DNA from: Candidatus Sulfopaludibacter sp. SbA3
GTDB taxonomy: Bacteria > Acidobacteriota > Terriglobia > 20CM-2-55-15
Assembly (NCBI GenBank): GCA_945865815.1
Contig: CAMBFR010000011.1
Coordinates: forward strand, 1-60,115
Length of the DNA stretch: 60,115 bases
Direction: 5' to 3'
Shown: positions 1 through 60,115 of the stretch, piece by piece
How the letters are laid out: every line of letters starts with the position of its first letter
Position numbering within the stretch: position 1 is the first letter of the stretch
The notes under the pieces: model-generated
Seen by the model: the letters and a program-made list of their open reading frames with translations, nothing else
The model's database searches: none
What the model was told of the DNA's origin: nothing
Made by a program: the position numbers and the translations under genes

Positions 1-1
1 G

Positions 2-766
2 AGCACGTCGATTCAGGCCGGCCTCATTCCCCCGTGGGCTCAAGAGGGGGGCCGCGAGCCACTGCTCGATCGACTCCGCGACGAAGGCAGCCGGCGGAGG
101 ATTCTTGCTGAGGTGTCGAAGTCGATCGAGACGGAGCGCGGCGGAGGCGATCCATCGAATGTCGTGCTCGCCGCGTGCGGCTGGGATCCAAGCCTTGCGG
201 GAAAGAGTCTCGCGCAGGTGTTGCGCGACCGCCGCCGGCCGGTGACGATCGACCAGGCAGCCGACCTCGTCATCGAGATCGTGCAGAACGGCGACTGCAG
301 TGCCGTCTACCACGCCATCAGCGAGGACGACTTGGCGCGCATCATGAAGCACCCCGCGACGATGATCGCCTCGGATGCGGCGCCGGGAATTCCAACGTTT
401 GGCATAGGCGTGCCGCACCCACGCGCTTACGGTACCTTCGCGCGGGTGCTTGGACTCTACGTCCGCGAAAAAGGAGTACTGACCCTCGAGGACGCGATCC
501 GGAAGATGTCCTCCTTCCCCGCGCAGCGCATGGGCATTACTGACCGGGGAATTGTGCGCCCCGGGATGAAAGCTGACATCGCCGTCTTTGACGCGACTCG
601 CGTGCGCGACGCCGCCACGTTTGAGAAGCCCCACCAGTATGCGGTGGGTTTCTCCTACGTCATCATCAACGGCGAGATGGTGTTAATGGGTGGCGCAATA
701 ACATCGGCACGGCCTGGACGCGCGCTTCACAGTTCGGCGGCAAGTCGAGCGGACGTGGCCAAGTGA
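2..766 (+). CDS. N-acyl-D-amino-acid deacylase, 3' part (amidohydrolase family)
   Basis: The reading frame is open from the left edge, so the N-terminal part is missing. The visible ~254 residues carry the C-terminal half of a D-aminoacylase-type amidohydrolase: a PPWAQEGG segment, then IGVPHPRAYGTF, an FPAQRMGI stretch and the GIVRPGMKADIAVFD beta-sandwich segment typical of metal-dependent amidohydrolases. Known members hydrolyse N-acyl-D-amino acids to a D-amino acid plus a fatty or short-chain acid. Metal ligands in the N-terminal part of the barrel lie outside the window and cannot be checked. The stop is TGA at 764-766. The family call is firm; the exact substrate is unknown. Confidence 0.85.
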   Translation, partial: STSIQAGLIPPWAQEGGREPLLDRLRDEGSRRRILAEVSKSIETERGGGDPSNVVLAACGWDPSLAGKSLAQVLRDRRRPVTIDQAADLVIEIVQNGDCSAVYHAISEDDLARIMKHPATMIASDAAPGIPTFGIGVPHPRAYGTFARVLGLYVREKGVLTLEDAIRKMSSFPAQRMGITDRGIVRPGMKADIAVFDATRVRDAATFEKPHQYAVGFSYVIINGEMVLMGGAITSARPGRALHSSAASRADVAK

Positions 767-894
767 CCGCTCGTCAAGCGCTGTCTAATACCGCGCACCC
801 GACGGCGCTCGCGGATCTTGTGGAACGCCCCGGGTGATGCGTTGCCGTTATTCATCCCGGATTGGAGTGTCATAATCGAGCGCGGGGGTGACGC

Positions 895-1172
895 GTGGTT
901 CTGCGTTTCGAGTGGGATCCCGACAAGGCTGCCGCCAATCTCGACAAGCACGCTGTCACGTTCGAGGAGGCGATCACTGTCTTTGGCGATCCGCTTGGAA
1001 GGATCGTGGACGATCCCCGCATTCCGCTGGCGAGAGGCGATTTGTACTGATGGGATGGTCCGATCAGCAGCGCCAATTGGCTGTCATGTTCACTGATCGG
1101 CCTGAAGTGGTCCGCGTCATCGGCGCCCGCCGCGCCACTCGTCGAGAACAGAGAGACTATGAAGAAAGTTAA
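895..1172 (+). pseudogene. brnT: BrnT-type toxin, frameshifted
   Basis: A GTG at 895, behind a GGGGG tract, opens a frame reading VLRFEWDPDKAAANLDKH and VTFEEAITVFGDPLGR, the N-terminal signature of BrnT ribonuclease toxins. Near 1020 this frame loses homology and stops at 1050. The expected continuation (HSAGERRFVLMG, then VIGARRATRREQRDYEE) is intact one frame over and runs to TAA at 1170-1172. One missing C in CGC(C)ATTCC at about 1020 explains the shift. The 3' end overlaps brnA by 14 bases, the usual toxin-antitoxin arrangement. As read, a functional BrnT cannot be made; a sequencing error is an equally good explanation. Confidence 0.8.
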
Positions 1173-1416
1173 GAGATCGAAAACGGTGGTTTCGCAAGTC
1201 GATCCGGACGAAATTCTTCCGGAGTACGACTTCAGTCGAGCACGACCTAACAAGTACGCACCCCGTTATCAAAAGGGGGCGCTCGTGGTCATGCTCGATC
1301 CAGAGGTTGCGCAGGTGTTTCGGAATGCCGAGGACGTTAACCAAGCACTGCGGTCCCTGGCGCGAATCATCCGGACTGGACGCAACCGCCGTTCGAGCAA
1401 GACACCCGGCGCATAA
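1159..1416 (+). CDS. brnA: BrnA-type antitoxin
   Basis: An 85-residue protein starting at ATG 1159 inside the end of brnT. It has the BrnA hallmark DEILPEYDFSRARPNKYA (about residues 17-34) near the N-terminus and a C-terminal ribbon-helix-helix-like segment (VVMLDPEVAQVFRNAEDVNQALRSL). BrnA neutralises BrnT and represses the brnTA promoter as a dimeric DNA-binding protein; that is family knowledge. Here the antitoxin is intact while the toxin reading frame is broken, so it may persist as an orphan regulator. Confidence 0.85.
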   Translation: MKKVKRSKTVVSQVDPDEILPEYDFSRARPNKYAPRYQKGALVVMLDPEVAQVFRNAEDVNQALRSLARIIRTGRNRRSSKTPGA

Positions 1417-1469
1417 CGGCGCTGCAGACCGCCAGGTGACGCATATTGGACGCGGAAACGACTCGCGTC

Positions 1470-1499
1470 GCACGGGGCTGAAGCCCCGCGCCCACAGGT
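1470..1499 (+). repeat. Family A palindromic repeat, copy 1
   Basis: Palindrome GCACGGGGCTGAAGCCCCGC followed by GCCCACAGGT, between brnA and the convergent methyltransferase-like gene. Seven related copies are recognisable elsewhere in the window. The core can fold as GGGGCTGAAGCCCC. Confidence 0.85.
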
Positions 1500-1523
1500 A
1501 AAGATGCAGGTACTCACGTTCTC

Positions 1524-2042
1524 TCACCCCCACAACCATTTCCCCACGAATGCGCCGACGGCTACGGCAAAACCCAGGAGCGTGTTGTATTCGCGGTTCG
1601 CCAGGTACTGGGCGAAAGAGAACGAGGAAACGAAGCCGGACCGCCATCGCGGGAAAAATCGAGGGACCCTCGACCGGTAGAGACGGAACTCATCCGGGAA
1701 CAACCGGTCCAGGTGAGCCTCTTCATTCCGAATCACGACCGGATAGATCACAGCCGATGGAATCAACAGCAGGGCGGCGGTCACGCCGTTTCCGCCCATG
1801 ACAGCGAAACCCACCGCGAGCAGGAAGCTGCCGAAGTACAACGGATTCCTTGTCCATCCATAGGGGCCGCCGGTCGCAAGCCGGGAGTCCTTCTTAATCA
1901 CGCCTGCCGCCATGCACCGAAAAGCAACTCCCAGCATCGCGATCGGCAGGCCCAATACAAGGGATGTCCCCGTGGGAGTTGCGGAATAGACGGCGAGGGC
2001 CGCGACCGCGAAGCCCAGCGGCACGCGGATTCGCTGGAGCAT
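1524..2042 (-). CDS. Isoprenylcysteine carboxyl methyltransferase-like membrane protein
   Basis: A 172-residue membrane protein with several hydrophobic segments. It contains GGPYGWTRNPLYFGSFLLA (around residue 65), the bacterial version of the RHPxYxG signature of ICMT/PEMT-type methyltransferases, and a C-terminal EEAHLDRLFPDEFRLYRSRVP block that binds S-adenosylmethionine in relatives. The ATG at 2042 (MLQRIRVP) was chosen because it lies one base past the waaC stop, giving translational coupling, and fits the family length. It is the last gene of the LPS-core operon. The substrate is unknown; a lipid or isoprenoid role is inference. Confidence 0.75.
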   Translation of the reverse strand: MLQRIRVPLGFAVAALAVYSATPTGTSLVLGLPIAMLGVAFRCMAAGVIKKDSRLATGGPYGWTRNPLYFGSFLLAVGFAVMGGNGVTAALLLIPSAVIYPVVIRNEEAHLDRLFPDEFRLYRSRVPRFFPRWRSGFVSSFSFAQYLANREYNTLLGFAVAVGAFVGKWLWG

Positions 2043-2043
2043 C

Positions 2044-3123
2044 CTAAACTGGATTCGTGCCCGCCAGCGCGAGGCGCTTTCGGCACGCTTCGTAAACGTG
2101 GTCGACGGTAATGTCCACGATGCACTCCCAGTGTTCCAGTGGGCAGCGGCTGCGTTCATAGCATGGCCGGCAGGGAAGCCGGCGCTCGACAACGACATCT
2201 TCGCGGCGAAACGGTCCATTGCGATCGCTGCTTGTCGGCCCAAAGATCGAGACGATCGGGGTTCCCACAGCGGCCGCGAAGTGCATTGGTCCCGTGTCGC
2301 CGCCGACAAACAGTTTGGCGTTTTCGCACAGCGCCACCAGTTCCTCGAGGTTGGTCGGCACCTGGCGTACGCCACTGCCGGCCTTTCGGACGAGTTTATT
2401 GACGAGTTCGTCCTCTCCAGGCCCCCACGTTACTGTCACAGGCAAGCCATCACCGATCAGCCGTTGCGCAAGCTCTCCGTAGCGTTCCGGATCCCAGCAT
2501 TTCGTCGGCCAGTTGCCTCCCGGGTTGATCACCACATAATCCTTCATGCCGTTCAGTTTCCGCTGAACGGACTTCTTTGCCGCCTCCGGCGCCTTCAAAG
2601 GAACCTCGGTTTCCCAATGCGGCTCGATTCCCAGCGGCCTCAGCAACTCCATCTGCTGGTCGATAATGTGGATTCGCCTCGGCAGGACGACCTCTGTATA
2701 GAAGAACCGGCTGACGGACTCCCTCAAGAAATCCCTTTCCCAGCCGATGCGGATGGGGGCGCCGGACAGATATCCGAAAAAGGCCGATTTGAGCAAACCC
2801 TGAAAATCGATCGCGCAATCGTATCCATCCGTGCGGAGCGCCCACACGAACTCCGCGATTTCCTTTGCGCTGCCGATGCCGGGACTGTTCCGCCACTGGT
2901 AGGTATCGATCGGGACCAGACGGACGTCGAGCCCGCTCAGTTCCACGACTGTTTTGTTTTTTCGCTCGATCAGCCAGTCGATTTCGGCGTCTGGAAAAGT
3001 GTTCCGGAGCTGGGCGACCGATGGAAGGCAGTGAACCACGTCGCCGAGCGATCCGAATTTTACGACCAGGAATCGGCTTGGCCTGGCGGCTTTGAGGCTT
3101 TCGAGTTTGGCCGTGGTAATCAC
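2044..3123 (-). CDS. waaC: ADP-heptose:LPS heptosyltransferase I
   Basis: A 359-residue GT-9 glycosyltransferase. The N-terminus has the [14 protein letters not shown] motif (residues 21-34) and the C-terminal domain has [17 protein letters not shown] near residue 274, the ADP-heptose binding region. A cysteine-rich tail (CRPC...CP...C) follows, as in other heptosyltransferases. The enzyme adds the first heptose to Kdo2-lipid A on the cytoplasmic face of the inner membrane. Start is GTG at 3123, overlapping the rfaE2 stop by four bases. Assignment as WaaC rather than WaaF rests on the FGSLGD motif and on a better WaaF candidate upstream. Confidence 0.85.
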
Positions 3124-3581
3124 TCTTGTGCAGACTCCAGAATTTTCCTGATGATGTCGCGCGTGGAATGATCCTTGGGATCGCCGGCGATCCGGACATT
3201 CCCGCCGTAGGCTAACACTTTCTGACGCTCCGGCACGGTCTCTTCCGTGTAGTCTGCGCCCTTCGCGTGGATCGACGGACGCAATACATCGAGTATTCGA
3301 TTCACATCGGGTTCATCGAACAGGACGACGTAGTCCACGCAGGCTAATGCGGAAACCAGCGCCACGCGTTCGTCTTCATTCATGATGGGGCGGCCCGCAT
3401 CCTTGATCATGCGAACAGACTTATCGCTGTTGATCGCGACCACAAGAACATCCCCCATCCTGCGAGCCGCCTCGAGGTATCGCAGATGACCCACGTGCAG
3501 AATATCGAAGCAGCCGTTGGCGAGCACAACTCTTTTGCCGGCGAGCATGTGAGACAGTTGTTCGATGCGCTGAAGTTTCAA
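3120..3581 (-). CDS. rfaE2: Heptose 1-phosphate adenylyltransferase (HldE C-terminal-domain type)
   Basis: A 153-residue nucleotidyltransferase with [20 protein letters not shown] (about residues 20-39), the GxFDxxHxGH catalytic motif. It converts D-glycero-beta-D-manno-heptose 1-phosphate plus ATP to ADP-heptose. In Escherichia coli this domain is fused to the kinase (HldE); here kinase and adenylyltransferase are separate genes. The only practical start is TTG at 3581, preceded by AAAAGG; an in-frame stop lies just upstream, and a family B repeat sits directly before it. The repeat may have reshaped the 5' end. Confidence 0.85.
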
Positions 3582-3605
3582 GATGCTTGCCTTTTGCTAG
3601 TCTAA

Positions 3606-3824
3606 ACTCCCCTCCTGTTTTAGGAGGGGTGGCTGCGCCGCCCGGGGAATGGTCCCGTTCCTTACTGGCGCAGACGGGGTGGTATGGAATGGCGCGAAGC
3701 CACGTTATGGATGCTCGCGCAGCGCTCCACTTCAATCGGTGCGCTTCGCGAATATCGATAACACCACCCCGCCGTTCGCTAAAAAACGCGCGAACGGCAC
3801 CCCTCCTAATCCAGGAGGGGAGTT
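3606..3824 (-). repeat. Family B composite palindromic repeat, copy 1
   Basis: A ~219-bp element delimited by the hairpin CTCCCCTCCTGTTTTAGGAG at one end and CCCTCCTAATCCAGGAGGGG at the other. The interior includes GCCGTTCGC...GCGAACGGC and CACCCCGTC/GACGGGGTGG arms. It lies in reverse orientation relative to copies at 9746, 23244 and 54296. It separates rfaE2 from rfaE1 inside an otherwise overlapping operon and fills most of this 285-base gap. Confidence 0.85.
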
Positions 3825-3858
3825 TCTTGCAACAACCTCCCCAAATTGTCCAAACTCC

Positions 3859-3884
3859 GGACGGGGCTAAAGCCCCGCGCCCAC
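3859..3884 (+). repeat. Family A palindromic repeat, copy 2, overlapping the 3' end of rfaE1
   Basis: GACGGGGCTAAAGCCCCGCG followed by CCCAC. On the minus strand this repeat supplies the last codons (about VGAGL) and the TAG stop of rfaE1. Confidence 0.8.
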
Positions 3885-4847
3885 TGCTGCGGACAATTCC
3901 TCATATGTGACCGGCCGCGTTCCGTATTTCATCACGACGATTCCTCCGGCATAATTCGCGAGCCTTGCGGCGGCCTCATAGGTTCCCCCTGCAGCCAGGG
4001 CCAGCGTGAAAGTCGCGATCACGGTGTCGCCGGCGCCGGTGACGTCTGCAATCTCATCGGTCCCGTGAATCGGGATATGAACTGTCTTCTTGCCGCGCTT
4101 GAACAACGCCATGCCGTCCTTGCCCCGTGTGACCAGCAGCGCATCATGTTTCAGCCTGCGTAGCAATGTTCGCCCGGCCGATTCCAGCTTCTTCAAGTCG
4201 GTGCCGATGGATATCCCCAGCGCCGTCTCGACCTCGGGCTCATTGGGCGTGGCCGCCGTCATATTTGAAAAACTTTCGAGCGAAAAACGCGAATCGATTG
4301 TCGCGGGAATTCCATTCAACCGGATTCCGGCGACAAGCTGTGGAGTAACCAGGCCGTAGCCATAATCGGAGACCAGCAGCGCGTCGGCCTGGCGGACGGC
4401 CCGGCGGAGCCTCGTCTCGATTCCCGGCGGAAAGCTGCCGGCGCGAAGCGGGCCGCCCGAATCCATTCGCACGATCTGCTGCCTTTGAGAGTGAACCGCT
4501 CCACCCAGGATTCGCATTTTCGTCGGAGTTCGATAGGATTTCGCCACGCGAATGCCGCCGGTATCAATGCCGAGCCTGGAAAAATAGCGAACGAGCGTCT
4601 GCCCCTCGCTGTCATTTCCGACGATACCCACCGGGATTGGTTTTGCCCCCAGCGCCCACAGGTTGTGTATCGCATTCGCGCCGCCGCCCGGCACAACCTG
4701 GGTTTCGCGGTGATTCAGGATCAGGACGGGAGCTTCACGGGAGATCCGGGAGATTTCTCCGTAGACGAAAACGTCTGCGACTAGATCCCCGAACACAACG
4801 ACGCGCCGGCCCTGAAAGCGTTTCAATAAAGCGCCGAGATCGGTCAT
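3867..4847 (-). CDS. rfaE1: D-glycero-beta-D-manno-heptose-7-phosphate kinase (HldE N-terminal-domain type)
   Basis: A 326-residue PfkB-family sugar kinase. It has VVPGGGANAIHNLWALGA near residue 52 (substrate side) and DVTGAGDTVIATF near residue 268, where the GAGD aspartate is the catalytic base. It phosphorylates heptose 7-phosphate at C1 to give the 1,7-bisphosphate used by GmhB. The start overlaps the gmhB stop by four bases (ATGA). The last few codons and the stop lie inside a family A repeat, so the C-terminus looks recently remodelled. The separate adenylyltransferase gene follows after a family B repeat. Confidence 0.9.
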   Translation of the reverse strand: MTDLGALLKRFQGRRVVVFGDLVADVFVYGEISRISREAPVLILNHRETQVVPGGGANAIHNLWALGAKPIPVGIVGNDSEGQTLVRYFSRLGIDTGGIRVAKSYRTPTKMRILGGAVHSQRQQIVRMDSGGPLRAGSFPPGIETRLRRAVRQADALLVSDYGYGLVTPQLVAGIRLNGIPATIDSRFSLESFSNMTAATPNEPEVETALGISIGTDLKKLESAGRTLLRRLKHDALLVTRGKDGMALFKRGKKTVHIPIHGTDEIADVTGAGDTVIATFTLALAAGGTYEAAARLANYAGGIVVMKYGTRPVTYEELSAAVGAGL

Positions 4848-5395
4848 GCCACTTCTCCGTCAAGGATGGCTTCCACCGCATGCAGCAGGTCTTTCGCGAC
4901 GAAGTGCGGCTGAAACGGCTCTGCCTTGTGTTGTTCCAGTTCGGATTTTCCGTCGCCGGTCAGGACGAGAATGGATTTCGCCCCGGCATTGTGAGCGGTT
5001 CCGATGTCCAGGTATCGATCGCCGATCATGTAGGAATTCGCGAGGTCGATGCCGTGCTCGCGCTGCGCGCGCAAGAGCATGCCCGGCTGAGGTTTTCGGC
5101 AATCGCATCCGGTGCCGGGATAGTGCGGACAGAAGTAGATCGCATCCAGCCTGGCGTTGTGCCGTTCAAGTTCGGCATGAATCACCCCGTGAATCTCGTT
5201 CAGCGTGGCCTCAGTGATATATCCACGCGCGATGCCCGATTGATTCGTGATGAGGATCGCTTTCATGCCGCTGTCATTGATGCGGCGTATGGCAGCGCCT
5301 GTCCAAGGAAACGGCTTGTACATCTCCGGACTCCGTATGTAGCCGATTTCATCGGATAACGTTCCATCGCGATCCATGAAAATCGCCCTATGCAT
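4844..5395 (-). CDS. gmhB: D-glycero-beta-D-manno-heptose-1,7-bisphosphate 7-phosphatase
   Basis: A 183-residue HAD phosphatase. FMDRDGTLSD (residues 6-15) holds the nucleophile and acid/base aspartates, ITNQSGIARGY is motif II, and CPHYPGTGCDCRKPQPGM is the zinc-binding loop characteristic of GmhB. It removes the 7-phosphate of heptose bisphosphate in the ADP-heptose pathway. It overlaps waaF by eight bases upstream and rfaE1 by four downstream. No gmhA isomerase is seen in the window, so the first pathway step must be encoded elsewhere. Confidence 0.92.
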   Translation of the reverse strand: MHRAIFMDRDGTLSDEIGYIRSPEMYKPFPWTGAAIRRINDSGMKAILITNQSGIARGYITEATLNEIHGVIHAELERHNARLDAIYFCPHYPGTGCDCRKPQPGMLLRAQREHGIDLANSYMIGDRYLDIGTAHNAGAKSILVLTGDGKSELEQHKAEPFQPHFVAKDLLHAVEAILDGEVA

Positions 5396-6419
5396 GGACT
5401 GCCATTAACTCTCTCGCCGCGCGGCATACATCTTCAGCTTCCACGAGTGTCATACACCGATGGTCGATCGGACATTCCCGAAGCATGCATGGGCTGCACT
5501 CCACATCGTGTTTCACGATTTTTGTTCGCGCGCCATAAGGTCCGGTCACTGTTTCGTCCGTGGATCCGAAAACCGCCACGGTCGGCACACCGAGCGCCGC
5601 CGCCATATGCATTGGACCCGAGTCGTTCGTGATCATCAAGGAGGATTCCGCGAGGATGCCTATCAGGACTTCCAGTGACGTCTTTCCGCTGAGCACTGCC
5701 GCGTTGCCGTTGAGTTCAGTCCTGATCGCTTCTCCGATCGGTCTTTCCATCACCGAGCCGACAATCGCCACGCGCAAGCCCATTTCTCGCGCGAGCGTGC
5801 CGCCCGCCCTTGCGAATCGCTCTTCGCTCCAGCGTTTCGCCGAGCCGTAAGCCGCGCCCGGATTCAATACGAGAAATGGCGCATCCTCGGGAATGCCCTC
5901 GGATTTAAGCAGCTTCCTCGCGTTTGCCCGTTCCTCGCGTGTGGCTTGAATTTCGATGGATTGCGTGCCGGCACCGTCCGCAATCGCCATCGCGAGCCTG
6001 AAATAATAGTCCACCTGGTGTTGCGATTCACGCGCCCGCTCGACTGCATGCGTAAGAAGCCAACTCCGCCCGTTTGTGCCGTACCCGACCCGTTTTGGAA
6101 CCCGTCCCACGAAAACCATCAACGCCGATTCGAACGAATTCGGCAGCAAGATCGCAAGGTCGAACCCGCCGCGCCGGATGGCCGAAGTGATTGCAGACCA
6201 TTCACCAAGGCTTGTGGGACGGGGTTCGCTCCATACCTTGTCAATGAAGGGAGCGGATGTGAAGAGTCCGGCAACCCATGGACGCACGAGCAGCGTGATT
6301 TCAGCTTCGGGGAAATTCGCGCGGACCGCCTTCATTGCCGGAATCGCCAATACGGAGTCGCCGACCCAGTTCGGGCCGCGGATCAAAATTCTGTTCAAAC
6401 CCTTGCCGGGAGCGAGCAT
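5388..6419 (-). CDS. waaF: ADP-heptose:LPS heptosyltransferase II
   Basis: A 343-residue GT-9 enzyme with ILIRGPNWVGDSVLAIPA at residues 11-28, the NWxGD motif typical of WaaF, and ITNDSGPMHMAAALGVP in the C-terminal donor-binding domain, followed by a Cys cluster (CSPCMLRECPIDHRCM). It adds the second heptose to the LPS inner core. ATG 6419 overlaps lpxK by 25 bases; a TTG at 6398 would remove the overlap, so the exact start is uncertain. Confidence 0.9.
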   Translation of the reverse strand: MLAPGKGLNRILIRGPNWVGDSVLAIPAMKAVRANFPEAEITLLVRPWVAGLFTSAPFIDKVWSEPRPTSLGEWSAITSAIRRGGFDLAILLPNSFESALMVFVGRVPKRVGYGTNGRSWLLTHAVERARESQHQVDYYFRLAMAIADGAGTQSIEIQATREERANARKLLKSEGIPEDAPFLVLNPGAAYGSAKRWSEERFARAGGTLAREMGLRVAIVGSVMERPIGEAIRTELNGNAAVLSGKTSLEVLIGILAESSLMITNDSGPMHMAAALGVPTVAVFGSTDETVTGPYGARTKIVKHDVECSPCMLRECPIDHRCMTLVEAEDVCRAARELMAVHA

Positions 6420-7333
6420 TTGCTGATTATCGCGTCGAGAAGACGATCGAGTTCGGGAATCTTAGCAGAAACACGCACCCACACGAAGTCACCGGCGCCG
6501 AGGCCTTCGAGACGCACCGCATCCTTTTCGGTCGTGATTCTTACTTCGCCGCCCAGCCTGGCGATGTCACGCCGGGAGAAGCGATGATGATCGCGGAAGC
6601 GCACACACTGGACCGGCTTCAGCCCCAGCGATTCCAGCGTAGAAAAGAATCGTTCGGGTTTTGCGATTCCCGCGAACGCGACAATGGCCCGCCCGCGAAT
6701 GCTTTCCAGGGGCACCGGTACGCCATCCTTGTACACGCCATCCACTTCCGTGCGAATGAGGAATGACGGGATCGAAAGCGAAGGGACATCTGCCCCGGGC
6801 ACGTCGTGAACGCATGCGAAGTGAGCGCGCTCAATTGCGTGCTTGGGTTCACGCCACGGGCCCGCCGGCAGCAGCGATTCACCGGCCGCCCATTCCACGG
6901 GGTCTATCGTCACAATGTCGACATCGCGGTGCAGGCGGCGGTGTTGAAAACCGTCATCGAGGATGAATATGTCGCCGAGATTCTTTCGATGTGCCAACAG
7001 TCCCGCCTCATATCGATTGGCGCCCACGACGACCGGCACATTCTGAAGCCTTTTTGACATCAAGTAAGGCTCGTCGCCGGCCTCCTCCCAGGAGTTGCCT
7101 ACGACGAGGACTCCCCGGCTCGTGCGCTTGTAGCCGCGGGACAGAACGACCGGACGAAGCCCCCGCGCCCGGAGTCCCTCGGCCAGCGCCACCACCAGCG
7201 GGGTTTTCCCGGTGCCTCCCACGGTGAGATTCCCAACGCTGATTACCGGAGACGGCAGCCGAAGCGCGGTAAGAACCCCGGTGTCGTAGAGTTTTGCCCG
7301 CGCCTGCAGTAAAAGACGAAAGGGCGTGCTCAT
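6395..7333 (-). CDS. lpxK: Tetraacyldisaccharide 4'-kinase
   Basis: A 312-residue P-loop kinase with VGNLTVGGTGKTPLV (about residues 32-46, Walker A) and LSRGYKR shortly after, both diagnostic of LpxK. It phosphorylates the 4'-position of the lipid A disaccharide at the inner membrane. FILDDGFQHRRLHRDVDIV further on matches the conserved DDGFQH motif with the catalytic aspartates. ATG 7333 overlaps the waaA stop by four bases. At about 310 residues it is near normal family length. Confidence 0.93.
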   Translation of the reverse strand: MSTPFRLLLQARAKLYDTGVLTALRLPSPVISVGNLTVGGTGKTPLVVALAEGLRARGLRPVVLSRGYKRTSRGVLVVGNSWEEAGDEPYLMSKRLQNVPVVVGANRYEAGLLAHRKNLGDIFILDDGFQHRRLHRDVDIVTIDPVEWAAGESLLPAGPWREPKHAIERAHFACVHDVPGADVPSLSIPSFLIRTEVDGVYKDGVPVPLESIRGRAIVAFAGIAKPERFFSTLESLGLKPVQCVRFRDHHRFSRRDIARLGGEVRITTEKDAVRLEGLGAGDFVWVRVSAKIPELDRLLDAIISKCSLPARV

Positions 7334-8646
7334 TGGCCGGTTCCGGCCGGCGCGAGAATACTCAGTACTCGTTCCGTTGCGCCGGTGTTCTGGTCGACGA
7401 TCCGCCGGGCAGCCGTACCGAGCTGAGCGGCCAGTGCGGTGTCTGAAAGAAGCTTGCTTACGGTTTGCCCAAGCTCCGTTGCGTCGCGAACCTGGATGGC
7501 CGCGCCGCCATCGAGAAACAGACGCGCGATGTCGCGAAAGTTTTCCATATGTGGACCGAAGATCACCGGTTTCCTGTGGCGCGCGGGTTCAAGTATGTTG
7601 TGGCCCCCCCGTGCGACAAGCGTTCCTCCCATAAAAACCACGGTCGCATATTCGAAGACTGCAGCGAGTTCTCCAATCGTATCGAGCAAGAGTCCATCTC
7701 CCTCGGGTGTAGCGTAACGCGCCTGTGGCGTTTGGAGTGAAGGCAAATTCGTCCTCTTGATGAATCGAAGCCCTCTGCTCCTGATGATCTCCTGCACCTC
7801 GTCGCAGCGATCCGGGTGTCTCGGCGCTATGACGAGCTTCAGGTCCGGATGACCCACTCGCGCCTGTGCATACGCATCGAGCACGAGTTCTTCCTCTCCC
7901 GGCATCGTGCTTGCGGCAATCCAGATCGAATGCCACCCTCTCAAAACTTCTGCCAGACCGGCTTCTATCGCGCGCTCCGAAGACGTTCCATCAAATTTAA
8001 GATTACCCAATACGGTCAGCTTTGCCGGATCCGCCCCCAGTACTTCCATACGCCGACGATCGGTTTCCGACTGCATGCCCAGGAGCGTGTAGTCCGCGAG
8101 GACCTTTGGGAGCCAGCGGCTCACCAGCCGGTATCGAGAGAACGACCGATCCGAGATCCTGCCATTAATCATGATTACCGGAATTTTCCGCCTCCTGCAC
8201 TCCCGCAGAAAATTCGGCCAGATTTCAGTTTCCGCGATGATCACGATTTCCGGGCGGACCCGATCGAGCGCGCGCCGGACGCAGCCCGGCAGGTCGATGG
8301 GAAAATAAAAAGTGGAATGAACGATGTCGGTGCGTTGCCTGGCAAGTTGCTGGCCGGTGGGCGTCGCGGTCGAGACTACGATGGGACGTCCGTTGAGCCG
8401 TTTCCCCAGCCCTTCGAGCAGACTCTCGATGGCTTTTACCTCACCAACGGACACGGCGTGTATCCATATCGATCGATTCAAGTCCACCTTCAGGAAGCCG
8501 AGCCGGTCCGATAACGTGGGAAGATATCTCCGGAAACGGACAACATAGTAGGGAAGGACCAGCAGGACACAGAGCCCAAAAAATAAGCTGTAGATAAAAT
8601 ACATCGCCGGATGCAGAGTATACTTTTTGTTCGTACTATCTGCCAT
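7330..8646 (-). CDS. waaA: 3-deoxy-D-manno-octulosonic acid (Kdo) transferase
   Basis: A GT-30 enzyme. There is an N-terminal membrane anchor (YFIYSLFFGLCVLLVLPYYV), then WIHAVSVGEVKAIESL with the catalytic glutamate, AETEIWPNFLRECRRR, and LGNLKFDGT before the C-terminal donor-binding domain. It transfers Kdo to lipid IVA, committing precursor to core LPS. I chose ATG 8646 (MADSTNKK); ATG 8604, nearer the membrane anchor, is also possible. No strong ribosome site is visible at either. It heads the minus-strand operon and is divergent from gap with only ~30 bases between. Confidence 0.9.
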   Translation of the reverse strand: MADSTNKKYTLHPAMYFIYSLFFGLCVLLVLPYYVVRFRRYLPTLSDRLGFLKVDLNRSIWIHAVSVGEVKAIESLLEGLGKRLNGRPIVVSTATPTGQQLARQRTDIVHSTFYFPIDLPGCVRRALDRVRPEIVIIAETEIWPNFLRECRRRKIPVIMINGRISDRSFSRYRLVSRWLPKVLADYTLLGMQSETDRRRMEVLGADPAKLTVLGNLKFDGTSSERAIEAGLAEVLRGWHSIWIAASTMPGEEELVLDAYAQARVGHPDLKLVIAPRHPDRCDEVQEIIRSRGLRFIKRTNLPSLQTPQARYATPEGDGLLLDTIGELAAVFEYATVVFMGGTLVARGGHNILEPARHRKPVIFGPHMENFRDIARLFLDGGAAIQVRDATELGQTVSKLLSDTALAAQLGTAARRIVDQNTGATERVLSILAPAGTGQ

Positions 8647-8676
8647 CTGCACTACTGGATATGAGGAGTTATTGTC

Positions 8677-9675
8677 ATGGCCATCAAGGTTGGGATTAAT
8701 GGTTTTGGAAGAATCGGGCGGAATCTTTTTCGAGCGGTAAGGGACGAAAAGGCCATCGAGATCGTGGCCGTGAACGATATTACCGATCCCGCGACGCTCG
8801 CTTATCTGCTGAAGCGCGACTCGGTGCTCGGAACTCTGGACGCCAACGTCACGCACGCGTCAGACAGCATCAAGGTCGACGCTCAGACCATCAAAGTGTT
8901 CAAGGAAAGAGATCCGGGCAAGATTGACTGGCCCGGCCTCGGTGTTGAAATTGTCGTCGAGTCCACCGGCTTGTTCACCAATGCCGATGACGCCCGCAAA
9001 CATATGCGGGGATCGGTCCGGAAAGTCATCATTTCGGCGCCCGCGAAGGGAGAGGATCTCACGATCTGTCTTGGAGTGAACGACAAGGCATACGACAAAT
9101 TAAGACATCACATTATTTCGAATGCGTCGTGCACCACGAACTGCCTGGCGCCGGTAGCGAAGGTGCTTCACGAGTCTTTCGGCATCGAAAGCGGATTGAT
9201 GACAACCATTCACTCGTATACGAACGACCAGAAACTGCTGGATCTGCCGCACTCCGATCTGCGGCGCGCGCGCGCGGCCGCGCTTTCCATGATTCCCACG
9301 TCGACAGGAGCTGCAAAGGCGATAGGTCTGGTTATGCCTGACCTCAAGGGAAAGCTCGATGGCATTGCGATCCGCGTCCCGACCCCGGACGTGTCGTTGG
9401 TGGATCTCACCGTCAGGACGGGGAAACCGGTTTCCGTGGAGTCGGCCAACGCCGCGTTGAAGGCCGCCGCGGAGGGTCCCATGAAAGGCATTCTGCAATA
9501 CAGTGATGAGGAACTGGTTTCGGTGGATTTCCTGCGCAACCCGCATTCATCCATCCTGGATGCCCCGCTGACGAGGGCCCTCGGAGATCGGCTGATCAAA
9601 GTGTTTTCCTGGTACGACAACGAGTGGGGATTCAGTTGCCGCATGCGCGACCTGATCAAGATGATCGCCGCTTAA
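8677..9675 (+). CDS. gap: Glyceraldehyde-3-phosphate dehydrogenase, type I
   Basis: A 332-residue protein beginning MAIKVGINGFGRIGRNLFRA (NAD-binding GxGxxG) and containing SNASCTTNCLAP near residue 150 with the catalytic cysteine. NDITDPATLAYLLK follows the first beta-alpha units. It oxidises glyceraldehyde 3-phosphate to 1,3-bisphosphoglycerate. An AGGAG lies a few bases before the ATG. pgk and tpiA follow, but a 432-base stretch of repeats separates gap from pgk, so they may not be one transcript. Confidence 0.97.
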   Translation: MAIKVGINGFGRIGRNLFRAVRDEKAIEIVAVNDITDPATLAYLLKRDSVLGTLDANVTHASDSIKVDAQTIKVFKERDPGKIDWPGLGVEIVVESTGLFTNADDARKHMRGSVRKVIISAPAKGEDLTICLGVNDKAYDKLRHHIISNASCTTNCLAPVAKVLHESFGIESGLMTTIHSYTNDQKLLDLPHSDLRRARAAALSMIPTSTGAAKAIGLVMPDLKGKLDGIAIRVPTPDVSLVDLTVRTGKPVSVESANAALKAAAEGPMKGILQYSDEELVSVDFLRNPHSSILDAPLTRALGDRLIKVFSWYDNEWGFSCRMRDLIKMIAA

Positions 9676-9680
9676 CGAAC

Positions 9681-9712
9681 CGTGGGCGCAGGGCTGAAGC
9701 CTCGCGCCCGTG
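9681..9712 (+). repeat. Family A palindromic repeat, copy 3
   Basis: GTGGGCGCAGGGCTGAAGCC followed by TCGCGCCCGTG; the outer arms GGGCGC...GCGCCC also pair. Directly after the gap stop codon, in a position where a terminator might be expected. Confidence 0.8.
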
Positions 9713-9745
9713 AAGTGTGGACATTTTTCGGGGAGTGCACAAAAA

Positions 9746-9989
9746 TTCCCCTCCTGGATTAGGAGGGGCGCCGTTCGCGTTTTTCAGCGAACGGCGGGGT
9801 GGTGTCCAATCAAGTGATGATGCGAAGCCTCCCTATAGATATTCGCGCAGCGCACCGATTTGAATGAGCGCTACGCGAGCATCCATAAAGTGGCTTCGCG
9901 TCATTCCGTACCACCCCGTCTGCGCCAATAAGGAACGGGACCATTCCCTTGGTGGCGCAGCCACCCCTCCTAAAGACAGGAGGGGAGTT
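9746..9989 (+). repeat. Family B composite palindromic repeat, copy 2
   Basis: The ~244-bp long form, starting TTCCCCTCCTGGATTAGGAG and ending CTCCTAAAGACAGGAGGGGA. It shares with copy 1 an extra inner block around GGAACGGGACCATTCC that copies at 23244 and 54296 lack. It fills most of the 432-base gap between gap and pgk; no gene is evident there. Confidence 0.85.
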
Positions 9990-10073
9990 CGGACTCACGC
10001 TTCGCTTGCTCGACATACCTGTAATGCGAAGCGTGAAGTTGAAGACGTAGATGCTAATGTCCAAACTCCAGGG

Positions 10074-10102
10074 GCACGGGGCTGAAGCCCCACGCCAACA
10101 GG
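10074..10102 (+). repeat. Family A palindromic repeat, copy 4, at the pgk translation start
   Basis: GCACGGGGCTGAAGCCCCAC then GCCAACAGG, ending six bases before the pgk ATG. The terminal ACAGG is the only ribosome-site-like sequence available to pgk. Confidence 0.8.
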
Positions 10103-10107
10103 CATAC

Positions 10108-11289
10108 ATGAACAAGGTTTCCATTTCCGACATCGACGTGAAAGGCCGCCGCGTGTTCATGCGCGTCGACTTCAATGTGCCGCTCGCCGACGGAAAGATT
10201 GCCGATGATGCCCGCATTCAGGCCGCCGCGCCTTCCATGAAATACGTGCTGGAGCATGGCGGCCGTTTGATCCTTGCGTCACACCTTGGCCGTCCCAAGG
10301 GCAAGCCCGAAGCGAAGTACAGCCTGGGACCCGTTGCCGGGCGCCTGTCGCAACTGCTGGGCAGGCAGGCGCAGTTTGCTTCCGATTGCGTTGGTCCTGA
10401 AGTTCAAAAGATGGTTGCCGGGCTCCGCGATGGCGATGTTCTGCTTCTCGAGAACCTGCGCTTCCACGCGGAAGAAGAAAAGAACGATCCGGCTTTCGCA
10501 AAAGAGCTGGCTTCCCTGTGTGACGTGTATGTCAACGATGCATTCGGCACGGCCCATCGCGCGCACGCATCGACCGCAGGAATTGCAGAGTTCGTTCAGC
10601 CGGCGGCCGCGGGTTTTCTGATGCAAAGCGAAATTGAAGCGCTCACCCATGCCTTGACGAAGGCCGAGAAACCTTACGTGGCGATCGTCGGCGGCGCCAA
10701 GATTTCCGACAAGATCGAACTGATCGAGAACTTCCTGAACATCGCCGACAGCGTCCTGATCGGTGGGGCGATGGCTTATACCTTTTTGAGGGCGCAGGGA
10801 ATCGCAACGGGGAAGTCGCTGGTCGAGACCGATAAGATCGATCTTGCCGGGACTCTGCTGGCAAAAGGCGCCGAACGCAAGGTTGCCCTCGAACTTCCGG
10901 TCGACCACATTGTTGCGGCATCTCTGGATAGCACCGACTCGCAGGTTACCTCGGTGACCGCAACGCCGCCGGACCGCATGGGACTGGATATCGGCCCTGA
11001 GACCGTGAAACGGTATTCGGAAATTATTCGTAATGCGAAGACGATTGTGTGGAACGGACCGATGGGTGTGTTTGAGAATCCAAGGTTTGCAGAGGGAACG
11101 TTTGCGATTGCGCGCGCGGTAGCCGGGTCGAAAGCATTTTCGATTGTTGGCGGCGGGGACTCCGCGGCGGCCGTATCCCAGTCGGGCGTCGAATCGAAGA
11201 TCACGCACATTTCAACCGGCGGCGGCGCGTCCCTGGAATTCTTGTCGGGCCGCAAGCTGCCCGGAGTAGAGGTACTTACAAATAAATGA
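10108..11289 (+). CDS. pgk: Phosphoglycerate kinase
   Basis: A 393-residue protein. From the ATG at 10108 it reads MNKVSISDIDVKGRRVFMRV, then DFNVPLADG, the family signature, with SHLGRPKG near residue 60 and a C-terminal GGGDSAAAV nucleotide-binding loop. It transfers phosphate from 1,3-bisphosphoglycerate to ADP. An upstream in-frame ATG at 10051 would add a segment encoded by the family A repeat and is rejected. tpiA overlaps its stop by four bases, so pgk-tpiA-secG form one operon. Confidence 0.96.
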   Translation: MNKVSISDIDVKGRRVFMRVDFNVPLADGKIADDARIQAAAPSMKYVLEHGGRLILASHLGRPKGKPEAKYSLGPVAGRLSQLLGRQAQFASDCVGPEVQKMVAGLRDGDVLLLENLRFHAEEEKNDPAFAKELASLCDVYVNDAFGTAHRAHASTAGIAEFVQPAAAGFLMQSEIEALTHALTKAEKPYVAIVGGAKISDKIELIENFLNIADSVLIGGAMAYTFLRAQGIATGKSLVETDKIDLAGTLLAKGAERKVALELPVDHIVAASLDSTDSQVTSVTATPPDRMGLDIGPETVKRYSEIIRNAKTIVWNGPMGVFENPRFAEGTFAIARAVAGSKAFSIVGGGDSAAAVSQSGVESKITHISTGGGASLEFLSGRKLPGVEVLTNK

Positions 11290-12038
11290 GACAGCCGATC
11301 ATTGCCGGCAATTGGAAGATGTTCAAGACTCGCGCGGAGACGAGCGCGTTCTTCGATGCGCTGATTCCTCAAATTCAGGACGTCGAGCACTGTGACATCG
11401 TTATTGCGCCTCCGTTCATTTCGCTGGCTACGGCGGCCGAGGAAGTCGACGGGACGCGGGTGGCGATCTCCGCTCAGAATCTTCATTGGGAAGAGAACGG
11501 GGCATACACCGGCGAAGTATCGGTTCGAATGCTGCTGGATGCGGGGTGCAAGTACGCGATCATCGGGCATTCCGAGCGGCGCCAGTACTTCGGAGATACC
11601 GACGAATGGGTCAATCGCAAGACTCGCGCCGCTCTCAAAGGCGGACTGCAGGCGATTGTCTGTGTCGGTGAAACTCTGGCCGAGCGCGATGCAGGGAGGG
11701 CTTCCGAAGTGGTCCGCAGGCAGGTCGCCGAAGGCATGGCTCAATTGACTGAGCCGGATCTTTCCCATATTATTGTCGCTTACGAGCCTGTCTGGGCCAT
11801 TGGTACTGGGCGCACAGCTACACCGGAAGTTGCTGCCGGGATGCACGCCGAGATTCGAAAGATCATCGCAGAAATTCAAAGCAAGGCTGTGGCAGACACG
11901 ATCCGCATCCTTTACGGCGGAAGCGTAAAGCCTGACAACATTTCGGCCCTAATGAAGAAAGAGGATATTGATGGCGCGTTGGTAGGAGGCGCGAGCTTGG
12001 ATCCGGCGTCATTCGCAGCCATCATTAAATATATATGA
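11286..12038 (+). CDS. tpiA: Triose-phosphate isomerase
   Basis: A 250-residue TIM barrel with the catalytic lysine in AGNWKMFK (residues 7-14), the catalytic histidine in IIGHSERR near residue 94, the catalytic glutamate in [11 protein letters not shown] near 166, and the phosphate-binding loop [10 protein letters not shown]. It interconverts dihydroxyacetone phosphate and glyceraldehyde 3-phosphate. It overlaps pgk and secG by four bases each, indicating coupled translation. Confidence 0.97.
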
Positions 12039-12466
12039 GCTTTTTACCGGCAATTCTGACGATCGTTCACGTGCTTGTCTGCATCTTCCTGGTTCTGGTC
12101 GTTCTGCTCCAGCAGGGCAAGAGCTCGGATTGGGCGGGCGCGTTCGGCGGCGGCGGCAGCCAGACTGTTTTTGGCGCCCGCGGCAGCGCAACAGTGTTGA
12201 GCAAGGCAACCATCATTGCGGCAATCGTGTTCCTGCTGACGTCGATATCGCTGAGTATTCTGGTTTCGCGGCCAGGCGGCTCTTCCGTTATTCGCGAAGG
12301 CGCGGCAGGGCAACCCCAGCCCGCTCCGCCCGCTCCGGCCGGCCAGCAGATCCCGATAACGATAACTCCGGCCGCACCGGCAGCCCCGGCCGCGCCAGCC
12401 GCGCCGCCTGCACAACAACCGGTACAGGCCACGCCGCAGCCGGCGGCTCCGGCTCCCGGGCAGTAG
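12035..12466 (+). CDS. secG: Preprotein translocase subunit SecG
   Basis: A 143-residue protein with two transmembrane helices (about residues 5-24 and 58-76) flanking the conserved LLQQGKSSDWAGAFGGG loop. SecG assists SecYEG-mediated protein export in the inner membrane. The C-terminal ~60 residues are a Pro/Ala-rich low-complexity tail longer than in E. coli SecG. secG directly after tpiA, followed by tRNA-Leu, is a widespread arrangement and supports the call. Confidence 0.93.
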   Translation: MSFLPAILTIVHVLVCIFLVLVVLLQQGKSSDWAGAFGGGGSQTVFGARGSATVLSKATIIAAIVFLLTSISLSILVSRPGGSSVIREGAAGQPQPAPPAPAGQQIPITITPAAPAAPAAPAAPPAQQPVQATPQPAAPAPGQ

Positions 12467-12482
12467 ACCGGCATCACAGTTC

Positions 12483-12564
12483 GCCGAAGTGGTGGAATTG
12501 GCAGACACACCATCTTGAGGGGGTGGCGCCGCAAGGCGTGCGGGTTCGAGTCCCGCCTTCGGCA
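12483..12564 (+). tRNA. tRNA-Leu, anticodon GAG
   Basis: The acceptor stem GCCGAAG (12483-12489) pairs with CTTCGGC (12557-12563), with discriminator A at 12564. The D arm contains GTGGAATTGGCAGACAC. The anticodon stem CCATC/GGTGG encloses loop TTGAGGG with GAG at the anticodon. A variable arm around GCGCCGCAAGGCGT marks a class II tRNA, and GGGTTCGAGTCCC forms the T arm. CCA is not encoded. It lies 16 bases after secG, so it may be co-transcribed and processed. Confidence 0.95.
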
Positions 12565-12572
12565 TGATTCAC

Positions 12573-12611
12573 AAAAGGCGCAACAAGCGGAGGACGCTTG
12601 TTGCGCCTTTT
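12573..12611 (+). terminator. Rho-independent terminator after tRNA-Leu
   Basis: A perfect 17-bp stem, AAAAGGCGCAACAAGCG with CGCTTGTTGCGCCTTTT, and a 5-base loop (GAGGA). The T run on one side and A run on the other allow bidirectional use, and the next gene is convergent. Confidence 0.9.
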
Positions 12612-12640
12612 GAATTGGGTCTCCTGCGGCAGATTCAGTC

Positions 12641-13123
12641 TTACCGAAGTTGATCCGCTACTTTGGCGATGCCGGCATTGGCGCAGGCCTCTTCCTGGGG
12701 CTGTCCCATCGGAGCTCCGCTCAAGCCGACGCCGCCGATCGTGTCCTCTCCCACCTTGATCGGAACTCCGCCGCCGAGCGGAATGACGTCGGCAAGCATC
12801 CGCTGTCCGGTATTCGTGGTTTCGGTAAGTTTCGCCCACTCGGCGGACGTCCGCCGGAAGGTCCGCGCCGTATAGGCCTTGCGGCGGGCCAGTTCGATAT
12901 TGTGCGGGGCCGCCCCATCGCCCTGGAGGAAAACACGGAGCCGGCCTGCGCGATCGACGACAGCGACGGATGTGTTGATTCCACATTCGGCCAGGGCCGT
13001 TTCCGCGATCGTCAGCGCCATGCGGAGCGAAACGTCGCGCTGCATCAGCACCTGCGTGCTCCCAGAGGAAGGAGCCATAAAAAGGACGGCAATTGTGACT
13101 GCGGTCGCAAATCGAAACGGCAT
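12641..13123 (-). CDS. Secreted GlcG/HbpS-like (DUF336) protein
   Basis: About 160 residues with an N-terminal signal peptide (MPFRFATAVTIAVLFMAPSS). The body has the GlcG-family pattern: TIAETALAECG, VAVVDRAGRLRVFLQGDGA, RKAYTARTF, GGGVPIKVGEDTIGGVGLSG and a C-terminal QEEACANAGI. HbpS-type members bind haem; GlcG itself lacks a settled function. ATG 13123 is preceded by a near-perfect AGGAGGTT ribosome site, which favours it over a start further upstream. It appears monocistronic and converges on the tRNA terminator. Confidence 0.8.
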   Translation of the reverse strand: MPFRFATAVTIAVLFMAPSSGSTQVLMQRDVSLRMALTIAETALAECGINTSVAVVDRAGRLRVFLQGDGAAPHNIELARRKAYTARTFRRTSAEWAKLTETTNTGQRMLADVIPLGGGVPIKVGEDTIGGVGLSGAPMGQPQEEACANAGIAKVADQLR

Positions 13124-13296
13124 GAGAACCTCCTGTTGCTGCGGCCTGTGCAGCATTATGCCGGCGCAAGCCATGGCGCGGCTGCGGCCGACCGGCTGAT
13201 AGTACGCCTGAAAATTCAGGTTTCAAATTCCTTTTTGGGGCTGCTTATCCGGGACTATGCTTACGCAGTTCACTGTCGAACAAAATAGGGGGACTA

Positions 13297-14337
13297 ATGC
13301 AAAAGATGATTAGAAACGCGAAGCGCGCGGTATTTCTTGCGGGCGTTGTGCTGACGCTCCTGCCGGCTGCACTACTGAATGCTCTCGAGGCACAGCAGGC
13401 GGCCCCGGCTCAGGGCCGTGGCGGTCCGGCTGGCGGTCAGGCTGCAGCTCAGGGCCGTGGCGGCCGGGGCCCCGACCAGAGCCTGCCCCTGGTCCAGCAG
13501 GCTTTCAAAATGACCGATGCCCGATACCTGATTTCCTTCAGCCGGTATTGCATGCTCAATGGACCCAACACAGCCAACGGCAAAGGGAGCGCTGCCGCGC
13601 CTTCACAGTTGTTCGACAACCTCTATTACGTCGGCCGGACCGATGTCGGGGCCTGGGTCTTAAGGACGTCTGACGGCCTGGTTCTATTCGACACTCTCTA
13701 TACTCCCGAGGAGGCCGCGAATATCATCGAGCCGGGAATGCGCGAACTGGGTTTGGATCCCGCTCAGATCAAGCTGGTCGTTCTCACTCACAATCACAAT
13801 GACCACTCCGGCGGCATGTCTTACTTCCGCTCCAAGGGCGTGCGCGTGATGGTCTCCGAGGCGGACTGGGGCGCGCTCGGCGGCGTGCCGAATCCGGAAA
13901 GCGTCATTCGTGATGGGCAGGTTGTGACGTTCGGGGACACTTCAATCACCCTCCTTCTCATTCCCGGACACACGCCCGGCACTATCGCAGCCATGTTCCC
14001 CGTGTTCGACCGTGGACAACGTCACATGGCGCTGCTGGCGGGTGGAATCGGACCGACAGGCGGTGTTGATCAGCATCGGACTGCGATCGCCAGCATTGCG
14101 CGCTTATCGGCCGTTACCAGGCAGGCGGGTGTCGATGTCTTCGTCGATCCTCACGAAGCGATCATCGATAGCGCGGCATGGGGGTACATCATGAATCCGG
14201 AGGGGCGTAAGCCGAACCAGAACGACCTGATCGTTGGTGCGGACGGCTTCCAGCGATTCACCCAGATGCTGTCCACCTGCATGGAGGCCCGCGTCGTCAT
14301 GTTTCAGCAAAACGCCGCCACCGGCGCCCCCCAATAG
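13297..14337 (+). CDS. Secreted metallo-beta-lactamase-fold hydrolase
   Basis: A 346-residue protein with a signal peptide, then a Gln/Gly/Arg-rich linker with tandem AQGRGG units (residues ~36-57), then a metallo-beta-lactamase domain. The zinc motif is LTHNHNDHSGG (HxHxDH) near residue 166, with LIPGHTPGT and DPHEAII as later ligands. The layout resembles subclass B3 enzymes, but beta-lactam hydrolysis cannot be inferred; many such periplasmic proteins have other substrates. An AGGGGG lies just before the ATG. A hairpin follows the gene. Confidence 0.75.
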   Translation: MQKMIRNAKRAVFLAGVVLTLLPAALLNALEAQQAAPAQGRGGPAGGQAAAQGRGGRGPDQSLPLVQQAFKMTDARYLISFSRYCMLNGPNTANGKGSAAAPSQLFDNLYYVGRTDVGAWVLRTSDGLVLFDTLYTPEEAANIIEPGMRELGLDPAQIKLVVLTHNHNDHSGGMSYFRSKGVRVMVSEADWGALGGVPNPESVIRDGQVVTFGDTSITLLLIPGHTPGTIAAMFPVFDRGQRHMALLAGGIGPTGGVDQHRTAIASIARLSAVTRQAGVDVFVDPHEAIIDSAAWGYIMNPEGRKPNQNDLIVGADGFQRFTQMLSTCMEARVVMFQQNAATGAPQ

Positions 14338-14345
14338 CTTCGGGA

Positions 14346-14380
14346 GCACCGCGCCCTGTCATGACTTGGGGGCGCGGTGC
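14346..14380. terminator. Bidirectional hairpin between convergent genes
   Basis: An 11-bp perfect stem, GCACCGCGCCC with GGGCGCGGTGC, and a 13-base loop, placed between the metallo-hydrolase and the convergent M20 peptidase. There is no T tract, so it may be a weak terminator or an RNA-stabilising hairpin. Confidence 0.55.
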
Positions 14381-14391
14381 ACATGAATCGC

Positions 14392-15813
14392 CTACCTCGC
14401 GCGGACCAGATCGACTACCACGTCCCAATTGAATCGCGCGAATCGATGCAGTTCGGATTCGAGGATGCGCTCCTGATCGCTGTGAGAACCGAACCCAAGG
14501 GGGCCATCCTCTATATCTGTCGCAGGACCGATTCCGTAACACTGAATGCCCTTGCTCCGAAGATAGGCCATGTCGGTTGCGCCGGTGCTCATGGTCGGCA
14601 GCGTCGGAGCGTTGTAATGCTTCGTTACGTTCGCTTCAATCGCCTTGAATACTTCTGAATCCAATTTTCCAACGCCCGAGCCGGGCCGGACGTCGCGAGG
14701 AGCCCACGCGACTTCGACCGTCGGGTCGTTTACGACGCCCCTGAGTTGGGCCAGGAAGCTTTCCGGATCCTGGTCCGGCAGCAATCGCACATCGAGCAGG
14801 GCCTTTGCTTCCGATGGAATGACGTTGAGGCGATACCCGGCGTCGAATTGATTCGGCGAAACTGAATTTCGCACCATCGACGCATGGCGCGGCTCGTTTT
14901 CGAGGAAGTACTCATCGGCGGCATCGCGTCTCGCCGTATCCGTGCTCAATATGTCGCGGTAACGTTGCGCGTCTTCAGCTCTCGAAATCGCCGCCAGCCT
15001 GTTGAAATACGCGCCCGTCGTGTCGTTCATCCGGATTTCGGGGCGCCAGTGCGCGACCTTGGACACGGCATCCGCAAGATGCACGACAGCGTTGGTTCTC
15101 AGCGGCATGGATCCATGTCCTGAAATGCCGCGCGAGGTGAGTTCGACGGCTCGCGGTATTTTTTCCAGCGTCTGGACCGCCGCGAATTTTACTTCGCCAC
15201 GCTGCCGGGTTACTCCACCGCCTTCGGCCAGGCAGTATTCCGCGTCGATTTCAGGCAGGTGCTGATTGACCATGAACTGAATTCCTACTCGCGTTGAGCC
15301 TTCCTCGCCGGCTTCAAAAAGGAAAATGACGTCGCGATCGAGTGGAACGTTGAGACGCTTCAGCGTGAGCGCCGTCATGAGCGCGGCGGCAACGTTGTCT
15401 TTGTCGTCAACCGTACCGCGGGCGTATACGTAGCCGCCGTTGCGGGTTGCGGAGAATGGCGGGAAGGTCCACTTCGCCGGGTCGACATTCACCACATCGG
15501 TGTGCGCCATGATCAGGAGGGGCCGCTTCGAGCCGTTTCCCTTCAGGCGGGCGACCACGTTCGGCCGATTCGGTTCGAGACTGAAAACCTGTGTCGGAAT
15601 GCCTGCCCGGTCCAGTACCTGACGAAGGTAGTCGGCCGCGGGCTTTTCATTGCCCGGCGGGTCGCTCGTATCGAACCGCAGCAGCGCCTGGAAGTGCTGC
15701 ATGGTTTCCTCGTCAAACCGCGCCCAGTCCGGCTGCAGCGACTGCGCTGACAGAGGAGTGGACAAGAAATGTGCGACGAACAAAACGAGAATCCATGAAT
15801 GTGCGAAGTTCAC
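14392..15813 (-). CDS. Secreted M20-family metallopeptidase
   Basis: A 473-residue protein with a signal peptide (cleavage likely after LSAQ near residue 24). M20 features are visible in order: LIMAHTDVVNVDP (zinc His), ARGTVDDKDNVAA (bridging Asp), LFEAGEEGST (catalytic Glu pair), a dimerisation lid domain, and a late LPTMSTGATDMAYLRSKG. Family members are exo- or dipeptidases acting on short peptides. It starts at GTG 15813 behind AAGGGGGAA. Export suggests a role in periplasmic peptide use; the substrate is unknown. Confidence 0.85.
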   Translation of the reverse strand: MNFAHSWILVLFVAHFLSTPLSAQSLQPDWARFDEETMQHFQALLRFDTSDPPGNEKPAADYLRQVLDRAGIPTQVFSLEPNRPNVVARLKGNGSKRPLLIMAHTDVVNVDPAKWTFPPFSATRNGGYVYARGTVDDKDNVAAALMTALTLKRLNVPLDRDVIFLFEAGEEGSTRVGIQFMVNQHLPEIDAEYCLAEGGGVTRQRGEVKFAAVQTLEKIPRAVELTSRGISGHGSMPLRTNAVVHLADAVSKVAHWRPEIRMNDTTGAYFNRLAAISRAEDAQRYRDILSTDTARRDAADEYFLENEPRHASMVRNSVSPNQFDAGYRLNVIPSEAKALLDVRLLPDQDPESFLAQLRGVVNDPTVEVAWAPRDVRPGSGVGKLDSEVFKAIEANVTKHYNAPTLPTMSTGATDMAYLRSKGIQCYGIGPATDIEDGPLGFGSHSDQERILESELHRFARFNWDVVVDLVRAR

Positions 15814-15853
15814 AATTTCCCCCTTATCGTGCGAGCGGAATCCGCAGATCTTA

Positions 15854-16894
15854 TCAGGATCGCGCCGCGTTACTCCCGGATTCCTGCACCTTCACGTCCG
15901 CCGCCATTTGCTTCAACTTCGACCGCTCGCCTATTGCAATCAACACGTCTCCGTTTTCGATACGCATGTCCGCGGCGGGACTGAACACCATGCCGCCCGA
16001 GGCCCTCTTCACAGCCAGGACGATCACGCCGTAAGCCCTGCGAATGTGCGCCTGCTCCAGCGTCCGGTCGCGTAAGGGGCTATTGGTTCCAACCAGCACC
16101 TGCTCGGTTACGATGTCCAGGTCTGAGGCGCCGCCGAAGGCCGAAGCCACATCGAGAAAATTCAATACGTCCGGACGAAGCATGGATTGGGCCAGGCGAT
16201 GGCCGATAAACGTATAGGGCGTCAGGACTGTTGTGGCGCCGGCGCGCCGGAGTTTTTCCTCCGCCTGCTCATGGGAGGCCCGGGCGGAGATGATGAGGCT
16301 GGGGTTCAACACGCGGGCCGACAATGTTACATAGACGTTTTCGGCATCGCTGCTGATGGCGGCCACAAGCCCTTTTGCGGATTCCACGTGGGCCCGGCGC
16401 AGCGTTTCGTCCTGGGTCGCGTCTGCAATGAGGGTAGGAATACCTTCCTTGATGCCCCACTCGGCGCGTTCAGCGCTGCTGTCGATGAGCAGCACCTGCG
16501 CGCCGCTTTTCTGTAACTCCCGGATCACGCTGCGGCCGACGCGTCCGGCGCCGCATACGATGTAGTGGTTGTTGAGCTTGTCCAGCATAAGTTGTCTCCG
16601 CCTGCGGCCAAAGTAGTCGGCCAGTTCCAGCTTGATGATGAGGTCGACCAATAACCCAATTGAAATAAACACCGCGATGACGCCCGCCATCATTACGGTC
16701 GAAGCAACGACCCGGCCGGCGGTGGAAAGCGGATAGACCTCCCCGTAGCCGACCGTCGTCAACGTCATGAGGGTCATGTAGAAGCTGTCGAAAAGACTCC
16801 AGCCCTCAACCAAGTGGAACGCAAGAGTCCCCAGAGCGAGGAGCGCGCTCATCAGACCCAGCACGAATACAATTCGTTTAAATGGCGTTCGCAT
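15854..16894 (-). CDS. Potassium channel with RCK/TrkA domain
   Basis: A 346-residue protein: TM1 at about 8-27, a pore helix and selectivity filter TTVGYGE near residue 47, TM2 at about 60-85, then a Rossmann RCK domain beginning YIVCGAGRVGRSVIREL near 112, and a C-terminal TrkA-C domain (about 250-335) ending with GDVLIAIG. This is the Kch/MthK-like architecture of ligand-gated inner-membrane potassium channels. It stands alone and is divergent from the stress-protein gene. Confidence 0.9.
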   Translation of the reverse strand: MRTPFKRIVFVLGLMSALLALGTLAFHLVEGWSLFDSFYMTLMTLTTVGYGEVYPLSTAGRVVASTVMMAGVIAVFISIGLLVDLIIKLELADYFGRRRRQLMLDKLNNHYIVCGAGRVGRSVIRELQKSGAQVLLIDSSAERAEWGIKEGIPTLIADATQDETLRRAHVESAKGLVAAISSDAENVYVTLSARVLNPSLIISARASHEQAEEKLRRAGATTVLTPYTFIGHRLAQSMLRPDVLNFLDVASAFGGASDLDIVTEQVLVGTNSPLRDRTLEQAHIRRAYGVIVLAVKRASGGMVFSPAADMRIENGDVLIAIGERSKLKQMAADVKVQESGSNAARS

Positions 16895-17059
16895 TTGACA
16901 ATCTGGCGCTAATGACAGGCGCCCGGCATGGCAAGGCTAACCCAAAACAAGACTGGGCAGGGCCGTGCAGGGCGAAAACATATTAGATTTCAGGGCGTTA
17001 GCCGCGCAACGGCTTTTCGGTATTTCGCATGCTTGGTCCAAAGTTCCAAGGGGGGAACC

Positions 17060-17923
17060 ATGGCGAGTTTTGCGAAGATTCTTTTTCCAACGGACTTTTC
17101 AAAAGGGGCGGACCACGCTCTTGAGAATGCACTCTGCCTGACGGGTGTTCAAGAGGTGGTCGTTCAACACGTGGTGAGCAGTTACTTCGAAAAACACTCT
17201 CACTGGGCCACGCTGTTCGACATTCATGAGTTGCAGAAGTATATGGATATGTATGTCGAGACCGAGATGGCAAAGATTGTTCCAACGAAAACGCTCAACA
17301 CCATCAAGTTTCGGAACGTGATATCCGAAGGTAAACCGGCGCAGCAGATCGTGGAACTGGCCGACAAGGAGAAAGTGGATGCCATAGTCATGGGTCCGGC
17401 CAAGGGAGTGGTGAGCGGCCTGGTGATCCGGGCTTCAAGCCACCCGGTCCTTGCCATCCCGAAGAGTGGCACCGAGATGAAGCCGCTCCAGAAAATATCG
17501 AAGATCCTTGTGACCACGGATTGTTCCCCGAATTCAAAAAAGGTGATCGACTACGCGTTCGAGCTGAAGCAGTTGTTCGGCTGTGAGCTGTTCCTGGTTT
17601 ATGTAATCGAGTTCACTAACGCCATCAAGTTCGGGGTGCGGCAGGGCTATTTTCGGGACGCGACCTCGAAGATGCAAACCTGGGCGAAAAACCAGTTGGA
17701 AAACCTGACACCCCATCAGTTTGTCAAGGATGCCTCGGTTCACCGGTTGGTCGAGGAAGGGTCGGCCAGCGACAAGATTGCGGAGTCTGCTGAAGCCTAC
17801 GATGTCGACATGGTGATTCTCGGAGCCCATGGTTATGGCCCGGTTCAAAAGCACTTTGTGGGAACAACGACCGATAAGGTGTTAACGAAGCTGGCGCGGC
17901 CAATACTGACAGTCAAGATTTGA
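17060..17923 (+). CDS. Tandem-domain universal stress protein
   Basis: A 287-residue protein of two UspA domains. The first begins FAKILFPTDFSKGADHALENA and the second, near residue 150, ISKILVTTDCSPNSKKVIDYA. Only the second carries a clear ATP-binding loop (LGAHGYGPVQKHFVGTTTD), while the first has MGPAKGVVSGLV. The ATG at 17060 follows AAGGGGGGAACC, a strong ribosome site. Known members are stress-induced nucleotide-binding proteins; the specific role here is unknown. Confidence 0.88.
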   Translation: MASFAKILFPTDFSKGADHALENALCLTGVQEVVVQHVVSSYFEKHSHWATLFDIHELQKYMDMYVETEMAKIVPTKTLNTIKFRNVISEGKPAQQIVELADKEKVDAIVMGPAKGVVSGLVIRASSHPVLAIPKSGTEMKPLQKISKILVTTDCSPNSKKVIDYAFELKQLFGCELFLVYVIEFTNAIKFGVRQGYFRDATSKMQTWAKNQLENLTPHQFVKDASVHRLVEEGSASDKIAESAEAYDVDMVILGAHGYGPVQKHFVGTTTDKVLTKLARPILTVKI

Positions 17924-18002
17924 ACTCGGCCCAATAAGCCTTATCTGTGACATAATGCGGCATCGCTCTCACTAACGTCTGGTCCATGAAGGAAGGAAAC
18001 AA

Positions 18003-18233
18003 GTGCCAAAAAGTGCCACGTATTGGGTCCGTTCCAAACAGATTAACGAAGTCACGGGGTTTGGCCGGCCGGTTCCGGCTCGGTTCAAGTCGCTCGACGA
18101 GGCCAAACTCTATCGACGTGAGCTGAACTTACACCGCGGCCCCTATCATCCCGGTTACATTGTCGAAAAGCAGAACGACAATCCTCCTCCTTTTACTCTG
18201 GCAGCACGAAAGATTGTGATTCCCGGGTCCTGA
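18003..18233 (+). CDS. Small conserved orphan protein, paralogue 1
   Basis: A 76-residue protein from GTG 18003, behind GAAGGAAAC. I do not recognise the family. It clearly resembles the protein encoded at 28503-28742: both share a WV-SKQ-NEVTGFG-like block, PVPARFKSLDEAKLYRRELN and GPYHPGYIVE. Composition suggests a soluble, basic small domain with a central helix (DEAKLYRRELNL). No signal peptide or transmembrane segment is seen. It follows the universal stress gene by 79 bases and may share its transcript. Confidence 0.65.
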   Translation: MPKSATYWVRSKQINEVTGFGRPVPARFKSLDEAKLYRRELNLHRGPYHPGYIVEKQNDNPPPFTLAARKIVIPGS

Positions 18234-18302
18234 CGCGCTTAACCTCCGGGTTGTTCGCGGTGATAGACCGCGCCTACAGCGAAGGACTGCACACAATCCG
18301 GA

Positions 18303-20078
18303 TCAGGCTGACGTTGCTGCGGGAGATTCGTGGCCGGCAGGCAAGAAAATCGTAAATGTGGAGCCGGTCCCCACTTTGCTGGAGACTGAAGTACTGCCGC
18401 CCTGGCTTTCCACGGCGTGTTTTGCAATTGCCAGGCCGAGGCCAGTGCCTCCGGCTTCCCGGCTGCGTGACTTCTCGACACGATAAAAACGTTCGAACAC
18501 TCGCGCCAGATGTTCCTGAGGAATACCGACTCCGGTGTCTGCGATATCCAGGGCGAAGCCGCCCGATACCACGCGCCCTGTGATCCGAACGTGACCACCG
18601 GCCCGGTTGTAGTGAATAGCATTGTCCAGAAGGTTTGATATGGCCCGCGCCAAACGCGATCCGTCGGCCATGATTTCGATTGCCGGGCACTCCACTTCGA
18701 CAGCGATATCCTTTTCCCGTATCTGTGGCATGCGGGTTTGAACGTGCTCTTCGACAAGCTCCCGGATTCTGACCGGCTGTCTCTCCACAGGCAGTTCAGC
18801 CTCCAGCCGCGCCAGAACCAACAGGTCATCAACCAAGGCCTGAAGCAGCACGGAGTTTCGTTCGATAGCCCCAAGAAATTCTCGTGTCAGCGCGGGATCG
18901 CGCTCCTTCGAGTTCAACTCCGAGTTCAACAGCGTCTCCGCGTAACCACGGATGGACGTCAGTGGCGTTTTGAACTCATGAGAGACGTTGCCAATAAAAT
19001 CTTTCCGCATCCTTTCGATGCGGCGAACCTCCGTTAAATCGTGGAACGTCATCACGACAAGTTCTGCGTGGCCCGACAGTGTCCGGACGGGCGCGGCCTT
19101 GGCCAGCAGGATTCGACCCGAGCCGGTCATCAGGTCGATGGGGGGAACGTCGGAACCGCGAAGCGCCTCGCGCACTGCCAAGTCGATTGATGGATGGCGC
19201 ACAAGCTCCATGGGAAGCCTGCCGGTGATGTCACCGTGAATATCGAGCAGTTGCCGGATGGACTGGTTTGCCAGCACGACGCGGACTTCGCGATCGAAAA
19301 CCACTACGCCGGCACTCATCGCGGCAACAATGGCTTCGGTTCGCATTTTATCGTCCTGCAGTTCTTCCATTTTTCCCCGCAGGGATCTGGCCATTGCGTT
19401 CAAGGACGAGGCCATTACACCCATGTCCCGGTCCCCCACCTCTGGGAACTCTGAGTTGAGGTTGCCGGCAGCGAGTTCGTGAAAGGCGTCCGCCATTCGG
19501 CGTAGCGGCCGCGACACAACGGCATAGACCATGTAGCCGAAGGTCAGCGCAGTCGCGATTGCCACCAGCATGGCCAGAACAAGTTGCCAGCGCAGCCCCC
19601 CGATCAGGTTTTCCACGGCGCCCAATGGCATGGCCAGGCGAAGCACCGATCCATCGTCAAAAATCGTGGCGACGTAGATAAACGGCACTCCCACAGTCGC
19701 GTTCCAACGAATCGAGGCGCCGCGGCCAATTTCCCGGGCCTGGATGACTTCAGGACGATCGCTGTGATTTTCCACGCCGGCAATCGCATCACGCGTCAGA
19801 TCAGAATCGCCCAGGACACGGCCGTCGGCGGCGATGATCGTTACGCGAACCTGAAGGGAGTCCGCAATCGACTCGGCCAAATCCACAGAGTCCCGGCTGC
19901 CGGTGTGCATTTGAATGTAAGTTCTGGCCAGGTTCGCCGACTTGAGGAGTTGATCCTCGATTTCAGCTTCGAAGCTTGCCCGGAGGCTTGTCGCGAGGAA
20001 ATATCCAAGCAGCAGAAGTATGACGCCCATCGCCGCGACGTTCAGGGCAACCAGGCGGGAATGCAGTCGCAGGGCCAC
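18303..20078 (-). CDS. PhoR-like sensor histidine kinase
   Basis: A 591-residue inner-membrane kinase: TM1 ~12-32, a periplasmic sensor domain, TM2 ~165-185, HAMP, a PAS domain (~245-340), HisKA with NVSHEFKTPLTSIRGYAE (phospho-acceptor His near 365), and HATPase with DNAIHYN, DTGVGIP and GGTGLGLAI boxes. This layout matches PhoR-type phosphate sensors. It starts at GTG 20078, three bases after the stop of the broken pit gene, so it was probably co-translated with pit. No response-regulator gene is adjacent; its partner must be elsewhere. The phosphate role is inferred from architecture and the pit neighbour. Confidence 0.85.
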   Translation of the reverse strand: MALRLHSRLVALNVAAMGVILLLLGYFLATSLRASFEAEIEDQLLKSANLARTYIQMHTGSRDSVDLAESIADSLQVRVTIIAADGRVLGDSDLTRDAIAGVENHSDRPEVIQAREIGRGASIRWNATVGVPFIYVATIFDDGSVLRLAMPLGAVENLIGGLRWQLVLAMLVAIATALTFGYMVYAVVSRPLRRMADAFHELAAGNLNSEFPEVGDRDMGVMASSLNAMARSLRGKMEELQDDKMRTEAIVAAMSAGVVVFDREVRVVLANQSIRQLLDIHGDITGRLPMELVRHPSIDLAVREALRGSDVPPIDLMTGSGRILLAKAAPVRTLSGHAELVVMTFHDLTEVRRIERMRKDFIGNVSHEFKTPLTSIRGYAETLLNSELNSKERDPALTREFLGAIERNSVLLQALVDDLLVLARLEAELPVERQPVRIRELVEEHVQTRMPQIREKDIAVEVECPAIEIMADGSRLARAISNLLDNAIHYNRAGGHVRITGRVVSGGFALDIADTGVGIPQEHLARVFERFYRVEKSRSREAGGTGLGLAIAKHAVESQGGSTSVSSKVGTGSTFTIFLPAGHESPAATSA

Positions 20079-20081
20079 GTC

Positions 20082-20630
20082 TCAAGATAGCATTTTGTAG
20101 ACCATGGCGGCGATGATCGCTGCCGCCGGTATCGTCATGATCCATGCCCGGATGATGCTCTTGGTTACCGCCCATCGCACCGCGGAGAGGCGGCGAGTGG
20201 AACCTGCACCGATAAATGTATCCGGAAGTGAACAGGACGCCGGCAATGATGCCCATCGTTTTCTGCGCGTCATTGGTTCCGTGCCCGAGGCTGTATGCCG
20301 CCGCGGACGCCAACTGCAATTTGCGAAACCGCTTGTCGACAGAGTTCGGGGCCGTGTTCTTCACCATCCACAGAGTTCCCGCCATCATCAGAAAACCGAG
20401 GATCATTCCGATCAGCGGAGACAGCACGATGAAGATTAATGTCTTCGTCCAACCGGAAGCTATGATGACGCCGAGCCCGCTCTTGGCGACGGCTCTTCCG
20501 GCATAGCCGCCGACTAAAGCGTGCGAGGAACTCGAGGGCAGGCCGAAGTACCACGTGATGATGTTCCAGGCGATGACCCCGATAAGCCCCGCGAAAATCA
20601 CCGTGCGATCCACGGAATTGATGTCATCAT
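20082..20630 (-). pseudogene. pit: Pit-type low-affinity phosphate transporter, degraded
   Basis: Recognisable Pit segments are VIFAGLIGVIAWNIITWYFG, then LPSSSSHALVGG, SLGHGTNDAQKTMGIIAGVL and, in another frame, RRLSAVRWAVTKSIIRAWIM followed by TIPAAAIIAAMVYKML. The N-terminal portion before AGLIGVIAWN is absent. Between FTSGYI (near 20220) and GAGSTRRLSAVRW (near 20210) a large internal region is missing and the frame changes. The gene is therefore truncated at the 5' side and internally deleted, and cannot encode a working transporter. It abuts a DUF47 relic on the opposite strand at about 20625. Confidence 0.85.
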
Positions 20631-20820
20631 CAGCGTTCACGGGTTGGAAAACGAGGGTGACCGGCTTTACCGTCACTTTATCGGCAAACTTTACGCGGAA
20701 GAAAGCGATGCTATTCGTCTGATGAAGTACAGTTCGATTTACAACGAACTGGAACATACGATCGATAAGTGCGAGGACCTCATGAACGCCATCGAATCGA
20801 TCGTTCTCAAGCAATCCTAG
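20631..20820 (+). pseudogene. DUF47 (Pit accessory, PhoU-like) protein, 3' fragment
   Basis: Reads VHGLENEGDRLYRHFIGKLY, then YNELEHTIDKCEDLMNAIES and IVLKQS before TAG. This is the C-terminal third of a DUF47 protein, normally encoded just upstream of pit on the same strand. Here it lies on the opposite strand, head against the truncated pit, with no upstream DUF47 sequence. Its stop codon is part of the CTAG flank of the adjacent 393-bp element. Confidence 0.8.
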
Positions 20821-21213
20821 TGTGGTGTTTCCTGATTGCGGCTTTGCCGATAAAGTCATTTATGTCGCCCCTACGGGGCTTTCTCAGATTGCGACTTTGA
20901 CCCAGGGCTCACGCCCTGGGCTAACAGTCTGACGCCGCTACGCGGCTGAATTAGCTCGCGAAGCGAGCGATACAAACTAGCCCAGGGCGTGAGCCCTGGG
21001 TCACGAAAACATCACCGGAACAAGCCCCGTAGGGGCGACACCAATGACTTTAGGTGCAAAGCCCCTGATTGCCCTTACGGTTGTTCCGAGCAGAATGGCG
21101 TAGGATTCTAGGAGCGACGAGGGAGCAATGCTCATTCATTGTGACCGAGGAGCGACAACGAAGGCGGCGCCGTTCCGCCGGAAGAACGGCAAAGGCAATC
21201 AGGAAACACCACA
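20821..21213 (+). mobile_element. MITE-like 393-bp palindromic element with CTAG target duplication
   Basis: Terminal inverted repeats TGTGGTGTTTCCTGATTGC (20821-20839) and its exact complement (21195-21213), extended by CTTTGCC after a 2-base indel, are flanked on both sides by CTAG (20817-20820 and 21214-21217). Inside is a large cruciform: CGCCCCTACGGGGCTT at 20866 pairs with AAGCCCCGTAGGGGCG at 21022, and GACCCAGGGCTCACGCCCTG pairs with its complement near 20980-21002. No transposase is encoded. It accounts for nearly all of the 428-base gap before the next gene. Confidence 0.8.
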
Positions 21214-21248
21214 CTAGACTCAGTACGAAATCGGACGGAGGTTACCTT

Positions 21249-22010
21249 ATGATGGCATGGTCGAAAGTCGCCGCGTCGGTCGTGGTCTGCTTCACCATGA
21301 TGGCAGCTGCATCTGCGGTAGAGGCCGCTGAGATCACGGTCCTGTGTTCCAACGGCATGAAAGAGGTGCTGGTCGAACTGATCCCGGTCTTCGAACGGGC
21401 GACGGGGAACAAGGTTTCCGTCAATTACGACACCACCACCAACATCGTGGACCGCCTCAACGGCGGCGCAAAAACGGACCTCGTGGTTCTCACCTCAGAG
21501 GCCATTGACGCGCTCATGAAGCAGGGAGTCGTTGTACCCGGCAGCCGCGTGGACCTGGCCCGTTCGGGAATTGCGCTTGCCGTGCGTTCGGGCGCGCCGA
21601 AGCCCGGCATCGCCTCGCCGGAGGCTTTGAAACAGGCGCTGCTGGCAGCCAAGTCCATCGCGATCACAAGCAACGGTGTCAGCGGCGTTCATATGCTGAG
21701 TGTCATGGAACGGCTCGGCATTGCGGATGCCATGAAGCCCAGGATCATTCGCGTCGATGCCGGTCCGACAGGTGCACTCGTTGCCAGTGGCCGGGCTGAA
21801 ATAGCCGTGCAGCAATTCAGCGAACTCATGCCGGTCCCAGGCGTTGAGATCATTGGCGCCCTGCCCGGAGCCCTGCAGAGAATCACGGTGTTCTCGGCCG
21901 GTCTATCGAGATCCGCGGCTGAACCGGCGGCGGCGAAGGCCCTTGTCCAGTTGCTGGCAGCCGATTCCGCCCAGCCTGTGATCACGAGGAAGGGGCTGGA
22001 ACCGCGCTGA
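21249..22010 (+). CDS. Periplasmic substrate-binding protein, ModA-like
   Basis: About 253 residues. A signal peptide ends near AAASAVEAA, then EITVLCSNGMKEVLVELIPV, a ModA/extracellular-solute-binding motif, with KTDLVVLTSEAIDALMKQGVV further on. ATG 21249 follows GGAGG with seven-base spacing. Relatives bind molybdate or other small oxyanions for ABC import, but no molybdate permease or ATPase genes are adjacent; the next genes form a Liv-type system. Its transporter partner and ligand are unknown. The gene lies just downstream of the MITE-like element, which may affect its expression. Confidence 0.75.
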   Translation: MMAWSKVAASVVVCFTMMAAASAVEAAEITVLCSNGMKEVLVELIPVFERATGNKVSVNYDTTTNIVDRLNGGAKTDLVVLTSEAIDALMKQGVVVPGSRVDLARSGIALAVRSGAPKPGIASPEALKQALLAAKSIAITSNGVSGVHMLSVMERLGIADAMKPRIIRVDAGPTGALVASGRAEIAVQQFSELMPVPGVEIIGALPGALQRITVFSAGLSRSAAEPAAAKALVQLLAADSAQPVITRKGLEPR

Positions 22011-22064
22011 GGTCTCATGCATAATCAGCAACTTGCGTGTTTACAAATCGTTAGGGGAGGGCTC

Positions 22065-23207
22065 ATGAGGCGTCGATCATCGCTAGCTGTCTTGTGTTTG
22101 TTAACTGCCGCGCTGGTATCCTGCGCCGGCAATACATCCGATCAGGCATCCAACGAGATCGTGATCGGCGAGTTCGGCTCGCTGACCGGCACCACCGCGA
22201 CGTTCGGCATATCGACCAAAAACGGAATCGATATGGCGATTGAAGAGGTCAACAAGGCGGGGGGACTGCTCGGCAAGCAGGTGCGCGTCATCGTGGAAGA
22301 CGACCAGGGCAGGCCTGAAGAGGCCCAGACCGTCGTGACGAAGCTGATCACCAGCGACCAGGTTGTGGCGATCCTCGGAGAAGTGGCGTCCTCGCGCACG
22401 CTGGCCGCCGCGCCGGTGGCCCAGCAGAGTATGATCCCGATGATTTCCCCTTCCTCCACAAATCCTCGCGTAACCGAAGTCGGCGACTATATCTTTCGAG
22501 TGTGCTTCATCGATCCATTTCAGGGATTCGTGATGGCGAAGTTCGCATCCAGCACGCTGAAGGTCCTGAACGTCGCCATACTCCGCGACATCAAGAATGA
22601 CTACTCGGTCGGCCTTGCCGACGTTTTCGCCGATAACATGAAGAAGATGGGCGGCACTATTGTCTCCGACGAAAGCTACAGCGAAGGGGATACCGATTTC
22701 AGCGCGCAGTTGACTTCGATCAGGGCCCGCAATCCGCAGGCGATTTTCATTCCGGGTTACTACACGGAAGTCGGATTGATCGCCCGGCAGGCAAGACGGC
22801 TTGGGATGACAATGCCTTTGTTGGGCGGAGACGGATGGGACTCGCCAAGACTGACCGACATCGGCGGCGAGGCGCTGAACGACACCTATTTCTCCAACCA
22901 CTATTCCGTCGACGATCCCAGCCCCGCGATTCAGAATTTCGTGTCGCAGTACCGGACGAAATACGGCGAAACGCCGGACGCGCTTGCCGCCCTGGGGTTC
23001 GACTCCGCCAATATCCTGTTCGATGCCATCCGCCGCGCCAACTCCGCGGAATCGGTGAAGATTCGCGATGCAATCGCACAGACAGTGGATTATCCGGGCG
23101 TTACAGGAAAGATCACACTCGATGCGAATCGCAATGCCGTCAAGCCGGCGGTCGTTTTGCGCGTCAGGGATTCAAAGCTCGAGTACGTGGAAACGATTAC
23201 GCCGTAG
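22065..23207 (+). CDS. Branched-chain amino-acid-type ABC substrate-binding lipoprotein
   Basis: A 380-residue protein with a lipoprotein signal (LLTAALVSCAGN; Cys near residue 24). The body begins IVIGEFGSLTGTTATFGIST, then GIDMAIEEVNKAGGLLGKQV, the type I periplasmic-binding fold of LivJ/LivK. ATG 22065 was chosen because GGGGAGG lies before it and the lipobox then falls at the right distance. Four Liv transporter genes follow after a family B repeat, so it is the likely ligand receptor of that importer. Ligand may be leucine-type amino acids, amides or others. Confidence 0.88.
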   Translation: MRRRSSLAVLCLLTAALVSCAGNTSDQASNEIVIGEFGSLTGTTATFGISTKNGIDMAIEEVNKAGGLLGKQVRVIVEDDQGRPEEAQTVVTKLITSDQVVAILGEVASSRTLAAAPVAQQSMIPMISPSSTNPRVTEVGDYIFRVCFIDPFQGFVMAKFASSTLKVLNVAILRDIKNDYSVGLADVFADNMKKMGGTIVSDESYSEGDTDFSAQLTSIRARNPQAIFIPGYYTEVGLIARQARRLGMTMPLLGGDGWDSPRLTDIGGEALNDTYFSNHYSVDDPSPAIQNFVSQYRTKYGETPDALAALGFDSANILFDAIRRANSAESVKIRDAIAQTVDYPGVTGKITLDANRNAVKPAVVLRVRDSKLEYVETITP

Positions 23208-23243
23208 GGGTGGATTACTGTGGATATTTTGAGGATGGGAAAA

Positions 23244-23433
23244 ACTCCCCTCCTGGATTAGGAGGGGCGCCGTTCGCGCGTTTTTCAGCGAATGGCGGGG
23301 TGGTGTATACGATGCGAAGCCACCCTATAGACAATCGCGAAGCGGACCGATTCAAAGGTGGCTTCGCATCGTTTCGTACCACCCCGTCTGCGCCTTCGGC
23401 GCAGCCACCCCTCCTAAGACAGGAGGGGAATTT
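23244..23433 (+). repeat. Family B composite palindromic repeat, copy 3
   Basis: The short form, ~190 bp, from ACTCCCCTCCTGGATTAGGA to CTCCTAAGACAGGAGGGGAA. It contains GCCGTTCGCGCG...GCGAATGGC arms and CACCCCGTCTGCGCCTTCGG. It splits the binding-protein gene from livH in an otherwise contiguous ABC operon and fills most of the 321-base gap; no gene is seen there. Confidence 0.85.
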
Positions 23434-23528
23434 GGGTAGCGGGTGTCAGACGCTTGTTTTATCAGCTTTACGCGTCTGACCTCGAATTTGCCGATTCAAA
23501 GTAGCCCACTACCGGAATTTGGGATTAC

Positions 23529-24590
23529 ATGGAAACTTTCCTTCAGCAGGTCATCAACGGCATCTCTCAGGGCAGCGCCTACGCCCTGATTGCCCTCGGG
23601 TACACGATGGTCTACGGCGTTTTGCGGTTGATCAACTTCGCTCACGGCGATGTGTACATGTTCGGCGCATTCATGGGCTATTACCTGGCCAACATTCCCT
23701 GGATCGAGTCGAGGCTGGGAACATCCGCCGCCAGCGCCGTGTTTGTGATGCTCGGCGCGATGATTCTTTCCGCGGGCCTTGGAATTCTTATCGAACAATT
23801 TGCGTATCGTCCGGGCCGTAGCGCCACGCGTTTCACGCTGGCCTTCTGGTTCGGTGTCCTGGGGGCCGGCGGCGGACAGCTTGTGGGTCAGACATTCGCG
23901 TCCGTTGTGCTGGGCGCGGTTGTGGGTATTGCCGTTGGAGCCGTACTGGAATGGCTCGGCATTCGTCCCGTGAGACAGGAGTCCCGCCTGGCGCTGCTGA
24001 TCATCGCAATCGGCGTTTCGCTGTTTCTCGAAAATGGAGGCCAGCAGGCCTTCGGGGCAGACCCGAAATTCTTTCCGCAAATCATCCCTACAACTTCGCT
24101 GAACATCGGTCCTCTCAACCTCGATAGCCAGCGAGTGATTGTGCTTCTGGTTTCACTCGCGTTGATGGTCGTGTTGACCGTCATTGTGCAATACACGAAG
24201 ACGGGCAAGGCAATGCGGGCGGTTTCGTTCAATCTCGACGCTGCCAAATTGATGGGCATCAATACCGATCGAATCATCGCTTTCACTTTCGCCCTCGGTT
24301 CGGCGCTCGCTGCCGCGGGCGGAATTCTCGTCTCGTTGCTGTATCCGAGAATCGATCCGCTCATGGGAGTGATGCCCGGCCTGAAGGCTTTCGTCGCCGC
24401 GGTTCTTGGCGGAATCGGAAGCATACCCGGCGCGATGATCGGGGGCTTGATTATCGGAATGGCCGAAGTCATGGCCGTCGGATACGGACAATCCACGTAC
24501 CGCGATGCGATCGCGTTTGTCATCCTCGTCCTGATCCTGCTATTGAGACCTGCCGGCATCATGGGCAAAGGAATGATCGAAAAGGTATGA
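23529..24590 (+). CDS. livH: Branched-chain amino-acid ABC transporter permease LivH
   Basis: A 353-residue inner-membrane permease starting METFLQQVINGISQGSAYAL, with the LivH signature ALGYTMVYGVLRLINFAHGD near residue 22 and about eight hydrophobic segments. The cytoplasmic coupling region (KAMRAVSFNLDAAKLMGINT) is clear. Residues ~95-150 hold an Ala/Gly/Val-rich segment (FWFGVLGAGGGQLVGQTFAS) that lengthens the protein beyond typical LivH (~300). It overlaps livM by four bases. Confidence 0.93.
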   Translation: METFLQQVINGISQGSAYALIALGYTMVYGVLRLINFAHGDVYMFGAFMGYYLANIPWIESRLGTSAASAVFVMLGAMILSAGLGILIEQFAYRPGRSATRFTLAFWFGVLGAGGGQLVGQTFASVVLGAVVGIAVGAVLEWLGIRPVRQESRLALLIIAIGVSLFLENGGQQAFGADPKFFPQIIPTTSLNIGPLNLDSQRVIVLLVSLALMVVLTVIVQYTKTGKAMRAVSFNLDAAKLMGINTDRIIAFTFALGSALAAAGGILVSLLYPRIDPLMGVMPGLKAFVAAVLGGIGSIPGAMIGGLIIGMAEVMAVGYGQSTYRDAIAFVILVLILLLRPAGIMGKGMIEKV

Positions 24591-25555
24591 AGAAGTGGGT
24601 GTTCTGGCTGGTGGCGCTCGCTGCACTGGCGGCTATGGAATCCAGCCTCAGGGGCCTGATCGGCGCCTACAACTACCAGATCGTCATTCTGGTCGGGATC
24701 AACATCATTCTCGCCGTCAGCCTGAACCTCATTAACGGCTACACGGGCCAGTTTTCGATCGGCCATGCCGGCTTCTATGCCGTCGGCGCCTACACCTCGG
24801 CCTCCCTGGTGTTCTACGGCGGACCCGCTATCCGCGGCGCCACCGCCTTCCTGCCTCAGATTGCGCAAAACGCCGTGCTGTTGCTCGCGGGTATTTTCGC
24901 CGCCGCCATTGCCGCCGGAATTGCGGGCTGGGCCGTGGGCATTCCGTCTTTGCGGCTGCGCGGCGACTATCTGGCCATCGTTACTCTGGGATTCGGCGAA
25001 ATCATTCGCGTCCTCATTTTGAACATCGATGCGATTGGCGGTTCGCGGGGATTCTCCGGCATTCCGCAGCTCAGCAACTTTTTCTGGGTATACCTGGTCG
25101 TGCTCATCACCGTGGTTACCGTTCATAACCTCGTGAACTCGAGTTACGGGCGCGCTTTCATTTCGATACGGGATGATGAGATCGCCGCGGAGGCGATGGG
25201 TGTCGATACGACCCGCTACAAGGTGATGTCTTTTGTCATCAGCTCGATGTTCGCTGGAATTGCGGGAAGCCTGTTCGGGCACTACACCATGTATCTTCAT
25301 CCGAATTCGTTTCTGTTCACCACGTCGTTTTACCTGATCATCATGATCGTGATCGGCGGACTGGGGAGCATCGAGGGCGCAATTCTCGGCGCCGTCCTGG
25401 TAACCGTGCTGCTGGAAGTTTTCCGTGAGTTCGGAGCCTTTCGCCTCGTCAATTTCTCCATATTGCTCGTCCTGATCATGATCTACAGGCCGCAGGGTCT
25501 GTTGGGCGCCTGGACCCTGTTCCGGCCGAGGAAAGCTGCTCCCGCAGCCAAGTGA
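24587..25555 (+). CDS. livM: Branched-chain amino-acid ABC transporter permease LivM
   Basis: A 322-residue membrane protein with the LivM landmarks NLINGYTGQFSIGHAGFYAV (about 46-65), LRLRGDYLAIVTLGFGEIIR and SYGRAFISIRDDEIAAEAMG, the last being the loop that contacts the ATPases. It pairs with LivH to form the transmembrane pore. The start overlaps livH, and livG begins three bases after the stop. Confidence 0.94.
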   Translation: MKKWVFWLVALAALAAMESSLRGLIGAYNYQIVILVGINIILAVSLNLINGYTGQFSIGHAGFYAVGAYTSASLVFYGGPAIRGATAFLPQIAQNAVLLLAGIFAAAIAAGIAGWAVGIPSLRLRGDYLAIVTLGFGEIIRVLILNIDAIGGSRGFSGIPQLSNFFWVYLVVLITVVTVHNLVNSSYGRAFISIRDDEIAAEAMGVDTTRYKVMSFVISSMFAGIAGSLFGHYTMYLHPNSFLFTTSFYLIIMIVIGGLGSIEGAILGAVLVTVLLEVFREFGAFRLVNFSILLVLIMIYRPQGLLGAWTLFRPRKAAPAAK

Positions 25556-25558
25556 GCC

Positions 25559-26320
25559 ATGGGAATACTCGACGTCAGGAATTGCACCAAGAGATTCGGC
25601 GGTCTCATTGCGGTAAAGGCGCTGGACATGTGCCTGAACCAGGGCGATCTGTACGGCCTCATCGGGCCCAACGGAGCGGGGAAGACGACCGTCTTCAATC
25701 TGATTACCGGCGTTTATAAAACGGACGAAGGTTCGATCGAACTCGATGGCAGGACGATTCATCGCAGCAAACCCTCCAGCATCGCGAGCCTGGGAATTTC
25801 ACGCACGTTTCAAAACATCCGGTTGTTTCGCAGCATGACTGTGCTGGAAAACGTCAAGGTCGCGCGGCACATGCGGAAGAAACAGGGCATTGTCGACGCC
25901 ATCGTGCACACCCGGCATTTGAAAAGTGAGGAAGACGAAATCGAGCGCGACGCCATGCAGCTTTTGAAGATCTTTAATCTCGACGCGCGAGCGGACGAAC
26001 TCGCCTTCAATCTTCCGTACGGCTCGCAGCGGCGGCTGGAGATCGCGCGGGCATTGGCGACGGCTCCGAAGGTCCTGTTGCTGGACGAGCCGGCCGCCGG
26101 CATGAATCCGCAGGAGTCGCTGGAACTCATGCGCCTGATCCGCTCGATTCGCGACGAATTTCATATCACGATCCTGCTGGTCGAGCACAACATGAAGGTC
26201 GTGATGGGCGTTTGTGAAAAAATCCAGGTGATCGACTACGGTGAAACGATCGCGTTGGGAACTCCCAGGGAAATCCAGGGCAATCCCAAAGTCATCGAAG
26301 CGTACCTGGGCGGCGCGTGA
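25559..26320 (+). CDS. livG: Branched-chain amino-acid ABC transporter ATPase LivG
   Basis: A 253-residue ABC ATPase with Walker A GPNGAGKTTVFN near residue 38, GISRTFQNIRLFRSMTVLEN (Q-loop region typical of LivG), a signature-like LPYGSQRRLEIARAL and Walker B LLLDEPAAGMNP. It energises import together with LivF. The signature reads YGSQRR rather than LSGGQ, as is usual in LivG. It overlaps livF. Confidence 0.94.
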   Translation: MGILDVRNCTKRFGGLIAVKALDMCLNQGDLYGLIGPNGAGKTTVFNLITGVYKTDEGSIELDGRTIHRSKPSSIASLGISRTFQNIRLFRSMTVLENVKVARHMRKKQGIVDAIVHTRHLKSEEDEIERDAMQLLKIFNLDARADELAFNLPYGSQRRLEIARALATAPKVLLLDEPAAGMNPQESLELMRLIRSIRDEFHITILLVEHNMKVVMGVCEKIQVIDYGETIALGTPREIQGNPKVIEAYLGGA

Positions 26321-27030
26321 TGATGCTGCTGGATCTCAAGAATCTTTCGAGCGGCTACGGGGCGATCGAGGCCCTCAAAGGCATCAACATCCACATCGAC
26401 AAGGGCGAGATCGTGACGTTGATCGGCGCAAATGGCGCCGGCAAATCCACGACGCTGCGAAGCATTACCGGACTCGTGCCTCCCACCTCAGGCGAAATTC
26501 TTTACGAAGGCAAGAGCCTGAACGGAGTGCCGACCCACCGGATCACGGCGATGGGCATTTCGATGGTTCCGGAAGGAAGGGCCATCTTTGCCAACCTTAC
26601 CGTTTCCGAGAACCTGGAGCTGGGCGCCTACCTGCGGCGAGACAAGGCCGAAAACGAAAAGGACCTGGAGCGCGTGTTCGCGCTGTTTCCCCGGCTTAAG
26701 GAGCGCCGCAAGCAGGCAGGAGGAACGCTCAGCGGCGGCGAACAGCAGATGCTGGCCATAGGACGCGCCCTGATGGCGCGGCCTCGGCTGCTGCTGCTCG
26801 ATGAGCCTTCGCTCGGCCTGGCGCCGCTGCTGGTGCACGCCATTTTCGAGGCCGTCGATGCCATCAATCGCGAAGGCACCAGCATCCTTCTCGTGGAACA
26901 GAACGCAAACGCCGCTCTCAAGCATTCACACCGCGCCTATGTCCTCGAAACAGGAACGATCATCATGGAAGGCCCGTCTGCCCAACTCATCGCCGATCCC
27001 CGCGTGAAAGAAGCGTATCTGGGCGAGTAA
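26320..27030 (+). CDS. livF: Branched-chain amino-acid ABC transporter ATPase LivF
   Basis: About 236 residues. Walker A is GANGAGKSTTLRSI, the signature is GGTLSGGEQQMLAIGRAL, Walker B is LLLDEPSLGLAP, and the LivF-typical ISMVPEGRAIFANLTVSENL is present. Start codons cluster at the livG end (GTG 26317, ATG 26320, ATG 26323); I chose the ATG overlapping the livG stop. It is the last gene of the importer and converges on the EAL/HDOD gene. Confidence 0.94.
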   Translation: MMLLDLKNLSSGYGAIEALKGINIHIDKGEIVTLIGANGAGKSTTLRSITGLVPPTSGEILYEGKSLNGVPTHRITAMGISMVPEGRAIFANLTVSENLELGAYLRRDKAENEKDLERVFALFPRLKERRKQAGGTLSGGEQQMLAIGRALMARPRLLLLDEPSLGLAPLLVHAIFEAVDAINREGTSILLVEQNANAALKHSHRAYVLETGTIIMEGPSAQLIADPRVKEAYLGE

Positions 27031-27074
27031 GCATTCTCCCGTTCTACCTCCCATGGGGAGAGGGAACATCAGCG

Positions 27075-28259
27075 TTAATTCAGCAGTCCGCTGGAGAGAT
27101 GGCGAGTCCAGGCGATGGCTTCCAGATATTTTTCGCGGATCGGAGCCGGAGCCAAACCATAGAACTGCACGTCGTCCCAGTCCGCGCGTTCGTAGGCAAT
27201 CGCGCAGCGAAGCGCCTGTCCGATCGGTCCGGATCCCTCGACGAGTGCGCGCTTGATGTTGTCGGCCAGCGGCAGTTCCGCTACAGCCTCTTCCATCGGG
27301 CAGTCCAGGAGCGCGTCCAGCACCGACAGGAGCCCCGCGGAAAGATAGGATTCCTTTTGCGCGTTCGGCACGGCCTCCGCCAGCAGCTCGCACATCCGGG
27401 CTCGAACCAGCGCAATGGTCATCAATTCGCGCGGCTTGTTGTCGACCGTGGACAGGAGTAATGCGCTTGCCCAGGCCCTGAGCGTGTCCATGCCAATGAG
27501 TCGAACGGCGTGGCCGATGGAGTTTACGGCTCGCGGCAGGGAAACGCCCGCGGAGTTTACGTACCGCAGGAGCTTATAGCTCAGGGATACATCGTGGGAA
27601 ACAAGCTGCTCCACTTCCGGAATCGGGATTTGCGCATCCTGGAGTTTCGAAAGCAGGCGTATCGTCGTAAACCGATTCACGGAAACCCTCTGCTTTTGAG
27701 CGGCCGGCTTGCAGAGAAAGTGGCCTTGATAGTAGTCGAACTCGATGGCCTTGCAGAATTCGAGATCGTCGTACGTGTCCACGTTCTCGGCCATTATCTT
27801 CAGTTTGAAGTTCCGAAGTTCGGCCACCCGCTTCTCGATCTCATCCGGCAGGTACCTGGTGACATCCACTTTGATCGTGTGCTCCGGACTGTTGAGCAGG
27901 GCAAGACTCTTGGAACTCAATCCGCTGGAGAGCGTCAGGCGATAACCTTCTGCCGCCAGTTCGCAGAGCTGCTGTGCAATCGGGTCCGGCGGATCAAAGC
28001 TATCCTGGTATCCGAACATCACCCGGGATTTCGATACCCCTTTCCACATCCGCTGAGCCAGGGATTCGGCAGTCAGGTACACAAGACCAGGGTGCTCACC
28101 AACAATCAGGTCCAGGCTTGCGTCCGTACATATGCCGAAGATCGTCTGGGGTGTGGCATCACCGATATGCGAGCGCAGTTCGTATGCCGCGACCTTCATG
28201 GCCGAACAATAAATCGGTTGGCGGCTAAGAAGGCAGTCAGGCTCCGTCATAGTGTGCAT
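27075..28259 (-). CDS. EAL/HDOD-domain signalling protein
   Basis: A 394-residue protein. The N-terminal half (1-190) starts LLSRQPIYCSAMKVAAYELR and resembles a YuxH-type EAL domain, but the catalytic EAL residues are degenerate, so c-di-GMP hydrolysis is unlikely. The C-terminal half (~200-385) is an HDOD domain (LLSKLQDAQIPIPEVEQLVS, RYVNSAGVSLPRAVNSIGHA, VRLIGMDTLRAWASALLLS). Such proteins act in signalling or motility control without known catalysis. The start may be either of two Mets three codons apart. Monocistronic. Confidence 0.82.
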   Translation of the reverse strand: MHTMTEPDCLLSRQPIYCSAMKVAAYELRSHIGDATPQTIFGICTDASLDLIVGEHPGLVYLTAESLAQRMWKGVSKSRVMFGYQDSFDPPDPIAQQLCELAAEGYRLTLSSGLSSKSLALLNSPEHTIKVDVTRYLPDEIEKRVAELRNFKLKIMAENVDTYDDLEFCKAIEFDYYQGHFLCKPAAQKQRVSVNRFTTIRLLSKLQDAQIPIPEVEQLVSHDVSLSYKLLRYVNSAGVSLPRAVNSIGHAVRLIGMDTLRAWASALLLSTVDNKPRELMTIALVRARMCELLAEAVPNAQKESYLSAGLLSVLDALLDCPMEEAVAELPLADNIKRALVEGSGPIGQALRCAIAYERADWDDVQFYGLAPAPIREKYLEAIAWTRHLSSGLLN

Positions 28260-28369
28260 ATCGGACGTTTCAGTACGTTTCTTTAGTCATTTCTTCGGAG
28301 GACAAAATGGATTGCAGGCAGGCAAAACTCCCGTCCTGGGTGCTACCTGTAGGAATTGTCTGGAACTTG

Positions 28370-28399
28370 GCACGGGGCTGAAGCCCCGCGCCCACAGGT
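28370..28399 (+). repeat. Family A palindromic repeat, copy 5
   Basis: GCACGGGGCTGAAGCCCCGC then GCCCACAGGT, identical to copy 1 over this span. It is preceded by CTGGAACTTG, which reappears (reversed) beside copy 6, suggesting that the repeated unit is longer than the palindrome. It lies upstream of the small orphan gene at 28503. Confidence 0.85.
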
Positions 28400-28502
28400 A
28401 GCACGAGGAGTTCTACCCGCCTGCGATCTTTACTGCCGTGCCCGTATCTACCGTTGGGATGTTACAATTTCCGGGCAAAGTTTGATCGCGCCGAGGGGGA
28501 CA

Positions 28503-28742
28503 GTGAAAGAAAAGAGGGCATTCTGGGTTCTATCCAAGCAACCCAGGGAAATCACCGGATTTGGCAAGAGGCGGGTGCCGGCGCACTTTAAAACATTCCA
28601 GGAAGCCAAACGCTATTGTAATGAGTTGAACCTTCGCAAGGGCGCCTACCATCCCGGATATTTCGTCGAAGAGCGAATCGGCGACCGGCCCGTCTCCGCG
28701 GGTCCAAAGAAGGCCGACGACTCGGGAGAAGAGAGCGAATAA
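28503..28742 (+). CDS. Small conserved orphan protein, paralogue 2
   Basis: A 79-residue protein from GTG 28503, behind GAGGGGGACA. It aligns over most of its length with the protein at 18003-18233: FWVLSKQPREITGFGKRRVP, then AHFKTFQEAKRYCNELN and GAYHPGYFVEE. The tails differ; this one ends in an acidic DDSGEESE. I do not recognise the family. Conserved aromatic and glycine positions suggest a small folded domain rather than a disordered peptide. Confidence 0.7.
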   Translation: MKEKRAFWVLSKQPREITGFGKRRVPAHFKTFQEAKRYCNELNLRKGAYHPGYFVEERIGDRPVSAGPKKADDSGEESE

Positions 28743-28760
28743 CTCCGCCCCGTTGACTTC

Positions 28761-29597
28761 TTACTTCGCGGTTGTCACGCGCCGCAGCGCACTATCCAGT
28801 TCCGGAGACTCCGGCAGTTTCACGTTGAGAGGGCCTTCGAGCGCCTCTCGTATTTCCTCCGGGCTTGTAAGGACTCGTTTCTCGCTGCGGCCGCCAAGGT
28901 GGTGCACCGAAAATTCATTGTTAATGAGAGCGTACCGGCGATCGCGGGCCGGCCTTGCCGCAATCAATCCATTCACGAACCGCGATGTGGGATGAGTGGA
29001 GACATACCAGTTCGCGCATTCATAGTCCGACAGGAGTTGTTCCTGAAGGCTGAATTGGTATAACGGCCTCCACGCTTCGCCGAGTCTGGCCTGCAACTCG
29101 AGTTCTTCACCGGCCTTCACCAGACGGAACGGTTCGTGCGGCGTGGCCTGCTCGATATCCGCTTCGAGGCGAAGCGGTCCCGTGAGCGTCAGGCCGCCGA
29201 ATCCAACATCGGCGAGGTAAGGCTGTCCTTCGATGTCGACACGCAACAGCATGTGGGTTCTTGGCAGTACCACACCCGCGGGCACATTCCATACGACACG
29301 CGCCGCAAGTCCGGTCACCTTGAAGCCGATGGTGTTCAGCACATGGCTCAACAGGAGGTTCTGTTCGTAGCAGTAGCCTCCGCGCCCGCTCCGCACTAAC
29401 TTCTGCTGAAGCGATTCCAGGTCCAGATTGACGGGCAAGCCCAGGAACGGATTCAGATTCTCGAACGGAATCGATTCGGTGTGGTGAATATGGATGGCCC
29501 GAAGGGTCTTGAGCGCCGGTGTACGTTCGCCCGAGTAGCCGATGCGCTTGAAATAAGCGTCAAGGTCGAATTCTGAAGGGTCGAATGCTGCCGCCAC
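28761..29597 (-). CDS. nat: Arylamine N-acetyltransferase
   Basis: A 278-residue protein with the full catalytic triad in family context: Cys76 in SGRGGYCYEQN, His115 in LPRTHMLLRV and Asp130 in YLADVGFGG. HIHHTESIPFENLNPFLG near residue 36 is also characteristic. It transfers acetyl groups from acetyl-CoA to arylamines or hydrazines; natural substrates in environmental bacteria are unclear. It starts at GTG 29597, with 24 bases separating it from the divergent NUDIX gene. Confidence 0.92.
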   Translation of the reverse strand: MAAAFDPSEFDLDAYFKRIGYSGERTPALKTLRAIHIHHTESIPFENLNPFLGLPVNLDLESLQQKLVRSGRGGYCYEQNLLLSHVLNTIGFKVTGLAARVVWNVPAGVVLPRTHMLLRVDIEGQPYLADVGFGGLTLTGPLRLEADIEQATPHEPFRLVKAGEELELQARLGEAWRPLYQFSLQEQLLSDYECANWYVSTHPTSRFVNGLIAARPARDRRYALINNEFSVHHLGGRSEKRVLTSPEEIREALEGPLNVKLPESPELDSALRRVTTAK

Positions 29598-29621
29598 GAA
29601 TGACAGGTTATCATTGCGTCC

Positions 29622-30125
29622 ATGATGTCCGACTACATAACTGACCTCCGGCGGAAGATCGGGAACGATCTGCTGTTAATGCCATCCGCCGCGGTGGCTA
29701 TTCGCGACGACAAGGGACGCCTGCTTCTGGCGAAGCACCACAATTTCGGCATGTGGGTCTTGCCCGGCGGACTCATCGAGCCTGGAGAGACACCGGCGGA
29801 CGCGGCCATGCGCGAGGTCTGGGAAGAGACCGGGCTCGTCGTGCGCCTTCACCGGATCATCGGCGTGTATGGCGGCCCCGGCCTCCTGGTGACATATCCA
29901 AACGGCGATCGCACGGCTTATGTAGGAACCGTTTTCAGCGGCGAGCCTGTCGGCGGGGAATTGCGGCCCGATGGAGTCGAGATTCTGGACGTGCGCTACT
30001 TCGAGCGCTCCGAAGTTGAGAGATTGCCGCACCGCGAATGGATGGAGCTCGTCCTGCCGGTAATCTTCGATACGCCGGACACCACCTACTTTCAGCCCGG
30101 GTCCTGGCGGCCGCCGGGATACTGA
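29622..30125 (+). CDS. NUDIX hydrolase
   Basis: A 167-residue protein with a complete Nudix box at about residues 49-71: GGLIEPGETPADAAMREVWE then ETGLV, matching GX5EX7REUXEEXGU. The fold precedes it (AAVAIRDDKGRLLLAKHHNF). Family members hydrolyse nucleoside diphosphate derivatives; substrate specificity cannot be read from the sequence. It starts at ATG 29622 or 29625. Confidence 0.9.
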   Translation: MMSDYITDLRRKIGNDLLLMPSAAVAIRDDKGRLLLAKHHNFGMWVLPGGLIEPGETPADAAMREVWEETGLVVRLHRIIGVYGGPGLLVTYPNGDRTAYVGTVFSGEPVGGELRPDGVEILDVRYFERSEVERLPHREWMELVLPVIFDTPDTTYFQPGSWRPPGY

Positions 30126-30141
30126 TAAATGTTGCGGGCAT

Positions 30142-30230
30142 CCAGTGGGCGCGGGGCTTCAGCCCCGTGCCAGGTTCCAGAAAATTTCTGTTTGATCCTG
30201 GCGCGCGGCTGAAACCCCGCGCCCACAGGT
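30142..30230. repeat. Family A repeat pair in inverted orientation (copies 6 and 7)
   Basis: Copy 6 (30142-30171) is reversed: GTGGGCGCGGGGCTTCAGCC then CCGTGCC. Copy 7 (30200-30230) is forward: GGCGCGCGGCTGAAACCCCG then CGCCCACAGGT. Together they could form a larger hairpin across an AT-rich spacer. They occupy the gap between the NUDIX gene and the type I restriction locus. Confidence 0.8.
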
Positions 30231-30342
30231 AAGCCCTCATATCGTCCGGGTTCCTGCCTTCAAATTGCGCTAATATCACAATCCTTAATTGCTATAACAC
30301 TCGAAGCGCCGGCACACGACAGAACGGAAACATCCGGAATCC

Positions 30343-32743
30343 ATGGCCCTGAAGAAATCCGAACTCTACTCCTCGCTCTGGTCCGGTTGTGACGAGCTGC
30401 GCGGCGGCATGGACGCCAGCCAATACAAGGACTATGTCCTCGTCCTCCTCTTCATCAAATATGTCAGCGATAAATACGCCGGCGTGCCCTACGCGCCGAT
30501 CACGATTCCTGAAGGGGCCAGCTTCGCAGACATGGCCGCGCTCAAGGGCAAGCCATCCATTGGCGACGACATCAATAAGAAGATCATCGGACCGCTGGCC
30601 GGCGCCAACAAACTGTCGGACCTGCCCGATTTCAACGACGCCACAAAGCTGGGCAGCGGCAAGGAGATGGTCGACCGCCTTACCAATCTCATCGCCATCT
30701 TCGAAAACAAGTCGCTCGACTTCTCGAAGAACCGCGCCGACGGCGACGACATTCTGGGTGACGCCTACGAATACCTCATGCGTCACTTCGCCACCGAGAG
30801 CGGCAAGAGCAAGGGCCAGTTCTACACTCCGGCGGAAGTCAGCCGGATCATGGCGCAGATCATCGGCATCCGCGGCGCGAATACAACCAGCTCCACCACG
30901 GTCTATGACCCCACGTGCGGCTCCGGTTCGCTGCTGCTGAAGGTGGGAGACGAGGCCGGCGCCAGGGTCACGCTTTACGGACAGGAGCAAGGATGCCGCC
31001 ACCAGCGGCCTCGCCCGGATGAACATGATCCTGCACAACAATCCCACGGCGCTGATCGTGCAGGGCAACACGCTGGCCGATCCCAAATTCAAGGATGGCG
31101 ATACGCTCAAGACCTTCGATTACGTGGTCGCGAATCCGCCATTCAGCGATAAGCGCTGGTCGAATGGCATCGATCCGCTCCACGATCCGTATGATCGCTT
31201 CCAGCCTTTCGGGGCGCCGCCCGCCAGGCAGGGCGATTACGCCTACCTGCTGCATATCGTCCGGTCGCTCAAGAGCACCGGCAAAGGCGCGTGCATCCTG
31301 CCGCACGGCGTCCTGTTTCGAGGGAATGCGGAAGCCGGCATCCGCCGCAATCTCATCCGCAAGGGCTACATCAAGGGGATCATCGGCCTTCCCGCGAACC
31401 TCTTTTATGGCACCGGCATTCCCGCCTGCATCGTCGTTGTCGACAAGCAGGACGCCCACGCCCGCAAGGGCATCTTCATGATCGACGCCAGCGGCGGCTT
31501 CATGAAGGACGGCCCCAAGAACCGCCTGCGCGCCCAGGACATCCAAAGGATTGTGGATGTGTTCAACAAGCGGCTCGAAGTGCCGAAATACGCGCGTATG
31601 GTCAGCGTCGAGGAAATCGAAAAGAACGAGTTCAACCTCAACCTGCCGCGCTACATCGACAGCCAGCAGCCCGAAGACATTCAGGATATCGAGGGGCACC
31701 TGCGCGGCGGCATTCCCACCGCCGATGTCGACGCCCTCCAGGGATACTGGACTGTCTGCCCGCAACTCCGCGAGACCCTGTTCAAGCCGAACCGCCCCGG
31801 CTACGTGGACCTCGCCGTAGAGAAGACGGCGATCAAGTCCGCCATCTATGACCACCCCGAGTTCGCCGCTTTCATCAGCGGCATGAACGCCCACTTCGCC
31901 GCCTGGCGGCAGAAGACCGCCCGGACCCTGCGCGAGTTGAAGGCCGGCTGCCATCCGAAGGAAATCATCGCTGCGCTTTCGGAGGACCTGCTCGCCCACT
32001 ACACCGGCAAGCCGCTGATCGACAATTACGATGTCTATCAACATCTGATGGACTACTGGTCGGAAACCATGCAGGACGACTGCTACCTCATCGCCGCCGA
32101 CGGCTGGAGAGCCGAAACCTCACGCATCATTGAGAAGGACAAGAAGGGCAAGGAGAAGGACAAGGGGTGGAACTGTGACCTTGTGCCCAAGGCCCTCATC
32201 GTTGCCCGCTACTTTGCGAAGGATCAGACGGCCATCGATCAACTTGCGGCAGAACTGGAGAGCGTCACCGCCAAGCTTGCCGAACTGGAGGAGGAACACG
32301 GCGGCGAGGAGGGCGCCTTCTCCGAACTCGAAAAGGTGAACAATGCTTGTGTCACCGCCCGCGTGAAGGAAATCAAAGTCGACATGGAAGCGACGGCCGA
32401 ATCCGCCGCGCTCAATGACTGGCTGAAACACAACGAGCAGGAAAGCGACCTTAAGAAGCGCCTCAAAGACGCCGAGATTGCGCTCGATGCCAAAGCCTGC
32501 GCCCACTATCCCAAACTCACTGAGGTCGAGATCCAGACGCTGGTAGTAGACGATAAATGGCTCGCCACGGTCGACGGCACTATTCACGGCGAGATGGACC
32601 GCGTGAGCCAGCAACTCACTCGGCGGGTGAGAGAACTGGCCGAACGCTACAAGCAGCCCCTGCCGGAGATAGAGCGCGAAGTCGCCGCGCTGGAGACAAG
32701 AGTCCGGGGACACTTGGAACAGATGGGGTTGCGTTGGCGATGA
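30343..32743 (+). pseudogene. hsdM: Type I restriction-modification methyltransferase subunit, frameshifted
   Basis: From ATG 30343 the frame gives an N-terminal helical domain, KGQFYTPAEVSRIMAQIIG, and VYDPTCGSGSLLLKVGDEAG (SAM motif I) up to LYGQE. There an extra C at 30988 shifts the frame; it then continues KDAATSGLARMNMILHNNPT in the next frame, with ANPPFSDKRW (catalytic NPPF) and a ~250-residue C-terminal extension rich in charged coiled coil. Removing one base restores a ~800-residue HsdM. The protein methylates adenine in the HsdS-specified site. The defect may be genuine or an assembly error. Confidence 0.85.
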
Positions 32744-33891
32744 TCCAGGCTCCACCTAACGCACAAGAAATGCCCACATGGGAGCGCGCCCATCTCAAGG
32801 ACGTGGTCATCTTTAGGAGCGGACATCGCAACTCCGATACAGCCGTCGTGGATGGCGAATTTCCATTCTTTATCTGCTCCAACGAAGTTCTACGTTCCAA
32901 TGAATTTGATTTCGATGACGAAGTCGTTGTAATGGCAGGAAACAATGCCGATGGAGTCTTCCATCTTCACCATTTCAACGGAAAGTTTGCGGCGCGTCAG
33001 CGTACGTATGTTATTACCCCCAGCACGAAGCGACTCGACTGTCGCTACCTCTTCTACCAGTTGGGAGTCTTACAGCGGTCATTTCAGGCCGAAGCAATCG
33101 GAACAACAACACTGTATGTAACTATCAGGATGCTCCGGGCCGCAAAGATCCCATTGCCAAAATTGGAAGTCCAACGCGCAATCGCCGAGGCGTTGAGCGA
33201 TGCGGATGCCTTCATCGAATCCCTGGAGCAACTCCTCGCCAAGAAGCGCCAGATCAAACAGGGCGCCATGCAGGAATTGCTCACCGGCAAGAAGCGCCTG
33301 CCTGGCTTCAGCGGGAAGTGGAATGTGAAGCGGATTGCAGAGATTGCATCCCTAAGGTCTGAAAAGAACAGCACAGGTGAGGCTCTCACTGTCTTAACGT
33401 GCTCAAAGCACGTGGGGTTTGTCGACTCGTTGAGCTACTTTAAGAACCAAGTGTTTAGCAGGGATACCAGTGGCTACAAAGTTATCAGGAGGGGAGAAAT
33501 TGGCTATCCATCGAACCATGTTGAGGAAGGCTCTATTGGGCTTCAGGACCTCTACGATGTGGCGCTCGTCAGCCCAATTTACGTCGTTTTCTCGATAGTC
33601 GAAGGAGTCAATAGTTTCTTCTTTCACAGACTTTTGAAATTGGATTCCTATCGTCAAGAGTTCGCGACAGCGACGTCATCCTCGGTCGACAGACGAGGGA
33701 GTTTACGATGGCCTACTTTCTCGGAAATCATCGTTAGGTTGCCACGCTTTGAAGAACAAACCGCCATCGCTGTCATCCTCTCCGACATGGACGCCGAGAT
33801 CGCCGTGCTGGAAGCCAAGCTCGCCAAAGCCCGAAACATTAAACAAGGCATGATGCAGGAACTGCTCACCGGTAGAATCCGGCTGGTATGA
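32740..33891 (+). CDS. hsdS: Type I restriction-modification specificity subunit
   Basis: A 383-residue protein with two target-recognition halves, each ending in a similar coiled spacer: AEALSDADAFIESLEQLLAK...IKQGAMQELLTGKKRL and AVILSDMDAEIAVLEAKLAK...IKQGMMQELLTGRIRL. This twofold layout is diagnostic of HsdS and sets a bipartite target. ATG 32740 overlaps the hsdM stop (ATGA), fixing the start. GC content and codon usage of the two recognition domains look more AT-rich than the neighbours, as expected for exchangeable recognition domains. Confidence 0.93.
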   Translation: MIQAPPNAQEMPTWERAHLKDVVIFRSGHRNSDTAVVDGEFPFFICSNEVLRSNEFDFDDEVVVMAGNNADGVFHLHHFNGKFAARQRTYVITPSTKRLDCRYLFYQLGVLQRSFQAEAIGTTTLYVTIRMLRAAKIPLPKLEVQRAIAEALSDADAFIESLEQLLAKKRQIKQGAMQELLTGKKRLPGFSGKWNVKRIAEIASLRSEKNSTGEALTVLTCSKHVGFVDSLSYFKNQVFSRDTSGYKVIRRGEIGYPSNHVEEGSIGLQDLYDVALVSPIYVVFSIVEGVNSFFFHRLLKLDSYRQEFATATSSSVDRRGSLRWPTFSEIIVRLPRFEEQTAIAVILSDMDAEIAVLEAKLAKARNIKQGMMQELLTGRIRLV

Positions 33892-35588
33892 AGCGAAAGC
33901 GGATTTTCGTGAGCAGCGTGCAGCGGGAACTGGCGGTGGAACGGGCCGCGCTGCGCGACTACCTGCACGACGATCCGCTCCTGCGCCGCTTCTTCGACGT
34001 CTTCCTCTTCGAGGATCTGCCCGCCTCCGACCAGCGCGCCGGCGCGGTGTACCTGAACGAGGTCGCGCGGTGCGACGTGTATCTCGGCCTCTTCGGCCGC
34101 GAGTACGGCGCGCCGAACGCAGATGGACTCTCGCCGACCGAGCGGGAGTTCAATCGGGCCACCGAGCTTCTGAAGCCGCGCCTGATTTACGTCAAGGGCG
34201 CTGACGACAAAGTGCGGCACCCGAAGATGCGCGCGCTCATCCAGAGGGCGGGCTCCGAGCTGATTCGCCGGCGCTTCAACGACACCGCCGGCCTCCTGCC
34301 CGCCGTGTACGCCTCGCTTGTCGGTTGGCTGGAGGAGCGCCGGCTTCTCCTGAACGGCCCCTTCGATGCGGCGCCCTGCCCGAAGGCCACGCTGAAAGAC
34401 CTCGATCCGGCCCGCATGAAAGCGTTCATCCGGGACGCCCGCGCGTCGCGCGGTTTCCTGCTGCGCGAGTCGGCCACCGCCAGGCAACTGCTCACGCACT
34501 TGAACCTTCTCGATGACGGCCATCCGGCAAATGCGGCGGTGCTGGTCTTCGGACGGGCGCCGCAGCGCTTCCTGCCTTCGTCGGAGATCAAGTGCGCCCA
34601 CTTCCACGGCACGGAAGTGGCAAAGCCGATTCCTTCGTACCAGGTCTACAAGGGCACGGTCTTCGCCCTTGTGGATCAGGCCGTGGACTTCGTGATGTCG
34701 AAGCTGGCGCTTCGCGTCGGTACCCGCGCCGGCGGTGCGAAGGCGCCGGTAGCGTACGAGATCCCCCGCGAAGTGGTGGCCGAGGGCATTGTCAACGCGG
34801 TGGCCCACCGCGATTACGCAAGCAGCGGAAGCGTTCAAGTGATGCTGTTCGCCGACCGCCTCGAGATTTGGAATCCCGGCGGTCTGCCGGCGTCGTTGCC
34901 GCTCGCGCGCCTGCTTAAGCCGCACGGATCGGTGCCACACAATCCGCTGGTCGCCGAGCCGATGTATCTGACCCAGTACATCGAACGCCTGGGCACCGGC
35001 ATCGGCGACATGTTCCGCCGGTGCCGCGAGGCCGGGCTCCGGAAGCCGGCCTTCGCTGTCACGGACGGCATCAAGCTGACCATCTGGCGCGACGGCCGTT
35101 CCCCCGTCAACAGTTCGGTAGAAACTTCGGGGAAAACTTCGGGGAAAACTTCGGGGAAAACTGGCGATTTCATTGTCGCGCTGATGCAGGAGCAGCCGGA
35201 CATCACGATCCCTGAGATCGCCCAACGCCTTGGCAGGACAGCACGGGGCGTGGAATTGCAGCTCCGGCGGCTCCGGAAAGCGGAGGTCATCGGCCGCGTC
35301 GGTCCGGCAAAGGGAGGCCGCTGGGAGGTCTTGAATCGGGGTGAAAATGTCGGGGAAGGGGTCGGGGAAAAAGGTCGGGGAAAAAGGTCGGGGAAAAAAC
35401 TGACGGCCAACCAGCAAAGCATACTGGAGCTGCTGTTCCAGCATCCTATGATGGCTGCACCCGATCTGGCGGAGATCGTCGGAATTTCCGAGCGTAAGAT
35501 CGAGCAAAATATCGCCACTCTGAAGCGAATGGGACAACTGAAGAGGGTTGGCCCGGCCAAGGGCGGTCATTGGGAGGTCGTGAAGTAG
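33888..35588 (+). CDS. DUF4062 / RecG-like ATP-binding protein with tandem-repeat linkers and two winged helices
   Basis: A 566-residue protein. Residues ~1-110 form a DUF4062 domain (KRIFVSSVQRELAVERAALR). Residues ~160-400 match the RecG-like ATPase/transcriptional-regulator group (VVAEGIVNAVAHRDYASSGS, LEIWNPGGLPASLPL, YLTQYIERLGTGI). Then comes linker 1 (TSGK x3), a winged helix (IPEIAQRLGRTARGVELQLR), linker 2 (VGEG, VGEK and degenerate units), and a second winged helix (APDLAEIVGISERKIEQNIA). Both winged-helix units end in VGPAKGG-WEV, so the linker-wHTH block is a duplication. It overlaps hsdS by four bases; related genes often sit within type I loci, but their role is not established. 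Confidence 0.8.
   Translation: MKRKRIFVSSVQRELAVERAALRDYLHDDPLLRRFFDVFLFEDLPASDQRAGAVYLNEVARCDVYLGLFGREYGAPNADGLSPTEREFNRATELLKPRLIYVKGADDKVRHPKMRALIQRAGSELIRRRFNDTAGLLPAVYASLVGWLEERRLLLNGPFDAAPCPKATLKDLDPARMKAFIRDARASRGFLLRESATARQLLTHLNLLDDGHPANAAVLVFGRAPQRFLPSSEIKCAHFHGTEVAKPIPSYQVYKGTVFALVDQAVDFVMSKLALRVGTRAGGAKAPVAYEIPREVVAEGIVNAVAHRDYASSGSVQVMLFADRLEIWNPGGLPASLPLARLLKPHGSVPHNPLVAEPMYLTQYIERLGTGIGDMFRRCREAGLRKPAFAVTDGIKLTIWRDGRSPVNSSVETSGKTSGKTSGKTGDFIVALMQEQPDITIPEIAQRLGRTARGVELQLRRLRKAEVIGRVGPAKGGRWEVLNRGENVGEGVGEKGRGKRSGKKLTANQQSILELLFQHPMMAAPDLAEIVGISERKIEQNIATLKRMGQLKRVGPAKGGHWEVVK
35124..35159 (+). repeat. Coding tandem repeat, 3 x 12 bp
   Basis: Three exact copies of ACTTCGGGGAAA, each encoding TSGK, in the first linker of the DUF4062/RecG-like gene. 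The unit is a multiple of three, so copy-number change would alter linker length without shifting the frame. Confidence 0.95.
35349..35400 (+). repeat. Coding tandem repeat with 13-bp units
   Basis: Units: GTCGGGGAAGGG (12 bp), GTCGGGGAAAAAG twice (13 bp each), GTCGGGGAAAAAAC (14 bp). Because 13 is not divisible by three, each unit is read in a different frame (VGEK, then RGKR, then SGKK). Gain or loss of one unit, or slippage in an A5/A6 run, would shift the frame of the C-terminal winged helix. Confidence 0.95.
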
Positions 35589-35642
35589 ACCACTACGGGA
35601 TCTTGATGTTGCTTGCCCCTTCGGGCTAGCGTAAGGGCCAAT

Positions 35643-35897
35643 ATGAGCCTCGAAATCAAATCCGATCAGGAAGCAAAGATCGCTGCACTTGCCGCCAGTA
35701 TGGGTCGTGACAAGACAGACATCCTCGAACAGGTGATTGACAGCTATTTCGATGACCTGGATGACGTCCGCAAGATTCTTGACCGCCGGTACGACGACTT
35801 CAAGAGCGGCCGCGTCCAGAGTCTTACGCCGGAGGAATCCCGCGATCATGTCGATCGACGCAAACGAGAGTTCTTGAAGCAGCGTCATGAGCCCTGA
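35643..35897 (+). CDS. Ribbon-helix-helix antitoxin-like protein
   Basis: An 84-residue protein starting MSLEIKSDQEAKIAALAASM, then GRDKTDILEQVIDSYFDDLD, a ribbon-helix-helix N-terminal domain, followed by an extended charged tail that in ParD/RelB-like antitoxins wraps the toxin. Its stop codon overlaps an ATG at 35887, the standard site for a toxin start, but that frame ends after ten codons. It is therefore an orphan antitoxin in the restriction locus. A GCCCCTTCGGGC hairpin precedes it. Confidence 0.7.
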   Translation: MSLEIKSDQEAKIAALAASMGRDKTDILEQVIDSYFDDLDDVRKILDRRYDDFKSGRVQSLTPEESRDHVDRRKREFLKQRHEP

Positions 35898-35919
35898 CTA
35901 CAAAGGCGTTCCAGTTTAG
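35887..35919 (+). pseudogene. Possible toxin start remnant (10 codons)
   Basis: ATG overlapping the antitoxin stop, encoding MSPDYKGVPV then TAG. The MSP-Y opening resembles RelE/ParE-type toxin N-termini, but the match is too short to be sure. No further toxin-like sequence is seen before the convergent DUF2442 gene. Confidence 0.3.
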
Positions 35920-35935
35920 CGATGGGATTCGCTTC

Positions 35936-36238
35936 TTACCGTCGGGGCGGGCGCGCCGACAACCAGCGCTCGAATGACTTCCGGCTTTCACCGCTTCGGT
36001 TTCCTGCCAGAAGGCCTTGGACTCCGATATGTTCGTCGAGGTCGGGCCACTCGATGGCGTAGCCTTTGCCCAGAAGAGTCCAGTTCCGCTGTTCTTTGCG
36101 CCCGGCCTGTGCGAGGCGTGGATACCATTCCAAAGGCACTGCAAGAGTCCGGCCATCGACGAAATCGACAATCAATTTCTCGCTGCGGATGGCGATTTTC
36201 AGAGCTTTCGGTTCATTTTGAAAAGTCAAAGTAGTCAT
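35936..36238 (-). CDS. DUF2442-domain protein
   Basis: About 100 residues from ATG 36238, starting MTTLTFQNEPKALKIAIRSE, with VDFVDGRTLAVPLEWYPRLA and EWPDLDEHIGVQGLL, the DUF2442 pattern. It overlaps the DUF4160 gene by 26 bases. Such DUF4160/DUF2442 pairs are suspected two-component toxin-antitoxin-like modules; the biochemical role is unproven. A longer frame reaching 36301 would extend further into the upstream gene and is not preferred. Confidence 0.78.
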   Translation of the reverse strand: MTTLTFQNEPKALKIAIRSEKLIVDFVDGRTLAVPLEWYPRLAQAGRKEQRNWTLLGKGYAIEWPDLDEHIGVQGLLAGNRSGESRKSFERWLSARPPRR

Positions 36239-36455
36239 GCCAAGCCTCGACGAGCATTGTCTCATATTGCGCCAGGAGACGGGCGATGCGGTCCAGTTCA
36301 TGCTGTCTGAACCCGTCGTTCGTTTCCAGCGTTACAGGCTTCAGCCAGAACTTCGCGATCTGCCGATCGCGCTTTACATGGATGTGGACCGGTTCGTCTT
36401 GATCCGAACTGAAGAAGACGAACCGGTATGGACCAACCTGCAGGACGCACGGCAT
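36213..36455 (-). CDS. DUF4160-domain protein
   Basis: An 80-residue protein from ATG 36455: MPCVLQVGPYRFVFFSSDQD, EPVHIHVKRDRQIAKFWLKP, then a C-terminal helix with HELDRIARLLAQYE and EAWHDYF. This matches DUF4160 over its full usual length, and the MPxVL opening favours this start over ATG 36486. It is first in a two-gene unit with DUF2442, antisense to the flanking restriction genes. Confidence 0.78.
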   Translation of the reverse strand: MPCVLQVGPYRFVFFSSDQDEPVHIHVKRDRQIAKFWLKPVTLETNDGFRQHELDRIARLLAQYETMLVEAWHDYFDFSK

Positions 36456-36521
36456 GACCCGCGTCAAATGCAGGTCTTGTTCCATTCGTAAACGATTGAG
36501 TGAGCATTGGCTCTTGTCTAT

Positions 36522-36535
36522 TTGTCGCGACAAAC
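36522..36535. promoter_or_regulatory. Candidate operator palindrome TTTGTCGCGACAAA
   Basis: A perfect 14-bp palindrome in the divergent interval between the DUF4160 start and hsdR. Its position suits an autoregulatory operator for the DUF4160/DUF2442 pair or a control site for hsdR. Functional role is inference. Confidence 0.4.
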
Positions 36536-36615
36536 GGCGAAAGAAAGGTCGCAGAAACGCCGATTTGGCGACTTCCAGTCCTTCCTATAGTTGATATGAC
36601 CGGCTCAGGCGGGGC

Positions 36616-39600
36616 ATGATGCAGAACCTGCTTTCCTGGAAGGATTCGAGGGATATGAATATCGGCCAACCCGAACGCGCCACTCAGAACCGCGTCATCA
36701 AGCTCTTCCGCGATGAGCTCAAATACCGTTACCTGGGCGACTGGACCGAACGCGACGGCAACACGAACATCGAAACGCACCTGCTGACGCCCTTTTTGAT
36801 CCGAAGCGGCTACAGCGCGGCACAAGTGAACAGGGCCATCGGCCTGCTCTGCGCCGAAGCGGACAAACACAGTCGAGGCCTATACGGGAACAACCAGGCG
36901 GTTTACGGCCTGCTGCGTTACGGCGTTCCGGTGAAGACCGAGGCCGGCAAGGTGACGGACACCGTTCACCTCATTAACTGGCAGGAACCGGACCAGAACG
37001 ACTTTGCCATCGCCGAGGAGGTGACGCTCAAGGGGAACCACGAGCGGCGGCCCGACCTCGTCCTGTATGTGAACGGCATTGCCGTCGGCGTGCTCGAGTT
37101 GAAGAACAGCCGCGTTTCAATCGGCGACGGCATCCGCCAAAACCTTTCCAACCAGCAACCCGAGTTCAATGAGTGGTTCTTCAGCACCGTGCAGTTCATC
37201 TTCGCTGGAAACGACTCCGAGGGACTGCAATACGGAACCATAGGCACGCCTGAAAAGTATTTCCTGAAGTGGAAAGAAGATGAACAGGACAACAGCCGAT
37301 TCAAGCTGGACAAGTATCTGCTCAAGATGTGCGCCAAACATCGGCTGATCGAGATGATGCACGATTTTGTGCTTTTCGACGGAGGCGTGAAGAAGCTGCC
37401 CCGCGTTCACCAGTACTTCGGCGTCAAGGCCGCTCAAAAACATGCGCGGGAGCGCAAAGGCGGAATCATCTGGCACACGCAGGGGAGCGGCAAGAGCATC
37501 GTGATGGTGTTCCTGGCGAAGTGGATTCTGGAGAACAACGCCAATGCCCGCGTTGCCATCATCACGGACCGCGACGAACTGGACAAACAGATCGAACGGG
37601 TCTTCACCGAAGCGGGCGAGCCGATCCAGCGCACCAGCAGCGGGCGGGACTTGATGAAGCAGTTGGCGCAGGCGACCCCTCGCCTGCTGTGCTCCCTGGT
37701 TCATAAATTCGGCAAGCGGGATGTGGACGACTTCGACGCTTTCATCAAGGAACTGGAAGCGCAGCCCACCCAGACAGCGGGCGAGGTCTTTGTTTTCGTG
37801 GACGAATGTCACCGCACGCAGACCGGCAAACTGCACCGGGTGATGAAAGCCATGATGCCCAACGCCGTGTTCATCGGCTTCACCGGCACGCCGTTGCTCA
37901 AGCAGGACAAGGCTACCAGCCTGGAAGTCTTTGGCGGCTACATCCACACTTACAAGTTCAGTGAGGGCGTGGAAGACGGCGTGGTGCTCGACCTCGTCTA
38001 TGAGGCGCGCGACATCGATCAGCAACTGGGCTCCGAGGACAAGATCGACGCGTGGTTTGAGGCCAAGACCCGAGGGCTCAACGACTGGCAGAAAGACGAG
38101 CTGAAGAAGCAGTGGGGCACGATGCAGAAGGTCCTCAGCTCGAAGTCCCGCATGGACCGGCTGGTGAGTGACATCGTCTTCGACTTCAACATCAAACCCC
38201 GGCTTTCCAGCGAAAGGGGCAATGCCATCCTGGTGGCCTCCAGCATCTACGAGGCGTGCAAGTATTTCACCCTCTTCCAGAAAACGCGATTCAAGGACAA
38301 GTGCGCCGTCGTGACCTCCTACAATCCCCAGGCACAAGACGTGACCAAAGAAGAAACAGGCGCGAACACGGAAACCGACAAGCAGTTCCTGTACAACACC
38401 TACACCGAGCTGCTGAAGGACGTCGAGGCCAGGCCCGGCATGACAAAGACAGAGACCTACGAGGAGCGCGCGAAGGCCCTGTTCACGAAGGAGCCCGCCA
38501 ACATGAAGCTTCTCGTCGTGGTGGACAAGTTGCTCACCGGCTTCGACGCCCCGCCCTGCACCTATCTCTACATCGACAAGTCCATGCAGGACCACGGCCT
38601 GTTCCAGGCGATCTGCCGCACCAACCGGCTGGACGGCGACGACAAGGACTTCGGTTACGTCGTGGACTACAAGGACTTGTTCAAGAAGGTCGAGAACGCC
38701 ATGGCTGTATACACCTCAGAGCTGGATCAGAGCGCGGGCGGGGCCGCCCCCGAGGTGCTGCTGCAGGATCGCCTCCGGAAAGGGAAGGAACGCCTCGACA
38801 ACGCGCTCGAAACCCTGGCGTTGCTGTGCGAGCCGGTGGAGCCGCCAAAGGGAGAGTTGGAACACATCCATTACTTCTGCGGCAACACAGAGATTCCCGA
38901 AGATCTCAAGGAACGCGAACCGCACAGGGCCGCGCTCTACAAGGCCACGGTGGCGCTGGTGCGCGCCTACGCCAACATCGCCGATGAACTGGAAGCCGCC
39001 GGATACCAAAGCGCCGAGATCATCCGAATCAAGCAGCTACTGGACCATTACCTGAACGTTCGCGAGATCATCCGCAAAGCCAGCGGCGAGAGCCTCGACC
39101 TGAAGGCTTACGAGGCCGATATGCGGCACCTCATCGACACCTACATCGAAGCCAGTGAGCCCAGGAAGATTTCGCCCTTCGACAACATGAGCCTGCTGGA
39201 TCTGATCGTGAAGACCGGCATTGCCGGCGTGATCGCAGCGCAGCTCGGCGGCTTGAAGGGAAACAAGAACGCCATAGCCGAGACTATCGAGAACAATGTC
39301 CGCAGCAAGATCATCAAGGAACACCTGAACGACCCCGCCTATTTCGAGAACATGTCCGCCCTTCTCGACGAAATCATCGCCGCCCGGAAAGCGAAGGCAA
39401 TCGAGTATGAGGAATACTTGAAACGGATCGCCGAGCTGGCCAGGAAAGTGGAGGCAGGCCACGCCGAAGACACACCGGAGCGACTGAATACACCGGGCCG
39501 CCGCGCTTTATACAACAACCTGAATCAGAACGAAGAACTGGCCATCAAGATTGACGATGCCGTTAAGAAGGTCCGGCCTGACGGGTGGCGCGGAGTCCAA

Positions 39601-39702
39601 ACTCGCGAGCAAGTCATAAAAGGGGCGTTGTATGAGGTATTGCACGATGAGGTTCAGGTGGAACGCATCTTCCTGATCCTTAAAGCGCAGAGCGAATACT
39701 GA
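36616..39702 (+). CDS. hsdR: Type I restriction endonuclease subunit R
   Basis: A 1,028-residue protein. The nuclease domain has ERRPDLVLYVNGIAVGVLEL then KN (PD-ELK-type active site, about residues 140-160). The translocase has Walker A IWHTQGSGKS near 290, VDECHR (DEAD-like) near 395 and FTGTPLLK, followed by helicase domain 2 (VVDKLLTGFDAPP, ICRTNRLDGD). HsdR cleaves unmodified DNA after ATP-driven translocation. The start may be 36616 or ATG 36655 (MNIGQPERATQ), which has GAGGGAT close by. It is intact, whereas hsdM is frameshifted. Confidence 0.93.
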   Translation: MMQNLLSWKDSRDMNIGQPERATQNRVIKLFRDELKYRYLGDWTERDGNTNIETHLLTPFLIRSGYSAAQVNRAIGLLCAEADKHSRGLYGNNQAVYGLLRYGVPVKTEAGKVTDTVHLINWQEPDQNDFAIAEEVTLKGNHERRPDLVLYVNGIAVGVLELKNSRVSIGDGIRQNLSNQQPEFNEWFFSTVQFIFAGNDSEGLQYGTIGTPEKYFLKWKEDEQDNSRFKLDKYLLKMCAKHRLIEMMHDFVLFDGGVKKLPRVHQYFGVKAAQKHARERKGGIIWHTQGSGKSIVMVFLAKWILENNANARVAIITDRDELDKQIERVFTEAGEPIQRTSSGRDLMKQLAQATPRLLCSLVHKFGKRDVDDFDAFIKELEAQPTQTAGEVFVFVDECHRTQTGKLHRVMKAMMPNAVFIGFTGTPLLKQDKATSLEVFGGYIHTYKFSEGVEDGVVLDLVYEARDIDQQLGSEDKIDAWFEAKTRGLNDWQKDELKKQWGTMQKVLSSKSRMDRLVSDIVFDFNIKPRLSSERGNAILVASSIYEACKYFTLFQKTRFKDKCAVVTSYNPQAQDVTKEETGANTETDKQFLYNTYTELLKDVEARPGMTKTETYEERAKALFTKEPANMKLLVVVDKLLTGFDAPPCTYLYIDKSMQDHGLFQAICRTNRLDGDDKDFGYVVDYKDLFKKVENAMAVYTSELDQSAGGAAPEVLLQDRLRKGKERLDNALETLALLCEPVEPPKGELEHIHYFCGNTEIPEDLKEREPHRAALYKATVALVRAYANIADELEAAGYQSAEIIRIKQLLDHYLNVREIIRKASGESLDLKAYEADMRHLIDTYIEASEPRKISPFDNMSLLDLIVKTGIAGVIAAQLGGLKGNKNAIAETIENNVRSKIIKEHLNDPAYFENMSALLDEIIAARKAKAIEYEEYLKRIAELARKVEAGHAEDTPERLNTPGRRALYNNLNQNEELAIKIDDAVKKVRPDGWRGVQTREQVIKGALYEVLHDEVQVERIFLILKAQSEY

Positions 39703-40418
39703 TGTCTACGAAGATCGGGCTGGGTGAAATTTCCGTCGAGGTGGTAAAAAAGGACATCAAGAACGTTCACTTAAGCGTCTATCCTCCCGCCGGGCGAGTG
39801 CGAATCTCCGCTCCGCTGCGGATGAGTCTCGCGGCCATTCGCGTCTTTGCCATTTCGAAACTCGGCTGGATCAGGCAACAGCAGAACAAGCTGCGAGGGC
39901 AGGAGCGCGAAACGCCCCGCGAGTATCTCGATCGTGAGAGCCATTACGTGTGGGGAAAACGTTACCTGCTTGAAGTGAAGGAAAGCGATGCCGCGCCCGC
40001 CGTCGAGCTCAGGCATAAGAAGATTCATCTGCGGGTGCGCCAGGGCCCGGGCAATGAAAAGAAGCAGGCCATTCTCGAAGAATGGTATCGGGAGCAGCTC
40101 AAGCGGGCCGTTCCACCATTGATCGCCAGGTGGGAGCCCCTCATCGGCGTCAAGGTGAACCGATTCTTTACGCAAAGGATGAAAACGAAATGGGGTGGCT
40201 GCCGCCCTGGGTCCGGAAGCATACGGCTCAATACGGAGCTGGCCAGGAAACCGCCGCAATGCCTCGAATACATCCTGGTGCATGAAATGATCCACCTGCT
40301 GGAGTCCACGCACAGCGCCCGTTTCGTGGACTTGATGAATCAGTTCATGCCGCAGTGGCGATTTTACCGCGCCGAGTTAAACCGGCTGCCCGTGCGGCAT
40401 GAGGAGTGGGGTTATTAG
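39702..40418 (+). CDS. YgjP/DUF45-type zinc metallopeptidase
   Basis: A 238-residue protein with the HExxH motif in ILVHEMIHLLESTHSARF near residue 190 and the family marker TKWGGCRPGSGSIRLNTELA before it. The N-terminus (VVKKDIKNVHLSVYPPAGRV) fits the same group. It overlaps hsdR by one base. YgjP-like peptidases are common neighbours of type I restriction systems, where they may process or turn over a subunit; this is inference. Confidence 0.85.
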   Translation: MSTKIGLGEISVEVVKKDIKNVHLSVYPPAGRVRISAPLRMSLAAIRVFAISKLGWIRQQQNKLRGQERETPREYLDRESHYVWGKRYLLEVKESDAAPAVELRHKKIHLRVRQGPGNEKKQAILEEWYREQLKRAVPPLIARWEPLIGVKVNRFFTQRMKTKWGGCRPGSGSIRLNTELARKPPQCLEYILVHEMIHLLESTHSARFVDLMNQFMPQWRFYRAELNRLPVRHEEWGY

Positions 40419-40438
40419 CAGTCCGCGTTCATCGAGGT

Positions 40439-41509
40439 TCAGCGCGCGCCCGCCGCGCATTCACTCAGGTCTTCGAGCATATTTCCGAAATCCGAATTCA
40501 ATCCTGCGCCATTGCCGAATCTGCCTCCGCGAATCGAGCGTATGAACATGCTCGTCTCATCAAGGGGGAGCGCGGAAGCGTTTCCGCAGAAATTGTTCCA
40601 GATGCCGTCCTGCCGGAGGAACTGTTCGACGTTGGAGAGATAGAAGGCCGACACCATGGCCTTCTTGTCCTTCAGGTATTGACCCACGGCGCGGATCGCC
40701 TTCGGTCCGGCAAAGTTGCCGACCAGGGGCACGACCAAATTCTTCTTTTCAAGATCTTTCAGAAACACGAAATTTTCTTCGCTGGCCAGGTAGCTGCGCG
40801 AGCGGCCCATTTCATCGGTTGCCGTCATCAGTTCGGCGTAGGTCACGCGGTTTCCGCCGAAACCACCGGTGCTCGACGAGTAATTAATGTCGGACCCGAA
40901 CCGCGTGAAAGTGCGGTAAACGTATTCGATGCCGCGAATGTCAGCGGCGGAAAGCGGCAGGCTGTGGGTTGCCGTGAGGTCCTCAAGAATTGCGCTCAGG
41001 TTTGCCGAGTAGAGCGACTCGCTGGGTGCGGCCTTGGCGATGGCGTCGAAGATCTCAGTTGCCGTGGACTGCGCCCCGAGTCCGTCCGGACGTTTCCTTG
41101 CGAAAAGCCGCGCCACGAAATCCGCCCGATCCGCCGACAATTCAAACAGCGCCTTGTACATCAGGTGGACGTGCATATTGCCCCGCCGAATATCGAAGAT
41201 GAACGCCATCTTCGGCTTCAGCGCCGTCATGTACGTGAAGTTCTGCTCCGGCCCCACCCCGAGGTAAACGCGATCGGTTTTGGCTGTGCGTGTCAAGTCG
41301 GGAAGGACGTACTGAAAGAAGACTTCGTTCGAGAGCAGATTGTCGCTCCTGAAGAAGCCGTCCGGTTCGGAGAAATCCGCGATGAGCTGCCAGAATTCGC
41401 GATCGCTGAGTTCGGCCGGAACCGATTGTGCGTTTGCGATGGTTGCGGCAAGGATCAGCGCCGCAAGAAAAAGGTACCGTGCAATGGCGGGAACTGATTT
41501 TCGGCTCAT
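40439..41509 (-). CDS. Secreted protein of unknown function, paralogue A
   Basis: A 356-residue protein with a signal peptide (YLFLAALILAATIANAQ). The mature part reads LSDREFWQLIADFSEPDGFF then RSDNLLSNEVFFQYVL, a nucleotide-binding-like VYLGVGPEQNFTYMTALKPK then MAFIFDIRRGN, and late YLKDKKAMVSAFYLSNVEQF. The GVGPEQN...FDIRR stretch recalls a Rossmann methyltransferase motif I, yet the protein appears exported, which is odd for a SAM enzyme. It is clearly homologous to the protein at 42552-43649. Last gene of a four-gene operon (A'-B'-B-A). I do not recognise a characterised function. Confidence 0.7.
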   Translation of the reverse strand: MSRKSVPAIARYLFLAALILAATIANAQSVPAELSDREFWQLIADFSEPDGFFRSDNLLSNEVFFQYVLPDLTRTAKTDRVYLGVGPEQNFTYMTALKPKMAFIFDIRRGNMHVHLMYKALFELSADRADFVARLFARKRPDGLGAQSTATEIFDAIAKAAPSESLYSANLSAILEDLTATHSLPLSAADIRGIEYVYRTFTRFGSDINYSSSTGGFGGNRVTYAELMTATDEMGRSRSYLASEENFVFLKDLEKKNLVVPLVGNFAGPKAIRAVGQYLKDKKAMVSAFYLSNVEQFLRQDGIWNNFCGNASALPLDETSMFIRSIRGGRFGNGAGLNSDFGNMLEDLSECAAGAR

Positions 41510-41535
41510 GGCAGCCGATACTATCACAGCTGTTT

Positions 41536-42033
41536 TCAGGGCCGGAAGAACGTCAGCAGGCGGCCGCACGTCATGACGCCAATCCAGCAAACAAGCGAGA
41601 CAGCGGCCATGGTCCTGGCCGCCGGCGGGGCGTCGTCTCCAGGTTCGAGGACTCGAATCCGGTGGTAGACCGTCGTATAGAAGAGCATGACATTGATTCC
41701 GGCGCAGCCCATGAACACAAGCTTCCACCAGAACGCCGCGTTGTACATGTATTGAAAAGGATACGCGGTGAAGAAGAGGACTCCTGTGAGTACATTCAGC
41801 ATGTATCCCGCGATTCCCCACTTGATGAGCCGGTGCAGGCCGGGCAGCGACAGGTCCCTGGCCATCCCCAGCATGCGAAGATCGAACAGGCCAACCGTGC
41901 CGATCAACATCGATAGCCCGATGAAGTGAATGCTCTCGCTGATGGGCCACACCCACTGCCCATTGTCGCGGACGAACGAAGAGAGCGCCGTGCTTTCAAG
42001 CCAGAGTCGAAGCGATGTCAGCAGGGCTTCCAT
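41536..42033 (-). CDS. Four-TM membrane protein B (DUF6644-like)
   Basis: A 165-residue protein from ATG 42033, behind a CCGGAG site. Hydrophobic segments fall at about 27-47, 64-85, 97-117 and 135-155. The first carries SIHFIGLSMLIGTVGLFDLR then MLG, a histidine-bearing motif shared with the adjacent gene (FHTVGMGFLAGTNIAIDLRL). The H-x-x-G and DLR(M/L)LG pattern resembles an uncharacterised bacterial membrane family (DUF6644, from memory). The retained histidines would allow haem or metal binding, but that is speculation. Confidence 0.65.
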   Translation of the reverse strand: MEALLTSLRLWLESTALSSFVRDNGQWVWPISESIHFIGLSMLIGTVGLFDLRMLGMARDLSLPGLHRLIKWGIAGYMLNVLTGVLFFTAYPFQYMYNAAFWWKLVFMGCAGINVMLFYTTVYHRIRVLEPGDDAPPAARTMAAVSLVCWIGVMTCGRLLTFFRP

Positions 42034-42035
42034 GG

Positions 42036-42536
42036 TTACTCCGGAGTCATCAAAGTCGCGTACGTGTACGCGAGCAGCCGGCCGGCTGTGATCGCTCCCA
42101 GCCACAAAACCAGCGATGTTGCGGCGAGTCTGCGTACGTTCCGTCCCACCGGATTCTTATCCACGAATGGATCGTCGAATACGCGCCTTTTGATCATCCA
42201 CATTTCGATCATTGCGATGGTGATCGCAGCAAGCTTCACGTAAAACACCCAGTTCGTGAGCGCCTTCGTCGGATACGCGATCAGGAGCAGAATGCCCGAC
42301 ACGGCATTCATGACAAATCCGGCCCACATCACCGGATAGAATTTCTGCATCGGCCCGATCCGCATGCCCGACGCGAAGCCGAGGAGCCGCAAATCGATGG
42401 CGATATTTGTTCCTGCGAGGAATCCCATGCCTACCGTGTGAAAGATGAGCATCGTCGGGAACACAAATATCGACGGCGACTCCCGCAGGAACGTGCTGAA
42501 AGCGCCCCTCTCGATGAAGATGAAAAATGAGTCCAC
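42036..42536 (-). CDS. Four-TM membrane protein B' (DUF6644-like)
   Basis: A 166-residue paralogue of the next gene, from which it is separated by two bases. It has four hydrophobic segments and IFHTVGMGFLAGTNIAIDLR then LLG in the first, AGFVMNAVSGILLLIAYPTK in the second and ITAGRLLAYTYATL near the end. Both copies keep the histidine in helix 1 and GRLL in the last helix. The tandem position implies either a heterodimer or divergence after duplication. Confidence 0.65.
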   Translation of the reverse strand: MDSFFIFIERGAFSTFLRESPSIFVFPTMLIFHTVGMGFLAGTNIAIDLRLLGFASGMRIGPMQKFYPVMWAGFVMNAVSGILLLIAYPTKALTNWVFYVKLAAITIAMIEMWMIKRRVFDDPFVDKNPVGRNVRRLAATSLVLWLGAITAGRLLAYTYATLMTPE

Positions 42537-42551
42537 CGTTAGCCTCTCATT

Positions 42552-43649
42552 TCAGCGGCCGGCGAGTGTGCAGGCGAGCGTGTCGCGATACATGTTCCCG
42601 AGCTCCGAGTTCAGGCCTCTCCCAAAACCGAACTTGCGGTCGCGGGCGGAGCGGATGAAGGTGCTGCTTGCATCGAGCGGAAGCGCTCTTACATTCCGGC
42701 AGAATTGGTTCCAGATGCCGTTCTGCTGGAGGTATTGCTCGACGTTCGACAGGTAGAACGCCGACACGGTTGCCCCCTTTTCGCGCAGGTACCCGGCGAC
42801 GGACCGTATTGCCCTGGGGCCGCTGAAGTCGCCCACGATGGGTACCAGCAGGTTCTTCGACTCGAGATCCTTCATGAACGAGAAGTTTTCTTCGGTGGCG
42901 AGAAAGCTCCGCGTCTTTCCCTGTCCGTCATCGGCTGTCATGAGGCCCGAATAAGTGACGCGGCCAAACCCCCCGAAGCCACCGAATCCGTTTCCGCGGC
43001 TGGAGGAATAGTTGATACGCGGTCCAAATTCGTAAAAATTGTTATAGACGTAGTCGATGCCGTCCAGGTCCTCCTGCGGGAGCGGCAGCGAGTGTGCTTT
43101 CGCAAGATGATCTCTAATGGCTTCGAGATTTGCCTTGTATAGGGATTTGCTTGATTGGGAGGCCAGGTACGCATCAAAGATCTCCTGGATCGTCGAGTCC
43201 GGCCCCAGTCCTTCAGGACGCTCTATCGAGAAAAGACGCGACACGAAGTCCGCGCGATCCTTCGAAAGCTCGAACAGCGCCTTATACATCAACTGCAGAT
43301 CGAGGTTTCCACGCCGGATGTCGAAGATGAATACCATTTTGGGTTTCAGCGCGGTTATGTAGGTGAAGTTCTGTTCGGGGCCAACGCCGAGATACACGCG
43401 GTTGGTCTGCGCAGTCGCGGTCAACTCGGGAAGCACGTATTGGAACCAGATCTCATTCGACAACAAATTGTCGGATCTGAAATATCCGTTCGGCTCCGAA
43501 AAATCGGTGACAAGCTGCCAGAATTCCTGATCCGAGAGCCGTGCCGGGAGGGTTTCGACAGTGGTCTGCGTTCCCGTGCTGAACCACAGGCCCGCCAGGA
43601 CCGTGGCGAAGACTGTAACTATGACCGCCAGAAACGACCGTCGATTCAT
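42552..43649 (-). CDS. Secreted protein of unknown function, paralogue A'
   Basis: A 365-residue protein. The N-terminus MNRRSFLAVIVTVFATVLAG is a signal or membrane anchor. The body mirrors paralogue A nearly throughout: LSDQEFWQLVTDFSEPNGYF, VYLGVGPEQNFTYITALKPK, VFIFDIRRGNLDLQLMYKAL and AFYLSNVEQYLQQNGIWNQF. It differs in a GGFGGFGG insertion mid-protein. ATG 43649 was chosen because the signal peptide begins there; a TTG at 43670 is possible. It is the first gene of the A'-B'-B-A operon and is divergent from the efflux operon. Confidence 0.7.
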   Translation of the reverse strand: MNRRSFLAVIVTVFATVLAGLWFSTGTQTTVETLPARLSDQEFWQLVTDFSEPNGYFRSDNLLSNEIWFQYVLPELTATAQTNRVYLGVGPEQNFTYITALKPKMVFIFDIRRGNLDLQLMYKALFELSKDRADFVSRLFSIERPEGLGPDSTIQEIFDAYLASQSSKSLYKANLEAIRDHLAKAHSLPLPQEDLDGIDYVYNNFYEFGPRINYSSSRGNGFGGFGGFGRVTYSGLMTADDGQGKTRSFLATEENFSFMKDLESKNLLVPIVGDFSGPRAIRSVAGYLREKGATVSAFYLSNVEQYLQQNGIWNQFCRNVRALPLDASSTFIRSARDRKFGFGRGLNSELGNMYRDTLACTLAGR

Positions 43650-43706
43650 TTCGACATAACCTACTCCCAAAATTATCGCGGCTCAAGTGAAGTGTTGACT
43701 CGGTCC

Positions 43707-44102
43707 ATGGCGTCAATCAGAATAAACGCCATGCGACGGATCACTGCCTGCAGCGCCTTTATATCCCTGCTGCTGGCAATAGTTTACGCACCGCTGTTCC
43801 ATGTGCATGAGGCGGACGACCACGAAAACGAGTCGTCGACCATACATGCGCATTTCCCGGAGCTGCCGCACGCAGAGCACGATGGCGAAACCATCGACCA
43901 CGGCGCCGATCAGGATTCTCGTCCGGTCGACGTTCTCGCGATGATGGCGCCCTGTTTCATCGAGGGCGTTTTTGTTGTCGTCGAGGAGCCTTTGGTGATC
44001 TCACCTTCCAAGGGCTGTTCCGGGTTCGCCGTGGTGGACGATCCGCGCGCGCACGATCCGCCTTCTCGAATAGCGTTGGTTCCTCGCTCACCTCCCGTTT
44101 AA
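43707..44102 (+). CDS. His-rich secreted protein ahead of the efflux operon
   Basis: About 131 residues with an N-terminal hydrophobic segment (CSAFISLLLAIVYAPLF). A histidine/acid-rich stretch follows (HVHEADDHENESSTIHAHF, then HAEHDGETIDHG). Similar His-rich small exported proteins occur at the head of Czc-type operons and may bind metal. No strong ribosome site is visible at ATG 43707 or ATG 43731, so the start is uncertain. No family recognised. Confidence 0.55.
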   Translation: MASIRINAMRRITACSAFISLLLAIVYAPLFHVHEADDHENESSTIHAHFPELPHAEHDGETIDHGADQDSRPVDVLAMMAPCFIEGVFVVVEEPLVISPSKGCSGFAVVDDPRAHDPPSRIALVPRSPPV

Positions 44103-44168
44103 GCCTGCCATTCCGGGTTACTCCGTAACCTTCCACTATATTTGTGTCTAAAACTATCGTGAGCGTAT

Positions 44169-44624
44169 ATGGACAAAGTCTATTTCCGGTTCTTATCAGT
44201 CTTGTTGCTCTTGTTACTTTCGACGATTGCTATTCACGGTTGCTCCAACGCCGATCCAGCCGAAGCGCCCGTGGCCGTGGCCGAGGAAGAACCTGAGGCA
44301 ATCGCGCGTACGGAATTCACAGCCAGGGTTGAAAATTTCTTCGAATACGAACCACTTCAAAGCGGAAAACCTAGTCAGTTCCGGATTCACCTGACGGATC
44401 TTTCCGATGGAAGTCCCGTCGAGCAAGCCGAGGTCACGCTCGCTGTGAGGCCTCAGGGATCGGCCGAATCGGCCATGCAGGTTGTGGCGCTTGTGGGAAA
44501 AATAACCGGAATTTACGTTGCCGAGGTCGCCATTCCAAGACCCGGCAATTACGATATCGAATTTCATATCAAGAACACCAAGCTCGACGAGCGGTTCCCG
44601 TTGAGCGACTTCAAAGTAGAGTGA
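44169..44624 (+). CDS. Small lipoprotein, FixH-like, efflux-associated
   Basis: A 151-residue protein with a lipoprotein signal (LLLLLSTIAIHGCSNAD; Cys near residue 25). The mature domain (about 48-150) looks like an all-beta FixH/YtkA-type fold: GKPSQFRIHLTDLSDGSPVE, AEVTLAVRPQG and ATIPRPGNY-like IPRPGNYDIEFHI. Such domains accompany metal-handling operons. It ends seven bases before the TolC-family gene and is surely co-transcribed. Function unknown. Confidence 0.6.
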   Translation: MDKVYFRFLSVLLLLLLSTIAIHGCSNADPAEAPVAVAEEEPEAIARTEFTARVENFFEYEPLQSGKPSQFRIHLTDLSDGSPVEQAEVTLAVRPQGSAESAMQVVALVGKITGIYVAEVAIPRPGNYDIEFHIKNTKLDERFPLSDFKVE

Positions 44625-44631
44625 GGATACC

Positions 44632-45876
44632 GTGATCAAGAAACTGATGTTTTTATGCGTACTGATGTCGGTATCCGGTGTTTGGGCGCACAGTCAGGAA
44701 TCCGCTGCTCCGTTGACGCTGGAGCGGGTGGTCGGGCTCTATGTTGAAAAGAATCTCGAACTGGAAGCCGCGCGATACCGGCTCGAGCGCGTGCGGGCCG
44801 ATCAGATTGCGGCTCCCCTGCGGCCGAACCCGGGTGTCACGGTTACCGCGGAGAACTTTGCGTTCAGCGGCCCGACGCCGTTCAGCAAGGTATACGAGGT
44901 GGCGACGTCGTATTCCGAAACCATTGAACTTGGGGGAAAGCGCGAATTGCGCGTGCGGGTCGCGGATCTTACTGTTTCCGTCGCTGAAGCGCAGTTTGCC
45001 GACGTCATGCGCCGGGGCATAGCGGCAGCAAAGCGGCTTTACTTTGAGGCCGTGCTGGCGCGCTATAACCTCGAAGTTGCCGCCGAGAACAGCCAGACGT
45101 TTGCGCAGCTCGTTCAGTTCAATCAGGTTCGTTTCGAGGAAGGCGCAATTCCCGAGTCCGACCTGATCAAAGTGCGTCTCGAGCGCATGAAGTTCGAATC
45201 GGCTTTGAGGCAGGCGGACCTGAACCTGCGTCAGGCCACTATTCGGCTTCTGGAACGGCTCGGTGAGTCTACATTTGCCAGGCAGAACATCGCCGGCGAT
45301 CTGGAATTTGCGGCGGCAGAACCCGCTGTCGAATCGCTGCGCCGGCTTGCCCTGACCGAGCGGGCGGATGTGCAGGCCGCGGCGCGTGAAGTTGCCGCGG
45401 CCAATGAAAGAGTGGCCCTCGAAAATGCGCGAGCGCGCCCGGACCTGCGGCCCTTCTTCGGATACAAGCGTGCCGCCGCGGACAACACGCTTTTGTTTGG
45501 CGTCGTCATTCCGCTTCAGCTTCGCGATCGCAACGAGGCCGGCATCGCGAGGGCGGAATCCGATGTGAAGGCCGCGCAGGCCCAGCTGAAGCTCGCGCAG
45601 AACCGGGCCCTGGCTGAAGTTGAAGCCGCGTACGAAGCGTTTCAGACCGCGCAGCAGCAAGTCCGGACGTTTCGCGACGAGCTGTTGGGACAGGCCGATG
45701 AATCCAGGACCATCGCGTTGGCTGCTTATGAAGAAGGCGGCACGGACCTGCTGCCTTTCCTCGAATCACAACGAACGCGCGCCGAAGTGCGCCAGCAGTA
45801 TTTCCAAAAACTCTTTGAATATCGATCGAGTCTTATCGATCTCGAACTAGCCGTTGGAAGGGAGATCCAGCCATGA
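44632..45876 (+). CDS. TolC/CzcC-family outer-membrane efflux protein
   Basis: A 414-residue protein with a signal peptide and two repeats rich in long helices: LTLERVVGLYVEKNLELEAA, then the second half beginning near VESLRRLALTERADVQAAAR. This matches outer-membrane efflux proteins forming the trimeric channel of CzcCBA systems. It starts with GTG behind GAGGATACC. It overlaps the fusion-protein gene by four bases. Confidence 0.88.
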   Translation: MIKKLMFLCVLMSVSGVWAHSQESAAPLTLERVVGLYVEKNLELEAARYRLERVRADQIAAPLRPNPGVTVTAENFAFSGPTPFSKVYEVATSYSETIELGGKRELRVRVADLTVSVAEAQFADVMRRGIAAAKRLYFEAVLARYNLEVAAENSQTFAQLVQFNQVRFEEGAIPESDLIKVRLERMKFESALRQADLNLRQATIRLLERLGESTFARQNIAGDLEFAAAEPAVESLRRLALTERADVQAAAREVAAANERVALENARARPDLRPFFGYKRAAADNTLLFGVVIPLQLRDRNEAGIARAESDVKAAQAQLKLAQNRALAEVEAAYEAFQTAQQQVRTFRDELLGQADESRTIALAAYEEGGTDLLPFLESQRTRAEVRQQYFQKLFEYRSSLIDLELAVGREIQP

Positions 45877-47111
45877 ATCAACCAAGCAGCAACTCGAGCC
45901 GTTGGGCGGCGCTGGTCATAGCGGCGCTTGCCGTCGCGTTAGTCGCCTTTTTTGTGTTCCGCGAACCCGACGAGGAAGTGGCCGAGGCGGCGCCTGCGGC
46001 CGCGGACACGACCGGCCTCGTCACATTCCTTATGGAACAGCAGTGGCTGATCAAGCTCAAACTGGCTGAGGCGGAAGAGGCTGAGCTGGCGCCACAGATA
46101 CAGTCGGTCGGCCGGGTGGTGGCGGTTCCATCGAACCGCGCCATCGTGGCGCCGCCGGTGAGCGGCATCATACAGAGCGGAACGATGCCGCGCATCGGGC
46201 AGCAGGTGGATCGCGGACAGTTGCTGGCGGTGCTTCTCCAGACTTCCACGGCTGCCGAGGCCGCACAGATTCGCATTGAAAATACCCGCATTGATGCCGA
46301 AGTGCGGCGCCTGGCCCAACTCGAAGTCGAAGCGCAAGCGAGGTTCGATGAGGCCGTCCACGACCACGAACGCGCGGAACGGCTGTACGAGAAAAAAGCG
46401 TATTCACAGAAAGCGCTCGAACAGGACGAGCTCCATCGAAAGGCAATGGAATCTCAACTGGCTGCGGTTCAGGAGCAATTGAAGGCGCTTCGGGTTCCTG
46501 CTGTTTCCGGAGCGGCGTCCTACGAAGTCCGCGCGCCGATCGCCGGAACAATCGTGAACGTCGCCAAATCGGCAGGCGAACAGGTGGCGCCCGGTGAAGC
46601 AATCATCGAGATCATTGCGCTCGATACAGTCTGGGTTGAAGCGCCGGTCTTCGAAAAGGATCTCGGCCGGCTCAACAGCAACATGGGAGCCAGGTTCACC
46701 ACCACGGCTTTTCCGGAAAAGGAATTTACCGGACGGCTGGTCAATATCGGCGCCATCGTCGACGAGCAGACGCGCGCGGCAACGGCTGTTTTTGAAGTGA
46801 ACAACAGGTCCGGCGAACTGCGCGTGGGCATGCAGGCGAACGTACAGCTCGATGGAGGCGCGAAGACGGCGGTGCTTCTGGTGCCCAGGGAATCGATCGT
46901 CGATAACGAGGGCCAGAAAATCGTCTACGTTCTGCGGTCCGGCGAAGAATTCGAGCGCCGCAATGTCGTCGTGGGCGACGAATACGGCTCGAAAGTCGCG
47001 ATCATCTCCGGCATAAAGCCGGGCGAGCGCGTCGTCACGCAGGGAGCATACCAATTGAAGCTGCAGGAACTTCGGCCCGCGGACGCCGGGGCCCACTCAC
47101 ACGAAGTCTAG
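45873..47111 (+). CDS. HlyD/CzcB-family membrane fusion protein
   Basis: A 412-residue periplasmic adaptor. There is an N-terminal membrane anchor (ALVIAALAVALVAFFVF), a lipoyl-like domain (NRAIVAPPVSGIIQSGTMPR), a long coiled-coil hairpin (~125-205), the second lipoyl half (YEVRAPIAGTIVNVAKSAGE) and beta-barrel domains. It couples the RND pump to the outer-membrane channel. The order C-B-A is the classical heavy-metal RND arrangement. Confidence 0.9.
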   Translation: MNQPSSNSSRWAALVIAALAVALVAFFVFREPDEEVAEAAPAAADTTGLVTFLMEQQWLIKLKLAEAEEAELAPQIQSVGRVVAVPSNRAIVAPPVSGIIQSGTMPRIGQQVDRGQLLAVLLQTSTAAEAAQIRIENTRIDAEVRRLAQLEVEAQARFDEAVHDHERAERLYEKKAYSQKALEQDELHRKAMESQLAAVQEQLKALRVPAVSGAASYEVRAPIAGTIVNVAKSAGEQVAPGEAIIEIIALDTVWVEAPVFEKDLGRLNSNMGARFTTTAFPEKEFTGRLVNIGAIVDEQTRAATAVFEVNNRSGELRVGMQANVQLDGGAKTAVLLVPRESIVDNEGQKIVYVLRSGEEFERRNVVVGDEYGSKVAIISGIKPGERVVTQGAYQLKLQELRPADAGAHSHEV

Positions 47112-47120
47112 GAGCAGGAA

Positions 47121-50100
47121 ATGTTGAACCAGATTATTCAATGGTCCATCCGGCAGCGCCTCATCGTCGTGGTTGCCGCGGTCATTCTGCTGATCTACGG
47201 CGGTTTGGTTGCTCTTCGCGCGCCGGTGGATGTGTTTCCGGATCTGACGGCCCCGACAGTCACGATCCTTACCGAATCGCACGGAATGGCGCCGGAGGAA
47301 GTCGAGGCGCTGGTAAGCCTGCCGATCGAGGCCGTGATGAATGGCACCGCCGGCGTGTTCCGGGTGAGGTCGAATTCGGCGGCCGGTATTTCAATCGTCT
47401 TTGTTGAATTCACCCTGGGCACCGACATCTATCGCGCGCGTCAGCTTGTGACCGAAAAGCTTGGCCAGGTTCGGCTCCCGCTGGGCATCCGGCCGCCCGT
47501 GCTGGGCCCGATCTCCTCGACGATGGGTGAAATCATGCTCATTTCGATGAGCCGGCGAACGACGTCGGCGATGGAACTGCGTTCGCTTGCGGACTGGGTG
47601 GTGCGTCCGCGCCTCCTCGGTGTCGCCGGTGTGTCGCAGGTGATGATCATCGGCGGCGAGACCAGGCAGTATCAGGTGCTCGTGAATCCGGCCAGGCTGC
47701 GGGACTACAACCTGACACTGAAGCAGGTAGTGGAAGCCGTCGGCGACGCCAATGCAAATTCTTCAGGCGGCTTTCTGGAGCGGCCTTCCGAGGAATACCT
47801 CATTCGCGCGCGCGGCCGCGTGAACAGCCTCGACGACCTGGCAAATTCCGTGGTTGCCGTAAAAGACGGCACACCCATTCTCGTAAAGAACATCGCAACG
47901 GTTCAACTCGGGGCGGCGCTGAAGCGCGGCGACGGCAGCTTCAATATGGATTCGACCGTCGTGGCAACCATCCAGAAGCAGCCCAATGCGAACACGCTTG
48001 AAGTCACGCAGCAGATCGAAGCGGCGCTGGCGGCGCTGACGCCGACGCTGCCGGGCGATGTGACGATCGAGACCAGGGCATTCCAGCAGGCTTCCTTCAT
48101 CGAACGCGCCATCGACAACATTCAGCGCGCGCTCCTTGAAGGCGGAGTGCTGGTTGCGGTCGTTCTGTTCCTGTTCCTCTGGAATTTCCGGACCACTTTC
48201 ATCAGCCTTACGGCCATTCCGCTTTCGCTGATATCGGCCATCATCACGATGACCTATTTCGGGATCAGCATCAACACGATGACCCTCGGCGGGCTGGCTA
48301 TTGCGATAGGGGAACTGGTCGACGACGCCATTGTCGACGTCGAAAATGTGTTTCGCCGATTGAAGCAAAACGCGCAATCCAGCAAGCCTCAGCCCGTGTC
48401 GACGGTCATCTATAAGGCATCGAGCGAGATTCGAAGCTCGATCGTCTTCGCCACCCTGATCATCGTTCTGGTGTTCCTGCCTCTGTTCAGTCTTGGTGGT
48501 TTCGAGGGACGGATGTTTGCGCCTCTGGCGTTTGCTTACATTGCCTCGATCACCGCTTCGTTGGTGGTGGCCCTGACCGTCACTCCGGCATTGTGCTACT
48601 ACATGCTTGGCCGATCGAAGGTGATCCACAAGGATGCGGATTCAGCTCTTGTCGGGTGGCTCAAGAGGCGCTATTCCAGGACCCTGGATTGGACCCTGCG
48701 GCATCCATCGGAAATCATCATCGCTTCCGTTGCCATGCTGATAATCGCGGTGATGCTCGTCCCCCTCATGGGCCGTGAGTTTTTGCCGCCTTTCAATGAA
48801 GGCGCGATGAATATCAACATCACATTGCCTCCCGGGACGTCGCTGGAGGAGTCGAATCGCATCGGCAGAACGGTTGAAGAAACGGTTCATCGCACTCCGG
48901 AGGTTGTTTCCACAACACGGCGTACCGGCCGCGCGGAATTGGATGAACACGCGGCGGGCGTCAACATGAGTGAAATCGAGGTCGTCACCGAAATCCTCGA
49001 TCGGCCGCACACGGCTGTGATGGATGAAGTGCGGCAGAACCTGTCCCAGATTCCGGGCGTTGTCTCGGAAGTCGGACAGCCGATCTCGCATCGTATCGAT
49101 CACCTGCTGTCGGGTACGCGGGCGCAGATCGCCATCAAGCTTTTCGGGCCCGATCTGGTGACCCTGCGGAACAAGGCGGAAGAAATTCGCGCTGCGATGG
49201 AAACGGTTCCCGGTGTCGTGGATCTGCTGGTGGAGCCGCAGGTCGGCGTCCCGCAGGTGCAGGTGAACATCGACCGCCAGGCGTCGGCGGCTCTTGGTCT
49301 TCGCGCGGCGGATCTGGCCGAGACTGTGGATGTCGCCTTCAATGGCGAGGCTGTCTCCCAGGTTTTGGAGAACCAGAGGACATACGACCTGATCGTGCGG
49401 TTTGATGACGCGTCGCGAAGATCGGTGGAGGCGATCGCTTCGACGCTCATCGACACGCCCGTTGGAGCCAAGGTGCCGATCAGCCAGGTTGCGGAAGTCC
49501 GCGTGGATCAGGGTCCCAACACGATCAATCGCGAAAACGTGCAGCGGCGAATCATCGTGCAGGCAAACGTCTCGAACCGGGACCTCGGCTCGGTAATCGA
49601 CGAGATCCGCGACCATATCGGACGCAGCGTCGCGCTGCCTGAAGGCTACTTCGTCGAGTACGGCGGCCAGTTTGAAGCACAGGAGGCGGCGGCGCGGCAG
49701 ATCACGATCATGTCGTTCGTGACCATCGCCGGAATTGCCCTGCTGCTGTACCTGGCGTTGGGTTCGATCCGGCTTGCGCTGCTCGTCATGGTCAATCTCC
49801 CGCTGGCATTGATCGGCGGCGTGATCATGGTCTTCGTGTCGGGCGGCACGCTGTCTATCGCGTCCCTCATCGGGTTCATTACTTTGTTTGGAATCGCCAC
49901 GCGGAACGGAATTATGCTGATCACGCACTATCAGCATCTGATCCATGAAGAGAATGTCGGTTTTCGCGAGGCCATCGTGCAGGGGTCGCTCGAACGCCTC
50001 AGTCCAATCCTGATGACGGCTCTCGTAACCGGCGTCGGTCTTATTCCCCTGGCGCTGGGCGTGGGCGAGCCCGGGAAGGAAATTCAGCAGCCCATGGCTG

Positions 50101-50252
50101 TTGTGATTCTGGGGGGCATTGTCACATCGACGTTCCTGAACATGGTCGTCATACCGCCGCTATACCTTAAATACGGGCGCGGAAGCGTTCCGGTTCGTGA
50201 AACGGCGGAATACCCCGTGAATGGCGAGGCGCCGTCGCCGACCGGCGACTGA
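47121..50252 (+). CDS. Heavy-metal-type RND efflux permease (CzcA/CusA family)
   Basis: A 1,043-residue inner-membrane pump, opening MLNQIIQWSIRQRLIVVVAA, with about 12 TM helices and two large periplasmic loops, and FLFLWNFRTTFISLTAIPLS in TM2. The TM4 signature near residue 393 reads AIAIGELVDDAIVDVENVFR, unlike the Czc form (DFGxxVDGAVxxxEN) or the Cus form, so the transported metal cannot be assigned by motif. Proton-driven export across both membranes with the two preceding genes is family knowledge. A GGAGCAGGAA site precedes the ATG. Confidence 0.92.
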   Translation: MLNQIIQWSIRQRLIVVVAAVILLIYGGLVALRAPVDVFPDLTAPTVTILTESHGMAPEEVEALVSLPIEAVMNGTAGVFRVRSNSAAGISIVFVEFTLGTDIYRARQLVTEKLGQVRLPLGIRPPVLGPISSTMGEIMLISMSRRTTSAMELRSLADWVVRPRLLGVAGVSQVMIIGGETRQYQVLVNPARLRDYNLTLKQVVEAVGDANANSSGGFLERPSEEYLIRARGRVNSLDDLANSVVAVKDGTPILVKNIATVQLGAALKRGDGSFNMDSTVVATIQKQPNANTLEVTQQIEAALAALTPTLPGDVTIETRAFQQASFIERAIDNIQRALLEGGVLVAVVLFLFLWNFRTTFISLTAIPLSLISAIITMTYFGISINTMTLGGLAIAIGELVDDAIVDVENVFRRLKQNAQSSKPQPVSTVIYKASSEIRSSIVFATLIIVLVFLPLFSLGGFEGRMFAPLAFAYIASITASLVVALTVTPALCYYMLGRSKVIHKDADSALVGWLKRRYSRTLDWTLRHPSEIIIASVAMLIIAVMLVPLMGREFLPPFNEGAMNINITLPPGTSLEESNRIGRTVEETVHRTPEVVSTTRRTGRAELDEHAAGVNMSEIEVVTEILDRPHTAVMDEVRQNLSQIPGVVSEVGQPISHRIDHLLSGTRAQIAIKLFGPDLVTLRNKAEEIRAAMETVPGVVDLLVEPQVGVPQVQVNIDRQASAALGLRAADLAETVDVAFNGEAVSQVLENQRTYDLIVRFDDASRRSVEAIASTLIDTPVGAKVPISQVAEVRVDQGPNTINRENVQRRIIVQANVSNRDLGSVIDEIRDHIGRSVALPEGYFVEYGGQFEAQEAAARQITIMSFVTIAGIALLLYLALGSIRLALLVMVNLPLALIGGVIMVFVSGGTLSIASLIGFITLFGIATRNGIMLITHYQHLIHEENVGFREAIVQGSLERLSPILMTALVTGVGLIPLALGVGEPGKEIQQPMAVVILGGIVTSTFLNMVVIPPLYLKYGRGSVPVRETAEYPVNGEAPSPTGD

Positions 50253-50264
50253 TCGGAGGACGCC

Positions 50265-50888
50265 GTGACAGAAGACGCGCGGGCCATCGCGATCACACAG
50301 GGCCGCAATCTGGAATACCTGACGGTCGGCTGGAACAGCCTGGAAGCAGTCATCGCTGTTGGCTTCGGTTTGCTCGCCGGAAGCATTGCGCTGGTTGGTT
50401 TTGGCTTCGATTCCGTGATCGAAGTGTCTTCGGGCATGGTCCTGATGTGGAGGCTTCACCGCGATAGCGATCCGGGCCGGCGCGAGCAAATCGAGGCGCG
50501 GGCTCTCAAGCTTGTCGGCATTTCATTTCTCGTCCTTGCTGCGTACGTGGCCTATGACGCAGTCGCCTCGTTGGTTCGGAGAGAATCGCCGGAAGTGAGC
50601 TATGGAGGCATGGTCCTGGCGGCGCTTTCTCTCGTTATCATGCCGGCGTTAGCCCGGGCGAAGCGCCGGGTGGCGGCCAATATCAGCAGCCGCGCGCTCC
50701 ACGCGGACGCCCGCCAGACCGACATCTGCGCTTACCTGTCCGCCATTCTGCTCGGGGGACTTCTCCTGAACGCGGTCCTTGGGTAGTGGTGGTCCGACCC
50801 CGTTGCCGCGTTGGCTATGATTCCGATTATCGGAAAGGAAGGCCTCGATGGACTGCGCGGCCAAACCTGCTGCGATGACTGCCACTGA
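50265..50888 (+). pseudogene. Cation-diffusion-facilitator-type transporter with internal amber codon
   Basis: From GTG 50265 (GGAGG just upstream) the frame encodes a six-helix CDF-like domain: GWNSLEAVIAVGFGLLAGSI, VGFGFDSVIEVSSGMVLMWR, SRALHADARQTDICAYLSAI. At 50784-50786 it meets TAG, right after LLLNAVLG. The same frame then continues WWSDPVAALAMIPIIGKEGL and DGLRGQTCCDDCH to TGA at 50886-50888, which is the normal last helix and Cys-rich tail of the family. A single TGG-to-TAG change explains the break. The truncated product would lack its last helix unless the stop is read through. Confidence 0.85.
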
Positions 50889-50980
50889 CTTCCGCTCGCA
50901 GACGAATTTAGCCAAAATCGGCGCGCGAAGGCCGAGCCTTCGCATATCATGCCGCAGCCGAGGGTAGTGTCGGCCTTAAC

Positions 50981-51013
50981 CGTGGGCGCGGGGCTAAAGC
51001 CTCACGCCCACAG
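50981..51013 (+). repeat. Family A palindromic repeat, copy 8
   Basis: GTGGGCGCGGGGCTAAAGCC followed by TCACGCCCACAG; the outer arms GTGGGCG and CGCCCAC are complementary. It sits 30 bases before the receptor gene start. Confidence 0.8.
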
Positions 51014-51042
51014 TTTGTTCAGGTTTTAAATATAGCCCAGCA

Positions 51043-54000
51043 ATGACATCGACTCTTCTAATCTTTGCATTGATCGCAGGCAGCTTCATACAGGCTGGTG
51101 AATCGGATCTGGTCGGCATGGTCATCGATCCGTCCGGCGCGGCGATACCCGCTGCCTCCGTGATCGTCCTCGAGGAGGCTACCGAGCGAAGAGTGAGCTC
51201 CGAGACCGATGCCGGCGGATACTATCGCGTCGCCCATCTGCGCCCGGGTTCCTACACCGTGATTGCGGGGGCTCCGGGTTTCGAAACCCTGGTGCGTACC
51301 GGAATCCGCCTTGCCGTCGGCGAAACGGTACGGATCGATCTGGATATGCAAGTCGGCGAGATCAGTTCGGTGGTTACTGTCGCCTCTGAAGCTCCCGTAC
51401 TTCGAACCGAGGCGGGCAGTCTCGGCCAGGTGATCACGAATCAGAAAATCGCGGCCCTGCCGCTGAATGGCCGAAACTTCGTATCGCTGGTCGCACTGTC
51501 CGCGGGAGTAGCTCTGCCTGAGGGATCCGCTTTCCCGCGCATCAATGGCGGCCGGCCGCGAACGAACGAATATCTCTACGACGGTATATCCGTCCTTCAG
51601 CCGGAACCGGGCCAGGTGGCGTTCTTCCCGATCATTGACGCGATCGAGACGTTTAGAGTGGAGACCAACAGCCCATCCGCGGAGTTCGGCCGCTTCAACG
51701 GGGGCGTCATCAACCTCAGCACCCGGTCCGGCACGAATGAATTACACGGAACGGTGTTCGACTTCTTCCGTCATGAAGGTCTGAACGCGCGGAATCTCTT
51801 TGCCCCGGGCCGCAAGCCCCAGTTCAGAAGAAACCAGTTCGGCTTCGTCCTGGGCGGTCCGATCGCGATAAACCGGACGTTCTTTTTCACCGATTACCAG
51901 GGAACGCGGCAGAACCTCGGACAGGTGCGTACGTCGACGGTGCCGACATTGACCCAGCGGCAGGGAATTTTCACGGAGCCTGTCGCAGGCAGAGTTCCCC
52001 GCATTGTCGATCCGGCGGCCGGGGTTCCGTTTCCAGGCAACGTCATTCCTGTTTCGCGAATGGATCGGGTCGCGCTTTGGCTGCTCGACCGTTATCCGTT
52101 ACCAAACCTGTCCGGCACGGCAAACAACTACGTGCGTGTCGGAAACGAGCGGCAAAATCAGGATCAATTCGATGTCCGGCTGGATCATATGCTTGGCGGA
52201 TCCGACCGGCTGTTCTTCAGATACTCCGAACAGCGCGATGTGACAGATCCCGCGATGCCGCTTCCGGACGGCAGTGGCATCGCTTCCGGCGCCCTTGGCA
52301 AGACGCATACCCACGGAATCGCCGCCGCCGGCAACTACGTTCGTGTTTTCAGCAGCCGGCTCGCGAACCAGGCCAGGCTGGGTTATACCTCACGAAATGT
52401 CGAGCGGCGGGCGATGCAATTGGCCTCGCCTGTGCTGGAGAGCCTCGGACTCAGCGGGATTCCCGTCAATGGCGCCTTCGAACGTACGCTGCCCACGTTT
52501 ACCATCACGGGCTATCAGCAGCTCGGGCCCTCGGCGAACGCCAACGCGGATTCCCGTACGAGTGTCGTCCAGTTCTTTGATGTGCTTTCGCATTCCGCCG
52601 GCAGGCGCTCAATCAAAGCCGGCCTGGATTTTCGCTGGGAACGCCTGGATATCACCCAGCCGTCATCGCCGACGGGAAGGTTTCGATTTACGAATGGTTC
52701 CACTTCCGATCCGGCCGACAGCGCATCGGGGTCCGCACTGGCCGGTTTCCTTCTGGGGCACGTGGAAGACTTTGCCATCGATCTGCAGCACGATGAAGTC
52801 CGGCCCCGCGCGCGCACGCAGGAATTCTTCATTCAGCACGCCTGGAAGCCGTTTGGGCGGCTAACCGTCAATACCGGTTTGCGCTACACGCTCAATTTTC
52901 CGTCAACCGAGAAGAACGACCAGTCTGCCGTATTCGACCTGAAGACGGAGAAGCTCACGTTTGCGGGCCGGGATGGCATTCCGCGCGCAGCTCGGAAGTT
53001 ACATAAAACCGATTTCGGGCCGCGCCTGGGCGTTGCGCTTCTGCTCGATGGACGAACGGTCCTGCGGTCGGGCTACGGCCTTGTGTTTATCGAGCAGGCT
53101 GGAATAACGACGCCGTTCACCGCCCCGAATTTCCCGTTCATTCAGTCGATAAGTCAGCCGAGCCCCGACGGACGCACTCCGGCGTTCATTCTTTCGGCCG
53201 GCCCGAACGTGGCGCCTCTTCCGCTGACGCCGGACGCAGGATTGGGGCAGGGCGTTTTCACCGTGGATCGGGACCTGGGTTCCGGGTACGCGCAGCAGTG
53301 GAACCTGACCGTTCAACGGGAACTCGATCCGAACACGTCGCTGGAGATCGGGTATGCGGGGTCGAAAATCACGCGTGTGGGAATTCCCGATACCAATGTG
53401 AATCAATTGACGGCCGGGCAGCTCGCTATCGGGCCGTCGTTGCTCGACCGCGTTCCCAACCCATTCTTCGGCCGGATTCCGGGCTCGTCGTCAATCGGTG
53501 GACCGACAGTGACGAGGGCGCAATTGCTGAAACCGTTTCCCCGATTTACGGCGGTGAGTTTCTACCGGCAAAACGTCGGAAACACCAATTACCACTCGCT
53601 GCAGGTTCGACTGGAAAGGCGGTTTTCGAGCGGATTTGCGTTTCTGGTGAGCTACACGAGATCCAAACTCATCGACGAGGCTTCGTCCGTGTTCGACTCC
53701 ACGTTGCTGACCGGACCCGTTGCCGGCTATCCCGTGGCCGACAGCTTCAATAGAAAACTCGAACGCGACGTTTCGACCGGCGACATTCCGAATGCGTTTG
53801 TTTCCAGCTACGTCTGGGATCTTCCGCGCCGATGGCGGCTGGCCGGTGTCGTTACATTGCAGTCGGGCACTCCGCTTGCGGTGACGCAGGCAACCGACTT
53901 CAACGCATTTGCGGGATTTGGAACTCCGCGGCCCAATCGTGTTGGTCCGGCGGAGTTGAATGCCGGCCAACGCACGGCCGCGCGCTTCTTCAACACGGAT

Positions 54001-54270
54001 GCCTTTCAATTCGCGCCGCAATTTACGATCGGCAATTCGTCTCGCAATCCCGTGCGCGGGCCTGCGTTTCGGAGCGCCGATCTCGCCTTGGTCAAGGTCA
54101 GTACCCTTACCGAACGCGCGACCATCGAGTTTCGCGTGGAAGCATTCAACCTGACCAATACGCCGCCGCTTGGCGTTCCAGACACGATCCTGGGCACGCC
54201 TTCGTTCGGTACCATTTCCTCGGCAGGCAGCCCTCGCGTCTTACAAGTCGCTCTAAAGATTGGCTTCTGA
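51043..54270 (+). CDS. Oar-like TonB-dependent outer-membrane receptor
   Basis: A 1,075-residue protein: signal peptide (1-18), a carboxypeptidase-regulatory-like beta domain (~24-105; LVGMVIDPSGAAIPAASVIV), a TonB plug domain (ALPLNGRNFVSLVALSAGVA, YLYDGISVLQPEPGQV, SAEFGRFNGGVINLSTRSGT) and a long beta-barrel ending in a terminal phenylalanine (VALKIGF). Such receptors are numerous in Acidobacteriota and are thought to import oligosaccharides or peptides; the ligand is unknown. No clear ribosome site precedes ATG 51043. It is monocistronic. Confidence 0.88.
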   Translation: MTSTLLIFALIAGSFIQAGESDLVGMVIDPSGAAIPAASVIVLEEATERRVSSETDAGGYYRVAHLRPGSYTVIAGAPGFETLVRTGIRLAVGETVRIDLDMQVGEISSVVTVASEAPVLRTEAGSLGQVITNQKIAALPLNGRNFVSLVALSAGVALPEGSAFPRINGGRPRTNEYLYDGISVLQPEPGQVAFFPIIDAIETFRVETNSPSAEFGRFNGGVINLSTRSGTNELHGTVFDFFRHEGLNARNLFAPGRKPQFRRNQFGFVLGGPIAINRTFFFTDYQGTRQNLGQVRTSTVPTLTQRQGIFTEPVAGRVPRIVDPAAGVPFPGNVIPVSRMDRVALWLLDRYPLPNLSGTANNYVRVGNERQNQDQFDVRLDHMLGGSDRLFFRYSEQRDVTDPAMPLPDGSGIASGALGKTHTHGIAAAGNYVRVFSSRLANQARLGYTSRNVERRAMQLASPVLESLGLSGIPVNGAFERTLPTFTITGYQQLGPSANANADSRTSVVQFFDVLSHSAGRRSIKAGLDFRWERLDITQPSSPTGRFRFTNGSTSDPADSASGSALAGFLLGHVEDFAIDLQHDEVRPRARTQEFFIQHAWKPFGRLTVNTGLRYTLNFPSTEKNDQSAVFDLKTEKLTFAGRDGIPRAARKLHKTDFGPRLGVALLLDGRTVLRSGYGLVFIEQAGITTPFTAPNFPFIQSISQPSPDGRTPAFILSAGPNVAPLPLTPDAGLGQGVFTVDRDLGSGYAQQWNLTVQRELDPNTSLEIGYAGSKITRVGIPDTNVNQLTAGQLAIGPSLLDRVPNPFFGRIPGSSSIGGPTVTRAQLLKPFPRFTAVSFYRQNVGNTNYHSLQVRLERRFSSGFAFLVSYTRSKLIDEASSVFDSTLLTGPVAGYPVADSFNRKLERDVSTGDIPNAFVSSYVWDLPRRWRLAGVVTLQSGTPLAVTQATDFNAFAGFGTPRPNRVGPAELNAGQRTAARFFNTDAFQFAPQFTIGNSSRNPVRGPAFRSADLALVKVSTLTERATIEFRVEAFNLTNTPPLGVPDTILGTPSFGTISSAGSPRVLQVALKIGF

Positions 54271-54295
54271 TATATTTCCCGCGGTTTTTGGGAAA

Positions 54296-54486
54296 ACTCC
54301 CCACCTGGATTAGGAGGGGTGCCGTTCGCGCGTTTTTCAGCGAACGGCGGGGTGGTGTATACGATGCGTAGCCACCGTACAGATATTCGCGAAGCGTACC
54401 GATTGATACGGTGGCTTCGCGCCGTTCCGTACCACCCCGTCTGCGCCTTCGGCGCAGACACCCCTCCTAAGACAGGAGGGGAATTG
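54296..54486 (+). repeat. Family B composite palindromic repeat, copy 4
   Basis: The ~191-bp short form between the receptor and the nucleoside transporter. The left hairpin carries a T-to-A change (CCCCACCTGGATTAGGAGGG). Its interior closely matches copy 3, including GTGGTGTATACGATGCG. Confidence 0.85.
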
Positions 54487-54514
54487 GGACTCACTGTCCA
54501 AATCCCGGAGGGCG

Positions 54515-56218
54515 ATGTCTTCACAGAATTTCGTTTCACTTGCGGGGATCCTGTTCTTCGTCGGAATGGCCTGGCTTCTATCCGAAGACCGGAAGCATTT
54601 TCCGTGGCGCGTCGTGGCCTGGGGACTCGCCCTGCAGATGACTTTTGCCTTTCTGGTCTTGTGGTGGGAGCCCGGGGCAAACCTCTTTCTCGGCCTGAAT
54701 GACGTTTTCACCGCCCTGCTGAATTTCAGCCGTGAAGGCACTGTCTTTGTCTTCAACTCAATCGGCTCGGACCAGACCGGAGCCGTTCCAATTACCTTGA
54801 GCGAGTATCTCCGGCGGCTGGGCGCGGAATCGAACGATCCCGTCATCCAGAACGCTGTTCGCACAGGCGCCGTGCCCGGTTTCTTCCTCGCGTTTCAGGT
54901 GCTCACCACCATCATCTTCTTCAGCGCGCTTCTCTCGGTGCTTTACTACCTTGGCGTGATGCAGAAGGTTGTCATGCTGTTCGCAAAGATCATGGCCCGC
55001 ACCATGCGCGTTTCCGGCGCGGAGGCGCTTTCAAACTCGGCCAATATTTTCGTAGGACAGACCGAGGCGCCGCTGGTAGTTCGTCCCTACCTGGAGAAAA
55101 TGACGCGATCGGAACTCATGGCCATCATGGTCGGGGGATTCGCAAACACGGCCGGCGGAGTGCTCGGCGCGTACATCCTGATGCTTTCCGGATTCTTCCC
55201 GAACATTGCGGCGCATCTGATTTCAGCCTCATTGTTATCGGCTCCGGCCGCATTCATCATCGCGAAAGTCATGGTGCCCGAGCGCGGAGACCCTCTTACC
55301 CGGGGCGAAGTCCGCCTGGATGCCGAAACCGAAGACGCAAACCTTCTGGATGCGGCGGCGAACGGTTCCACCGTGGGGTGGCAACTCGCCATAAACGTTA
55401 CGGCCATGCTGATTTCCTTCGTTGCCTTGATTGCGATGGCCAATCTGTTCGTGTCCTGGATCGGGAACTTCTTTCATGACACGACGGGCCTCGTTCAATT
55501 CAACGCCATGGTCATCGCCGCTGTCCTGAGCCTGGCTTTTATTCAACGAGCCGGAAAACTCGACATGATGTCGGTCTGGTGGTCGATGGGCGCCATCGCG
55601 ATCCTTTATGTAATAGCCAGGGGGCTTTTGCCGCCGGCCGCAGCCCGGTTCATCGGCCTGGTAGGGATTGGAGCGTGGCTTCCGTTTTTATTCACCACTA
55701 CCGGGAAAGTCGTTTCCGTCAGGATTACGCAGGCCGTGCTGATTGGATCGGTTGTCGTCGCGGATATGACATACCTCGGCGCGGGGCCTATGGCTCTCGA
55801 CACGAAGCTCTCGCTGCAGCTTATCCTGGGATGGCTGCACTGGCCGATTGCATTTGCGATGGGCACGCCGGTCCAGGACTGCCTGGCAGTGGGCCGGCTG
55901 CTCGGCGAGAAGTTGATCCTGACCGAGTTCATTGCATACGCGGACCTGGCAGGCATGATGTCTGCTGCCACCCGGGGCGAAGCGGCGGCCCTCGACCCGC
56001 GATCCATATTCATTGCTTCGTATGCCTTGAGCGGATTCGCCAACTTCGCGTCGATAGCGATTCAGATCGGCGGCATCGCGCCGCTGGCTCCCTCGCGGCG
56101 TCAGGAGATCGCGCGCCTCGGGCTGAAAGCCATGATTGGCGGCGCCATAACCAGCTATCTACTGGCATCGGTGGCCGGCGCTTTTTACTCCGGCAATTCC
56201 ATGCTTGGGCTTCAGTAA
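54515..56218 (+). CDS. NupC-family concentrative nucleoside transporter
   Basis: A 567-residue inner-membrane protein. It shows the NupC order: an N-terminal transporter domain (LAGILFFVGMAWLLSEDRKH), a gate domain (VLTTIIFFSALLSVLYYLGV), SGAEALSNSANIFVGQTEAP then LVVRPYL (the nucleoside-binding motif), and MVGGFANTAGGVLGAYI. CNT proteins import nucleosides with sodium or proton. At 567 residues it is longer than E. coli NupC (400) because of extra N- and C-terminal segments. It overlaps the next gene at TAATG. Confidence 0.85.
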   Translation: MSSQNFVSLAGILFFVGMAWLLSEDRKHFPWRVVAWGLALQMTFAFLVLWWEPGANLFLGLNDVFTALLNFSREGTVFVFNSIGSDQTGAVPITLSEYLRRLGAESNDPVIQNAVRTGAVPGFFLAFQVLTTIIFFSALLSVLYYLGVMQKVVMLFAKIMARTMRVSGAEALSNSANIFVGQTEAPLVVRPYLEKMTRSELMAIMVGGFANTAGGVLGAYILMLSGFFPNIAAHLISASLLSAPAAFIIAKVMVPERGDPLTRGEVRLDAETEDANLLDAAANGSTVGWQLAINVTAMLISFVALIAMANLFVSWIGNFFHDTTGLVQFNAMVIAAVLSLAFIQRAGKLDMMSVWWSMGAIAILYVIARGLLPPAAARFIGLVGIGAWLPFLFTTTGKVVSVRITQAVLIGSVVVADMTYLGAGPMALDTKLSLQLILGWLHWPIAFAMGTPVQDCLAVGRLLGEKLILTEFIAYADLAGMMSAATRGEAAALDPRSIFIASYALSGFANFASIAIQIGGIAPLAPSRRQEIARLGLKAMIGGAITSYLLASVAGAFYSGNSMLGLQ

Positions 56219-56589
56219 TGCACGAGGGAGATGCTCTACAGAAAGCGCTGAGCGCGGCGAATGATGAGATCATCCAACTGAGGGCGACAGTGGTCGCGCT
56301 CCGCGAACAGCTCCAGAGCGTCCGCGCCGGCGAAGAAGATCGGGTTCAGCACGCGGTTGTGGCGGCGAACGATGAAATCCGCCAGTTGCGGGCGAGCATT
56401 GCCGAGATGAGAAACGAACTGGACCTCAGGGAAGAGACCTTTGAAGCAAAGCTTCGCGAGAATGACCTTCGGCGCCAACATGAACAAGCGGAACTACAGC
56501 AAACGATCGCATCGCTGCGCGAAAGGCTAGAAGCGCTGGATGAAATCATTAAGAAAAGCAACCGAGCGGAGTCCCCGGCCGCGTCGTAA
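56218..56589 (+). CDS. Small coiled-coil protein with an internal duplication
   Basis: A 123-residue, highly charged, predicted coiled-coil protein from ATG 56218 (sharing its A with the NupC stop). Two near repeats are visible: AANDEIIQLRATVVALREQL (about 14-33) and AANDEIRQLRASIAEMRNEL (about 49-68). No membrane segment or catalytic motif is seen. Its 3' end overlaps the cyclase gene by 50 bases in another frame. Its position suggests a partner of the cyclase, for instance in dimerisation; this is inference. Confidence 0.6.
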   Translation: MHEGDALQKALSAANDEIIQLRATVVALREQLQSVRAGEEDRVQHAVVAANDEIRQLRASIAEMRNELDLREETFEAKLRENDLRRQHEQAELQQTIASLRERLEALDEIIKKSNRAESPAAS

Positions 56590-58816
56590 GCCGCGCCTGG
56601 CCGAGCTTCTACTCGATGTGTCCAACAGCATTGCTGTTGCCGGCACACTGGGCGAGGCGCTGGATGAGCTCGTCAATCTCACCGTGTCGGCCATCGGCGC
56701 CGAGCGGGGATCGATTTTTCTGAACGATCCCCGGACGCGCGAGCTCTACACGCGCGTTGCCGCCGGAAAAGTCACCCGCGAAGTGCGGATGCTGAACCAC
56801 CTTGGAATAGCCGGATACGTATTTGTCCGCGGCCAGGGCATCATCATTCCCGATGCATACAAGGACGAGCGCTTCAATCCTGATGTGGATTCCAAGACGG
56901 GATACGTCACGCGGGACATCCTTTGTGTGCCGCTCCGTACGCTGACCGGCGACATCATCGGCGTCTCGGAACTTCTCAACAAGAAGGTCGGCGTATTCAC
57001 TCCCGGTGATCTCGAACTGCTCGAGACGATGGTTAAGCAGGCGGCGATCGTTCTGGAGAGCCGCCGGACGGCGGAAGAAATCGAGCGCGACCGCCTGCAG
57101 CAGCTTGAGTTGCTGCAGGCGGTTTCCGAGATGTCGACGGAAATCAAGCTCGGGCCGCTGCTTCAAAAGCTGATCGGAACCATTACGAAGATGCTCGACG
57201 CCGAGCGCTCGACACTGTTTCTGAACGACGAGAAGTCCAACGAGCTTTACACCGAGGTTGGCGAAGGCCTGGGTGCGACGCAGATTCGGTTCCCGAACCA
57301 TGTCGGCATAGCGGGGACTGTCTTCACGTCGGGTATGAGCGTGAACATTCCGCATGCGTACGCGGATCTGCGGTTCAATCCCGCGTTTGACAGAAGAACT
57401 GGATTCTTTACCCGCTCTATTCTCTGCACGCCGGTCATCAATAAGGACCATAAGACGATCGGCGCGACACAGGTGCTGAACAAGCATGGCGGGGCTTTCA
57501 CGGTGCAGGACGAGGCGCGCCTGAAGGCGTTCACGTCCCAGATCGCCATAGCGCTGGAAAACGCGAAGCTCTTCGATGACGTCCAGAACATGAAGAATTA
57601 CAACGAGAGCATTCTGGAAAGTATGCCGAGCGGAGTTATCACGTTGAATGAGGACCGCAAGGTGATTACCTGCAACGTCGCAGGCCTGCGAATCATGAAG
57701 GTCCAACCCGGTCAGATCCTGTCGCGGACCGCGTTGGAAGTCTTTACGGAAGCCAACAACTGGATCGCGGACAAGATCGCGCTGGTCGAAGAGAAGCAAA
57801 CGCAGGATGTGACGATGGATGCCGAAATGGTTGTCGGCGACGAGAAGGTGTCTGCAAACGTAACCGTCCTGCCGCTGATCAGCCCGAACCGGAAGAAGCT
57901 CGGCTCACTGGTCATGATCGAGGACATCACGGGGGAGAAACGTCTCAAGTCGACCATGTCGCGGTACATGGATCCTTCGATTGCCGCGAAGCTCCTGCAG
58001 TCCGGCGCAGAGATTCTTGGCGGACAGAGCAGCATGGCTACGGTCCTGTTCTCGGATATCCGCAACTTCACCACGCTCAGCGAAGACCTTGGGCCACAGG
58101 CCACTGTGAGCCTGCTCAACGAGTACTTCACGATCATGGTCGATCTCATCCAGGCCGAAGGCGGAATGCTCGACAAGTTCATCGGCGACGCGATCATGGC
58201 CGTCTTTGGGACGCCGATCGCCCACGATGACGATGAGGATCGCGCCGTGCGCGCGGCAATCGGAATGCTTTACGAACTGAATGTGTTCAACAGCCGGCGA
58301 ATATCCGAGGGTAAGAAAGCGATCGACATCGGCGTCGGTATCAATACGGATACGGTTGTGTCCGGGAACATCGGGTCGCCGCGGCGGATGGACTACACCG
58401 TAATCGGAGATGGCGTCAACCTGGCTTCGCGCCTGGAGGGCGCCTGTAAGCAGTACCACGCGCGGTTACTGATCAGCGAGTACACGTTCAGGAAGCTGCG
58501 CGGCACCTATCGCACGCGCGAGATCGATCGCGTGGTGGTGAAAGGGAAGACGCAGCCGGTCGCGATATTCGAGATCGTGGACTACCACAACGAGAATTCG
58601 TTCCCGAACCTGATGGATGTGCTGAACAGCTTCCGTCACGGCGTGAAGTGCTATCGCGAACGCCGCTGGGAAGACGGCATCAAGGCCTTCAACGAAGCGC
58701 TCAGCCTGAATCCCGCGGATTTCCCATCCAAAATGTATCTGGAACGATGCGAGTATTTCCGGAAGTCGTCACCCCCGCCCGAATGGAACGGCGTTTGGAT
58801 CATGGAAGAGAAATGA
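56540..58816 (+). CDS. GAF-GAF-PAS class III adenylate/guanylate cyclase
   Basis: A 758-residue cytosolic protein. GAF1 ~20-180 (AERGSIFLNDPRTRELYTRV), GAF2 ~200-350 (AERSTLFLNDEKSNELYTEV), PAS ~360-475 (ILESMPSGVITLNEDRKVIT), then a class III cyclase domain ~500-680. The cyclase keeps both metal aspartates (VLFSDIRNFTTLSEDLG and LDKFIGDAIMAVFGTP) and the transition-state Asn/Arg in DYTVIGDGVNLASRLE. A TPR-like tail follows. It should make cAMP or cGMP in response to GAF ligands. The ATG overlaps the coiled-coil gene by 50 bases; no better start exists downstream. Confidence 0.88.
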   Translation: MKSLRKATERSPRPRRKPRLAELLLDVSNSIAVAGTLGEALDELVNLTVSAIGAERGSIFLNDPRTRELYTRVAAGKVTREVRMLNHLGIAGYVFVRGQGIIIPDAYKDERFNPDVDSKTGYVTRDILCVPLRTLTGDIIGVSELLNKKVGVFTPGDLELLETMVKQAAIVLESRRTAEEIERDRLQQLELLQAVSEMSTEIKLGPLLQKLIGTITKMLDAERSTLFLNDEKSNELYTEVGEGLGATQIRFPNHVGIAGTVFTSGMSVNIPHAYADLRFNPAFDRRTGFFTRSILCTPVINKDHKTIGATQVLNKHGGAFTVQDEARLKAFTSQIAIALENAKLFDDVQNMKNYNESILESMPSGVITLNEDRKVITCNVAGLRIMKVQPGQILSRTALEVFTEANNWIADKIALVEEKQTQDVTMDAEMVVGDEKVSANVTVLPLISPNRKKLGSLVMIEDITGEKRLKSTMSRYMDPSIAAKLLQSGAEILGGQSSMATVLFSDIRNFTTLSEDLGPQATVSLLNEYFTIMVDLIQAEGGMLDKFIGDAIMAVFGTPIAHDDDEDRAVRAAIGMLYELNVFNSRRISEGKKAIDIGVGINTDTVVSGNIGSPRRMDYTVIGDGVNLASRLEGACKQYHARLLISEYTFRKLRGTYRTREIDRVVVKGKTQPVAIFEIVDYHNENSFPNLMDVLNSFRHGVKCYRERRWEDGIKAFNEALSLNPADFPSKMYLERCEYFRKSSPPPEWNGVWIMEEK

Positions 58817-58904
58817 CAAATGAGAATTGAACAGTGAACAATGACAAATAAGTATCGGGCAAATTATTTGTCATTGTTCACTGTTCAATTCTCATTTGTC
58901 ATTT
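58811..58904. terminator. Perfect 41-bp inverted repeat between convergent stops
   Basis: The left arm (58811-58851) and right arm (58864-58904) are exactly complementary over 41 bp with a 12-base loop. The left arm includes the cyclase TGA; the right arm ends at the base before the proline dehydrogenase stop. It likely terminates both transcripts. The AT-rich sequence differs sharply from its GC-rich surroundings. Confidence 0.8.
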
Positions 58905-59831
58905 TTACCCGAAGACATTTCGCAGCACGAACAGGATGTTCGCCGGCCTTTCCGCCAGACGCCGCATGTACCACGGATACCACGCCGGTCCGTAACTGAT
59001 CAGAATCCGTCCGCGATGGCCGGCTCCAGCGAGTTTGTGTAACGCGGCGTTGCGGATTCCATAGAGCATCTGGATTTCGTAGGAATCATCTGAAATAGCC
59101 CGGTCGCGCGCGAGGCGCACGACTTTGGCGAGCATCTTTTCGTCGTGGGTGGCAAAGCCGACACGGGCGTTCCCTTTATGGATGGCGTCGATCAACAGGG
59201 CGCTCAGCGCCAGGAAGTTCTCATCGGCGTCTTTCTTTCTGGGAAACGCGCGGTCCGCCGGCTCGCGATACGCTCCCTTGACCAGGCGAATTCCCGGCTT
59301 CAGCGGAAGCAGGGCCTTCAAATCGTCGCCGGTCCGGCGCAGGTAGCACTGAAGGCAGATGCCGACGTTCGCGTAGTCTTTCCGAAGCCTGCGGTAGAGT
59401 TCCAGAGTCGTATCGACGTAGTCGGACTCTTCCATGTCGATCCATACATAGTTTCCGAGCCTTGACGCCGCTCTCAGGATGGTCTTGATGTTCTCGTAGC
59501 TCAGCTCCGTGCTGATGTCATGCCCGACCTGGGTCGGCTTCACCGAGATCTCGCAGTCAATGCCCGCGGCTTTGATCTTTTCCATGGCATCACAGTACTG
59601 CTGGGCAATCCGGCGAGTCTGGTTCACGTCGCGCACGTTCTCGCCGAGGTAGGTCACAAAGGCCGCGACGCGTTCCGACTGGAGTTCCTGGGCGGCGCGA
59701 AGCGCGGAGTCGACATCCTCGCCCGGCATGAAGCGCTTCACCGCCCGCCGCGCGAAGCCGAATTGCGGCAGGCGCTCGCGCATCCACCGGTTCTTGGAAG
59801 CCTGAAGGAGAAGCGTACGAACGAGTCCCAT
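58905..59831 (-). CDS. Proline dehydrogenase
   Basis: A 308-residue TIM-barrel flavoprotein of the monofunctional type. Visible motifs are YVWIDMEESDYVDTTLELYR, VGICLQCYLRRTGDDL, GIRLVKGAYREPADRAF, FATHDEKMLAKVV, EIQMLYGIRNAALHK and YPWYMRRLAERPAN at the end, the last binding proline's carboxylate and FAD. It oxidises proline to pyrroline-5-carboxylate and feeds electrons to the respiratory chain. No P5C dehydrogenase is adjacent. A long perfect hairpin lies at its 3' end. Confidence 0.92.
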   Translation of the reverse strand: MGLVRTLLLQASKNRWMRERLPQFGFARRAVKRFMPGEDVDSALRAAQELQSERVAAFVTYLGENVRDVNQTRRIAQQYCDAMEKIKAAGIDCEISVKPTQVGHDISTELSYENIKTILRAASRLGNYVWIDMEESDYVDTTLELYRRLRKDYANVGICLQCYLRRTGDDLKALLPLKPGIRLVKGAYREPADRAFPRKKDADENFLALSALLIDAIHKGNARVGFATHDEKMLAKVVRLARDRAISDDSYEIQMLYGIRNAALHKLAGAGHRGRILISYGPAWYPWYMRRLAERPANILFVLRNVFG

Positions 59832-59968
59832 GACTTACACAGTATCGCGGCAAGACAAACGGCAGGTCAAAAAACGTGAAGAGATTCGGATTTGATCGGG
59901 CCTTCATTCCCCGCAGTGTGGCGCTGTGACGGGGGAGACTGGTGGAAGACCCGGCAGGCAGAAAAAAC

Positions 59969-60115
59969 TGTCGGTAGCAAGTAGAAATGTCCGGTTTTTG
60001 TAGCAAGTGATCTGTCCGGTTTTGTTGTTTTAAGTTCATCGCCGCCGTGCCTGTGGAAATGTGCGAAACCCAGCAGGGTTTTGCACATTTCCATCAGGCT
60101 GCCTTCTTCTTTCTT
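59969..60115. mobile_element. Probable insertion-sequence terminus at the window edge
   Basis: Two imperfect direct repeats, GTAGCAAGTAGAAATGTCCG-GTTTT (about 59974-59998) and GTAGCAAGTGATCTGTCCGGTTTT (about 60000-60024), preceded by TGTCG, resemble multiple transposase-binding repeats at the end of an IS. Beyond, the minus strand has an open frame running off the edge (KKEEGSLMEMCKTLLGFAHF...). No transposase motif is visible here, so the family cannot be named. The 59832-59968 stretch upstream shows no gene. Confidence 0.4.

Follow-up and report, generated by a model that had tools for sequence, protein, structure and literature searches.

Tandem 11–13-bp repeats in a gene of a type I restriction-modification locus may be a built-in DNA target rather than a phase-variable switch

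Introduction

Classical phase-variable genes contain coding repeats with units not divisible by three. Two short tandem arrays were found in a gene of a type I restriction-modification locus within the 60,115-nucleotide window (the whole stretch of DNA analysed here), and a preliminary description proposed that the second of them could work as such a switch, removing the C-terminal winged helix (WH; WH1 and WH2 are the first and second of the host gene). The question raised by this locus is whether the arrays serve to turn the gene product on and off or have another function. Comparison with relatives suggests that they may be less an on/off switch than a built-in DNA target, which the protein may recognise in its own gene.

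The Host Gene and Its Locus

The locus includes, in order, hsdM, hsdS, the host gene, a RelB-like ORF, an opposing DUF2442/DUF4160 pair, hsdR and YgjP (Table 1). The RelB-like ORF and the opposing pair occupy positions 35640–36533 of the window, between the host gene and hsdR; in the relative L021, hsdR directly follows the counterpart of the host gene. YgjP/SprT-like metallopeptidase is the usual neighbour of this type of hsdR in the relatives compared. The frameshift in hsdM is located outside any long homopolymer and could be either a real lesion or an assembly error; both hsdM halves are in a single frame in L021 and L035. The true start of hsdS is probably near the hsdM stop.

Table 1. 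Coordinates of the locus, the host gene and its parts in the window
Feature	Position	Strand	Basis
hsdM, split by a one-base frameshift near 30988	30343–32743	+	Two ORFs in different frames, contiguous N6_Mtase halves
hsdS ORF	32557–33891	+	Pfam Methylase_S
Host gene (DUF4062, middle region, HATPase_c_4, array-WH-array-WH; 566 aa)	33888–35588	+	ORF, Pfam, AlphaFold model
DUF4062 domain (TIR-like NADase family), residues 5–91	33900–34160	+	Pfam PF13271, E=2e-18; alignment; PMC13174449
HATPase_c_4 (PF13749), residues 315–392	34830–35063	+	Pfam, E=3e-18
Array 1, 12-bp unit AAACTTCGGGGA x3.4, encoding disordered linker (TSGK)3	35122–35162	+	TRF score 82; pLDDT <50 at 404–422
WH1	35151–35330	+	Pfam HTH_24 429–468; model: helices 422–464, strands 468–481
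Array 2, GTCGGGG units with A5/A5/A6	35344–35399	+	TRF score 82 (35344–35398), period 13, 4.3 copies
WH2	35406–35579	+	Pfam HTH_11 509–549; AlphaFold model 507–564
hsdR	36616–39702	+	TIGR00348, E=4e-153
YgjP/SprT-like metallopeptidase	39702–40418	+	Pfam; next to hsdR in relatives too

The host protein probably carries a TIR-like NADase-type domain, judging by its DUF4062 match and the motif T84-E85-x-E87-F88, of which T84-E85-x-E87 is invariant in an alignment of 11 proteins (KpSwz is not among them). According to PMC13174449, DUF4062 is an NADase family and antiphage system, E97 is the conserved active-site Glu of KpSwz, the NADase activity of this protein needs supramolecular assembly, and its HTH/winged auxiliary domain binds the phage portal. 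The host protein resembles the Swarozyc/DUF4062 NADase of that text in its N-terminal DUF4062 with an invariant Glu motif, its C-terminal HTH/winged module and its defence-type neighbourhood. It differs in its HATPase_c_4 region and its array-WH cassettes (no array is mentioned in the available text of PMC13174449), and its NADase role is a predicted one.

In the AlphaFold model the array-encoded stretches (residues 404–422 and 484–502, pLDDT <50) are disordered linkers between better-modelled domains. The best match in fold and sequence over the HATPase_c_4-WH region is DIP2311 (PDB 3LMM), an uncharacterised structural-genomics entry, whose overall superposition on the host model is poor (TM 0.24).

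The Two Arrays of the Window

Arrays 1 and 2 are the top two tandem arrays of the 60-kb window according to TRF, and the gene, linkers and units were correctly recognised in the preliminary description. The in-frame 12-bp unit reported for the first linker is confirmed; its copies are perfect and precede WH1. The second linker had been described as made of 13-bp units with A5 and A6 runs. Here the array and its runs (A5/A5/A6) stand, while the uniform length does not: GTCGGGG starts at 35349, 35361, 35374 and 35387, and the spacings are therefore 12, 13 and 13 bp. The arrays have the 10-mer TCGGGGAAAA in common. Three frames are used to read this core, giving VGEK, RGKR and SGKK, the drift noticed earlier. 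Ten matches to TTCGGGGAAAA with at most one mismatch were found vs 1.56 ± 1.23 expected, and six of these ten are inside the two arrays. A 25-bp repeat (GTAGCAAGTAGAAATGTCCGGTTTTT-like) is present in two copies near the window end (59974–60023).

Slippage in array 2 would have the predicted consequence. The native product of 566 aa is reduced in silico to 500 or 540 aa by loss or gain of one unit, and to 504 or 536 aa by loss or gain of one A. WH2 (residues ~507–564) is lost in all four products and WH1 is kept.

Occurrence of Arrays among Relatives

Relatives of the host gene (50–74% identity over the best segment) come from many bacterial phyla and from methanogenic archaea, mostly as metagenome-assembled genomes, one genome per species. 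A similar hsd locus surrounds about one quarter of them; the others have diverse neighbours. An 11–13-bp-type array is found beside the WH in 68 of the 80 relatives, and the contigs of L026, L049 and G332 end inside arrays. The density of TRF arrays is 2.10/kb in the 450 nt after the HATPase domain vs 0.023/kb elsewhere in the same loci (~90-fold). The period is 12 in 54 arrays, 11 in 13 arrays and 20–24 in a few.

Arrays are immediately next to the segment that encodes the WH. Two-WH genes have one ahead of each WH (array-WH-array-WH in the window, L037, L070 and L155), and with other WH types the arrays are placed at the stop codon or past it. Class E genes (L083, L089, L091, L100), which are DUF4062/HATPase genes with a different WH type, have two triplets of GGGACA-like motifs with ~10–11 bp spacing that straddle the stop codon. 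In Poribacteria, arrays of 11–12 bp lie beyond the stop codon, ahead of hsdR where hsdR follows.

The possibility that arrays are a general promoter element of hsdR was considered and rejected: since the downstream genes are diverse, control of hsdR is not general, yet in several Poribacteria the array does lie between the gene and hsdR. Around the genes, extra copies of the motif do not exceed chance (27 matches vs 34.7 expected). No copy was found near the promoter, so that classical autorepression is not obvious.

Exact array triplets were also detected in eight viral contigs, outside WH genes. Phage contigs L111 and L115–L118 have three to five perfect 12-bp TTCGGGGAAAAC-type units between genes; in L115 such an array (5706–5753) is near the major head protein and terminase genes. 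No class-A WH gene is present on the examined stretch of these five contigs. Three perfect CGTCGGGGAAAA units are placed in L113 (956–1002) directly upstream of the RBS of a small phage gene (phrog_98). The search found no viral carrier of the host gene, and no class B or class C array pattern in viral contigs.

Conservation of the Repeat Unit as DNA

Judged by codon choice, the repeat unit is constrained as DNA, and its reading frame may change. The PES arrays are written CCA GAG TCA/TCG: all 15 genes have CCA (2.9 expected from their own codon usage) and 14 of them have GAG (5.6 expected). TCG/GGG/AAA is used by all six genes with SGK arrays. Among GEV arrays (GGG GAA GTC), GGG occurs in seven and GAA in all of the eight genes, and TREK-type arrays have AGG for Arg in 4/4 genes (0.3 expected).

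Pairwise codon identity within arrays reaches 0.81 (PES), 0.78 (GEV) and 1.00 (SGK). The same gene pairs have values of 0.38–0.42 at identical body residues and 0.38–0.41 in the following WH, so that recent transfer of the whole segment fails to explain the identity of the arrays. The smaller REK set points in the same direction (0.67 in the array vs 0.48 in the body and 0.33 in the WH).

The core is read in several frames not only in the window (three) but also in the array of L031 and in a Treponema Fic gene (two each), and 11-bp arrays of the GGCACCAAGTC type run through all frames.

Coupling of Arrays to Winged Helices

The Mantel correlation between array and WH is 0.763, or 0.743 given the body (p=0.0005, n=63; related genes are non-independent samples, which the partial Mantel test and the flanking-codon control take into account without removing the dependence). 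For array and body given WH it is −0.004 (n=63). The GG-[HRY]-W class of WH taken alone has a partial array-WH r of 0.72 (p=0.0002, n=21). By these correlations, changes in array sequence accompany changes in the WH, not in the remainder of the protein.

The array and its WH are, moreover, exchanged as one cassette. Among Methanomicrobiales (methanogen) genes, bodies 84–91% identical at the DNA level are combined with TSGK, TREK or QPES arrays, and each of these array types comes with a WH type of its own.

The same coupling is seen in other proteins. Plasmid searches with the WH only yield Fic proteins that have matching motifs ahead of the WH (AGTTCGGAGAAAA in Treponema, ATGTCGGAAGAA in Klebsiella), as well as AlbA_2 proteins (ACTAGGGTAAAA in Aliarcobacter); Fic genes with the same WHs have the same kind of motif. 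A Deinococcus Fic gene and an archaeal DUF4062 gene have the ACCCCCCAAGTC unit in common; CGGCTAGAGTC appears both in L065 and in cyanobacterial and Azotobacter plasmid genes. Fic genes of Azotobacter and Shewanella are situated between hsdS and hsdR. The Fic-WH genes L120 and L124, between hsdS and hsdR, are in the same slot as the window gene. In Azotobacter, an HTH gene (L157) placed between brxC and pglX of a BREX system has a CGGCTAGAGTCG array. A population search of 5,426 E. coli genomes found no relative of the window gene or of the Klebsiella Fic gene. Array queries gave no BLAST hits either, with 48-mers in these E. coli genomes or in phages and plasmids, but the repeat filter would itself hide such matches.

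An unbiased search of 396 genomes of the phylum, with three TCGGGGAAAA units as the pattern, gave five reported matches, two of them overlapping, i.e., four distinct arrays (two in G000, one each in G316 and G332). Three of the four are in frame and directly before a WH; the fourth, in G332, lies at a contig end and follows the AlbA_2/HATPase-like portion of a gene of this kind. With the reversed pattern as a control, the same 396 genomes gave no match.

Proposed Function of the Arrays

The best explanation of the 11–13-bp arrays is neither a peptide feature nor primarily a switch. It appears moderately probable that the array is part of the WH module, serving as its DNA target, and that it is bound by that WH within its own gene. 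From the analysis as a whole we infer such binding by the adjacent WH, as well as the control of the own gene that would result.

The WH could bind its array as a row of direct-repeat sites, and several protein copies would thereby gather on the gene that encodes them. Since the target sits in linker-coding DNA, a domain swap would bring domain and target together. The simplest outcome could be local autoregulation, by a roadblock or by repression within the 3′ portion of the gene, extending to cotranscribed downstream genes. Effectors that may be toxic (DUF4062 NADase-type, Fic) would in this way be held at low levels. The in-frame 12-bp units could reconcile the reading frame with sites placed about one helical turn apart on the DNA. 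The 13-bp units of the window would represent tolerated frame drift, in which the net shift (three single-base steps) returns to frame.

Several observations stand against this explanation. Covariation of WH and array could partly reflect physical linkage and common descent; however, the body, which is equally adjacent to the array, shows no covariation. Noncoding arrays have periods of 12 as well as 11 bp, so there is no strict helical rule. Identical array triplets exist in phage contigs with no nearby WH gene. Finally, WHs can sense proteins, and since the HTH/winged domain of KpSwz binds the phage portal (PMC13174449), the present WHs may have a protein-sensing role as well.

Alternative Explanations

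The array could instead be a recombination seam, a hot spot at which WH cassettes are swapped. This is unlikely, albeit the best placed of the alternatives: it accounts for array-WH cassettes exchanged on nearly identical bodies and for the tandem array-WH duplications in the two-WH genes. A seam should nevertheless be alike for all WH types, yet each WH type has arrays of its own and array sequence tracks the WH; other arrays are at or after the stop codon rather than at the junction.

A flexible peptide linker grown by repeat slippage, with incidental sequence and no DNA role, is improbable. Predicted disorder agrees with it, as does the near identity of copies, which slippage predicts. Slippage, however, explains identity within a gene only, not the same unit and the same rare codons across phyla with scrambled synonymous sites in the flanks, and frame drift and arrays beyond the stop codon are not covered.

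About equally improbable is an RNA-level element, in which repeats in the mRNA would be bound by the protein or act in translation or decay. Every array is on the sense strand, within or just after the ORF, and AlbA_2 relatives are annotated as RNA-binding. Against this, the array tracks the WH and not the AlbA/HATPase body, the 11–12 bp periodicity suits DNA better, and units of classes A, B and C have no obvious hairpin (judged without folding).

Slightly poorer still are the chances of a phase-variable switch, with slippage in the 13-bp/A-run array occurring at a selected frequency and so controlling the presence of WH2. Its frame logic is sound. The unit of the coding repeat in the window gene is not divisible by three, and a change of a single unit or a single A shifts the frame in silico and truncates WH2; slippage may indeed break WH2 occasionally. 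Array length is also unstable: it is 5 vs at least 7 units in genes with bodies 99.0% identical, and ranges from ~1 to 10 units in Chlorobiaceae with bodies 94–96% identical. Copy number, however, changes by whole units, and the length changes between close relatives are of whole, in-frame 12-bp units, which are frame-neutral and used by most of the family.

The relatives are not in random frame states. Arrays with units that are not multiples of three are in frame with the WH in the window gene, in L037 (both linkers), L039, L043, L048, L056, L066, L069, L080, L093 and L099, in the first linkers of L045/L051 and in the Treponema Fic gene (L119). The only out-of-frame case is linker 2 of L045/L051, two species with bodies 97.6% identical. 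There (L045/L144, L051/L145) WH2 is intact and is placed one frame off the upstream ORF, after an 11-bp ACCACCAGAAA array. This state looks fixed rather than alternating, because it is common to both species. A phase switch leaves the family-wide facts unexplained, among them the conservation of the unit as DNA, even past the stop codon. The function proposed in the preliminary description is thus unsupported.

Least probable of all is an assembly or sensing platform, in which binding to tandem sites would oligomerise the DUF4062/Fic effector and foreign arrays or the state of the own array would trigger it: KpSwz does need supramolecular assembly for its DUF4062 NADase activity (PMC13174449) and phage contigs do contain exact triplets outside WH genes, but these contigs are only eight, and the idea gives no reason for the protein to stay inactive on its own array.

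Relation to Known Systems

The preferred reading, a DNA target bound by the adjacent WH, has a precedent in lambda O. This protein, of the winged-helix type, binds tandem direct repeats that lie within gene O itself, where an interdomain linker is encoded. Its iterons are ~19 bp long and located at the replication origin; specificity and sites travel together. The arrays described here share with iterons that they are tandem direct repeats within the gene of a WH (DNA-binding) protein, in linker-coding DNA, kept as DNA and co-varying with the DNA-binding domain. They differ from those of lambda O in having units of 11–13 bp, in belonging to proteins without a replication domain and in being found on chromosomes and plasmids of many phyla, including archaea, with a binding that we infer. 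A role in replication initiation finds no support, since Pfam scans detected no replication domain and the genes are in restriction-modification, BREX or unrelated chromosomal contexts.

Iterons of RepA_N are within the rep gene in known plasmids. RepA_N initiators bind iterons through their DNA-binding domain (PMC7145576). They differ from the present proteins in being replication initiators of another protein family, with longer, semi-palindromic iterons.

In EcoR124-type HsdS, variation in the number of in-frame central 12-bp repeats alters a linker by 4 aa, and the length of the peptide spacer matters. The 12-bp repeats in a gene of a restriction-modification locus are a common trait; here, by contrast, the DNA is kept, frames drift and the gene is not hsdS. 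Unlike classical phase-variable genes, most relatives use units that are multiples of three, and they conserve the DNA unit across phyla. A search of literature with few subscription journals, covering intragenic operators and COG2865, AlbA_2 or Fic in connection with repeats, found no account of the arrays.

Implications

It is possible, and proposed here tentatively, that a WH together with its tandem DNA target in linker-coding DNA forms a self-contained recognition cassette. Such a cassette would be widespread and previously undescribed. It would be swapped between DUF4062 NADase-type, AlbA_2/HATPase and Fic effectors across bacteria and archaea, so that each effector recognises and controls its own gene.

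If this is true, the tetrapeptide linkers TSGK, QPES, TGEV, TREK and SRDQ of proteins annotated as Fic or RecG-like would be a by-product of selection on DNA, and caution would be needed before such repeats are taken as signals of phase variation. If the WH binds the array, each gene announces its own site; the DNA specificity of many uncharacterised defence-associated proteins would then be readable from sequence, and testable in one EMSA. The pattern of an array that follows its domain is a rare natural record of a DNA-binding domain and its site moving jointly.
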